From Isoetes taiwanensis (taxonomy: Eukaryota > Streptophyta > Lycopodiopsida > Isoetales > Isoetaceae), in the NCBI GenBank assembly GCA_021234155.1, contig JAJEKV010000092.1:1994561-2058560 (forward strand): a DNA stretch of 64,000 nucleotides, read 5' to 3'. The notes beneath the pieces are model-generated. The model made no database searches and was not told where the DNA came from. It saw nothing but the letters and a program-made list of their open reading frames with translations. Shown here piece by piece: positions 1-64,000 of the stretch; positions within the stretch are counted from its first letter, which is position 1, and each line of letters starts with the position of its first letter. The position numbers were made by a program, and so were the translations under genes.

Positions 1-1109
1 ACCATCATGTGGAGAAGATGATTCTCTTATCTCTTACACCAGATAGGAGGTACGCAGTTCCTTGATCTGCTAATTACTCCAAAGATAGAAGACCTCTAGT
101 TCCATGGTGAAATACAAGAGTTCTACAATCTAAAATTGAGTACCTTCAGCAAATATGAAAAGCTTAAGTCTGAAATGATTGCACTTGGCATTTGAAAGCG
201 CATATTAGAAAAGCTCTGATTCCATAAACATAAAATTTACTATGAAGTAACAAAGATTCATTATGTACACTGTTCTTGACCTGTTAGATTCAACAGCTGC
301 AGTAAGACATAAAAAAGGAGATTGGAGAATTGAACCCCAGGCTCCAGAAGACATATTTTTTCTCATTCTAAAAAGCCAATAAATTTCCCTTCAAAAAGAG
401 AGTTTAGCTTGTTCAAAAAAGAACTTTCAAGTTCTAGATTGATCTATATGAGCATAAAAGTCTCCAACAAGATTCTTGTAATGATTTCATGAAATGATTT
501 GACACCCCAAAATTTAAATATCAAACTGTAATGCCCAGGTTATGAGAGATAAACAGAATACTTGACTAAGAACTCTAGAAAGGACGGAGGTTCTTATTTG
601 CCACAGTTGGTAGTCAGAGACAGAGAGTATGCAATCTTATTTCTGGACATTCCTTGAGCTGGAAATACAGCCACTAAACCAATAGCACAGCCTAATATTA
701 TTCATGATCTTAATTCACTGAAACAAGCCTGACTTTCATAAGCAGCAAGCATCTTGCCTTCCTGAAGATGATCATTAATTGACAATCCTTTTTTATTTGT
801 TTATCATAGAACTCCAACTAATTCATGAAAATTGCTTTTTATCTGCCCCAGAATTCATCAAACATATTATCTAAGGTGCATTTCTCTCGTGGCATTCAGA
901 ACATCCCAAGAATTCAACCCAATTCACAAATCAGGCTCTATTGGTATTTCTTAAAAAAAAATCCTCAACTTCATCTACTTGCCATCGTCTGCCTAAAAGT
1001 AAAAGCATGCACCTGCAATGATCTGCTAGTGGTCTAAAGAGATAATCTTGTAACATAGAATCAAAACAATGATAACCTTTATCAATTAAACCCCTACAAC
1101 AATGAATCC
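1..1109. other. Intergenic, no gene recognised
   Basis: AT-rich sequence with only short random open frames. I see no splice-bounded exon, transposon terminus or RNA gene here. It lies downstream of the 3' end of the minus-strand gene that ends at 1110 and may hold its 3' UTR. Confidence 0.5.
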
Positions 1110-1172
1110 TTACTTCTTACTCTTAAGTTTTCGTAATCTCTCAGCAATAGCAGGTCGCTCCATGCTCAAGTT
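1110..1172 (-). CDS. Putative last exon of an unidentified minus-strand gene
   Basis: On the minus strand a pyrimidine-rich tract ending TTTTGCAG is followed by 20 codons and TAA. The peptide is basic and helical, with RPAIAERLRKLK and ending KSKK. Its phase (0) matches the mini exon at 1438-1464, which itself follows the exon at 1911-2011 in phase 0. I do not recognise the protein. Evidence is splice-site consensus and consistent phase across three junctions only. A 74-bp tandem duplication copies the acceptor and the first codons of this exon into the intron. Confidence 0.45.
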   Translation of the reverse strand, partial: NLSMERPAIAERLRKLKSKK

Positions 1173-1308
1173 CTGCAAAAGAGCAATATGCGTCGTCATA
1201 ACTCCGAACGAGACAAGCTAAAAGTTAAATATAACATGCTCAAGTTCTGCAAAAGAGCAATATGCGTCGTCATAACTCCGAACGAGACAAGCTAAAAGTT
1301 AAATGTAA
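1161..1308. repeat. Two-copy 74-bp tandem duplication across a splice acceptor
   Basis: Positions 1161-1234 and 1235-1308 are almost identical, differing near the end (ATATAA versus ATGTAA). The unit contains the 3' splice site and first 12 nt of the exon ending at 1110, so the intron holds a second identical acceptor context. Confidence 0.9.
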
Positions 1309-1437
1309 TCTTTAGACATCTCCCTCGCAAAGCATTGATGTTCTCATTGTATTGTGGACTGTATGGCCGAGAGGCCGTTTCTCTTGACCATTTCTGTACT
1401 ATTGAGTGGTAGCTTATCCTCTCTGCCCACTAGAAAC

Positions 1438-1464
1438 CAGCATCTCAATCTCATCCACATAAAT
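1438..1464 (-). CDS. Putative 27-nt mini exon, same minus-strand gene
   Basis: An acceptor (GGTACAG) and a donor (CTG|GTTTCT) bound nine codons, IYVDEIEML, in phase 0 on both sides. This joins the exon at 1911-2011 to the terminal exon without breaking frame. The exon is very short, so the call depends on phase agreement alone. Confidence 0.3.
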
Positions 1465-1910
1465 CTGTACCATTGGCCGTAGTAAACAGTGTGTGCAAGC
1501 ATATCACCATATATGGAAGTATGCAGTTGTACTATGCAGTTGTACTGGGCCCTTATTGTTGTTTTCATCATATATCATAGTTATTTAAAAGCAGGAATTC
1601 GTAAACGCTGCTAGTAGATGTGGTTTCCTTTCTTACTAAAATTTCAATTTAAATCATGTAATGGTTTCAATGGCCAGTTTTACCAAGTAAGAACAACCAA
1701 TGTGCTAACTATGTAATGACAGGAAAACACAAAAGGTTCGAACCAGCAATTGAACTTCTGGAAATATTTTAAGTAGCTTCTGCTTGACAAGTTCGTACAC
1801 ACCCAACTAGTTAGTCAACTTCAATTGCCTCCAGGCATAGGATGTAAGGCCTCTCTAAACCCCTGATGGAATAACATTCCCCTGTGCCATCTATGATCCT
1901 TACTTCCTAC

Positions 1911-2011
1911 CAGATTCTGAAGGGCATAAATAACTCCAATTAGGTCCTCTGTGCCTCCTTCCCTTGCATTCATGCTTAAACATTCGAGCAAAATATGGTG
2001 CATTAGCAAAC
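1911..2011 (-). CDS. Putative internal exon, same minus-strand gene
   Basis: Bounded by acceptor ACAAGCAG and donor CTG|GTAGGAAG, 101 nt. It takes two nucleotides to complete the codon left by the exon at 2201-2278 and ends in phase 0. The encoded stretch is predicted helical (LLMHHILLECLSMN, then GVIYALQNL). A second frame is also open through the exon, so the frame is chosen from the phase of its neighbours. Family not recognised. Confidence 0.45.
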
Positions 2012-2200
2012 CTGCTTGTCACCTGCTTGTCATAAGCACCAAAGATTCATGCAGTTCTTAGCAGTCCTAACAATTGTTTGATTTGTTTCATAAGTTGTCT
2101 AAAATATTATGATTCTTCATACGGTCATGCCTTTGATACAAAGTGAAATAGAGTCTTTTACGGAAATTTATAACCTGTAAATAAACAAGAAAGCACTTAC

Positions 2201-2278
2201 GGTAGAACTCCAGCAAGGTTTTCATTTGAACCAGATTAAAGACCCTTAAGAGATAATCCTTCCACCCAATTGAGCTGC
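2201..2278 (-). CDS. Putative internal exon, same minus-strand gene
   Basis: Acceptor TTTTTGCAG and a strong donor CC|GTAAGT bound 78 nt. Two of the three frames carry stops; the open one reads SSIGWKDYLLRVFNLVQMKT and ends with one extra nucleotide that the next exon completes to Arg. The good donor and single open frame make this the best supported exon of the set. Exons between here and 3.3 kb were not resolved. Confidence 0.5.
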
Positions 2279-3347
2279 CTGCAAAAACCTACATATGCGT
2301 ACCGCGATATCGTCCATAAGCATAATAAGAAATCCTCAAACAAGTATCTTAAAAATAGAAGTTACAATGAGAAAGAACTAGATAGGTAGGCATTAGCCAC
2401 CAGACAAAATACGAAGAAAGTTAGCGGACAAGACTGCAGCAGGTTACGGCAGGCTGAGTGTCCGCTACAGGACTCGTGCACTTTTTGAAGTTGGAAGCGA
2501 CAAGACTTTCTTGAAAGGACACGAGCAACTACTTTTCAACATCATTTAGCTAAACCACACTAAGCCTAAACCAAGAGAATAATTTCAAACAAACAAATTA
2601 AATAACGCCAAATGGATAGTTAACTGTTTCAAAAAGGAATTGTCAATTCTATTGCATCCGTACTCCTTGAAAAGCTTAGTCAATAGTTTAGAGGATCCCT
2701 ATAGATCATTCTGTAGAAATTGCCTTGATCTCTGTTCTCTAATTGCAAGAATTGGGAACACCTCTTTAGGACCTGTGTTTCTGAATCATGTGTGAAGGTG
2801 TCTGTCCTCTAGGACTCAACAGAATAATTTTGCCCATCAAGCGTAACATAGGCCTATCAGAATCATATATGTCAGGGATGGTTTTTTACTGTATGAGGTA
2901 TTCTATTATACTGTATGCACAGCCTTAAATGTGACAAATATATTCTGATGCAATTGCCTGGAATTGGGGAGCTGCCAAATTATAATACTCTGTCTAGCCA
3001 CTAGTTTAAAAGATGCCTATGTCTAGCCACTAGTTTAGAGGATGCCTATGCAGAGGTATCCTATTATACTGAGTATAAGCACAGACTCTATAATCCAAGA
3101 AAGCGCCATAACCTCAAAAACGAACCAAGAATTGATCTTGTGCCAGCACATATATGCTATGAGTTTGCAACATTATGAGCTGATAATAATTGATTAAGGT
3201 AAACCCAGGAAGGAAACGGCAGGCTGAAGGAGCGATGAGTAGCCACATTAGAGATACAGAATGCTGCATTTTCATATAAAATTTTTGGTTCTGCAACACA
3301 TCAGCAGCAGTACATCAAAATGTGGATTGACTACCATTGTTGGCCTA

Positions 3348-3493
3348 CATCATAGCCAAGGGGAACGTTTCTGCTCTATAAATTCCAATAATTAATGTAA
3401 AAGAGTCAGAGCCATATGCTGGTGCATTGAGTTCAAATCGTTCCTTCTTATTTGACGCATTGAAGGCAGCTGGCAACTTAAGAGACATACAGA
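3348..3493 (-). CDS. Putative exon (beta-rich), same minus-strand gene, 3' edge unresolved
   Basis: Acceptor TTATGTCAG at 3495-3494 opens a frame reading SLKLPAAFNASNKKERFEL, then a beta-like stretch ending FTLIIGIYRAE. Its phase matches the donor of the exon at 3966-4152. I could not find a convincing downstream donor, so the lower coordinate marks the end of the open frame. A further acceptor-bounded open stretch near 3193-3290 could be another exon, but its phase does not join cleanly. Confidence 0.35.
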
Positions 3494-3965
3494 CTGACAT
3501 AACTTTGTGTTGACGAATTAAAAACCATAGACTGTATAATTGCCATACAAAGGCTAGCACCAGAGAAATTATCACTCAGGCCTTGTTCATCAGATAAAAC
3601 TTTTATCATGTCATGCAGAGATTTTTACTAAAGAATGCATTGCACATGTCTTTGCAGCTAGTACTGCCACATCTAAACATCAACATGCACAGATTACAGA
3701 GCAAACTCTGGCAAATAGACATGCTGGTCCATACCAAAGTGAGAACCCGAAATGCAAATGGCATGGCAAGGTAACTCACGTCTCAAATGCCAGGACGTCA
3801 TTATTCTGTGATGAAAAACAGTCTATTCTAAATCATGATCGAATGGCTTAAGCCACATCCAACTCAAATTATCCTATGATGCCGGGACCTATGATCTTGA
3901 ATATGATCTTAATTAAGGCTGAAATAGAGCTACGATAAATAGGAGCTAAAAAAACCCTGATTTAC

Positions 3966-4152
3966 CTTTGTGGAGCATCATAAGGCATCGATCCATTTCT
4001 TTGTGGAGCATTTTCTGCTCTAGCCTAGGCGACGGTCCAGAACGGCCATCGAGTTTTGAAGACCGTGTGTACTGTAGATCATCAAATGGCATAACTAACT
4101 CAGATATTTTGACACGTGGATAGTTTAGCCTTCTAAATAGAGAAAAACACAA
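3966..4152 (-). CDS. Putative first coding exon of the minus-strand gene
   Basis: An open frame with Met at 4152 and a second Met about 20 codons in (MPFDDLQYTRSSK) runs into a donor ACAAAG|GTAAAT at 3966/3965 in phase 1. That phase joins to the exon starting at 3493. The part before the donor is hydrophilic with several basic residues. Which Met is used cannot be decided. The product is not recognised; the four downstream exons suggest a moderately sized, mostly helical cytosolic protein. Confidence 0.4.
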
Positions 4153-4310
4153 AAACTTGCGAAAGGAGGAAGGGGTTCTTGGCGCTATGGGTGAGCGCTT
4201 CTTGATGTAGAAGGATGTGTAGGGAGAGAGATCAACATGGGCAATTTGACAACATGGGCAATTTGACGTGAATTTCGGGGTTACGGGGACAGGATCAGTG
4301 GATAAGGGGA

Positions 4311-5423
4311 GTGGATAAGGGGACAGGAAAGGGTGACGTAAGCCTGGAAAAGGTGTATTTGGGACAGGAGCAGAGATTTGGGAACCGGAAAAAGGAAGGA
4401 CAACAGAGGACGGACTTCTATGAACCAGGGAATCGTGGCTATCTAAAAACTTCTAACATCGGTCAGGAATTTATGAGCTTGTTTCAGAATTCGTCAGATC
4501 ACGTCAAAACACAGATCATTGCTCTTCTAAAATTTTTGAACGGAAAAACTGAAACAACTCAAAATTTCGACTACTTTGCTTGTGGAGACTGGTTGATCCC
4601 GACAATGGCGAAAAGAAGAACTCGAACTCAAACCATGTCCCCTATTATGATGCAATCTCAACTTGTAGGACCAATTTTGGACCAAATTAATGAAGAGCAA
4701 AGGAGGATTCTGGAGAAACAAGAAAGGAGAACAATTCATGAGTTCAGAGGTATTCCTAACTTGAAAAATCATCAGTTTATTCCTTCTAGACTCAAAGAAT
4801 TAGAATCCAGAGCTGTTATTGGTTGCATTCGTCATGAGGGAGTAAAACTAAGCTACCTTAGAGCCGAAATGATGAAGATGGATAGAAAGGTAGAAATTTC
4901 TGGAATGTATTGGTTGCAATTCCCATTCTTTGTGGTAGAATGTGGAGGTCCAAATACAGTCCAATATCTGCTAAAGCAGGGTACTATTTATAGAGCCAAT
5001 ACCCAATTCTATTTCCAGAAATGGAATCCAAAATTCGATCCCAAAGATCTAAAACAACTGGGAATAGGAGAATACATAGGCTGGGAAAGTGTTCCAGAAA
5101 GAGCTCCAAAAGTCTGGATTCAAATTGATATTCTAAAAAAAATACCAAGCCAAATTCAATATCAGGATTTCTTTGGAGAATATAAGAGTTTATCTCTGAA
5201 TTGGCAGGGTCTCCCTTCACCATGTAATGTTTGTGACCTCAGACTGCATGGTGGAGGTGTTTGTCATGGAAAATGGATGAAGCATAATGCTGATCATAAT
5301 GTACCTAAAATCAGAGAAACTCCTCAGTATGATCATGATGATCTAAAAACAAATGCCTGGGTTACAGTTAATAATTACAGAAAAAACAGAAATGGAAGTC
5401 AAATAGAAAGGCTCGAAAACTAA
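4311..5423 (+). CDS. LINE ORF1-like protein (DUF4283-like), first frame
   Basis: A 370-aa frame. The middle (about residues 165-290) has the layout of the DUF4283 domain found in plant L1 ORF1 proteins: a beta-rich stretch with FPFFVVECGG, then FYFQKWNPKFDP, then APKVWIQIDILKKIP. It is followed by GLPSPCNVCD and GGGVC, which look like a degenerate zinc knuckle. This family binds RNA and acts as the nucleic-acid chaperone of L1-type retrotransposons. No endonuclease or RT follows on this strand, so it is an isolated ORF1 remnant or a domesticated copy. The real start could lie downstream of 4311, since the first ~40 residues are low complexity. The assignment rests on motif layout only. Confidence 0.5.
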   Translation: MDKGTGKGDVSLEKVYLGQEQRFGNRKKEGQQRTDFYEPGNRGYLKTSNIGQEFMSLFQNSSDHVKTQIIALLKFLNGKTETTQNFDYFACGDWLIPTMAKRRTRTQTMSPIMMQSQLVGPILDQINEEQRRILEKQERRTIHEFRGIPNLKNHQFIPSRLKELESRAVIGCIRHEGVKLSYLRAEMMKMDRKVEISGMYWLQFPFFVVECGGPNTVQYLLKQGTIYRANTQFYFQKWNPKFDPKDLKQLGIGEYIGWESVPERAPKVWIQIDILKKIPSQIQYQDFFGEYKSLSLNWQGLPSPCNVCDLRLHGGGVCHGKWMKHNADHNVPKIRETPQYDHDDLKTNAWVTVNNYRKNRNGSQIERLEN

Positions 5424-5467
5424 AAGATAAAGAAAAGACAGAAAACAAAGGGGAACACTTCAAGATT

Positions 5468-6223
5468 TTGAATACTTTGAGAAAGGAATGGAAGAAAAAA
5501 GAAGAGCATAACAGAATGAATGAACAGATAAAAGTATTGGTTAATGCTAGTGGCCAGGGAGTGGAGAATTCCAAGGAACCTATAAGTCCTAATGGCCAGG
5601 TGTTGGAATTATCTACTGTCCCTATAAGTCCCAGGAATGTAAAGGGGAAGGAAATTATTGATGATAATTCAGGTCCTCACAATTCTTCCAATCCTTTAAT
5701 GGATACATCTATAAATGCTAATCAGAATGGTCAGATTTCAGATATTAATATTGAAGAGACTAATGGAAAAATTATTCATAAAGGAGAGGCTTCAAGCAGC
5801 AGGTATTTGGGGGAGGATAGTCCAGGTAAACAGATGTATGACATATTATTGGAATTGATGGAGAAAGCTGAGAATGTGGTAAATGGCAAAACTAATGAAT
5901 GTGGAAAGTCTCAAATGGAGGAACATACTGATTTTGTACCAGAAACACAAGAGAACCTTATGGACAAAGAAGTAAACTTGGAAAATGAGAAAACAAAGGT
6001 TCATAAAGTATCTCAAATTGAAGAATATACTGATGTGGTGGCAGAAACACAAGAGGGAATATTTGAAGATACAATAAAACATAAGGCGAAATTCAGGTTT
6101 TTCACAAGATCCCCTATGGAGCAAATTCCAAATATGGAGCATGGAGTTACCTATTATGATGCTGGACCTCAGTTTGTGCAAGATCCTATGTGTCCAAATA
6201 GGGCCCTATGGTCCAAATTATAG
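5468..6223 (+). CDS. Continuation of LINE ORF1-like region, hydrophilic C-terminal part
   Basis: A 251-aa frame starting 45 bp after the previous one ends. It begins with a charged segment (RKEWKKKEEHNR) and is Asn/Glu/Ser-rich without a fold I recognise. Two imperfect repeats read MEEHTDFVPETQE and IEEYTDVVAETQE. L1 ORF1 proteins of plants often have a long low-complexity C-terminal tail, so I take it as the tail of the 4311-5423 protein separated by a stop or frameshift. No independent function can be assigned. Confidence 0.4.
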   Translation: MNTLRKEWKKKEEHNRMNEQIKVLVNASGQGVENSKEPISPNGQVLELSTVPISPRNVKGKEIIDDNSGPHNSSNPLMDTSINANQNGQISDINIEETNGKIIHKGEASSSRYLGEDSPGKQMYDILLELMEKAENVVNGKTNECGKSQMEEHTDFVPETQENLMDKEVNLENEKTKVHKVSQIEEYTDVVAETQEGIFEDTIKHKAKFRFFTRSPMEQIPNMEHGVTYYDAGPQFVQDPMCPNRALWSKL

Positions 6224-7131
6224 TCCACCAGATAGTTTCTATAGTGATATAGGCTCATATAAAAACAACCTCCCATTTATATGTGGTAACAACCTCATTT
6301 ATATGTGGTAACATTGGGGATATGTTATGGAAATATTTAAAAACTTTAGTATTTTGTCACAACCATTTTGGATTAACATAGACCTGTACTTATTGTCTTG
6401 GACACATAAACCTCGACTTATACATGGCAATGTCGGGCACACATTTACTTTAGTGACATTTTGAGCACAAGTTTTCAATTTGTCTTTCCAAATTTTGCTC
6501 TTTAGAGGTAGATTTAACTGCTTCCACATTCGTTATAAAGCATTGTTTTCTCTGTTGAAATTCATAAACGCAAAATTAATACAAAGTTAATACGTTGAAT
6601 GATATTGTTATTAGACAATTTCAGAACAAAAATATTTACAAAAGCAAATAATATCTATTCTTGTCAATATCAACATGTGTTGTTGTCGAAGTTGCGCGTA
6701 TGAAAGTTAAAGGCGAGAAATAACACATGCCCGGCGTTATCGGGCACACGTTTACTAGTTTTATTTTAAACTCAATTTTTTTTCGATAAGACGAAATGTA
6801 ATGCATAAGTATGAATAGCAGAACTGAATGTGTAGTTCCATTAAGGATCAAAAACCCTTTAATCTTGCAAGCCTGGTGATTTTCATTCTGATCTAGTGCA
6901 CCAGGCTGACGAAATCCCTTTGCAGAATTGTAGGAACGAGTATTAGAAGCAGAAGAATTTGGAAGAACTTTTAGCTCTGAATCTGAGGCGGGAGACGTTT
7001 TGCGGCAAACTATTGATATATTTGTGCCTATTCAGCTGAAAATGAGAACCGAAAGCAGAAGGATGGTATGCTGCAATTTTGAGAAGAATAGACTTGATAG
7101 AAGAACCGGAATGGAGTTCTCAAAGTCAATG
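6224..7131. other. No gene recognised
   Basis: AT-rich with short random frames. A repeated phrase about a gene-like 'cgggcacacgtttact' sequence occurs at about 6434 and 6743, but no terminal repeats or splice-bounded exon were found. Confidence 0.4.
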
Positions 7132-8234
7132 AACTGCATTTGGCGATGACAGTCTGAATCTTCCAGAACGCAAATTGTGAACAGTAGGTTAAGCAAGTAC
7201 ACCTGGATTTTACACATGCACGGAGATTTTACGCCATGCCTGCCACACCCCTACCTGAATTTTTCAGGCCACCATAAAAAATGTTTATAATAGGTTAGAA
7301 ATAAGGATAATGCATAAACATTACTAAAATCATTACTCTTGGCAGCTTTGATGAGGAATGAATGTTTGGAATTAACACAATGAATGGTTGAAATCATACA
7401 CCATGCTGACACAAACGATTCCGCAGAATACAATGCGCTTTCAAAGAATTATAGTGATACATGGTTAGGTAAATTTTTGTAATTTGCAAGACGGTAATTT
7501 AAATCAAAGCCAAGTATTTGATGAAGTCTGTTGTTTGTTGACATTTCGTAAGCCTGTCACCAACAAAAGTTTGTTCACATCTCACATTATTCTTTCCGTG
7601 TAGGTAGTGGCAACGATTAATGATTTGATGGAACGAGTACATATGTCCATCAAGCAAGGCCATGAACCACGTTCTACATACACACTATTCTAAGGAGGAA
7701 AAGTTTCAAAAGATGTTCTCGGCTTAGTAAGGTCAATCTCCAGTGTGATAAAGACCATTTTTATCGAAAGGAAAAAACCTAACAGTTGTTTCTCACAAGT
7801 TCCGTTGGAGGTGCTTATTAAAACCATGAACAACTTTCTCAAACGTAGAAAATAATTATCAGATACACTGCCTTGCCAGCAACCACATTGAATCCCAACA
7901 CTTTCATAGAATTTCTGCAGCACCTTTGTTCTCAACATGCCCAAACTGTGCATATACTGCAACCATACCTGTGAAGCAGATATTTTTGCATATATGTCAG
8001 TACACACAAGGGATGATGACATTTGAGAAGATGAATTGGAATTGAAGAGTACTGACAAAATGGGAAAACCGGCAAAAAAAATACAGGTTTATTTTAATTT
8101 GAATTTTAAAACCTTCTTAACTGTTCTGCATGCGGTGATTCTGGAGAAGTAGATCAATCTTAAAACCTTTTGGAGACAATATCCTGCCTGCAATCTGAAT
8201 GCTCTCATATCCAAGCCCATCAAACAAGATCACA
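7132..8234. repeat. Segmental duplication, copy 1 (uninterrupted)
   Basis: This ~1.1-kb segment is closely matched by 9960-10346 joined to 23506-24216. The second copy is split by the LTR retrotransposon exactly within its CCAAGGATTTGATGAAG equivalent, so copy 1 (CCAAGTATTTGATGAAG near 7510-7527) shows the empty site. Confidence 0.93.
7604..7855 (+). pseudogene. Decayed terminal exon of an unknown gene, copy 1
   Basis: After an acceptor (TTCCGTGTAG) the frame reads VVATINDLMERVHMSIKQG and continues to TAA at 7855, but has an in-frame TAA after YTLF where the paralogue at 23588-23838 has CAA. The C-terminal part (VLIKTMNNFLKRRK) is conserved between the copies. The original gene is not recognised. 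Confidence 0.4.
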
Positions 8235-8420
8235 ACCACGACATCCTTTCTTAGTCTTCAAATGCCAGAGAAGCAAGAAAATCTTAAATCTTTTTTTCAG
8301 ACAATATCCTGCCTGCAATCTGATTCCTCTCATCCAACCCTTCAAAACAAGATCACAACCAAGTCATTCTTTCGTAGCCTTCAGACACAGATAAGGACCA
8401 AGGTTAGATGATGATCAAAA
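8174..8420. repeat. Imperfect 125-bp tandem duplication
   Basis: The phrase AGACAATATCCTGCCTGCAA starts at 8174 and again at 8299, and the following sequence remains similar for about 100 bp. The paralogous segment at 24150 has only one unit before homology ends. Confidence 0.8.
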
Positions 8421-8514
8421 CCAAAATCTACATGAACATAACTTACGTGGCAAACATATCATATCAAAACATGCTACAATCGACTTTAATCTTCCTTGAA
8501 ATTTTGACATTGCA

Positions 8515-9056
8515 TCAAAATGGACATCTGTAATGAAAATTGTTATTTCCGGAAATCATACATTGCACAGATGCTGAGAAATTTGATAGAACTGGCTTGC
8601 TGAACAGTTTCCTGACTACAGCCCGCCCTGCAATACTTGAATTGGTGCGAAATTCCGCAAATTTATTTCGTTCCAAGTAGTAAAAAGCCTTCATTTCAAA
8701 GGTAAGTGTATCTGTAGGAGGAAGTAGGGCCAGGCTCCACCCTATCTTCTTATCATTTACATATATCTCGGTCCCGCTCCAAGTAAATGTGAAATTATTG
8801 CTGTTAAGTTTTTTCAGTGTCATTTTTTCAGTATCCCCTTCAGAATCAATTCTTTTGAAGTGAAGGCTCTTTCATATTGAGAAACTCTGGTATTGCTCCT
8901 GTGGCACGCACTTTTTTTAATAAAGAACCTACCCATTGAAATAAAATCAGTTAATCTCGAAATTGCTTTTGAATGGATTTGGAAATTGTCTATTACTTGA
9001 ATATTTGAGGGATTTAAGCCCATGCAAACGGAGAAAGAATTGAACTGCAAGTTCAA
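8515..9056 (-). CDS. Possible LEA_2 / NDR1-HIN1-like fragment, two exons
   Basis: A 102-aa frame (8515-8823) reads FTFTWSGTEIYVNDKKIGWS, then LPPTDTLTFEM, a hydrophilic stretch, and a final strand-like ANF-type segment ending SASVQCMI. This is the order of motifs in the plant LEA_2 domain of NHL membrane proteins. Upstream, 8930-9056 encodes FNSFSVCMGLNPSNIQVID and ends at a donor ATGG|GTAGGTTC, matching the domain's preceding NPN-type strand. No membrane anchor was found upstream, so it is partial or a pseudogene. The family assignment is by eye and weak. Confidence 0.3.
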
Positions 9057-9059
9057 CAG

Positions 9060-9959
9060 GGCCTTCGGACATCTAAATCATCTCCAAGGTAAAGTGCAGA
9101 GCCAGAATACATCTTTATAGTGCAAACATTACTTATTTTGATCTAAAAAAATGCGATTTCAAAGAAAAATTTGAACTTATTCACCTTGGTAGAATAGCAG
9201 GGATGTTGCAGGTCAGGCCATTTGTTATGGGCAATAGTCCCACGTGTTATTGAATTATCTACCACATGGTCCGAATAAAATTTTGAGTGTATACAAAAGG
9301 TTGGGAAAGAAAAACGTTCAAGGCCGCCGCGATAAGTTTCTTGTTATAAATAAACCATTTAATATGTGTGTAAGCATGTGGAGAGGTTTTTTTAAGAATT
9401 TCACCCTGTTATGCTGCAAAGGTGCGACTCTAACTAGTCGATGCTCATGCGCTCTATCTGCTTAAAAACTAACCACTGGTTGCAGTCAATATTCTTATCC
9501 CTAACAGAGTAAACAAAGGTAATGATCACCCTTTGAGCATTAGGATTGACCAGTCTTGGAATATCCTGAAAAGATACTTACTCCTATTAATGTTCATATA
9601 TTATGCAAAGATATGGTTAAACAATATCTTTGAGCCCCCAAAAATCTACAGTACAGATACGCAAGGCATCTACCTTGACCATAGAGCAAATAAAGACTGC
9701 ATGATGAAAATGACAATCTGCGAAACTTTTTTTCGAGCTGAGTAGGCGACACACTTCCATCTTACATAGGGTACAGTTAACCTTCCCTTTGTCATGATTT
9801 TATGCCACTAGTTCACATGAATTTTTCCTACTTGAGCATTTTTGAATAGACACAGCTGGTATTACTTCGTGAGACATAATCAAAGGTTTCGTCCATGCCA
9901 TTAGGGTTATATTCCATGTTTAAAAGCTCATAGAGCAAAGGATTGAGAAGTGTCTCGTA
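9060..9959. other. No gene recognised
   Basis: AT-rich sequence between the LEA_2-like fragment and the second duplication copy. No transposon termini, long frames or RNA genes seen. Confidence 0.4.
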
Positions 9960-10346
9960 AACTGCATTTAGCGATGACAGTCTGAATCTTCCAGAACGCA
10001 AATTGTGAACAGTAGGCTAAGCAAGTACACCTGGATTTTACACATGCACGGAGACTTTACACCATGCCTGCCACACCCCTACTTGGATTTTTCAGGCCGC
10101 TACAAAAAATGTTTATAATAGGTTAGAAATAAGGATAATGCGTAAACATTACTAAAATCATTATTCTTGGCAGCTTTGACGAGGAATGAATGTTTGGAAT
10201 TAACACAAAAATGGTTGAAATCATACACCATGCTGATACTAAGGATTCCACAGAATACAATGCGCTTTCAAAGAACTCTACTGATACATGGTTAGGTAAA
10301 TTTTTGTAATTTGCAAGACGGTAATTTAAACCAAAGCCAAGGATTT
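9960..10346. repeat. Segmental duplication copy 2, left part
   Basis: Matches 7132-7520 closely and ends with GATTT at 10342-10346, which is repeated immediately after the right LTR. Confidence 0.93.
10342..10346. repeat. Target-site duplication GATTT (left)
   Basis: GATTT directly precedes the left LTR and recurs at 23501-23505 after the right LTR. Five base pairs is the usual duplication for Ty3/gypsy integrases. Confidence 0.95.
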
Positions 10347-11983
10347 TGTGACGTCCCCTACTCGTATACGGTGCACCCACCGTATACAAACAGGAGTTCA
10401 TCCCCCATACCAGCTCCACACTGATACAGGGCCCTCCACAATCACTGCACCCGTAACGAGTCCCAGTGGGAAGAGTGAAGGGGTCATTTTACCCCGTCTC
10501 CCTCAGGGCCTACCTAGCTGCGGAAGCGTAAACATACATGTCAGTATACAACATAAACACATATCCACCTCGAAGGGTGGGGCATCAACATCTGCATAGA
10601 CAACGATCAGCATCATACAAAGGGGTTCTACCCAAGGCTCAGACTCGAAGGGATGACTGACGGCTTGGGTCTCCAGAGTTCATTGCAGACAGAATTCATG
10701 GCAATGGATTTGGCTGTCATAAGAACATGGCATTGGGTTGTCCACTCCTGTGCACACTTTGCAGAGTAGGCTGAAGAGTGTTGGGACTTGACTGTAGCCC
10801 GCCGGAGGCATAGCCAAAGGGGCTATTCCTAGGTTGCATCTCCCCAGTTCCGATGGGGCAGGTAGGGATCACTCCCTCCAGAGGTCTACATGCTGACCCA
10901 AGGTGACTAGAGGGCCACTGCCCTTATTCGACTGAACCCACTGGAAAGTGTACACCACTTCACGGGTGTCGAGCCCATGCCTTACCCACACTCAGTGGTA
11001 AGCCATTAGGCCTAGTCACAATGACCCCCGGTAGGCCTTACACACCAGAGGGATCGTTCAAGGGTCAGGACACGAACCTCCTTCTAAGCCAGTCTGGCCC
11101 CTTCATCCACAACCAGGTGTGGCTCTTGTGCACAGGCCGAATCTATAGTGTGCTAGAGAGGCTAATCTAGGAGCATCTACTACCAAGCTTTAGGTCTCTA
11201 CCCCCCTTCCCAATACAAGGAGTTCATAGAGATACATCATCCATATACATCACAGGAGAACTAAAGAGCAAGATCTAATCTATATCATAGAGTTAGGTTC
11301 TTTAGTTAGAGTCTGGTATCTAGAGATCTAGAGGGCTGCTATGGGCAATTTAATAGGCTAAACCTACTGATTTAATGACTAGAAGATGGTTTAGGCTATT
11401 AAATTGACGAAATACCTGATCCTTGAGTTCCTCCTCCTGACCTGAGCTCAACCATCCTGCTAAACTGCTCGAATCAAGGGAAACTAATGGGGCAATTCGC
11501 TCAGACAGAGTCTGGAAGGCGGTTTTGACCCCTGGGGCAGCCAAAACAGAGCTCTAAAACCCTAGAAACGAAAAATGGGCAAGTTAGGGTTTCCCTTCTT
11601 AAATAGACAAGGGGTTGGCTAGGGTTTCCAATTATCCCCTTTAGGCATGTGGGATAATTGGGAATGGGCCCACTTACCTTTAATGGCTAGGTGGCAAAAT
11701 GTGCCCACATGGAAAGGTGTGCACATTAATGAATGTGCACATTGGTAAATGTGCATATTAATTGCACACTTGGGTATGGCCCACTTGGCATAAAGTGTCC
11801 ACATGGGAAAATGTTGCACATGGTTAAATGTGCACATTAATAAATGCACATTCCTTGCAAGTTGCCCCCTAGGGCTACCCGCCTGGCTACACGTTGGCGT
11901 ACACGTCAGTCGGGGTGGCGTGTACACGTGACGGGGCAGTACAGTATACGTCCTGGGACCGTATACTGTGCTGGAACGTCACA
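10347..11983 (-). repeat. 3' LTR
   Basis: 1637 bp, TGTGACGT...ACGTCACA. Both ends hold palindromes: GTATACGG/CCGTATAC near 10360-10390 and CAGTATACG/CCGTATACTG near 11942-11970. Between about 11690 and 11860 it has degenerate short repeats centred on the palindrome TGTGCACA. Small open frames are shared with the other LTR only because the LTRs are copies. Confidence 0.97.
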
Positions 11984-11996
11984 TTCTCCCCACCTT
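11984..11996 (-). promoter_or_regulatory. Polypurine tract
   Basis: On the coding strand AAGGTGGGGAGAA lies directly against the 3' LTR. This is where plus-strand DNA synthesis is primed after RNase H cleavage. Confidence 0.9.
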
Positions 11997-12865
11997 GAAA
12001 TGATGCTGTCCGCAGCATCGTGGGTCTCCCCACCTTGGGATCTTCCTAACCTGCAATCACCCTGATACATACAATATACTATTATAATACTTACACATTT
12101 ACTAAGATTACCTTAAGGTAATATTTTTTTAAGCATTATTACGCCCTTAACTTATAAAATAACTTATCAATCCATTACATCGTCAAACAAGTTACTCAAC
12201 AATTCACTTATCACAACAATTTAGTTTATCAAAATTTTAACATTTCATAATTATTGTTCTAGGTACTCTTCATTCCTTGCAACACATTCCAACAAAATTT
12301 GTGTTGCAAGTCTTCGTAGCTCGACCTCCTTACCCTCCGGAGCGCTCTATTGGCCTGCAGGTTGACACTACGTTAGTACCATTTTAATTATTAATAAAAT
12401 TTTGGTTATATGGTGACCACCCCACCTATCTACATGAATGCATGGCTAACCTCCCGGCGTAGGAAGAGGATGAATCTTCCATTATGGCCGTGGAGACAGC
12501 GCCTATATGCCTATATGCCGCTCATGCCTACACCTCTAGTTGCCCAGCGTGGAGGATATCCTTCCCGTATATGGGGCGTGAAGGATAAGTTCCTCCTATC
12601 AAAGCATATATGGGGCTAAAGGTGCCTTTTCCTATCAATGCATCTCTCCATGACCTCCTTTCTCTCGAGGTCGTCTACTTCCGTAGGACAGAAGTAGACT
12701 TTCTAATCTACCTTCCACTCGTCCAAGCGGAAACGCGGTCATGCCTACATCGGCATTACACCACGCCCTAGAGATCACCGTATCGGTCCCATCATCGGTA
12801 ACAACGCATGCAACCCATACCTAGCATAGGTTGCATGCGTAGATTAATCTAAACTACACATAGAA
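11997..12865 (-). other. Non-coding region between pol and polypurine tract
   Basis: About 870 bp after the pol stop with no long frame. Includes AT-rich stretches and imperfect inverted repeats; nothing else recognised. Confidence 0.6.
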
Positions 12866-15800
12866 TTAATCTACACAAATCGACATGCCTGAGCCGATTT
12901 CTTCGGAGATGACCTTGCCGTCCCATTGCTCCATAAACTGTGGGTACTGCTTTAATAGATCCTTCTTGAGTACCCATGTCGCGTCTTCCACTGGCAAGTG
13001 TTTCCACTTGACCAAGTATTGGAGAAACTCTGATCTCCTTGTTTTCTTGAAAGCTTTATCAAGAATTAATTCTGGAACTATTTCCAGCTGCTCCTCCGTC
13101 ATTTCCAACAACGTTGGAGTGTCCAAGACTTCGTCTGGATTTGGAGTGTGCTTATTCAACAAACTCACGTGGAAGACCTTATGAATCTTTAGGTGTGCTG
13201 GTAAGTCCAATCTGTAGGATTGATTACCTACTCTCTTGACTATTCTAAAAGGTCCAGCCCACCTTGGAGCAAGCTTCTTACAATTTCCGATGCGGAGCTT
13301 CGCCTGCTTCACTTTGATCTTGAGCCACACATTGTCGCCAACTTCGAACTCCCTGGCTGTTGACATTTGGGACGATTCCTGCTTGGTGCTATTGTATGCA
13401 AACTCCACCAAGTGAATAAATTCTTCCCACATACCTTGCTTATTCCAGACATAGTTTCGTAGCATGTCCTCTAAAATCCTGTTGGTCCGCTCCGTTTGGC
13501 CATCCGTCTGAGGATGATACGCCGTGCTCATGGATAGCTTCGTCTGAATGGTCGCAAAAAGGTCTTGCCAAAAGGCACTCATAAACTTCGGATCCCTGTC
13601 GGAGATAATCTCCCTTGGCATGCCATGAAGCCTGAAGATCTCTTTGGTGAAGAGCTTTGCTGTATCCATAGCCGTATCTGTGGTCCTGCAAGGCACAAAA
13701 TGTGCCATCTTCGACAACTTGTCGACCACTACCATCAAGGCATCTTTCCCTCTTACTGTCCTTGGAAGCCCTGTGATGAAATCCATGCTGATCACCTCCC
13801 ACTTAGCGTTTGGCACCGCTAATGGCTCTAATGCCCCTGGAATTCGAAGCTGCTCCGCCTTTGTCTGCTGGCATAGCTGACATTCCCTGATGTAGCGAGC
13901 TACCTGCTTCTTCATTCCTGGCCAATAATAGCTGCTGCGTACTTTGAAATATGTTTTCATGAATACCGCATGGCCAGCTATTGGACTGTTGTGCATGTCA
14001 TGGAGGATCAATTTCCTTACACCTGATGATTCGGGCACGCACAACTTGTTCTTATGGTATAACAGGTTGCCTTCCTTCTTATAATGTTTAAAGGCTTCCC
14101 GCTCTTTATCTGTTCTTGCCTCCCTAGAGAGGCTTGCCCATACTTCCTTGAAATCCACATCCGTTGGCAAGGACTCTTCAATCTTCTTACCAAAGTCGCT
14201 GGAGAGCGTCGAAATTGCATTGCAATGCACTCTAGTTGTCAGGGGATGCCTTGAAAGCGCATCTGCTACCACATTGAGCTTCCCTGGCTTGTAGACTATA
14301 TCAAAGTCATACTCTTCAAGGAACTCCATCCATCTTCTCTGCCTCAGGTTGAGGTGTGGTTGCGTGAATACATACTGGAGGCTCTGATGATCTGTATCCA
14401 ATTGGAACTTCCTTCCCAAAAGGTAATGCCTCCAAATTCTTAATGCCCTGACAACCGCAAGCAATTCCTGATCATGCGTGGGATAGCGCGTTTCGGCGTC
14501 GTTCATCTTCCTGGAATCGTATGCTACCACACGCTCTTCTTGCATAAGCACTGCACCTATAGCTATCTTACTCGCATCTGTGGCTACAAGCTTATCTTTC
14601 TCTGGGTCCGGCAGGGTTAGGACTGGGGCGGTTGTTAAAGCTTCCTTCAACAATTCAAACCCTGCTTGGGCTTTCTTGTGCCAATGCTCTGCCCAATCTT
14701 TTACCTTTTCCGCCCTCGTCAAGTCTGTTAGCGGGGCCGCTATCTTAGCAAAGTTCTTCACGAACTTTCTGTAGTACCCTGCTAGGCCGAGAAAACTTCT
14801 GACTTCATGCACATTCTTCGGTGCCGGCCACTGAATCACTGCTTCAATCTTGGCAGGATCCGTTGAAATTCCTTCTGCTGATATCACATGACCTAGGTAT
14901 TCCACCCTCTCCGTTGCGAAGTGACACTTCGACAACTTGGCGTACAACTGGTGCCTCTTCAACTTTTCCAGCACTCTCCTTAAGTGTTGCACGTGTTCTT
15001 CAAGGGATCCGCTATACACCAAAATGTCGTCAAAGAATACAATCACAAAGGTGTCTAAAAACTCCCTGAAGATGTCGTTCATGAGCCTCATGAACGTCGC
15101 GGGGGCATTCGATAAGCCGAAAGGCATTACCGTGAACTCATAATGCCCATACCGCGTTCTGAAGGCGGTTTTATGGATATCTTCTTCCTTTATCCGGATC
15201 TGATGATAACCTGACCTTAAGTCGATTTTGGAGAAGACCTTTGCACCTTGAAGCTGATCCATCAAGTCATCTGATCTGGGAAGCGCATACTTGTTCTTAA
15301 TGGTGTGCTTATTCAACTGCCTATAGTCTATGCACATCCTTAAACTGCCATCCTTCTTCTTAACAAACAGAATGGGCGCTCCAAACGGCGAGACGCTAGG
15401 TCTAATGAAGCCTAGGTCGAGCAACTCCTGCAATTGCTTCTTTAGCTCCGTTAACTCCTGCGTCGTCATTCTGTATGGAGCCTTACTTGTCAACTTTGTT
15501 CCCGGTTCGAGTGCTATCTCGCACTCGACTCCCCTATAAGGAGGGAGCTGCTTGATCTCATCTGGAAAGAGATCATGGAACTCCGTGATCAGGTTAGCTA
15601 CCTGCTTAGGTAACTTGCTGAGCCCCTCATCCTCCTTACCTTCTTCTGGCTCCGGCTCTTGGATCTCAAGCTTGAAGATATAAGCTACCTGCTCACTCCT
15701 TATGCACTTGAGCATCCGTTTAGAAGACATACACTGCATGATGGGAACAACTTCCTTACCTGTGATCTCAATGATCTTGCCGTCGGGCGTTGGGAAGGTC

Positions 15801-16159
15801 ACCTTCTGCTTCCCACAATCGATGATGGCCCCTGCTGGTCCAAGATACTCCATTCCTATGATCAGGTCATACTTGTCAATGCCCATTACCTCTGCCCCCA
15901 TCTGGATATTAATCCCTGGCAAGTCGATGTCGAAATTAATTCTCTTGCCTGCCGTCTGCCTTACTGCTCCACTTGCTAAGAGAACGGGCCTCGGCTTCAA
16001 CTTCAGTGGTTTCAACTTCAACATTTCAACCATTCTGGGGGATGCAAAGTTATGGCTACTTCCTGAGTCTATCAGGACTATGAAAGACTTGGCCTTGGCC
16101 TTCCCTACTGTAGAAATTACCTTGCTTGCTCTGTGTCTATTGCGGCAAAGATATGATAC
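12866..16159 (-). CDS. pol: Chromovirus Pol: protease, RT, RNase H, integrase, chromodomain
   Basis: The frame is open from 16159 to the stop near 12866; the first Met is at 16033, but the protease active site ([10 protein letters not shown], Asp codon at 16069) lies upstream, so Pol is normally made as an extension of Gag. Numbering from that Met: RT about 215-345 with FFDDILVYS near 333-341; RNase H about 480-595 with VATDAS; HHCC zinc finger about 678-721; integrase core with Asp751, Asp812 and Glu848 (35-residue spacing between the last two); a basic GPF-type region; and a C-terminal chromodomain near 1000-1045 ([16 protein letters not shown]). After FAYNS the usual ~70 residues before EFEVGD are missing, an in-frame deletion. 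Chromodomains of this class bind methylated H3K9 and guide integration to heterochromatin. Intact otherwise. Confidence 0.95.
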
Positions 16160-17300
16160 TCACCCTGGATGTAGTCGCGGGCTGCCTCGCCAGATCATCG
16201 TCGAGACGGGGATGTCCCAATCTCCCAACTCGCTAGTGCCGCACTCATGGCGTAAAGGGGCGGGTTTTGTCCTATGGCTTTGTTTGGAAGCACCTGAAGC
16301 AAAGCTGCTTTTCTATGCACTCCTGCCTCTTTTCCTTAGGCATAGCCTGCAAAAAGGATCGCACTGCTTTGGAGTAGTTTGACCCCTCCTGCTTGTCCTT
16401 GAAGGACACCTGCTTTTTCTCCTGCTGCTTCCCCTGATTGCCACCATATGGGGCTCTATTTGGACACTGGATTTGGCTGCCCTAGGGCTATAACTCCCTG
16501 TTGCCTTGCCTTTGTCACGATAATACCTTTGCCTCTGTCCGCTATTCAGGCCCCCGTTCCTTGCAAACTTATTGCCTTGGACTCGCCCGATCTTGTCTTA
16601 GGGTTTATTGCCCTTACAAACTTGCGGATTTCATCATTGACCCCTCAATATAGCTTTCCTTTGCATGCTTTTAAGCCCAACTTTGGCACATAAAGCCTTA
16701 GCCTCATGAATTCCTCTGTATGTTTTACGGACTGATTTGTTTCCACTGTTGCGACCTATAGAACTGCCGCATCATCTTTGGACTTGTGCTCTCTTGGGGA
16801 CGTAATGGCTTGAAGGCTTTAGCGAACTTTACGAACACGCAAGCATCCTGCTCAAGCCATGGGCCTTTGCATACCCCTTCCACCATATCGTCTTTGCTCC
16901 TTTTCGGGTTGGCTATTTGCCACCCCGCCTTTATCCTTGTCCTTCATACCATAAGCGTTGCCATATTCGCTCATCTCATCGAGCCAAACCTCTGCCTCCA
17001 TGCGGGACTGTTTCGCTTTGAGAATTGCTCGAGCTTCACGGCCTTCAAACATTCCCCAATCGAGTCTACCTTCTTACGGTAATCGAGGTTCTTGTGTCCC
17101 TTTGTCATCCATCGTGGTATCCCTCGCCTTCCATCTGCGGTGTTCCTCGCCTTCCATCTGTTCGGTCCCGGGGCTGCTCTTCCTCTTCCTCGGTCTGAGT
17201 CAGAATCGGAGACTTGAGTCGAGAGGATTAGAGCTGGAGGACCTCCTTCTCTTGCTCCTCTTCTTGTCCCTTCACGTTTTCCGAAGCTGATGCTTGAGGC
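16100..17300 (-). pseudogene. gag: Degenerate gag
   Basis: Several minus-strand frames broken by stops carry gag-like pieces: a charged segment REARAILKAKQSRMEAEVW with WLDEMSEYGNAYG at 16852-17052, then FAKAFKPLRP, and just before the protease an AMPKEKRQECIEKQLCFRCF stretch that looks like the first half of a CCHC knuckle near 16320-16290. A TGA at 16162-16160 separates it from the protease frame. Gag forms the virus-like particle and packages RNA; this copy cannot encode an intact one. Confidence 0.7.
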
Positions 17301-17682
17301 AGGCGAGCATTGCCCACCGAACCCACTCCTGCTTGTGACAAAGCAAAGCCTTTATCTGCTCAAGGTGCGTTTCTCATCGTGATATTTCCTCTTACGGGGT
17401 CATGGGTCCAAATTCCTCAAACAGGTTCCTTGCCGGGGGTGGCCTGGGCGGACTCTGTTCTTCTATGTTGTCTCGGCGTTGTCGTTCCCCTGAGCCTAGG
17501 CCTCTAGCTGCATACACAAGTAATTCATGGCTATATGGTTAGTTTTACTTGTTCTCTTGCATTATATGCTTGTTGGTATAGTTGGGGAACAAAATACATC
17601 AACAAAACATTTAATGGTGCAAAAGAAATTATATTTATATTATATAATATTTTAGTACAAAATCTCCGGGATCAAGAGTCTA
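17301..17682 (-). other. Spacer, likely 3' UTR of ORF B
   Basis: On the coding strand this holds an AT-rich stretch (about 17580-17660) with several AATATAA-like signals directly after the ORF B stop, consistent with a separate polyadenylation site. No coding sequence recognised. Confidence 0.4.
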
Positions 17683-19209
17683 TTAATCTTGAAATCGCCG
17701 GTAAGATGGGTTGCCCTCAAGGAACTTCTTAACTTGGGCCGTTCCTATCGAGCTTCCCAAGTTCCTAAGGACATTGGTCGACGTTCCGCCCTGCACGGCC
17801 GTCACCAACTCTTCCACCCTGCGGTCGGAGGTGTAGGCCGTGGTTAATGCCAATCTTCCCTGCCGTCGGTAGGGCACGGCGAAGTCAAAGAGGTCAAGTG
17901 CCATTGCTCTCTTCACTAGGACAGCATAGTCGACAGTTGCCGCTATTCGAGCATGCCTGTCGAAGCCTGAGAGTGCAATAAGCATGAACACTCCTTCTTC
18001 ACCTCGTGGGCTGAATTTGCGGTGTACCACCGCTATTCTCCCATCCAGCAGCAGGGGCAGGTAGTACCTTAGCGACCTGTCGTTGTGTGTCGCAGATGAT
18101 TCCCCACTTGCTTGGCCTCCAGCTCTGTGCCGTCCAGCGTAGTCGTCGACCTCTATCTCAGTTAACTCTCGGTAGTCTGCAATTGTGGAGTCGACTCGCC
18201 TGATGTCGATTCCTGCTCCTCTTGCTGGAGGTGGTGTCGAGGGGCTCGGCATCAAGATGCTGGTGGTCTTGCCTCTGATCCCCATCCGTTCTTGGATGGC
18301 GAGGAACTCTTCTTCCGATGGCAGGTCTCCGGCCTCCATGACCTGTCTTATGCTGCTGTAGGCCTGGATATCAGACGTCGACTCCCCTGTGTAGGTGTCG
18401 GCTTCTCGCACTTGAAGCGGGAAGTCTGAGGCTCCCCGGACGATGAAGTCGTCCATTTCTGGTTGCTGCCGTAGTTGGTGCAGCAACTCATCAAGTCCGA
18501 GCTCCCTCTCCCTGCATTCAGGGAGGTTCTGGATGTCACTGAGGAGTAAATACTCCTCTCCGTTGATGATGATGGGGGCTAGGCTTGTGATGCCTAGCCC
18601 GAGTGGGGGAGCAATTCTGAGGGTCTGCCGGCTCCGCTCGATGTTGGCCAGCTCCTCCTCTGCTTGGCGCCGTTCTTCGTCTGAGTCGAGCTCCGTGTAC
18701 TCTTCGTCGTCCGACTCCTCTTCTCCTTCTCTTCCTTCTTGCTCCTGCTGGTACTGCAAAAGCATCCGCTCTGCTGCTTGGGCTGCTATGGGGTCCACCT
18801 CCATCGGAGGGATAGAGGTTGCCCCCATTGGGTTTTCGGCGCGGTGGGATAGGAAAATAGCTAGGGCGGCAGTGCAGGAGAAATACTTGGTTCTGTCAAC
18901 TGTCAGGACCATGTAGTCTGGCAGCCTCTGCGCCTTGTTAGTCAAGTACTTGGCGATGTTGGGGACATCACCCAAGGCTGCTTGAAGGGATGGGCGGGGA
19001 ACAAAGTAGCCTATGCAAGGGGGGAGCTGAACGCGGGAGGGTCCTACCCTAGCTTGGAACTCTGCTAGAACTTGTCTATATGCTGGGGTTGCATTCAAAG
19101 TGGCTTGGAAATCTATTTCTCTCCCAAAGACTCGGAAGATGTCATTGACATCCGCCTCGGTAGCATGGGCACTGGCGCTGTACCATCGCCTGAAGTCAGC
19201 AGTGGCCAT
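17683..19209 (-). CDS. Extra ORF B of the retrotransposon, 508 aa, unknown
   Basis: An uninterrupted 508-codon frame between the PBS and gag, on the pol strand. I do not recognise a domain. Residues about 1-130 look globular (DFRRWYSASAHATEADVN; LPDYMVLTVDRTKYFSCTA). Residues about 150-195 are very acidic with EGEEESDDEEYTELDSDEE. The C-terminal third looks globular again (SLRYYLPLLLDGRIAVVHRK; FDRHARIAATVDYAVLVKRA). It has no zinc knuckle and no gag motif. A TATA box at 19324-19331 and two hairpins at 19523-19789 lie upstream, suggesting it is expressed from its own transcript. Remaining open while gag has decayed suggests recent function or later loss. It could be a structural, silencing-suppressor or regulatory accessory protein; nothing in the sequence decides this. 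Confidence 0.75.
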   Translation of the reverse strand: MATADFRRWYSASAHATEADVNDIFRVFGREIDFQATLNATPAYRQVLAEFQARVGPSRVQLPPCIGYFVPRPSLQAALGDVPNIAKYLTNKAQRLPDYMVLTVDRTKYFSCTAALAIFLSHRAENPMGATSIPPMEVDPIAAQAAERMLLQYQQEQEGREGEEESDDEEYTELDSDEERRQAEEELANIERSRQTLRIAPPLGLGITSLAPIIINGEEYLLLSDIQNLPECRERELGLDELLHQLRQQPEMDDFIVRGASDFPLQVREADTYTGESTSDIQAYSSIRQVMEAGDLPSEEEFLAIQERMGIRGKTTSILMPSPSTPPPARGAGIDIRRVDSTIADYRELTEIEVDDYAGRHRAGGQASGESSATHNDRSLRYYLPLLLDGRIAVVHRKFSPRGEEGVFMLIALSGFDRHARIAATVDYAVLVKRAMALDLFDFAVPYRRQGRLALTTAYTSDRRVEELVTAVQGGTSTNVLRNLGSSIGTAQVKKFLEGNPSYRRFQD

Positions 19210-19323
19210 TGATCTAGCGAAGAAGGGAGTATCAAACAGATGCAGAAGCGCCTCAGGGAGCTGGAAGATCGCCTAAGCAGTGGAGAGCAAACTTGTAGGG
19301 TGCTAATTGAGAAATGGGGGACC

Positions 19324-19331
19324 TATTTATA
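19324..19331 (-). promoter_or_regulatory. TATA box upstream of ORF B
   Basis: On the coding strand CTATAAATAGG, 115 bp upstream of the ORF B ATG. The same core with the same flanks (CTATAAATAG) sits 101 bp upstream of ORF A. Confidence 0.7.
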
Positions 19332-19522
19332 GAAAAGGGGAAAACCCTAATTTTGGGATAACCTAGAATTTACTGGGATTGGGTGATTCTGATCTATTAA
19401 GAGGTGCAATTGAGAGTTTGAAGACTACTTTTAGGGTTTGAGCATGCTAAGATGGACTAATGAACCTATTGCAACAAATTGGAGATCATTTGAATGTGGC
19501 ATGGTGGAGAAAATGCTAAGAG

Positions 19523-19589
19523 GTCTCACACGTTGCGCCCAGACCGATAATGAAAAGTTCATTTTCTGCCCTGGCACGACGTGTGAGAC
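19523..19589 (-). repeat. Hairpin repeat copy 1 (upstream of ORF B)
   Basis: A 67-nt inverted repeat with outer arms GTCTCACACGT / ACGTGTGAGAC, then GCGCCCAG / CTGG-type complementarity, and a weaker inner stem. One of four related copies. Confidence 0.9.
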
Positions 19590-19722
19590 ATGGGCTCTAA
19601 ATGGGCTAAACTTGATCAATTTGGGTGATCTAAGGGTGTAATTCTACTGGACTCGTTGAGATAGGCAGAATTGACCTCTTATTTGGTCGATTTGGAGCTG
19701 TTTTGGGCATTTTTGGGGCATG

Positions 19723-19789
19723 GTCTCACACGTTGCGCCCAGCCCGAAAATGAGATTCTCATTTTCTGTCCTGGCGCGACGTGTGAGAC
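19723..19789 (-). repeat. Hairpin repeat copy 2 (upstream of ORF B)
   Basis: The best copy: outer arms GTCTCACACGTTGCGCC / GGCGCGACGTGTGAGAC and a perfect inner stem GAAAATGAGA / TCTCATTTTC. Begins 200 bp from copy 1. Confidence 0.92.
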
Positions 19790-20123
19790 ATCGTCTCAAT
19801 TTTGCTCAAAAAGTCCAATTTGATCAAAACAAAAGCTAGAATTCAATATCTTAACCTAGTTAAGCAAGATTGGACACATTATTTACACAAAAATTCTTTA
19901 TATTAACAAAATTTTTCATTATTTACAAGAAGCTCAAGGGCGTTCTCCCTTGATGTGTCTGGCCAAATACATATCCTGTCTCATAAGTGTGACCCTTTTC
20001 GCGTGAACTGTGCAGGCCGTCGAATCTTCAAAGTGCTGCACCAGTTTTGCCTCTCTTGCCTCTGTGAGACACGGCAACATTTAATTCGGTCCGCGTATGC
20101 GTGTTATACTCTTGCATAACCTC
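19790..20123 (-). other. Spacer, likely 3' region of ORF A transcript
   Basis: AT-rich sequence between the end of ORF A and the ORF B hairpins, with AATAATG and TTAATATAAAG-type signals on the coding strand around 19900-19930. No coding potential seen. Confidence 0.4.
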
Positions 20124-21174
20124 TCAGACCAAGCGTTGAAATGGCGCTCGGGGGATCAAAGTAAAGTAACCCATTTGGAAGTCGGATTTTCGAGGGCTCT
20201 CTGCTCCTTCGCTTCTTTGTTGGTCGCTTCTTTCACGGTGCTCACGGGAGGCTTGGGCTTCGGTGGTGAGGGTCTGACTTTTTGTCGGGCGTCCGCCTTC
20301 TATTGTTCTCACCCTGTGCTCCTGGTAGTAAGCGTTGTATGCCTCCCACTTCGCCATGTAAGCGTTGTGCTCCTTGATCTTCTTCTGATAGACCTTGGCG
20401 GGGTCTATCACGTACGCCTCCCGTTGTGGCCGTGGGGCTTTGACCCTATCCCACGTTGGGAATGGTGGGGCCGGCGCCTGCGGGCTGCTCTGCTTTCGGT
20501 GCCACACCTTTCGGGTACTTCCTTCTCCGCGGTAGGGGTTTGAAGAGCTTGCCCCGGTGTTGGGGGCGTAATCTTCGTCCAGAATCGTCGGTAGAGGGGG
20601 GAGTACGCTTTCGCTGATGGCTCCCTCATGGCCCGGACCCTGGCGGCTCGCTTGCCAACCTTCACAACTGTTCTCTTGCCCGCCTTAATGCCTTTGGCCC
20701 TCTTCCTCTTCGGCTCGTCAGCTGTGGTTGGCTCGTCCTCCCGTCTTTTTGTCCTCCTCTCTCGGCGGCGCTCTTTGGCTTCATATTTGGCGATAAGCGC
20801 CCAGAAGTGCGCTTCTTCGGTGGGGGCTAAGCTTTGGGCCCGTTGCTCCTCCCTCTCCTCGGCTTCTGCTGAGGCGGGCCCAAGCTTCGAGTTGTTCCTC
20901 GACAGTCGGCTGTCCCCTCTGCTCCCGTTCCTCCTTGCTCCTCCTTTCCTCCTCTGCGATTTGCTCGAGAATTTGGTGCATGACATCCGGCTGCTCCTCC
21001 CCTATGACCTCAATTACATGCGCTTTGAGTGCAGGTTTGCCTCCTCCTTTGGATGAAGATTCGCCTTCTTGGAAAAGGCGTTCTTGGAGTATCCTCTGAA
21101 TCAATCGTCCTTTGGTCATTTGGAAGATTCGGGCCTCGGCGGGGCTTCCTAGCAGTCTGCTTTGTCCGGGCCAT
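20124..21174 (-). pseudogene. Extra ORF A region: charged nuclear-type protein with histone H3-like N-terminus, frameshifted
   Basis: Coding character moves through three minus-strand frames: 21174-21010 (starts MARTKQTARK), 21119-20781 (helical, LIQRILQERL then EEERRSKEERE), 20986-20408 (FWALIAKYEAKERRRERRTK, then a strongly basic KRKRAKGIKAGKR) and 20507-20124 (KVYQKKIKEHNAYMAKWEAY). I read this as one ancestral protein of roughly 350 residues broken by about three small indels; overlapping genes cannot be excluded without other copies. The basic cluster is a plausible nuclear localisation signal, and the rest is coiled-coil-like. It has its own TATA box (21275-21282) and two hairpins upstream. 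Function unknown; the first ten residues point to chromatin. Confidence 0.6.
21010..21174 (-). CDS. 54-codon frame starting with an exact histone H3 tail (ARTKQTARK)
   Basis: ATG at 21174-21172 is the first Met after an in-frame stop near 21268, and 101 bp below a TATA box. The codons ATG GCC CGG ACA AAG CAG give MARTKQ and continue TARK, then PRRGPNLPND. With the initiator Met removed before Ala, as in H3, the mature N-terminus would equal H3 residues 1-9, with K4 and K9 in place; H3 has Ser10 where this has Pro. Similarity to H3 stops there, so it is not a histone gene. The frame ends at TGA 21012-21010, while the more protein-like continuation lies in the frame starting at 21119. Whether this arose from capture of an H3 5' end or by convergence is unknown. 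Confidence 0.8.
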   Translation of the reverse strand: MARTKQTARKPRRGPNLPNDQRTIDSEDTPRTPFPRRRIFIQRRRQTCTQSACN

Positions 21175-21274
21175 ATTCGACGGTTCGCCGATCCGAGCTA
21201 TGCGCCAGAAGATCGCCTTGACAAACGAGAGCGGATTTTCTAAGGAAGGGACCGGAATGGGGGGGGTCTAGATC

Positions 21275-21282
21275 TATTTATA
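21275..21282 (-). promoter_or_regulatory. TATA box upstream of ORF A
   Basis: CCTATAAATAGATC on the coding strand, 101 bp before the ORF A ATG. Shares CTATAAATAG with the box before ORF B. Confidence 0.7.
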
Positions 21283-21359
21283 GGGGTCTATTTTAGGTCA
21301 AATTCCAAACTACCTTTTTGGGTTGCCTAAAACATCTAAAACACCTAATTTTAAGCAAG

Positions 21360-21423
21360 GTCTCACAAGTTGCGCCCAGACCGATAATGAGTTCATTTTC
21401 TGTCCTGGCGCGACATGTGAGAC
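21360..21423 (-). repeat. Hairpin repeat copy 3 (upstream of ORF A)
   Basis: 64-nt copy of the hairpin family with outer arms GTCTCACA / TGTGAGAC and the GTTGCGCCCAG / CTGGCGCGAC middle. The inner stem is shortened. Confidence 0.9.
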
Positions 21424-21558
21424 ATGGTGGGTCCCGCTACTAAATTTTATAGTTTCTAAGCATATAACATGTCAATTTTACTACTTCTTAGATGAAAATT
21501 AGAATTATCAAGTTATTTTTCTGTAATTTATGACTTTTTAGTGTGTTTCAAGCTGAAT

Positions 21559-21625
21559 GTCTCACACGTTGCGCCCAGCCCGAAAATGAGATTCTCGTTA
21601 TCTGTCCTGGCGCGACGTGTGAGAC
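21559..21625 (-). repeat. Hairpin repeat copy 4 (upstream of ORF A)
   Basis: 67-nt copy, outer arms as in copy 2, inner stem with two changes. Begins 199 bp from copy 3, nearly the same spacing as copies 1 and 2, although the DNA between them is unrelated. Confidence 0.92.
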
Positions 21626-21824
21626 CACCCTACTTTTTGGATGTTGGCTCACCAATTTTAGTCTCTTTTTTTTTTATGTTTTCATTCATTTTAACTGTTA
21701 CTAGCTTAGCATAAACTACAAAAATGAGAAATTTTTTTTCCCATTTTTCGAGGTTTGAGAATCCTATCAAGTTAGTACTACTGAGAGCATGGTCAGTGCT
21801 TTGCTCTTGGTCTCCAAGAACATT

Positions 21825-21836
21825 GCTCTGATACCA
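21825..21836 (-). promoter_or_regulatory. Primer binding site for initiator tRNA-Met
   Basis: On the coding strand TGGTATCAGAGC, one base inside the 5' LTR. This is complementary to the 3' end of initiator tRNA-Met, the usual primer of plant Ty1/copia and Ty3/gypsy elements. Confidence 0.95.
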
Positions 21837-21837
21837 C

Positions 21838-23500
21838 TGTGACGTCCCCTACTCGTATACGGTGCACCCACCGTATACAAACAGGAGTTCATCCCCCATA
21901 CCAGCTCCACACTGATACAGGGCCCTCCACAATCACTGCACCCGTAACGAGTCCCAGTGGGAAGAGTGAAGGGGTCATTTTACCCCGTCTCCCTCAGGGC
22001 CTACCTAGCTGCGGAAGCGTAAACATACATGTCAGTATACAACATAAACACATATCCACCTCGAAGGGTGGGGCATCAACATCTGCATAGACAATGATCA
22101 GCATCATACAAAGGGGTTCTACCCAAGGCTCAGACTCGAAGGGATGACTGACGGCTTGGGTCTCCAGAGTTCATTGCAGACATAATTCATGGCAATGGAT
22201 TTGGATGGCATAAGAACATGGCATTGGGTTGTCCACTCCATCCGCCCCTCCTGTGCACACTTTGCAGAGTAGGCTGAAGAGTGTTGGGACCTGACTGTAG
22301 CCCGCCGGAGGCATAACCAAAGGGGCTATTCCTGGGTTGCATCTCCCCAGTTCCGATGGGGCAGGTAGGGATCACTCCCTCCAGAGGTCTACATGCTGAC
22401 CCAAGGTGACTAGAGGGCCACTGCCCTTATTCGACTGAACCCACTGGAAAGTGTACACCACTTCACGGGTGTCGAGCCCATGCCTTACCCACACTCAGTG
22501 GTAAGCCATTAGGCCTAGTCACAATGACCCCCGGTAGGCCTTACACACCAGAGGGATCGTTCAAGGGTCAGGACACGAACCTCCTTCTAAGCCAGTCTGG
22601 CCCCTTCACCCACAACCAGGTGTGGCTCTTGTGCACAGGCCGAATCTATAGTGTGCTAGAGAGGCTAATCTAGGAGCATCTACTACCAAGCTTTAGGTCT
22701 CTACCCCCCTTCCCAATACAAGGAGTTCATAGAGATACATTATCCATATACATCACAGGAGAACTAAAGAGCAAGATCTAATCTATATCATAGAGTTAGG
22801 TTCCTTAGTTAGAGTCTGGTATCTAGAGATCTAGAGGGCTGCTATGGGCAATTTAATAGGCTAAACCTACTGATTTAATGACTAGAAGATGGTTTAGGCT
22901 ATTAAATTGACGAAATACATGATCCTTGAGTTCCTCCTCCTGACCTGAGCTCAACCATCCTGCTAAACTGCTCGAATCAAGGGAAACTAATGGGGCAATT
23001 CGCTCAGACAGAGTCTGGAAGGCGGTTTTGACCCCTGGGGCAGCCAAAACAGAGCTCTAAACCCTAGAAACGAAAAATGGGCAAGTCAGGGTTTCCCTTA
23101 TTAAATAGACAAGGGGTTGGCTAGGGTTTCCAATTATCCCCTTTAGGCATGTGGGATAATTGGGAATGGGCCCACTTGCCTTTAATGGCTAGGTGGCAAA
23201 ATGTGCCCACATGGAAAGGTGTGCACATTAATGAATGTGCACATTGGTAAATCTGAACATTAATTGCACACTTGGGTATGGCCCACTTGGCATAAAGCGT
23301 CCACATGGGAAAATGTGCACCTAGATAAATGTGCACATGGTTAAATGTGCACATTAATAAATGCACATTCCTTGCAAGTTGCCCCCTAGGGCTACCCGCT
23401 TGGCTACACGTTGGCGTACACGTCAGTCGGGGTGGCGTGTACGCGTGACGGGGCAGTACAGTATACGTCCTGGGACCGTATACTGTGCTGGAACGTCACA
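21838..23500 (-). repeat. 5' LTR
   Basis: 1663 bp, nearly identical to the 3' LTR. It has a short extra segment near 22240 (CATCCGCCCCTC type) and another near 23315 relative to the left copy. Followed directly by GATTT at 23501-23505. Confidence 0.97.
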
Positions 23501-23505
23501 GATTT

Positions 23506-24216
23506 GATGAAGTCTGTTGTTTGTTGACATTTCATAAGTGTCACCAACAAAAGTTTATTCACATCTCACATTATTCTTCCCGTGTAGGTAGTGGCAACGA
23601 TTAATGATTCACGGAACGAGTACATATGTCCATCAAGCAAGGCCATGAACCACCTTCTACATACACACTATTCCAAGGAGGAAAAGTTTCAAAAGCTGTT
23701 CTCGGCTTAGTAAGGTCAAGCTCCAGTGTGGCAAAGACCATTTCTATCAAATGGAAAAAACCTAACAGTTGTTTCTCACAAGTTCAGTTGAAGGTGCTTA
23801 TTAAAACCATGAACAACTTTCTCAAATGTAGAAAATAATTATCAGATACATTGCCTTGCTAGCAACCACATTGAATCCCAACACTTTCATAGAATTTGTG
23901 CAGCACCTTTGTTCTCAACATGCCCAAGCTGTGCATATACTGCAACCATACCTGTGAAGCAGATATTTTAGCATATATGTCAGTACACACAAGGGATGAT
24001 GACATTTGAGAAGATGAATTGGAATTGAAGAGTACTGACAAAATGGGAAAACCGGCAAAAAAAATACAGGTTTATTTTAATTTGAATTTTAAAACCTTCT
24101 TAACTGTTCTGCATGCGGTGGTTCTGGAGAAGTAGATCAATCTTAAAACCTTTTGGAGACAATATCCTGCCTGCAATCTGAATGCTCTCATATCCAAGCC
24201 CATCAAACAAGATCAC
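23506..24216. repeat. Segmental duplication copy 2, right part
   Basis: Continues the match to copy 1 from 7519 and stops at AACAAGATCAC, where copy 1 goes on into its 125-bp tandem repeat and this copy into unrelated sequence. Confidence 0.93.
23588..23838 (+). pseudogene. Decayed terminal exon of an unknown gene, copy 2
   Basis: Paralogue of 7604-7855. It lacks the premature stop of copy 1 but has lost one base near 23610 (GATTCACGG versus GATTTGATGG), so the acceptor frame and the MSIKQGHEPPSTYTLFQGG frame no longer join. Confidence 0.4.
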
Positions 24217-24368
24217 CTACCATGCTCATGATGCATGAGGCTTTTAAGACACCTAGTTTGGGATTCAAATCAACAAGCTGCTCAGGAATGAGAACCCTTT
24301 TGCTCAACCCATCTACAACTTTGCAATCTCTTTTTGCAGCATGTTTTGGGCCAGAATCAACTTGATGG

Positions 24369-25272
24369 GTGAAGCTAAGAAGTTTAGTTTTGTTTTATAG
24401 GTTTTTGATGGAGGTTTATGATGATGCACCATGGAAGGAAAACTTGAGGATGACAAGGAGGTCGTTTTTATGGATATGTTCAGTGTTGGCACCTTCCATC
24501 AAAAAGCTGGATACTCGTTATAGGATGACAGTGCCTGTACCAGTGTGCGTAGGAGGTGCTTTATATAAATTGTTTAAGGCATGTGATTATGATGAGGTCT
24601 TTGAGAAGTTTGGAATAGGAAAGAGCACCTCTTCTTTAGTGCTAAAAGGAAGTTTGTCGTGCTATTAATTAATATACACTTCTAACATTCTATCAAGTGG
24701 CCAATAGGTGGCAATTTGCAGCGCATGGAAGCCTCATTTAGAGAAGTGAGCAGATGTCCTAATTGTCTGGAGCTATAAATTGCAAACATGTTGAGATTTT
24801 GAAACCTGTTGGACTTGAGGATTGTGATTACTTTGACAGAAAACAAAGACATTGTATTAACTTACAAGCTATGTGTGACACGAACAGGAGGTTCCTTGAT
24901 GTGTTTGTTGGGTATCCGGATCTGTGCATGATGCACGGGTTCCTATGAATTTGGGCTTGGCAGAAAAAACACTACACCATCAAATTTTACATGAGCCAAT
25001 TATGGTTATCAATGGTGCTTATATTCAATGATCGTCATGTGAGAGCAAGATTAGTTATTGAACAATCATTTGGAGTACTTAAAAGGGTGTTTAAGAGTTT
25101 GAGGACAATGCTTGTAGTGGATATTCACTTTGTGTCAAAGTTGATATACTCATGTTGCTTGTTGCATAACTTATTGTTGGAGTCAAGGAATATATATGTG
25201 GAAGCAGAGCTTCGAGAACTTGAAAAGGAACAGGAGCAAGATATAGTTACTGATGTGGGTGAGAGCATTTGA
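24369..25272 (+). pseudogene. PIF/Harbinger (HARBI1/ALP1-like) transposase remnant
   Basis: Three frame-separated pieces keep the family order. 24369-24668 holds the N-terminal helices (LRMTRRSFLWICSVLAP, then FEKFGIGKSTSSLVL). 24763-24948 holds the first catalytic region (GAINCKHVEILKP, with YFDRKQRHCINLQAMCD), in which the expected GxxDGTH Asp is Asn. 24991-25272 holds the C-terminal region (FNDRHVRARLVIEQSFGVLK). The middle DDE Asp segment is shortened. Stops and deletions make it inactive. HARBI1-type proteins cut and paste DNA with 3-bp target duplications; no terminal inverted repeats were found. Confidence 0.8.
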
Positions 25273-25437
25273 GACAATCTCTCACAATACTTGGTCTTCT
25301 TAAGGTAAAATGAGGATGCAATTCAATGTTTAGGAAAATGAGGTAAGGATAATATGGTATTGTATAAAACTTAAATTTTGTCTTTTTTTGTAACATTGTT
25401 TTGGTTGATCTAACAGGTGGTTCTCCATAGTAGCTGT

Positions 25438-26244
25438 GTAGCATATGTAGCAAAATAACAGGGGGTTCCAGGGGAATTTGATATAGATGTAAAAATAACA
25501 ATTCTTGAAACCATAGACTACATATCTCTAAAACAATCGAATAGGTTGTTATAAGAAAAAACATAGATTCAAGATAAAAAATAATTACATTAGCTCATTG
25601 GGTACATTGGTTAAAGTAGTTTTATTAGAACATTGAGTTATTTTGGTAGAAGTTCTAACCATGTATTTCATATTCTAAAATCTTAGGCAAAGCCGTATAG
25701 AGGTTCGATATTCCTTCAAAACTTTATGCGAAATCGTATTTTATATTTCAAAAAGCGCCTCCAAAAATGACTATAAGCGAAATGAGAGATGCCCAGAGGC
25801 CCCAACATATGATCTAAGTCGTAGGATCGACGAATCCGACGACTGTAGTAGTCTAGGGTGCACCTTGTTTAGAATATGTAGCAAGGGGGTTCCAAGGGAA
25901 TTTGATATAAATGTAAAAATAACAATTCTTGAAACCATAAAAAATAATTGCATTAGCTCACTGGGTACATTGGTTAAAGTAGTCTTATTAGGACATTGAG
26001 TTATTTTTGGTAGAAGTTCGAACCCCTGTATTTCATATTCTAAAATATTAGACAAAGCCGTATAGAGGTTCGATATTCCCTCAAAACTTTAGGCAAAATC
26101 GTATTTCATATTTCAAAATCATAAGCGCCTCCAATAATAAATGACTATAAGCAAAACGAGAGGTGCCCAGACAATCTAGGTCGTAGGACCGACGAATCCG
26201 ACGACTGTAGTAGTCCAGGGTGCACCTCGTTTAGAATATGTAGC
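25438..26244 (-). repeat. Two tandem units of a ~430-bp repeat
   Basis: The phrase GGGGGTTCCAGGGGAATTTG at 25460 recurs as GGGGGTTCCAAGGGAATTTG at about 25885. The units match, in reverse orientation, the three units at 38990-40235. No coding sequence. Confidence 0.88.
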
Positions 26245-27134
26245 AAATGCAGTGAACAATTCTAGGGCTGAAAACATTTGAACAGATTTTTATATAACAT
26301 ACTTGTGATATTGGTACATAATAGCGTGCCGAGTTTTTGGGTTAGCCTATCTGTATGCAATCTGCATGCTTATATTGATATTGGGGCATCTTTCTAGCTC
26401 TGATCTGCATGGTAGACTTTAGTACATCAGCATTTAGGTCGTCCTTGTGCTTAAGTATATGCTCTTTATTGGATCAACTATATGATCTTTATCCGCTCTT
26501 TGCTGGCTATTGAGGTGTTGTGAGCTGTACATAAAATTTGCAGCTATTGTACATACTTCTACTGTGTTTTTGAGAACAAATGATGTGAAGAGCGAAAAGC
26601 TCAAGAAATCTAAAGCTTACCTGCTAGTGAATTAGGCTCTTACCCTTCTTACGCTAACTGTCCTCTGGTTTCACTGCAGGTAACTAAGTTTCTTGCTCCT
26701 TGTTGTGTTTTCGTGATTAAAGGAAGCTATGATTCTACTGGAACTTTCAATAAGCAGTTCTGGCCGAGTATTTACATGACAGAAATAATATTCGGTAAAT
26801 TAATATGTGTAGCGCATTGACAAGGTATCATTCTACATAATTTATTTCCCCTCTTTTAAGATAATATGTTGACAATAATTTATTGAATAAGGATATATTA
26901 TTCTTGCATTGGTTTCTACATAATCTTGTGTATTTGAATAGAGTCCTGGCTATAAATTCTGGTAATTTCTTTGGCTTTAATAAATGTTAACCATTTTTAA
27001 GGCTTAAGTCAAAGTTACACCTGTTTTGACTTAAGGTTGCATATTGGCTTGAAGTGGTCTTTGCAAAAATCCATGGATGGTAAAAGTCTGTTTGAACAGA
27101 TTCTAAAAGTTTTTTTTGTTTTTTTGGGAAGACA
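26245..27134. other. No gene recognised
   Basis: AT-rich. A pyrimidine-rich tract ending TTTCACTGCAG near 26680 looks like a splice acceptor, but no adjoining open frame of note was found. Confidence 0.35.
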
Positions 27135-28490
<1,356 letters not shown>

Positions 28491-28917
28491 TCTTGAAGGT
28501 GAATTGATTCTTAAAATGGAACAAGGCGAAGGAAGGTAAAATTCCAAAGTTTGAGATTCTTAGATACACCCAGAATATGCTCGATGACATCAAAACCCAC
28601 TCCCTCCCTAATGAATTGTCCCTTAATAGGGGGCAATCGAAAAACACATGCTCTACATTATTGGGTTGCCCGAAGGGGTGGGGGTGAGGAGTGTTGCCGA
28701 GGAGTCAACATGTGCCATAGAATATGCGATTTGGACAAACAGAGATGCGACATGAAACTCGTGGATTTTCCCGTTTCCAGGTGTCTGTTTCAATTCCAGG
28801 CCCATTAGGCTAAGCCACATGGCAACATCCAATTAGAAGCTGGAGGTGAAGGCCCTCCATCTAGGAGCCAATTTAGGGGAGACCAGTTTGGAGTATAGGC
28901 CTACTCCATGGGCCTCC

Positions 28918-29196
28918 GTAAAGTTCGGGGGGAGGATATTTCCCCACATTTCAGGCCTAGATTAAAACAGATAATCGCTTCCTCTCCTCCGATGTTGGCT
29001 TCATCTCCTCCGATGCTGGCTGATAACGGAGTAATCAAACTTTTGTGGCTACGATGGCAACACGTGGCAAGAAATATCCTCCCCCCGAACTTTACGTGAG
29101 GAAATGTTCGCCCGCAGGCCCTTACGCGGGGTGCGGACCAGGCGAGCCCGGCTCCTTACCCCGCGTAAGGGCCTGCGGGCGAACATTACCTCTACC
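28918..29196. mobile_element. Foldback (MITE-like) insertion in duplication copy A
   Basis: Absent from copy B, where GGGCCTCC joins directly to ATAATTTTCTAG. It has two inverted repeats: 24-bp arms at 28918-28941 and 29072-29095 (GTAAAGTTCGGGGGGAGGAT start), and 29-bp perfect arms at 29103-29131 and 29159-29187 (AATGTTCGCCCGCAGGCCCT start). No coding sequence. The superfamily is not clear. Confidence 0.75.
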
Positions 29197-29372
29197 ATAA
29201 TTTTCTAGAAAGGGGGAGCTCCTCTCCTCTCATTGCCTATTAGGCCTAGGGAAGGCCTATTTTGCATGTGGCCATTGTCATCCCTTAACTATTGCAAACC
29301 GCACAAACCAAATGTACAATTGCAAAGAAAAGAAAAGAAAAGAACCCGTTGCCCTTAAAACCCTGAACCCCG

Positions 29373-29516
29373 AGGAGGAAAGCATGGCGACCCCTTGGGC
29401 GATCGAGGTCCAGAAATACGCAGCAGCAAGGGCGCCAGAACTCCATTCCCTTCTCCAGGTACTTAAATTTCAGCATTCAAGGGAAACACAGGAGAAAGAA
29501 GGGACCTCACAAAATC
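29373..29516 (+). pseudogene. Truncated duplicate of POP1 exon 1
   Basis: Starts ATGGCGACCCCTTGGGCG as in POP1 at 31295 and stays nearly identical for about 144 bp to GGGACCTCACAA, where homology ends. It would encode about 48 residues of the POP1 N-terminus and then run into unrelated sequence and a stop. Confidence 0.85.
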
Positions 29517-29763
29517 TCTGCTAAGGCTCATCATGTAGTCTAGCAGAAAGACATTCAATGTCAGTAGGAGTAGCATTACAGAATAGTTTAAACAGATGAT
29601 GATAGCCTATGAAGTTACCAATAGTATGCCATTTATTATCTACAGAATCTTTATCTAAATGCATTTGACTAGTTGCAGTCAATTCAATGTCATACATAAC
29701 CTGTGTTTTTATCCAATGTGTGGACAAGTTTTTGCCTCCATAATGACATCTATTTCTATGCTT
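29517..29763 (-). pseudogene. LINE 3'-end fragment (post-RT region)
   Basis: The minus strand reads VWKHRNRCHYGGKNLS in a 104-aa frame, matching the conserved tail after the zf-RVT domain of plant L1 ORF2 proteins. It sits between the two duplication copies. Confidence 0.5.
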
Positions 29764-29948
29764 CCATACATTCCTCTCATGAGCCTTTTCAATTGTGGTG
29801 ACTTGGATAAATTGGACCAATCTCACCAACTTCAACCTTTTAGCATAAATACATCCTTGTAGCCACTGATTTATTCACCAAGTGGGCAGAAGCAGTACCA
29901 TTCAAGCAAGTCAGTGCATTCACTACTTCAAGTTGCTCTATCTACCAT

Positions 29949-30049
<101 letters not shown>

Positions 30050-30050
<1 letters not shown>

Positions 30051-30545
30051 AATGAGAACATTTGCACGAGATTTGAAATTTCTTGCAAGATTTTTACTGA
30101 TAAAGGTACGACTTTTAGATCATTGAACTCATGCTTAAAAAGCTAAGGGCCAAACATGTAAAAAGTTTTACTTATTATCCTCAAGGAAATGGTCAAGCGT
30201 AGTATATTAACAAAGTTCTCAAGAATATCATGCAGCAAACATTAAACATTTGCAAAAGAATTGGCACATAAGGTCATATGACGCATTGTGTACATGACCA
30301 CCTCTAGAGCTGCTACTAGACATACTCACTTTGGACTTGTTTATGGTCGAGAGGCCATTTCACTAATTGAGATATTGCCATCTCTTAGGATGGTAGTACA
30401 TTTGAGCATGCAATTGGATCAAGCAATGCAACATCAACAGAATGGGCTCATGTGCTTAGAAGAAAAGAGGTATGATGATGAAAATACATTGATTAGAAAG
30501 AAGGCCGGACATTGCAGCATTCAAAGCATCTCACAAACTTGAAGG
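30050..30545 (+). pseudogene. Ty3/gypsy integrase remnant, copy B
   Basis: Same debris as copy A: LRAKHVKSFTYYPQGNGQA region near 30140-30200 and HFGLVYGREAISLIEILPSL at 30330-30390, with stops before and after. Nearly identical to 27990-28490. Confidence 0.7.
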
Positions 30546-31016
30546 TCATTTCTTGAAGGTGAATTGATTCTTAAAATGGAACAAGGCGAAGGAAGGTAAA
30601 ATTCCAAAGTTTGAGATTCTTAGATACACCCAGAATATGCTCGATGACATCAAAACCCACTCCCTCCCTAATGAATTGTCCCTTAACAGGGGGCAATCGA
30701 AAAACACATGCTTCACATTATTGGGTTGCCCGAAGGGGTGGGGGTGAGGAGTGTTGCCGAGGAGTCAACATGTGCCATAGAATATGCGATTTGGACAAAC
30801 AGAGATGCGACATGAAACTCGTGGATTTTTCCGTTTCCAGGTGTCTGTTTCAATTCCAGGCCCATTAGGCTAAGCCACATGGCAACATCCAATTAGAAGC
30901 TGGAGGTGAAGGCCCTCCATCTAGGAGCCAATTTAGGGGAGACCGGTTTGGAGTATAGGCCTACCTCCATGGGCCTCCATAATTTTCTAGAAAGGGGGAG
31001 CTCCTCTCCTCTCATT

Positions 31017-31152
31017 ACTGCCACGGTTTTTCCCTCGAAAACCCTTCGGGGCGGGGTTTTTTTTAACCCAGACAGTAATAAGTTTGCTGCGCTCCTTATG
31101 GGTCCCATAGGCCGATTGGCCTCAGTGGACGATAAAAAAATCATTCATTCAT
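31017..31152 (+). mobile_element. SINE-like 136-bp insertion in the POP1 upstream region
   Basis: Present only in duplication copy B. It is flanked by a 10-bp direct repeat TCCTCTCATT (31007-31016 and 31153-31162) that occurs once in copy A. The insert ends ATAAAAAAATCATTCATTCA, like a retroposon tail. It is short and no tRNA-type box was identified, so it may be a 5'-truncated SINE or LINE end. It lies about 140-280 bp before the POP1 ATG. Confidence 0.7.
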
Positions 31153-31294
31153 TCCTCTCATTGCCTATTAGGCCTAGGGAAGGCCTATTTTGCATGTGGC
31201 CATTGTCCCTTAACTATTGCAAACCAAATGTACAAATGCAAAGAAAAGAAAAGAACCCGTTGCCCTTAAAACCCTGAACCCCGAGGAGGAAAGC

Positions 31295-34200
31295 ATGGCG
31301 ACCCCTTGGGCGATCGAGGTCCAGAAATACGCAGCAGCAAGGGCGCCAGAACTCCATTCCCTTCTCCAGGTACTTAAATTTCAGCATTCGAGGGAAACAC
31401 AGGAGAAAGAAGGGACCTCACAAGATGCTGCATTTTCGTTTGAGATGCCTTCGCATCTCCGGCGCAGGACCACTAGTCATAATCGTCGGCGTTATATGTT
31501 TTGGACCCGCAGAAAACAGCAGCAGAAACAACGGGAAAAAGCGGCATCGTTGGCCATGAAAAAAGCTCATGAAAATGAACATGGAAACGCTAACATGACC
31601 AATCCATCGGCGGAGGCAAAACCTGCAATCAATTTTGAGGATAGTAAGGAGAAACGAGAGGGTAAAAGAAAACTCAAGCTTGAGAGGCTGTCTAGAAGAG
31701 TGAGAAGAAAAATTGAGTTCAAACCCCGAGCTGATGGGACAATCCCGCGTTCTCGAGATGGGACACAGCGGCTCGGGACTCATGTTTGGCATGCTAAGCG
31801 TTTCAAAATGTGCAAACTTTGGGGCTATTGGCTGGCCAGTGGTCTTTCTGGAAGGTACGTTTTTCTGAATTGGGAGGATAAAAATTGATGGACAATGACA
31901 ATAAAATAAACGGCTGGCAGAATAGAGGAAATGAGCATTTTGAGCAAACTTGTGTTATAGTAATGTCACAAGAATATCAACAATTCTAATACGGGCATCT
32001 TTGCTTTCAGGGGACATGGATCAAAATCCTTGTTAAGAAGTTTAAAAACGGGTGCACTATTACATGATACGAGCTACTATAATGTGATTGAGGTCGAAGG
32101 TTCTTTGGTGAGCAAAGGTTCCTTAACAGCCTTTTAGAAAAGCTACTATTTTGCTATGACGTCTTCCTTTCACAGTCCACATTTAATTTATGAGAAGAAC
32201 AACATAATGGTAAGGGCATGGCTCAAATTGTGTCCTTGCAGTTAGCTTTAAAGCTTTTAAATTGAGAACCATTATCTACTGATTATCAGTACAGATAAGG
32301 GGACTGAAGAAGTTTCACGTCTTGTCAGTTTGGTGGAATTGTAGCCCAAAGTAAACAGAGAATCATGGGTATTGCAATGATTGGCACACAATGCATGTAC
32401 AAGGAACTATATATTTATTAATTGAAACAGTGTTGGCAGACCCAATCAGTTAGCTTTTACCCTTTTTACGGGTGAAGTAAAGAAACAGGTATGTTTTTAG
32501 AGTGCTAACAAGAGAGATGTCCCTATGAAGATCTAGAGAGATGCTTACAAGCGTGCAAAAACTTGGCTCAAACTTCAATTCTAAATGCAGGGCATGTGCC
32601 CTGATGCCCCAGTTGCACTAAGCTAAATATACTTTTAAGATATTGCATGCCCATTTCTGGAGATAATAATGTTAAGGAAGAGCCTTTGTTGGAACTCTTA
32701 GTAAACTTTTTATTATTAGGGAAGTTGAATATAAATTGGCTAAATTATGAGGTTATTTTCGTGGTGCTAATATTCACATGTATTAATGAACAGGATTCAA
32801 TTTTGATGGCATTAGATTTGTTGTTGCTTCCACAACCGTCTACATGTAAATCAGATATCTTACAGAATCTGGATGCATATAGTCCATTCTGCAGCGCCGC
32901 TATGGTAATGGCAAAACATACACCTTGAAATTGCATCGTATTTTGTTTTATGGTTTTTCTCACAATAAGTTATCTCATTAATTATGTTTTAGCTAGTAGC
33001 TGGTTCAAATTCATGCATTATGGTCTCAAAGGCCTCTATCTCAAATGCTTGATGCAGTAGCCATCATTTGCTCTTTATGTTCTGCTCTTGGCCTTCTTAT
33101 AGTCTTGCATCATCTGGTGCACTCAAATGTTCCTTTCAATTCCTTCCATTTGTTGCTTAGTCAATTCACTCTCATGGTGCTACCTAGCTGATAAAAATCG
33201 GGGCATGCATTTTTCTAGGTCCATCATTGTGGAAAAGCTCCATTTCAAGCAATTGGCCCAGCGACAGTAATTTGGAGACCCTGTAATGGGGAGTCTACAA
33301 TGAAATTGGTGGGTTCTCAGGTGGTTGCAACGGATTCCGTCCAGGCCACACAAGATGGTGATGTAATTAGAGACAAGCATCAAAAAGTCTGGATTTTGAT
33401 TCACCCAGCTGCATTTGAGGAAGCCGTCATGTCCTTGAATGCTGCTTTTTTGGAAGTGGTATGCTTTTCTCTGATCCAGAAGCTTGTGTGACAAAAATAC
33501 TCAATCAAATTAGTTTTGCAAATTAAATTAGTACAGTAGATATGACTGAGCTTTTGAAATAGTACAAGTGAATAATCAAAAGGAAAGAAAGTGAAAGTTA
33601 AACCATGGGGTGTATTGTGGGCTTGTAGTAGTTTCAGTGGATGCGTGGAGACTTACAATTGAAATTTTCTTGTATGCCTGTACGGATTGCTGCCTTACTC
33701 CATTGGATGAGAAGACGCCACTTTCACCCTTTGTTTGTTTCTTGAGCAGTTCCAACTCATTTGTTGAGCTTCTGTTCGAAAACTGTTGGCGAGGCTTTTA
33801 TGGATTAATGGGTGCTTTTGCTTTTTTGCTGTGATTTTCTAATCAGGCAAGTGGGAACAATTAAGAAATATTCACTGCTATGGCTGTAAAGTTGGCATTA
33901 AGTTTGTTGTTCCTAATTTCTTTAGTGTTCAGTTGATCCAACTGCTTTTAGTAGCATTCAGGAGAATATATGTCGTGTCATGGTCCTGAAATCCGTTGCA
34001 TTTTTTGCTTTTTTATCATTCTCAATGAGGAGCCATGTCACTGTTTTAAATGATCTCTAATATTGCTTAGGGTAATGGAGAAATGCAATATCAACAAAGA
34101 AAGGATCTTGCTCGACTTGATCTTTTTGGCACCAAAGCTGTTGAAGTACTACAGAAAGTACTGATTCCAACTCGTTGGTCTGCTTCTGGTTTCCTTGTTT

Positions 34201-36099
34201 TGTACTTTTGGCGTTTGTGTGTTTCTCTTGAAAATTTATAATATATGAAATGCAGCAGCGGGCTTCCAATAGGCAGAGTTCTTGATGAAGTTAATGCTCA
34301 GGATAGTCAAAAGAATCCATTCTTTTCAGAAGATAAGCTATTATTGCAGGCAAATAGTCTTCCACCAAAATCAGTTCTTGCTTACTCGGTGTATGATCCC
34401 CGTGATGTACCGACATTTGAAGACAAGGTTAGCAATGTCGAGTTTGAGTGTGAGGAAAATATGGATTGTCTGTCGGGGAATGCAATAAACATCTCTGAAA
34501 CTCCAGAGATGGAATTTGAAATGGGACCCCCTGAGTGTAAGTGGGTGACAGGGAATGGCTCTGTATCTCTTTGGGAACATGGCTCTTTGGTGAAGCCTCC
34601 AGTTAGTGAAAAGGGTCTATGCAAACAGCGGCAATTAAGGCGCCTGGCTTACTTCCACTTAAGCAAAGACGGTGGGATATTGAAAGCCAAGGGTAATGGA
34701 CCATGCCCCATTATGCTTTTGAAGCATGAAGAAGATGCATCTAATTGGTATCTAGTTTTGTTGTTTCTGCATCGGAGTTCATGAACATATCTTCTTATCT
34801 TTGTGGCCTTTTCAGGTGGTCTATTATATTACCATTGAGTTGGGTCCGGTCATTCTGGCTTCCATTGCTTTCTGCTGGAGTTCATGTCATTGGCCAAAGG
34901 GAGAGGCGTTGGCTTTTGACTAGTGTAAGACAATGTGCCTTAATCTCTTCTGTTCTTGTCCTGTTATATCCTTCTTGAGTATCTAGTAAAGAAATGCTTG
35001 TACAGATGGGGTTGCCATCATTTCCATTCGATTTTCCTGATTGCTCTGCATATGCATGCCATACTGCTACTGAGCTAGTTGCTCGTGCTGAAAAAGATGA
35101 GCGCAGACCTCACAACAAGCAGTTGATGCCAGAGTTGGTTCCACCACCATGGAGGTACCTGGATAATGTTTTTGTGACAGGGTTGAATTCCTGTTCAGTT
35201 GAAGATGCTGTGGTGGACAATACGGTTAAACATATGGATGTCAATGAAAGTGAGAGCAAAGTACTCTGCCCCTCTATGTGTGGGTCTAAATCAAATCCAC
35301 TTCCTTTGCCACGTGGTTCTTATTCCTTCCATGGCATTGTGCCCCACGCTACCTCCACTTTAGCAAATTATCTAAGAGAAAGCAATTTATCTCATCTCAT
35401 GGTGTTCCCCTTCCATCACAATGCTGATGAAAACAGTGTAATGGAAGGAAAAGTTTCCTTTCGCGATAGTATAAATGCAGAGAAGAACATAATACCTAAG
35501 AACCTTGTGACGGGATGCTTGTTATGCATTTTAGTACATGCTGCTCGGAAAGGTATATTGGATGAAGGTGCGGCACTCTACATGCCCTCTCCAAACGACT
35601 TCCAAGCATGGTTATGCAGGTAATAATTGGAGTTGATGTTGTTTTACATCTTAATAGCTCACTGAATTTACCTCAAAATACAGCTCTGGGAGATGGAATG
35701 GGGTAATTGTGCCTAAGAAGAATTTCCGTCGTGATCATCAAAAAGGAAAAGAAAATTATGAGAATAACAGCCTCCGAACACCCATTGGATTTGTGACTTC
35801 TGCGCCTCCTCGGGGAAGGTACTATTTGCATTGATCTTAACCTTGCACTCACTTAACCTTGAGTGGGTAGATCTGGATCGTGTAATTGCTTTCGCATGGT
35901 TTTTTTTTACAGTGAGACTTGTTCAGCCATAGCATTCTGTGAAGTTTCTGCTTTAGGAAGACTGAGATCATGGCAAATGCTAGACAGTAGGTGGGCTAAG
36001 AGGATGGACTTTTTCTTGCTATTCCAGAATGAGAGATCCACAAAATTGAGGCCTGCTCTTGCGACAGCTACTCTTGAATATCGCTTAGAGGATCTGTAA
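31295..36099 (+). CDS. POP1: RNase P / RNase MRP protein subunit POP1, 10 coding exons
   Basis: Exons: 31295-31854, 32011-32107, 32794-32904, 33219-33458, 34071-34177, 34256-34747, 34816-34924, 35006-35619, 35684-35818 and 35913-36099. All introns are GT-AG, and phases join to one 883-aa frame ending TAA. POP1 is the large scaffold protein of nuclear RNase P (tRNA 5' processing) and RNase MRP (rRNA processing). Seen: PSHLRRRTTSHNRRR near residue 55 and THVWHAKRFKMCKLWGYWL near 161-180 (POP1 N-terminal domain), WSIILPLSWVRSFWLPLL near 537 and GLPSFPFDFPD near 574 (POPLD domain), then PIGFVTSAPPRGS near the C-terminus. Length fits plant homologues. The exon 5 donor at 34177 (TTG|GTCTGC) was chosen because it keeps phase; a later GT at 34189 would not. 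The 5' end was duplicated upstream (29373-29516). Confidence 0.93.
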
Positions 36100-37189
36100 C
36101 TTACGAATCAAATCAAGCAATTAAAACATTCTAATAGAAATGCATCATGGGCAAGCAATTATCTGTTCATATCTCCCATTCATCCTAAGTGAACAAGTTA
36201 ACCAGGTTGAATGATGGGATGATCATTTTAAGGGGGCCCTTTGGGCTCTATGATTCAACCATGGTCATGGTGGAGATTTACTCTCCGTTGGAAAAGTATG
36301 TAAAAAGCTGTCATCAGCATTGTAAATAGAATGAAGTTGATTATAAGACATTTTTTGCTTGTCCACCGATGAGAAAATCAAGTTCATATTCGCAGTTTGG
36401 TGGTTACCTTCCACCTGCTAGCATGTTTCGTGCTAGACTAGTGTGTAGAGATTGGAAAAACGTGTTAAAGAGCCCATTCTTTTTCGAGCTGCTTTTTGGT
36501 GATAAGATAACATTTTTGGATAGCGTTTGTTAGGAGAGATTTGTTGACCGGATTTTTGGCAAATCTTGTCAACATAGAAGAATTTCACTCTAAAGTCTAA
36601 AGGGGGAGAAGATCAATGGTCCAAATTTATTTGTGCTTCTTGTTAGAATCCAAGAGCCTATATCAAGTTGTGTTAATTGTTAAGCAAGAAGATAAATCTG
36701 GCTATGAAGGAGAAGAAGACAAAAACAAGAGGATTAATGAGGTGTCAAAAAGAAGGACCAAAACAATGACGAGATTTGTGAAAAAAATTATAAACATCTT
36801 GAGGGTACTTGTTCTCCTCCTATTTTGCTCATGGAAGTTCAATGGAGATTAGGTAGTGGCAAGCCCAGGGAAGGGTGGTGAGATCCTCTTCTCCCATGGT
36901 GATGACCTGGGTAACACTCTCTAGAAGAGTTTCTTGTTTTATCCTATTTGAATAAAAGTGGTGCACCCGATCTTCCATAAAATTTCTTATATTTCTTATC
37001 TTTTTTTTTTTTACATTCTTTTTCCATCTCTATATTTCTAGGCTTTCTTTCACATACGTGGATTCTACTTGGATCTTGAGAACTCATGGCTTAAAGAAGA
37101 AACAATGATATTGCTGATCATGTAGAGACACAAGAGAACCTTAAACTTCTGCTACACCACAAGGAATAACCATTCAAGGTAATTTAGGT
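36100..37189. other. POP1 3' flank and unassigned sequence
   Basis: AT-rich, includes the likely POP1 3' UTR. A 78-aa frame at 36616-36852 is hydrophilic then hydrophobic with no recognisable family. The stretch from about 36850 may be non-coding 5' sequence of the gypsy fragment that follows. Confidence 0.4.
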
Positions 37190-38960
37190 ATGTGTTGTCA
37201 CTATTTTGAGCTCAATTTATCAATCCGCCCTCCTACTTTTGATCCAAGCATCAATGCTAATAACTTTTTGAAGACTTTTGAAGAGTATTATAAAGAGTAT
37301 GGGTACAAGAAAGGCTGCAAATTTTCAGAATTCAAGAAGTACTTCAAGAATGATGAAGTGAGAGCATGGCTTGAGTATGTGATTAGCATAGGTGCTAACT
37401 CTTGGGATGAGATTGTGAAGAAGTTCTTGGCAAAGTTTGGTAAGTTTCTTGACCCTCAAGATCTGATATTTGAGCTGCAGACCTTTCACATCAAGCATGG
37501 TGAGACTACTCATTAATATATAGAGAGATTCAATTTGTATCTTATGAAATGCCAAGTAAACCAGTTGTCTAACCATACTTTGCATCTTCTAGCCCCTTTT
37601 ATTAGAGAATTGAGTAGCAGACCAAGAGTGCACAGATAAATGCTCAAGATACAAAAGCAAGAGGGATTTGACATCATACACAAGGCCTTTACTAAAGCCC
37701 CTGAGATTGATGATATGCTCTTTTATATTCCTAATGATTTACACTCTCCTAACGATCTTTTCTTTTCTTTTCTTTTCTTTTTTTCTTTTTTTTTTTTCCA
37801 GATTATGAGCTCGTGAGTACATGGGGCTTGTTCTATACCAATATATGCTATCCAAAAGGAGAAGAAGAAGCCCAAGATGAAGAATTCAAACAGCTAGATG
37901 TTAGAGCTGAGATATCTAAGGTCTCTAATGCCTTGGCTGAAGTTACAAAGCAACTCCAAGAGATGAAGGCTTCAAGACTCGAGAAGAGAACTTATCCTCT
38001 ATATGCTCATTGCTCAAGGAATACTCATGCTTCAAGCTATTGTTAGTATAGGCCATGCACTAAATGTGGTAAAAGAGGTTATTTTGATAAGGAATGTTCT
38101 CTTTGTGCTTTTTGCAAAGCCATAGGTTATTATGAGGACAAATGTAGTGTGAAAGACTATTTTGCAAGACAAGACAAGGCCAAGGCTGATGAACCAAGTG
38201 CTTCAGTGAAGTTTGTGCAGGAATTAGGAGATTATGGTAGTCCATACAAGAAGAATGTTGGATAAAGAAGTAGTGCAAACTAATGAGGAAGGTAATGCAC
38301 CTAAAGCTAAAGAAAATGAAGTTAATCAGATTGTGCCTCCTCCTCCTTGTCAAAAGTATATTAGGACGGACAAAGAGAGTGAGGACTTTGAGTCTATATT
38401 GAAGAATTCAAAGATTAGTGTGGATTTGCTAACATTGCTCAAGGTTGCTCCTTCATATAAAAACAAGGTGTTGAGTCTAACTAAGGAGGAACAAGTGGCT
38501 CTTCCAAATCACATTAATGAGCAAGTATTCGCCCAAGAAGAGTATGATCTTGGTGCTTTCACATGTGTAGCAAGAATTGGTAAGAAAGTCTTGACTAAGG
38601 TGTTTCTTGATGGGGGATCACCACTTAATGTGATGTCCCATCACATCATGAAGTCGTGTGGTTTGAAGATTGACAAAAACGCTCCTATGGTACTCAAATC
38701 TTTACCAATTGACATTGAGGGTACCAAAGTGGCTGCGAACTTTATTATAGTGGCTTTTGAAGGTGTAGATGAAAAAAACACACATTTATGACTTGTATTT
38801 AGAAAGAAGATGGTTGGTTATCTACTGTGGATGCAAGACCCATATGGTCAAAAAGTGAGTGTATCATATCAGATGGAAGAAAGAACGTGAGTCTTTACAA
38901 CAAGGTTGGGGAATTTGAGGTTTTTAACTTCATTGAGGAGGATTTTGATTCCAAGCTCTT
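37190..38960 (+). pseudogene. Ty3/gypsy gag-protease remnant
   Basis: 37190-37516 carries the retrotransposon gag domain (FLKTFEEYYKEYGYKKGC; NSWDEIVKKFLAKFGKFLDP), continuing in frame after one stop. Near 38050-38160 two knuckle-like motifs read CTKCGKRGYFDKEC and CAFCKAIGYYEDKC, where the usual His is Tyr. 38234-38791 carries the protease with VFLDGGSPLNVMS, in which DGG replaces the usual D(S/T)G. RT does not follow; the sequence runs into the ~430-bp repeat array. Several stops; inactive. Confidence 0.78.
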
Positions 38961-38989
38961 TTGGTGAATATGAGCTTGCTGTAACAGCC

Positions 38990-40235
38990 CCAAAATTAGA
39001 ACCTAAGCTGCCAACAGAGGTCAGCGCATCCCAAGATGAAAGCATTGCCTTCTAAACGAGGTGCACCCTGGATTACCATAGTCGTTGGATATGTCAATCC
39101 TACGGCCCAAACTGTATGTTGGAGCCTCTGAGCACCTCTCATTTCGCTTATGGTCATTTATGATTGGGGGCGCCTATGATTTTGGGATGTCAAATACGAG
39201 TTTGCCTAAGGTTTTGATGGTATATCGAGCCTCTATACGGCTTCGCTTAAGATTTTAGAATATGAAATATGGGAGCTCGAACCTCTGCCAAAATAATTCA
39301 ATAAGACTACTTTAATCAATCTAACCAGTGAGCTAACGTGACTAATTTTTATCTTAAATCTATATTTTTTTTTATAATAACCCATTGAATTATTTTAGAG
39401 ATATGGTCTATGGTTTCAGGAATTATATCCATATCAAATTCCACCTGGAACCCCTGTTATTTTGCCACATATTTATGATTATTTATGATTGGGGGCGCCT
39501 ATGATTTTTCAAATGTCAAATACGAGTTTGTCTAAGGTTTTGATGGAATATCGAGCATCTATACGACTTAGCCTAAGGTTTTAGAATATGAAATATGGGG
39601 GCTCGAACCTCTACCAAAATAACTCAATGTCCTAATAAGACCACCTTAACCAATCTAAGCAGTGGGTTAACGTGACTTTCTTTTATCTTAAAGCTATATT
39701 TCTTTTTTTAACAAATCATTCAATTATTTTAGGGATATGGTCAACGGTTTTAGGAATTATATCCATATCAAATCCCCTGGAACCCCCTGTTATTGTGCTA
39801 CATATTCTAAACGAGGTGCACCGTGGACTACCACAGTCGTCGGATCCATCGATCCTACGGCCCAGATTGTATGTTGGAGCCTCTGGGCACCTCTTGTTTT
39901 GCTTATGGTCATTTAGGATTGGGGGCGCCTATGATTTTGAAATGTCAAATACGAGTTTGCCTAAGGTTTTGATGGAATATCGAACGTCTATAAAGCTTCG
40001 CCTAAGGTTTTAGAATATGAAATATGAGGAGAAAACCTCTACCAAAATAACTCAATGTTCTAATAAAACTACTTTAACCAATCTAACCAGTGAGCTAACG
40101 TGACTATTTTTTTTATCTTAAATTTATGTTTTTTTTTATAATAACCCATTGAATTATTTTAGGGATATGGTCTATGGTTTCAGGAATTATATACATATCA
40201 AATCCCCCTGGAACCCCCTGTTATTTTGCTACATA
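38990..40235 (+). repeat. Three tandem units of a ~430-bp repeat
   Basis: The phrase GGGGGCGCCTATGATTTT occurs near 39165, 39490 and 39922, and GGAACCCCTGTTATTTTGC-type ends near 39452, 39779 and 40210. Unit 1 to 2 spacing is about 325 bp because one unit lacks the ~105-bp CGAGGTGCACC part; unit 2 to 3 is about 431 bp. Same family as 25438-26244, opposite strand. Confidence 0.88.
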
Positions 40236-40329
40236 TTGGTTTGATGGTGGAATTTTCAAGAGGTTAAGTGTTTCTGCTGCCATTGTGAAGATCATACTAA
40301 TAGATTGTTGGCTAAAGTTGGCAGGGTAT

Positions 40330-40640
40330 TCTCAAATATTACCTCAAACATGGCTGAGTAGAAGACCCTCATAGCAGGCTTACAAGAAGCTAAGCATTTA
40401 AGCATTACTAACATTGTTATTTTTGGGGACTCACAACTTGTTTGTAGGTAGATTTTGGTAGAATATCCAGACAAGAATGAGTAAGAAACAAAGTTTTGGA
40501 GTTGCATCATGTGCCAAGGAAGCTCAATAGTGAAGCTAATGTCTTGTGTAGAAGTGTTCTCCTTGAGCACTTGGCTGAGGGAGAGGAAGAGTTGGAGGAG
40601 GACGACTTGCAGCAGCTCTATCCAATCCTAATCACATAAT
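40330..40640 (+). pseudogene. Ty3/gypsy RNase H fragment
   Basis: The plus strand reads TLIAGLQEAKHLSITNIVIF and GDSQLVC, the RNase H stretch with the conserved D-S-Q, then decays. It may belong to the gag-protease remnant interrupted by the repeat array. Confidence 0.55.
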
Positions 40641-41155
40641 GTTGTTTTGGGTTGATCCTCCTCTTTGATGCTGATTTGATTGAGCCGTGAGAATCCATCT
40701 AAAAAGGAGTACATCTCTTTATCTACAACAGATTGTAAGACCTCTTCCAAAAAAGACAAAGGATAACAATCTTTATGGTCAATGCATATCCTAATAGTCC
40801 TGTTCTTTTTTCTAGGGGGAACAATACAAGACAACTATTCAGGGTTCATAATTTCTGAAATTATACCAGCATTCTTCATTTTGTAAAATTCTTCCTTAAT
40901 AAGACCAAGCAAAGCTCCATTTATCCTTCTAAGTTTTTGCATAATAGGTTTCATATTTTCCTTGATCTTAATCTCAAACTCACATACATTCTTGTCAACA
41001 CCAATCAACTCATTGTGATAGCAAGTAAACATGTCCTTCCATTCATCAAAAAATTTCATAACAAAGCTTTCATTCTCTTCCTTAAATATATCACCAATAT
41101 AAAACACTCTGTGTTGACAATTCTTCTCCACATTTACCTCTTTAACTTGCTTCTC
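40628..41155 (-). pseudogene. Ty3/gypsy reverse transcriptase fragment
   Basis: Minus-strand frames 40835-41131 and 40628-40834 are contiguous apart from one stop and give the start of a gypsy RT: FFDEWKDMFTCYHNEL, MKPIMQKLRRINGALLG, KNRTIRICIDHKDCYPLSFL and YSFLDGFSRLNQISIKEED. The FxDD site is missing. Its 5' side is cut at about 41155 by the poly(T) end of the LINE at 41156-44810. Confidence 0.75.
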
Positions 41156-44100
41156 TTTTTTTTTTTGAAGAACTGTGTCATCAATATATTAAAAGAATGG
41201 TAATGTTACAAAGCCAGTGAGGAGGAAGGAGAACTGCCCCAAAGAGACAGCGATACCTCGACACTCCACAACAAACTCACAGAAAAACTGCAACTCTACT
41301 GCTGTACAAACCGACCATCACCATCTACAACACCCAAGAAGTCCCGCCAAATGGCAAACTTCCGCTCTACTAATCCCGGGAACACCAGAAAGCTTTAAAA
41401 TAGCTTGTACCGAAGTCGAGGAATCGGGAGAGGCCGCAGTCTTGAATCCCCGAAGATCCACAACAAATGCCGCTTCCAAATCAGCCACACCAACCAAGCC
41501 ATGCACAGATGCAAGACCAAGCACCAGGATACACATGAAGCAGAAGCTGGCGGCTAGTCAATCTCACGAAACAGAGCCACGACCCAATCCCAGGCGACAC
41601 GCAAGTGAGGGCATAGAACCGCACAATGCTCCACGGGGTCTCACGATGAAGGCCACAACAAAGGGGCGAGAGGGCTCACACCCGGCCTAAAGCCCGACTC
41701 ACAAGGGCATTCACCCTGATACAACGGTGCACCACCTGCCACAAAAGCACCCTAACCTTCGATGGAGGAAGTGAGCTCCATATCCACGTCCAAACCGAGC
41801 GTCATCGAGAACCCGGAAGCTGCAGAGACCACTTGCCTGAAGGGGGCAGAGTGTCATGAATAGCCCGGCACCGGTAACAAGACCACACAAAACAAGAAGA
41901 CACAACATGGGATGAACCTTCCAAACTGCACCACCACATCATCCCGAGGGACTATAGGTATGTGTAGCGGAATACTCCCCGCCACTTGTTCCCAGATAGC
42001 CCGGTCACTGCCCCTCAGGCAAAAGGGGGACCACCCCAATACCAATCCTCCGAAGCTAGCTGACCACCCCAATACCAATCCTCCAAGGTGAGCCTGGCCG
42101 GCTGCGTCTCCAACGAACAAGGCCCGAGAGCATGCACGATGGCGACCAAGGGCAAGTCTTGCGGGGTAGAGCCCCCTTGAGAAAAGGGGATGCATGTGGG
42201 AAAGGCCGGAGACCATACAACAGTGTCCAGGGCAACTCCACATGCACAGACGGCTTCCCAAACGCCACACAATGGCTTAAGAGATCAGAACAACAAATGG
42301 GCCAAGATCGGGAGAAGATGCTCCATCTGCCAGGAGTGCTCCAAACAAACTTGGAGACCAACACCTTACTATGCAATTGCCAAATCCAAAATGGCCAAGC
42401 CCCCATCCCCGAGGCGGAGACACTTCCACCAAGCCACTTTAACAACCACCCCTTCATCATCCCGCCCCACACAAAATTTCGAACAATCTTATCCAAAGCC
42501 ACGTGATCTTACCCTCGAGAGCTAACATTGCGGATGCTATATACACATGAGTGCTACAAGCACCGACTTGGCAATAGTCATCCTACCGCCATGGACAACT
42601 TACTACCCTTCCACCAATTGAGGTGTTTACGCAACCCTTGCAAAATCTCATCCCACACCCCCATCGAAACATCCCTCCAAAGGGAATACCCAATGACTTA
42701 GTACACACATTACACGGAAGCACCTTCCAAGGGAATAGAGCCAAACAAGGGGGAGTTCGAGTCATTTGGGCCCATAATGTGGAGCATTTACCCCAATCGG
42801 AAAAGAATGACCGAGGCCAAGGAGAAAGTATCCAAAGAAACCCTTCGTGATTTCGGGCAGATTCCTCTCTTCGCCACCAAGAAGAGGAAAGTGTCATCGG
42901 CGAACCGGTTAATAATCTGGCGGCTACCATCACGCATCCAAGCCCATCCACACCCCCTCCTCCACTGCAGCCAAAACCAATCGAGACGATTGCCTCCGCC
43001 ACAATCGTAAACAAAACGGCGCCAAAGAGCACCCCCGACGCACCCTCGCCTAAGGAGAAAAAGGCGGAGGGTTCACCTTGGCACACCACCGTAGCCCGTG
43101 GCCGACCTATGCGACTTCATGGCTGTCTCGTAAAAGCGCGGACCATAGCCCAACGCTAACATCATGGCAGACAAGAACTCCCAACGGACACTATCGTAAG
43201 CTTTGGAAAAGTCAAGCTTAAGATAGGCAATGTCTTGACCTGTTCTCCTGGCTCAATAAAGGCCCTCATAAGCTGCGGCAACATTAGTCAAAATGTTCCT
43301 CCTGGGAACAAACCCGCATCGCACCTTACTAATGGAAGAAGTCAACACCGCTTCAACTTCTCGCCGGGGCTTTGTAATAATCTTGTACACGAGAACAACA
43401 AGGAGATAGGCCTCCAATCATTAATGGTAGAAGGTCGCTTAACCTTAGGAATCAAGGAAATGCATGCGGATTCAAGATCCTATCCATTTGAGACAACTCA
43501 AGGTACACACGGGTAATGAGACTAACCACCCACTCCCAATAAGTCCGGAAAGAACTCCCACAGGATGCCATCCAGCCCGGGACATTTATTCTTGGCCATG
43601 CACATACATGCCTTAGCTAAATCCTCTCTGGAGAGCTCTCCGCTCCAAGCTCTCTTGTTGGTGAGGCCGAGAATAGATGGCTTAATGACCCCAAAACAAG
43701 CTCTGCGTCTCTCGCTCATAGGGAAGAGTGCGTTGTGTGAAAAACCACGAGAAATGAGCATGCACATACCGATGCAAATCAGCGGGATCCTCCAAGTCCG
43801 CCATCGTGCAAAGCAAGGGACGCCATAGATCGCGATATCGCCAGCCGCCTAGTCGCTCTAAAGAACACCGAACGAACTTGTGTCCCCTCCTTCAACTGTA
43901 GGGCTGCCTTCACACGCCTCCTACACTTTAACCTCGCTCCGAGCAACAATATGCAACAACGCGCATTCTCCCTAATGCCATCGGAAGGTCTGCGCCCAAA
44001 TCTTCTCCAACTCCTCGATAGACCATGCAACTCCTGGCCGCCACTGGCGCACGCCGCGCCTACCAAAGACCTTTGAAAACACTTCACCCCGCCAACGCAG

Positions 44101-44810
44101 TCACTATACCGACATACCCTTCGGGAGATGAAAAGGTATCAAGCCACAACTCCCCGCACCGGGCCGAAATCCGCGATCGGCCCGTAAGTAGGGTGTTCAA
44201 ACTAACACCGCCCTAGAGGGCCAAGAGGCAACCGCACCCCCGACCGGACAAAACCCGAGGGTAATGATCGAAATGGAGGTAGACAGAATGTTAGAGGGCA
44301 CACCATCCGGTGTGCATGGGGAAGCATAGCACCGGTCATGCCTAGCATAAACCCGACCCGTACCAATCTGCCTATTACAATAGGTGAAAGACAAGTCCCC
44401 AGGGACCTCAACCAAGGCCAAATCCTGCAACAAATGAGACCACTAGTCCCTCTCAAACCCATGCACAACACGGGTTCCGAGAACCGAGCGATCCTTCACT
44501 CGCTCTACCATATTGAAGTCCCCTAACAAAGAAAGCAAGTTTAACGCAAGAACCCACCAAGGGCTCAGAACTTATTTTGGTTGTGGCCCATAAAGCATCC
44601 CTACCGAGAAGGCCGGGATTAGGGCGTAAACATTAACAATCCCCCACACTTGCCCTCCCTCCAACCACTTAATTATTGCCCACCGACCAAACCTGTCTGC
44701 TGCAGAGTATGTGACCTGCACATCCATCCTCCAAGCAATAAGAGTACCCCCACTAGACCGCCCAGAAGAAGAAGCAATAGAGACAAACTGCCTACCAACC
44801 ATATTGGATT
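41156..44810 (-). pseudogene. Degenerate L1-type LINE
   Basis: Minus-strand pieces in order: an endonuclease segment at 44572-44802 (SSGRSSGGTLIAW; WGIVNVYA), a KNKCPGLDGILWEFF motif at 43590-43660 matching the RT PGPDG region, [15 protein letters not shown] near 43200, FADDTFLFL near 42890 and an IVRNFVWGG motif near 42480. A poly(T) run at 41156-41166 with TTTAATATATTGATGA just before it on the element strand marks the 3' end. Many stops. Long plus-strand frames here are only shadows. It is GC-richer than its surroundings. Confidence 0.8.
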
Positions 44811-45224
44811 GGCTGCATGTTCTGCAGCATGGCCATCACCTTAAAGGCACCTGTGCTCAGTACAGGAAGACCTCTCGCTAGTAGAACTTACTCGGTGACG
44901 AGATGAGCTATGCAAAGTCCGAGAGGCTAGGCTCGAGAAAAAATGGGTAGTATACCGGGGAGGCTCAGCAATTATCCTTGAACAGTGGCCTACAAACCCC
45001 TGGTTGGAATATTGCTAGTTGTTTAGTGATATTGTCTTGTTTTGTTTTTTCAGTTATTACGTTTTCCTTCTAAAAATTTTACACTTGTTTCCTGTGGAGT
45101 CCTGTGGCAGGGTTTAGTCCCCTAGGTTTTATTTGGGCTTTCGTCCCTTGCTTTGATTGGGCTTTTGCCCTCGCTTGTACTGGTCCCATAACTCGATTGG
45201 GTTTCCATGGAGGTTAAAATTTGT

Positions 45225-45256
45225 ATCTCATCTCATCTCATCTCATCTCATCTTAT
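45225..45256. repeat. (CATCT)n tract
   Basis: About six units of ATCTC/CATCT ending in TTATCTC. Similar short tracts end several LINE tails elsewhere, but no LINE body adjoins here. Confidence 0.85.
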
Positions 45257-45447
45257 CTCTAGTGGCTAAATTATTTTCCTTTAAGCCTTTCCTATCCCAA
45301 AATATAGTCTTTCTCGGAGATTCTTTCACTCAGGATAGCTCGATTGGATGGTGAGCTTTGCCATTAATGGGTGGAATTGTGTTTATATTTGTTGTTTCCT
45401 GATTATTGTTTTGCAGACAGTGTCTGGACTTTACATATTAGTATCAC

Positions 45448-45492
45448 ATGGACATGGACATGGACATGGACATGGACATGGACATGGATATG
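45448..45492. repeat. (ACATGG)n hexanucleotide tract
   Basis: Seven or so units of ACATGG ending in ATATGG; encodes only a His-Gly run by chance. Confidence 0.9.
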
Positions 45493-45930
45493 GACGTATG
45501 CCATATGCCATGTGTCATGTGCTATATAGGTTTGCGTCATGAACCATACTCATAAGTTACATGATATAGTCCTATGATTTCTATGCCATATGAGATTGGT
45601 GTATGACATAGGACATAACATATGTTGTATGACATACAATGTTCTATGTCATATGGAATAATCTATGTCGTATAACATAAACATAGACATATATCATATG
45701 CCATATAAGACCATGACATGCACCATACCTTTGTATTAAATGACATAGGCCTATGAAATCTAAGATATGGCATATGCCAAAGGATATATTCCATATGTCA
45801 TATTGACATATAATATGCGTTATATGCCATATAGACCTACGTCATGCACTATACTCATATATTAGATGATATATGCATGCGATACCTATGATATGGCATA
45901 TGTCATAAGGTATATTGACTTATTATTTAT
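45493..45930. repeat. Degenerate repeats rich in CATATG / GCCATATG
   Basis: Related phrases such as GTCATGCACTATACTCATAT and GACATAGGCCTATGAAATC recur near 45535, 45710 and 45840, each with short palindromes like GGCATATGCC. Looks like a decayed array of roughly 125-170-bp units derived from simple sequence. Confidence 0.6.
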
Positions 45931-46859
45931 AGCATATGTCGAGTGATTGAGGATTAATTGAATCAATAATTGAGGGTTAGTTGGAGGCTGACGTGTCTGT
46001 ATAGTTTTAGGTTTGAGTCCTCATGAGGATATAAAATGTAAAATGAATGGAGGGATGTGTGCATCTCATAGTTCAGTTAGTCTCTAGTAGAAGTTAAAAG
46101 TTATTTTCTTCTTCATAAGCCTATATATATATATTTTGTAATAAGGCTTAGTGTAGAATATGCATCTTATAGACCAAATATTCTAAAAAACCATTAACTA
46201 TTTGTTTCGTGTGTTATGAAAGATGTTGTTTTCTTGGTTTGGAAAAACAAATAAAAGTCAAAAAGCATGGGCAAGTTCATGAATAACATATAAACTTTTA
46301 AGTATAGCACAAATCTCGTAACACACCAAAACAGTATTTTCAAAAAAAAATTGTTCGATACAAAGCGTGGTCGTATTTTTGCTTTCTTATTTTGTTTCTT
46401 CAAATCCAAAACACATCTCCATTTTTTTCAACAAAACCATGGCTATCGACCCTGAAACAAAGTGCCTAGGCTCCTTCAGAATGCAAATCATTGCCATAGC
46501 CAGGAGCTCCAACTCCGTCATCCTGTTTGTGAGACTGCTGCAAAGAGCCACTCCAAATGCATGAGGAAGGGATGGATCACAAACTGTAACAAAAAAATAG
46601 AGCATATAGCAAAAAGTGTTTGTGGATATAAATGCTTTCCTTTTATTAGCTTCAATGTCCACTTTTATATAAAGGTTCCTCCTTTATATTTAAATGGTCC
46701 ATCTTTTTCTATTGTAGGCTTGATTTGTGGTGTAATAATATCTTCTTGACCCTAGATATTTCAGTGCCCCTTAGATAAAGTCCTTAAACCCAATGGTCCA
46801 TCCAAGAATTTTTTTTTTTTTTTTTTTTGATTAAAACTTTTTTCTTCAATCAAAATTCC

Positions 46860-47151
<292 letters not shown>

Positions 47152-47340
47152 CAACTCTCACCTCGAACTTAGAGATGACGAGAGAGAATAAGCAGAGAAG
47201 AATGGTAGAGATGAGAGATGGGGAGAGTTTTGGGTGAGAGTGGGAAACCCAACTCTCACCAAAGATGATTTGCCTTAATTTTTTCATTGCCCACTAACCA
47301 AACAATTAGCCTTAATTTTCCCACCCAAAAAACTACCCAA

Positions 47341-47452
47341 ATGTTTCCCACATTACCGTGGGCCTATTTCTTGATCTTGATCTTCAAGGCCGCCTTATTC
47401 TTGCTACAAGTATCCAATTCCTCGAAGCAATTAGCCGATTACGATCCAGGTA
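47341..47452 (+). CDS. Possible first exon with signal peptide
   Basis: ATG at 47341 opens MFPTLPWAYFLILIFKAALF, a classic hydrophobic signal or anchor segment, then a short hydrophilic part ending YDPG at a donor CAG|GTATTC. A (GA)n tract upstream would be a typical plant 5' leader. No second exon was found before the Harbinger element, so the gene may be truncated. The call is weak. Confidence 0.3.
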
Positions 47453-47763
47453 TTCATCCGATCACGCAGGCATTTTCATTATGTTTTTTGTGCATTTGTT
47501 CATTAATTTCTGATCGGCAATTTCCTTTTGTGTCGTCCTGCTCTTGTAAGTTCTCTAATTGTGAAGTCACAGGACTCACTAATTCTGTAACAGGTTGTTC
47601 AGTATTTGTAAGTGAAATGTTTTGAGGCTGTAAATGGAAACTTAGCTCTAAACTCAAACACTTATTCATCATAATGTAAGAAATGCCTGACAAATAAGTA
47701 AGGATAGTGAGATAGATAAGAATTGACTTTTGAATTTAATATTTATTGTCTACAAAAAAACAA

Positions 47764-48934
47764 TCATGGGATCACATGTCCTTCCAGATTTTCAAATAAC
47801 ACGTGCCTCATTTGATCACCTTGTTTTTTTAATGACCTGTTCATGGCTTCTGTTTCATAGTAGTAAACTGGTGGAGGATCATCCTCAATTGGCAGCATGT
47901 CCCAGCCCTTGTGTTCCATTATACAGAAGTTCCAAAGAACACAACATGCGTGTATGATCTTGGAAGCTTTGGCAACATGCACGGGCAAGTGTTTCAGAAT
48001 TCTGAATTTTTCCTTAACAATCCCAAATCCATTCTCCACACACACTCTGCCCCTACAAATCCTTTTGTTGAACTTACCATAAGCACCCTGGTTTTGAGGA
48101 AAAACTTTAAGGAGAAAGGGCACGCTAGAATAGGTCGAGTCACCTAATAGAAGAGGTGGGATATTTACCCGAACATCTTGATCAAGAGGGTCGCCCCTTC
48201 TTGGTTTTACGCCACTAAGAGTCACCATCGGTTCTTGCAAAATTTGTTTTGAAGCAATTTTGTTATAGATGGAGCTCTTCTTGAACTGGTTTGAATCATG
48301 GATGTAACACGTTCTTGTTACACAAACATTTATAAAAAGTCGCTATGTGTCACAATTCCTTGCATGAGACATGAATGCCTCTTATGTCTGCTTTGTAATA
48401 GTCTTCCCCATTGTTTTTTTTTGGGTTTCCTCCATAAAAAATATGGGATCCAAATCAACCGCACCATATATATTGGGCAACCCTGTTGCATCATGGAATT
48501 CCTTAATGCAATGAATTAATCTTGCACACTGTAGGCATTGCAACAAAACGTTTGTAAAGCATTGTCTTGAAGCCAAAACAAGCGTGATTTTCTTGGTATA
48601 TTTCAAGACCGTTGCTTTCCCAACATAAAATCTCCTCCACCGACATGTAAGGGCATATCCCCGTGTGCAAGAAAATACGTAACCATAGCAAATCGCTTTC
48701 CGGGATCAACGGGGGCCTTACTTTAATACCGGGCCCGACAAGATAGGGCACAATTAAACCTACCAATCTCTCAAATGTGGCTCTCTTCATCCCGTAAAAT
48801 TGGTGCCACATATCATCTTCAAAGGAAGCTATACAATTCCATGCGTGGTTATCAATATTATCCCATTGTGTTCTCTCGCCTTGGAGCAATCCAAAATCTT
48901 CTTGGTGGTCTTCTAACCCCCTCTTTGGAACCAT
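47764..48934 (-). pseudogene. PIF/Harbinger transposase (HARBI1-like), frameshifted
   Basis: Three minus-strand frames in order: 48503-48934 (MWHQFYGMKRATFERLVGLI, HTGICPYMSVEEI), 48382-48606 (GLPNIYGAVDLDPIFF, first catalytic Asp region) and 47764-48240 (NIPPLLLGDSTYSSVPFLL with the second Asp; VCVENGFGIVKEKFRIL with the Glu). Order and motifs match HARBI1/ALP1-type DDE transposases. Frames do not join, and the segment between the first and second Asp near 48250-48380 is short. It is better preserved than the copy at 24369. Confidence 0.85.
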
Positions 48935-49460
48935 AAAGAACCATTAACGCCGCAGATCGCAAAAAAAAACATACCATTGTTGTCTTCTAAAACATCGTCA
49001 TCGAGCGGGGTCATTGGATCTTCGAGCTCATTGAGTTCCAATAGCCGCAAAAAAGATATCTCAGAATGCAAATCGAGTGTCAAAAGCACGAAAAAGCATG
49101 GCAATCATGCCAAGAATGACCGGATCCATGGTTTAGTGGGCGGAATCGAAAAGAAAGGGGAGGGAAAACTAGAAATGAATTATCCCACATAGCCCGCCGA
49201 ACCAAGAAATACAGGCTTGAATATCCCACAATTTGGCGCCCGAATTGAACGTTACGATCGAATTATCCCACATTTTCTCTCGTCGGCCGGAATTGATGCG
49301 TGATCGAAAATCCGGCAAACAGCACAAAATCTGCCAATAACAGAGGCTGTTAAGCCTCGAGAGACAATCGTCTCTCCTCTCCTCCCAAAAAAATACGTAC
49401 ATTTCGGGGAGGAACCGTATGTGACGAGAGATGGATTTTTTTACGAGCATGTGGCCGACG

Positions 49461-49461
<1 letters not shown>

Positions 49462-49494
<33 letters not shown>
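49462..49494. repeat. (GA)n tract at 3' end of LINE-A
   Basis: Directly adjoins the (GAAGT)n tail of LINE-A, as in the two other LINEs with the same 3' end. Confidence 0.9.
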
Positions 49495-51222
<1,728 letters not shown>

Positions 51223-51248
51223 GAAATGAAATGAAATGTATTACGTCT

Positions 51249-51570
51249 GGGTAAAAGCATGTTAGGGTGTCCCTTAAAAAGTATTATTTAGTGACTAAAA
51301 AGGTACCTAAAAAGGTAGCCAGGACTGGGTACTGGGTACCTGTATAATATCTCAATATAAGGTATGTTTTAGAACTTTTTATATATATATTGGTCTCCAA
51401 TAGCATTATCTTTATCTTAACTTTGAATATTACCATGTCCTTGACTTTTATTTTGGATTTTTGTATTAATTTTAATGAAAAGAAAAATGAGAAAGTACCC
51501 AGTTCTGAAGTACCTAGTGTATGTACTTTTGCAGGTTCCAAAAGTGGTACACCCTAACATGCTTTTACCC
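51249..51570. mobile_element. 322-bp MITE in the LINE-B 3' region
   Basis: Terminal inverted repeats of 22 bp start GGGTAAAAGCATGTTAGGGT at both ends. GTCT flanks it on both sides (51245-51248, 51571-51574). LINE-A has the equivalent site uninterrupted (TTTCGTCTTGTC). The interior is AT-rich with GGTACC-centred partial palindromes and no coding potential. A 4-bp duplication does not fit Harbinger (3) or hAT (8), so the superfamily is open. Confidence 0.88.
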
Positions 51571-53249
51571 GTCTGTGGAGGCCTCTCAGGCCTATAAGAC
51601 GACGCTTTTACATATCTTCATAAAAAAGTAGATGAGTTTCAGTTTCCTCATCTAGCTCCTCACTCTCACTCTCATCATCATTTTCATTTAAGAGAGTATT
51701 TACATTGCGCACACATATCTCTCTATAGTGCAATACTTCTATTAAATATGACCCTATTCTATCACCCTGGAGTAGGAAAAACGCCGTTAGATCACTTGCC
51801 TCTATTCCAAAACGGTCTCGTATCATTTTGTACGCTGGACACCATATCAAAACATGCTCCTCGTCTTCTATATCACCGCTACCACATACTTTACATTCCC
51901 GCATCGTTCTGGGAATGGACTGCCCCCATCTTCCCACTTCAATTCCAAGTCGATGTGAGCTTAGCCGCATCCTACTAATTGTATGTCGTTTTTTAACAGA
52001 TATGTCTTCACTCAAGTGTTTTGCAATACCCAATCCTGGGTTCATATTTTTCCTGTACAGGAACATTTTGGTCAGTGGTCCCTGCCATAATTTCCGCTTC
52101 ACCATCCCGCATACCCATTCTCGAAGGTCCCCATCATATAGAACTGCATCTTCCCAATTGATCTCCCATCTTTTTAACCATTTTTTTACATCTGAAAACC
52201 ATCCTTTTTGTTCACTTACTTGCAGGGCCAGATGTGGTAGTCTAGTATCATCCATTCTCCTCACCTTCTTAAGATACAGTATGCATTGGAGTATCGCTTC
52301 ACCCTCAAGGGGCATTAAGCCGCATTCAACTAGCATCATTTGATATGGCGTTTGGATCTTCACTCCTAATTCGAGTCTCAGGAATTTCTTTAGTACTTGT
52401 TCTACATCCTCCCATAAGCATTTAGGTAGCCCCGGTCCCCAGATCTCACAGCCATACAAGACAACACTTTGCACCAATGAATGAAATAATCTGCTTTTTA
52501 GTTGCCAATTCCAAAGTGAGATTCTTCTACACATGCTTTGCATAGCATATAAGGCTTTCAGACCCCCCTCAATTCTTTGTATTATGCAAGTATTCCACCT
52601 ATGGTTCCTGCTTATGATGAGCCCCAAGTACTTATATGAGTCACATGTATCTATTGTCTTCCCCTTGTATTTAAAAGTTTCCTGTTTTAGTGCACCCACT
52701 GTCATGATATTGGTCTTCTCAAGATTAACCTCCATGCCATTCATTTCACAAAAGGCTGCCAGTGAATCTAAATGTTGTTGCATATGCTCTCGTGTGCGCG
52801 CAAAGATGACAACATCATCAGCATACATGAGCAACTGTATGACATATCCATTCAAGGCTATGCCTCCTCTCCCATGACATCTAAGCCACTCCTCCAGACT
52901 ATCAATGAACAATCCAAATAATGTCGGAGACATCGGGCACCCCTGTTTCACTCCTACATTACTATCCACACAGTCCGGGATCTCCAATGCAAGAGGCATG
53001 GATAGTTGCACCAAAACTTTTTCATATAATACCCGCACCGCCTCCTGTAAGTCTTTAGGCACATTCAGCTTTTCCATTCTTTCCCATAATTGCTTCCTTG
53101 GTACTTTATCAAATGCTTTCCTGAAATCAACAAACAAGATGTATGCCGCTATCTTTGTACCTTTCACCGAATCCATGATGGTTTTTAGAACAAGTAGATG
53201 ATCCATTGTGGACCTATTGGGTCTGAACCCAGCTTGTGTTTCAGCCCTT

Positions 53250-53262
53250 ACCTTCTCTTTTT
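53250..53262. repeat. 13-bp target-site duplication (left) of the L1 insertion
   Basis: ACCTTCTCTTTTT here and at 58487-58499. The exact right edge of this copy is blurred by the adjoining poly(T). Confidence 0.88.
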
Positions 53263-53368
53263 TTTTTTTTTTTTTTTTTTGAGGGTAAGAATATGGTATA
53301 TTATATTAAATGAAAAGAAAACTGTAGTACATAATTCCTATTTAAAGGAATAGATCACAATAGCCAAG

Positions 53369-56300
53369 TTATACAAGGGCCAGCCTTTGCAAGCTGGAGC
53401 TCGAATCATCCCCCGTATCATCCCCAGACGCCCAGTGACACTTAAAGAACAGATAGAAGCCTTGGATCCTGCCAATCCTGTCTAAAGCTTTGTTGTAGAA
53501 ACGACCAAACTTTCTATGATGGCTTAAAGCCATAAGTGCCACCTCCATATTAAAGATATTCTTTAGTTTGTCTAACGAAAAGTGCTGTCCTCCAAGAGCA
53601 ATTCCACATCTATGCTTCCAGATAGCCCACAACACTATGTTAACCAATGATCTTCGATACTTTGTCCCCATCGGTTACTACCAAGATTTCAGGCCATAGA
53701 CATTGATCAGTTCTAACACCAATAAGAGGACTTACCCATTTCCAAAAGTCCACAACTTTGGGGCAAAAGAACAAATGTGAGAGTGTTTCCGTATTATTGC
53801 ATCCAAGTGGACAACGGTCCATTGCAAGCATTCCCCTTTGATGGAGTACCTCCATAGTACTGATTCCACCCTGCAAGGCTAACCATCTAAAGAACTGTAG
53901 CCTTCTTGAACATAGGGTTGACCATGAAGTTAGAAGTAGTTGTGACGCCATCAGGACATCCACACCTAATCTACCAGCTGCTTTTAGGGGGGAGCCTGGG
54001 CGAAGGAGGCGGTAGATAGTGCTGACAACATATTTCTCTTCCCCATTGCAAGACCATCTGTCACCTGGACCATCCTGTCCTGAGAGAGTATTCAAAGTCC
54101 TGCGTATTTCCCCAAAGATCTTCTTGTCTCCTTCCCCTGCTCCTTGTATCAATCCTTTAAAGCGGGACCAGGAGAGCCATCGCACACCATCCCAAAGATG
54201 GCCTACTAAAATGAACCCTGCTTGTCTCCATTTCGTGAAGATACGTGGATGTGTGAGGGCAAGAGGGAGGTTATTGCGCATCCATATCCGTGTATTCCAG
54301 AAGATGCTTAGCTTTCCAGCCTCCCGAGGTACATCCTTTGGATGAAAGAGACTTTGAACTTCCAACCAGGCCTCCAGCAGTTTTCTCATAATAGGAGATG
54401 TGCCAGGGGCAATTTTGTAGCTATAGAAGAAGGAACCAATTTCCTCACGAGGTAGGGATGGCTTACCTTTTAGTGTACATTGCTGAAGCCAGTATCTGAC
54501 AAAGTGTAGTGCAGGGGAGGTAATGCCATGTAATGCTCTCCATACGTATTTTCCAGCTAATGCTTGAGCTTGAGTTTCCAGGTCCTTACACCCCAGACCT
54601 CCATCCTTCTTATCCCTGCACATTTCAGACCAAGCCACCTTGTGCCTACCTTCTCCCCATATGAATTTTCGCATAATGGTTTGAATTTGGCTATAGACAC
54701 CCTTTTGAGCCACAATAGCCGAGGAGTAATACACATGGGATGCTGCCAAAACTGCATTAGCGACTGTAATTTTGCCAATAGTAGAGAGACCTTTGGCTGA
54801 CCACAAGTTAACCTTTTTTCTCAGGTTATCTAGAATAGGAGTCCATTTCCCTTTCAAGTTATCAGAGAGACCTAATGGTAGGCCAAGCAACCTGGTAGCC
54901 TCACTTTTAAGGATTCGAAAACCAAAGGCAGTAACTCTTGGGTCGATATCCTCGTCGAACGGCCATAGAACAACACATTTTGCCAAATTGAGTTGTATCC
55001 CTGACATTACCCCAAATGCATCTATAGCTTGACGAAAAGATAGAAAACTGGAATCATCAAACCTGAGAAAGAGGAAGGTATCATCGCATAATTGCATTAT
55101 TGTAAGCCTATCTTTGCGAAGTTTGGTAATCAGAAACCGTAGAGATATTACCCTCAGACACTTCATATTCCACCATCTTAGTAAGTAAGTTTGCTATGAT
55201 TAGAAACAGATATGGTGCCAGAGGGCATCCCTGCCTAATTCCCTTCCGAAGTTCAAAGAGTCCTGAAGGCTGCCCATTGATAAGGACTGATGCAGATGCA
55301 AGCTTATTCAAGCCTAGAGATAGCTCAACAAAGCCGGGGTCAAATCCCATATGCAACATAATGTCTTGCAAGCCTTTCCAGCGGAGGGAATCATAAGCTT
55401 TGCGAAAATCCAACTTGAGAAAGACACAATTTTGCTTGGAGCGTTTACACCAGTGCAACCCTTCCGCTGGCCGCAACAAAATTATCTAAGATGTACCTGT
55501 TCGGTAAGAAAGCTGTCTGTTCACCACCAATAATTTTGTTGAGTATAGGCTTGAGCCGATTGGCGATTATCTTCATAATAACCTTGTAGAGCACATTAGT
55601 CAGTGCTATAGGCCTCCACTCGCATAACTTTTGAGGCCTGGCTATTTTGGGGATCAATGATATGAAACCTGTGGATAGAGCCGGATGAAGGTATCGGGCT
55701 TCCCAAGCCCCTTTTATCGTCTTAATAAAAGCAGGACCAAGGAGGTCCCAAAATTCCACAAAAAACTCTGGGGGAAAGCCATCTGGGCCTGGGGATTTAC
55801 CTACTGCAAGAGAAGAGAGGGTAGAAAAGATCTCACCATCCTCCAGTGCCCGTAATAAAATCAGATTGTCAGCTTGCGAGATTTTAGTCCCCCATTGTAT
55901 CCTTGATAGCCAAGCTTGAGTTGTGGTATCATAAGTAATAGGGAGAGTGTCCTCTTTGAACATATTCTTAAAACTGTCTTTCACATATGTGGCAATCCCA
56001 TTAGGTGTGTCGATCCTGTGCTGCTTCTCATCAATGATGGATGTGATACTATTCTCGGCTAGACGAGCCCCTGCTAGTCTGAAGAAGTGTTTGGAGTTCT
56101 CATGATCCACTTCAGTGTACCACTTTGTTTTGGATCTAACTGCAGCTCCCCTGGCCTCCTCCTCCTCAATAGCCTTTGCCTGACCCTCAAGATCAGCTTC
56201 CCGAGAATGGAGAGTAGAATTGTATGGATCCAATAAGAGGTCCTGCTTGGTGATTCTCAATTGGTCATATATTGCATTTTTCGACCTTTTGAATTCTGCA

Positions 56301-57199
56301 GCTCTTTCACGCCCCCACTTTTTGATCCACTCCTTTATCTCCGAGATGGTTTGGATCCAGGCCTTCATACTTGGCCCTTCCACTTGATGACGAGATGCCA
56401 GAAAAACACGAAAAGGTTCACAGAAACCAGATTTACCAATTAGAGAAGTATTAAACTTGAAGGGAACATTACCCGATCTTCGGGCAGAAGGAGCATCTTC
56501 AAAGCTAAGTATTTGAGGAACGTGGTCGGATTGGGTAAAGGCCAAATCTCCTTCCACAAAGTATTTGTCAAAGAAGCCTGCCGACCTGTTGGCAAGATAG
56601 AATCTGTCTAGCAGACGGTATACTCAGTCATGCCCTTTTTGCTTGTTGGACCAATTTTAAAAAAGTATTCAAGGTGGGATTAAAGAGAATCCCACATTAT
56701 CAAGTAAGGAGTTCCATGAAGCATTCTCCTCAGTTGATAGATTCCTATGGAGGCCAATTTTCTGGTCCCAGATATCTGTCATATTCAAGTCACCACCAAG
56801 AAGCCAATTCTCGACTTCCTGTTTGGTAATCCAAATCTCAATCTCCTTCCACATGATGGCCCTTTCATTTGGTTTATTGGATGCATAAACATTTAGGAGG
56901 CCCCATTTACGCCAAGTGTCTCAAAGATAAGCGCACGCCATCCGCCATTTGTACCCTTAAACCGGTAGCGCCTTTTGCCCTTTCAGTATATAGCCGTACC
57001 ACCCTTTGTACCTAGGGCGGGCAAGTGAAAGAACCATCGCCCCCCCACCCAAGTACCCGGTGATCTAGCCTCAAAGTCGGGAGTCTATGTTCTTGTATGA
57101 GTATGATGTCTGCACGCCATTGACCTTATGGGCGCAAGCACTCGGGCACGCTTTTAACGCCCCCTTGATGCCCCTCAAGTTCCATGATATGACCTTCAT
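53369..57199 (-). pseudogene. L1 ORF2: endonuclease and reverse transcriptase, broken
   Basis: Starts MKVISWNLRGIKGALKACP at 57199, then ADIILIQEHRLPTLRLDHR, a GGDLNMTDIWD segment (56669-56854) and SDHVPQI near 56530, all APE-type endonuclease motifs. RT follows at 55445-56557 (SPGPDGFPPEFFVEFWDL; WRPIALTNVLYKVIMKIIAN), 55108-55479 (LKLDFRKAYDSLRW; GIRQGCPLAPYLF) and 53640-55166, whose catalytic motif reads LCDDTFLFL rather than FADD. The zf-RVT domain (SRRLQFFRWLALQGGIS; CPLGCNNTETLSHLFFC) and an IWKHRCG tail (53369-53671) complete it. At least three frameshifts or stops make this copy inactive. ORF2 nicks DNA and copies its RNA by target-primed reverse transcription. Confidence 0.9.
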
Positions 57200-58486
57200 G
57201 GAAAATATGGTGGTGATAGATATCGTGGGGAGCATATCCACTAGCCTCCCAATAGAATGTGTAAATGGGTGGCCCTCAAATATACCAAGGGAGTCGAGTT
57301 GTATGCATGCCCCCCCTTTCTTGACTATCTTACACAAACATAGTGTGTATGTATGATGGATGGTGACTTGGAACATGATTAGCCCATTGATTAGCCCATT
57401 GTCTAACAAAGACCAATAAAATTTGTTGATTGTGACTTTTGATTTTGTAGCCCCAACGTTTGTGACCGATGATGAGTAAGGATGGTGGCGAAGATCAATC
57501 ACCCAACTTCTTATAAAGCGGCCCCCCCTTAGATTACATAGTTGGACTGACCCTTGCCATAGGTTGGCGTGGCTCATTACTTTGGAAGGGAGCCTATCCC
57601 CGTACCATAGACATTGTGAACATAAGGAGGGCGAATAATTCGTGTAATGTACCCTTACTCCTATAAAGCGGCCCCCCCTTAGATACAGGAGTTGGATTGA
57701 CCCATACCACAAGTTGTCATTGCATAAAACCTTGGAAGGGAGTCTACCCCGAAACCATATAGTAAATACAAGGAGATTTCCATCGAAGATTGGAGCATTG
57801 TATTAATATTAAGAAAGATAAGTATTCAACTTATATATTTCGCATACTTCATAGTTTAGTGCTAGGAACTTGATCTGCAACCAGTCCGAGCCCGTTGCTC
57901 ATACAGAAAACCATTAGTTACAACCTGTTTTTCCTTTCCTATACCATACATAGGAGGCTTCATTTGTGTATAGTAAAACGACAACCCACCAAAGACCACC
58001 TGCTAACCTGCTAACTTTATGAATACAAACCACAAACTACCCTGTTTATGCATTGAACAGGAGACAACTACTTCCAAATCATGATATATGCTGGTCTCAT
58101 GGAAAAGTCCCATTTAGAGCTCAAAAGTTACTAACCGTTGATTCCTAAGAAGCTTTTGACCAGATCGAGCCTCTACACCGTCGTCATCCTCCTTGCTATG
58201 TCCGATTAGCAGCATTTTCTTCCCCTTTTTCTTCTTCTTGGCAGCAGATGAAAGGGGCAGAGCTGAATCATTATCAGATAGTCTCATGCCTTCTGTAGCA
58301 TTTGGATCTTGATCATGTGTTTGAGTGTTGCGTGAATAAGATTCTGGGGCTTGATAAATATCCACCATTTGTTGGGCTATATCAGCAGCCTTACTATCAG
58401 AGGACTGGAGCGAATGAGTTGTAACACCTTCACTAGAAAGGTTAGTGAGAAAGGCAGTCACTTCAAGGGATGGAACAATGTTTGCA
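57200..58486 (-). other. 5' part of the L1 insertion: possible ORF1 C-terminus or captured sequence
   Basis: From the insertion edge, the minus strand has an open frame of about 124 codons to 58114 (LEVTAFLTNLSSEGVTTHSL; AAKKKKKGKKMLLIG; ends VTFEL). After it come ~900 bp without coding sequence, including two ~85-bp direct repeats starting TATAAAGCGGCCCCCCC near 57512 and 57663. The frame could be the end of L1 ORF1 or a transduced host 3' exon plus UTR. It is fused by chance to the LINE-B RT frame across the insertion edge. Confidence 0.5.

Positions 58487-64000
<5,514 letters not shown>

Follow-up and report, generated by a model that had tools for sequence, protein, structure and literature searches.

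An H3-type histone gene carried by Ty3/gypsy chromoviruses of the lycophyte Isoetes taiwanensis

Introduction

Why should an open reading frame of a plant retrotransposon begin with the exact N-terminal tip of histone H3? The window analysed here is a stretch of 64,000 nucleotides from Isoetes taiwanensis (contig JAJEKV010000092.1). On its minus strand, positions 21145–21174 read ATG GCC CGG ACA AAG CAG ACT GCT AGG AAG, translated as M-ARTKQTARK, in which all nine residues after the methionine are identical to residues 1–9 of H3; the same tail is present in the host H3 genes of Isoetes. Hosts control retrotransposons to a large extent by way of H3 marks, and an element possessing its own H3-type histone together with these nine K4- and K9-bearing residues would strike that control at its substrate. 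A preliminary description of the locus considered the H3 similarity to stop after residue 9, and proposed that the product acts as a decoy or recruiter of chromatin modifiers, or is methylated at K9 and bound by the chromodomain of its own element.

The H3 tip and the histone fold of ORF A

The motif methionine is the first methionine of a frame open from stop to stop at 21010–21267 (minus strand), confirming both the codons and their position at the start of a retrotransposon ORF, here termed ORF A. A nine-residue exact match at a first methionine lies far beyond chance. Compared with the H3 N-terminal tail (ARTKQTARKSTGGK...), the match of ORF A is limited to residues 1–9; position 10 is a proline where H3 has a serine, and the chain continues as PRRG, followed by approximately 320 non-H3 residues. 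The similarity to H3 nevertheless resumes further on, contrary to the preliminary description. The window frame at 21010–21174 is only the initial piece of a frame-broken ORF A copy, an H3-type histone gene whose pieces lie in three frames at 19937–21174 (minus strand), as located by tblastn of the natural ORF of the sister copy L006 against the window. What is left of the H3 histone fold occupies its 3' end at about 19937–20204 (minus strand; the upper bound is computed from 89 residues), in a frame that differs from that of the motif.

In the copies L006 and L007, an uninterrupted ORF A of 417 codons runs from the motif methionine, a frame length reached by two of the 27 copies for which a length was given (L022 has 415). 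The last 90 or so residues of both ORFs form an H3 histone fold according to Pfam (Histone, PF00125; E = 3e-27 for L006 and 5.9e-26 for L007) and the PDB, in which solved H3 chains match ORF A of L007 with E = 8.8e-26. By sequence, both follow the H3-type order of αN and α1-L1-α2-L2-α3, and a structure model of ORF A, of a confidence too low for use (mean pLDDT 54), displays the H3 helix order. The tip is exact in L006, and K4 is replaced by Glu in L007. Residues invariant across a 12-protein alignment include C392, H395, K397, R398, V399, T400, D405, and L408, which correspond to C110, H113, K115, R116, V117, T118, D123, and L126 in H3 numbering, a set comprising the H3–H3' contact and nearby DNA contacts. 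Because the sister copies carry the H3 fold, a tail-only mimic is rejected, and a short linear motif mimicking a histone on an otherwise non-histone protein is likewise ruled out. Of the tail-decoy proposal, the placement of the motif within a selected retrotransposon ORF holds good; the bare tail does not, since the ORF encodes a whole H3-type histone.

Another reading is that the element carries a centromeric variant, CENH3, with which it would seed centromeric chromatin. The αN region reads KEIRHFQ and LLIP, as in plant CENH3, and the fold of the window's family (T1) lies beside CENH3 sequences in one midpoint-rooted tree; however, the placement differs between two trees, and the deep nodes of the midpoint-rooted tree are mostly weakly supported. 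Furthermore, Loop 1 has the length found in H3, without the insertion of CENH3, the tip is that of H3 rather than the MARTKH start of CENH3, and the T1 fold is 57% identical to one host H3 compared with 52% to CENH3. An identity of ORF A as CENH3 is unlikely, and the seeding of centromeric chromatin by the element appears highly improbable.

The carrier element

ORF A belongs to a Ty3/gypsy chromovirus of 13.15 kb at 10347–23500 (minus strand), bounded by a 5' LTR at 21838–23500 and a 3' LTR at 10347–11983 (both minus strand), which are 97.1% identical and end in TG..CA. A 5-bp target duplication, GATTT, is situated at 10342–10346 and 23501–23505, a purine tract precedes the 3' LTR, and the primer binding site TGGTATCAGAGC at 21825–21836 is of the plant initiator-tRNA type. 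The components are arranged in the order 5' LTR, ORF A, ORF B, gag, pol with a chromodomain, and 3' LTR. The LTRs, primer binding site, target duplication, and pol were read in the window itself, and gag and protease in the L006 copy, which matches the window colinearly at 90–94% identity, beginning at the LTR and reaching as far as the start of the integrase core. The order gag, protease, reverse transcriptase, RNase H, and integrase, together with LTRs, primer binding site, and target duplication, is that of a Ty3/gypsy chromovirus. The L007 copy retains the LTR, ORF A, and ORF B; no pol match was found within the 8.1-kb piece downstream, and its element is therefore incomplete there. Directly past the point at which the pol match between the L006 element and the window ends, an ORF (L044, 6377–7267) resembles a Copia-type reverse transcriptase/RNase H, and is probably a nested insertion.

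The pol region at 12866–16033 (minus strand) contains reverse transcriptase, RNase H, integrase, and chromodomain by Pfam, with a dN/dS of 0.09 in one pair of copies. The chromodomain forms the C-terminus of the integrase (residues 986–1038; 12920–13078, minus strand; PF00385, E = 1.2e-9). In the PDB it most closely matches a Chd1 chromodomain, the alignments having been examined for Chd1-type chains only, and positions 1 and 3 of the aromatic cage read as non-aromatic against the HP1 sequence. Both features weaken the earlier idea that the ORF A product, methylated at K9, is bound by the element's own chromodomain, and this idea is not favoured. Such an incomplete cage resembles the plant type II chromodomains, described as having no known partners (PMC3350952, PMC6317226).

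ORF B, at 17683–19209 (minus strand), is intact and encodes 508 amino acids, with a dN/dS of 0.16–0.18 in two pairs. It matched nothing in Pfam or the PDB, and its structure model (mean pLDDT 35) is too weak for use. A relative with 45% identity (P0146) lies on a 2-kb contig, and a distant homologue adjoins the H3 ORF in a second H3-carrying lineage, termed T2. Two hairpins of approximately 70 nt are located upstream of ORF A at 21359–21625 (21359–21427 and 21559–21625, minus strand) and fold at −34.5 and −38.8 kcal/mol; two more of approximately 76 nt are situated between ORF A and ORF B at 19522–19797 (19522–19597 and 19722–19797, minus strand), in a block that shares 73.6% identity with the upstream one across 288 aligned columns. 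Both blocks recur in the L006 and L007 copies, and are perhaps signals for expressing the two extra ORFs. Outside the LTRs, the element is flanked by a 234-bp direct repeat with 99.6% identity (8000–8233 and 23983–24216), which may extend to the left of 8000. Elsewhere in the window, simple repeats at 46827–47213, 51048–51233, and 60614–60777 read as long Arg-Glu runs.

Conservation of the tip and selection on ORF A

A genome search gave at least 43 matches (40 of 1500 candidates scored). Forty loci were aligned, with the window as L001, and five that did not cover the motif or were misaligned (L032, L035, L037, L038, and L040) were left out, leaving 35 copies, the window included. Among these, the motif is exact in 23, altered at one residue in three (L007, L029, and L039), and disrupted in nine. 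At the DNA level, the 23 exact copies fall into 15 spellings, which vary among other things in CGG/AGG and in the use of four alanine codons. On visual comparison, the window's spelling of the tip is matched by none of four host H3 genes. The published assembly was made from long reads and then polished (PMC8566536), so some of the disruptions may be assembly errors.

Over all 35 copies, the dN/dS of the nine motif codons is 0.14, compared with 0.31 for the whole ORF. In the 26 near-exact copies, the values are 0.01 and 0.27, respectively, the former being circular because these copies were chosen by the motif. The motif was also ranked among 408 nine-codon windows along ORF A, with copies carrying an indel or a divergent patch dropped alike for every window. 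Under the strictest filter, which drops copies with a patch more than 20% different from every other copy, the windows at codons 4, 3, and 2 are the three lowest of the 408 (pN/pS 0.018–0.024, n = 26; median across windows 0.22). The motif window ranks 15th of 408 with a 35% filter, 45th of 408 when the distance filter is omitted, 77th of 408 with nothing dropped (35 copies), and 142nd of 408 with nothing dropped among ten copies chosen as open elsewhere, in which the motif is exact in six, changed at one residue in two, and disrupted in two. Disrupted patches are scattered over ORF A, and the tip is not special in this respect; the rank of the motif is ordinary under a lax filter or none, owing to disrupted copies dispersed throughout the set. 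Conservation of the motif stands for the majority of the 35 copies, and its standing out from the rest of ORF A depends on the filter. The 15 synonymous spellings and the lowest windows under the strict filter make an exposed H3 N-terminus plausible, and the alignments support the view that the motif bears the mark of selection.

The whole of ORF A is under purifying selection, like the other genes of the element. Pairwise dN/dS amounts to 0.10–0.25 for ORF A (nine pairs) and 0.06–0.26 for the fold alone (six pairs), well below 1; these values are comparable to those of ORF B and pol, and ORF A hence behaves as an element gene. That ORF A is a selected, element-encoded H3-type histone is very nearly certain in our judgement.

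The strong constraint on the tip under the strictest filter, where it is the most constrained stretch, together with the divergence of the T1 fold from H3, would suit a histone mimic whose tip sequesters or recruits the enzymes and readers of H3K4/K9 outside nucleosomes. However, the fold is selected too, with the H3–H3' contact residues kept, and related lineages retain the fold without the full tip. We regard a decoy of this kind as unlikely.

Other H3-carrying chromoviruses in the same genome

The same genome holds a wider set of H3-carrying chromoviruses. A Pfam Histone search gave 8704 first-look candidates, at least 150 of them above the cut-off (150 were scored and all passed). Fifteen of the 150 are canonical host H3 genes (L045–L059, 164–165 bits); the other 135 score 144–155 bits, many having open frames of 300–494 codons and five having a stop within the match. 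Twenty-five of the 135 were examined, namely L060–L064 and 20 more (L065–L084), a sample that is not random because the 20 were picked mainly for long open frames. All 25 possess an open frame with the H3 fold at its end, and none contains MARTKQTARK within that frame, the true start lying outside the view in several. The absence of the motif from other copies, which the preliminary description held to count against its importance, is therefore seen in part, in these related lineages as well as in the disrupted T1 copies. Such related ORFs, devoid of the full tip, indicate that the tip is dispensable for a general function.

By their start and C-terminal half, the 20 were sorted into types T2 (11), T3 (5), T4 (2), and T5 (2); L063 is a further T3 match. 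T2 starts with M[PS]RFKL where the start is visible, and T4 with MANTKSAP. T5 (L082 and L083) starts with MARTKGTKS, in which the first four H3 residues are followed by an altered continuation, possibly an intermediate state of the tip. One representative each of T2–T5 can be aligned mutually over most of the ORF, including the fold, at 43–48% identity, which marks the long tail as an ancient trait common to these types. T1 matches T2–T5 significantly in the fold and the stretch adjoining it, and nowhere else.

One T2 element carries, after its H3 ORF, a homologue of ORF B (23% identity, E = 9e-14) and next gag-pol, which is 75% identical to the window pol over 891 residues. All six elements checked (two T2, one T3, one T4, and two T5) have a pol match downstream, located on the expected strand. 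The best pol piece is 72–85% identical in five of them, including 128 residues at 85% in the T4 element, whose other pieces are at 41–57%; the pol pieces of the sixth, L093, are 40–59% identical.

The folds of T2–T5, taken from one copy per type, are 85–88% identical to one host H3. With pairs at dS ≤0.05 or saturated left out, the median fold dN/dS is 0.04 in T2 (15 copies, 96 of 105 pairs kept), 0.01 in T3 (6 copies, 14 of 15 pairs), 0.01 in T4 (one pair), and 0.00 in T5 (one pair), at median dS values of 0.31–0.83. Between one copy each of T2–T5 and one host gene, the synonymous sites of the fold are saturated, and hence no recent capture is seen for these types. These data bear on the possibility that ORF A came along as a passenger, an H3 gene acquired by capture, serving no function and conserved solely through recent descent. 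Transposons commonly capture genes, and H3 copies borne by fungal hAT elements have been judged possibly drifting or inactivated (PMC3538342, PMC6710886). However, dN/dS far below 1 in T1 and in four other types (one pair each in T4 and T5), and a single peptide in 15 synonymous spellings, leave a passenger scarcely credible.

Long H3 proteins of the same plan, consisting of tip, unrelated tail, and fold, also occur in the fern Ceratopteris richardii. Among the best 120 of 6130 matches, at least nine Ceratopteris clusters with 36 member sequences were found (P0024 and eight more). Five of the nine listed clusters carry the exact MARTKQTARK and one carries it with one change; three do not have the tip, two of which are annotated from a later methionine. 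P0024 shares the layout of tip, tail, and fold with the Isoetes proteins, but its tail has no detectable similarity to theirs. Five further entries from the source 'ena' (P0006, P0012, P0017, P0019, and P0020) share this architecture. The tails of P0024, P0006, P0012, and P0019 showed no clear similarity to the Isoetes T2–T5 tails, apart from one match of P0019 reaching approximately 40 residues ahead of the fold. Viral contigs scanned with P0019, with the alignment A2, and with P0146 gave no confirmed relative.

Possible role of the element-encoded histone

The retention of a histone under selection suggests that a DNA-packaging protein of their own may travel with these elements. The ORF A protein would enter the nucleus, pair with host H4, and be assembled into nucleosomes on element cDNA or on fresh insertions. 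On these nucleosomes, host enzymes and readers of H3K4/K9 would still meet A1-R2-T3-K4 and T6-A7-R8-K9 in the conserved tip. Simultaneously, with S10, K14, K27, and the remaining normal tail absent, the host could not write its usual combination of silencing marks; a T1 tip that is kept but followed by proline at position 10 would fit the docking of K4/K9 factors without the S10 switch. The preserved contact residues, the constraint on the T2–T5 fold, and the loss of most tail positions favour nucleosomes with a substituted tail. On balance, we consider it rather probable that a chromovirus-borne H3-type histone becomes part of the nucleosomes on element DNA; for incorporation into chromatin, taken by itself as the way in which the ORF A product works, we see roughly even chances.

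The histone could instead act in the particle or the pre-integration complex, where it would pack the cDNA or, by way of the H3 tip, link it to host chromatin, and thereby aid nuclear entry or the choice of integration site. The incomplete chromodomain cage, as read against HP1, speaks against such a role, and the histone-like constraint on the fold in the other lineages (0.00–0.04) is more easily explained by true nucleosome contacts. The position of ORF A and ORF B before gag, the long and charged tail of ORF A, and an integrase chromodomain of a type described as having no known partner (PMC3350952, PMC6317226) agree with it. A particle role is doubtful, although less so than the decoy.

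With nucleosomal packaging as the preferred reading, a broader history may be suggested tentatively, with the chances somewhat against it: a clade of plant chromoviruses would have possessed its own H3 ahead of the divergence of its lineages, and its DNA would be packed in nucleosomes that the elements themselves specify. In one lineage the fold would have been reshaped and the exact 1–9 tip retained, and in the others the fold preserved and the tip exchanged for another sequence. If this is true, genes for the H3 fold on retrotransposon copies outnumber the canonical H3 genes of the host by far. Sister lineages that keep either the tip or the fold provide a natural experiment in which the role of the tip is separated from that of the fold.

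Comparison with known systems

In open-licence papers on histones in mobile elements, no case of a histone gene borne by an LTR retrotransposon was found; H3 carried by hAT transposons is known from fungi. Additional ORFs of plant LTR retrotransposons are, like those of Isoetes, conserved within families, but they are reported mostly between pol and the 3' LTR, whereas the two ORFs in Isoetes stand upstream of gag; the main text of that study does not use the word histone (PMC7264820). An orchid Ty3/Gypsy element with an ORF for an AlkB m6A demethylase is described as having similarly acquired a host-type gene, the product of which is active in vitro and likewise acts on a host regulatory layer; unlike ORF A, it is an RNA demethylase and not a structural protein of chromatin (PMC9289625).

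In Pseudocercospora and its relatives, a transposon captured and amplified H3, as in Isoetes, but the carrier is a hAT DNA transposon and every captured copy is reported to be inactivated by RIP (PMC6710886). In Pyrenophora tritici-repentis, a hAT transposon carries H3L in 26 copies, with ESTs reported (PMC3538342). H3L resembles ORF A in being borne by a transposable element, in fitting neither H3 nor CenH3, and in having insertions in its N-terminal tail; it differs in belonging to a fungal DNA transposon with near-identical copies, for which the authors suggest drift (PMC3538342). The fungal hAT-borne type is excluded for the Isoetes locus by its carrier, an LTR retrotransposon. Compared with the Pyrenophora system, that of Isoetes consists of lycophyte LTR retrotransposons with diverged copies under measured purifying selection and with the exact tip of H3 residues 1–9.
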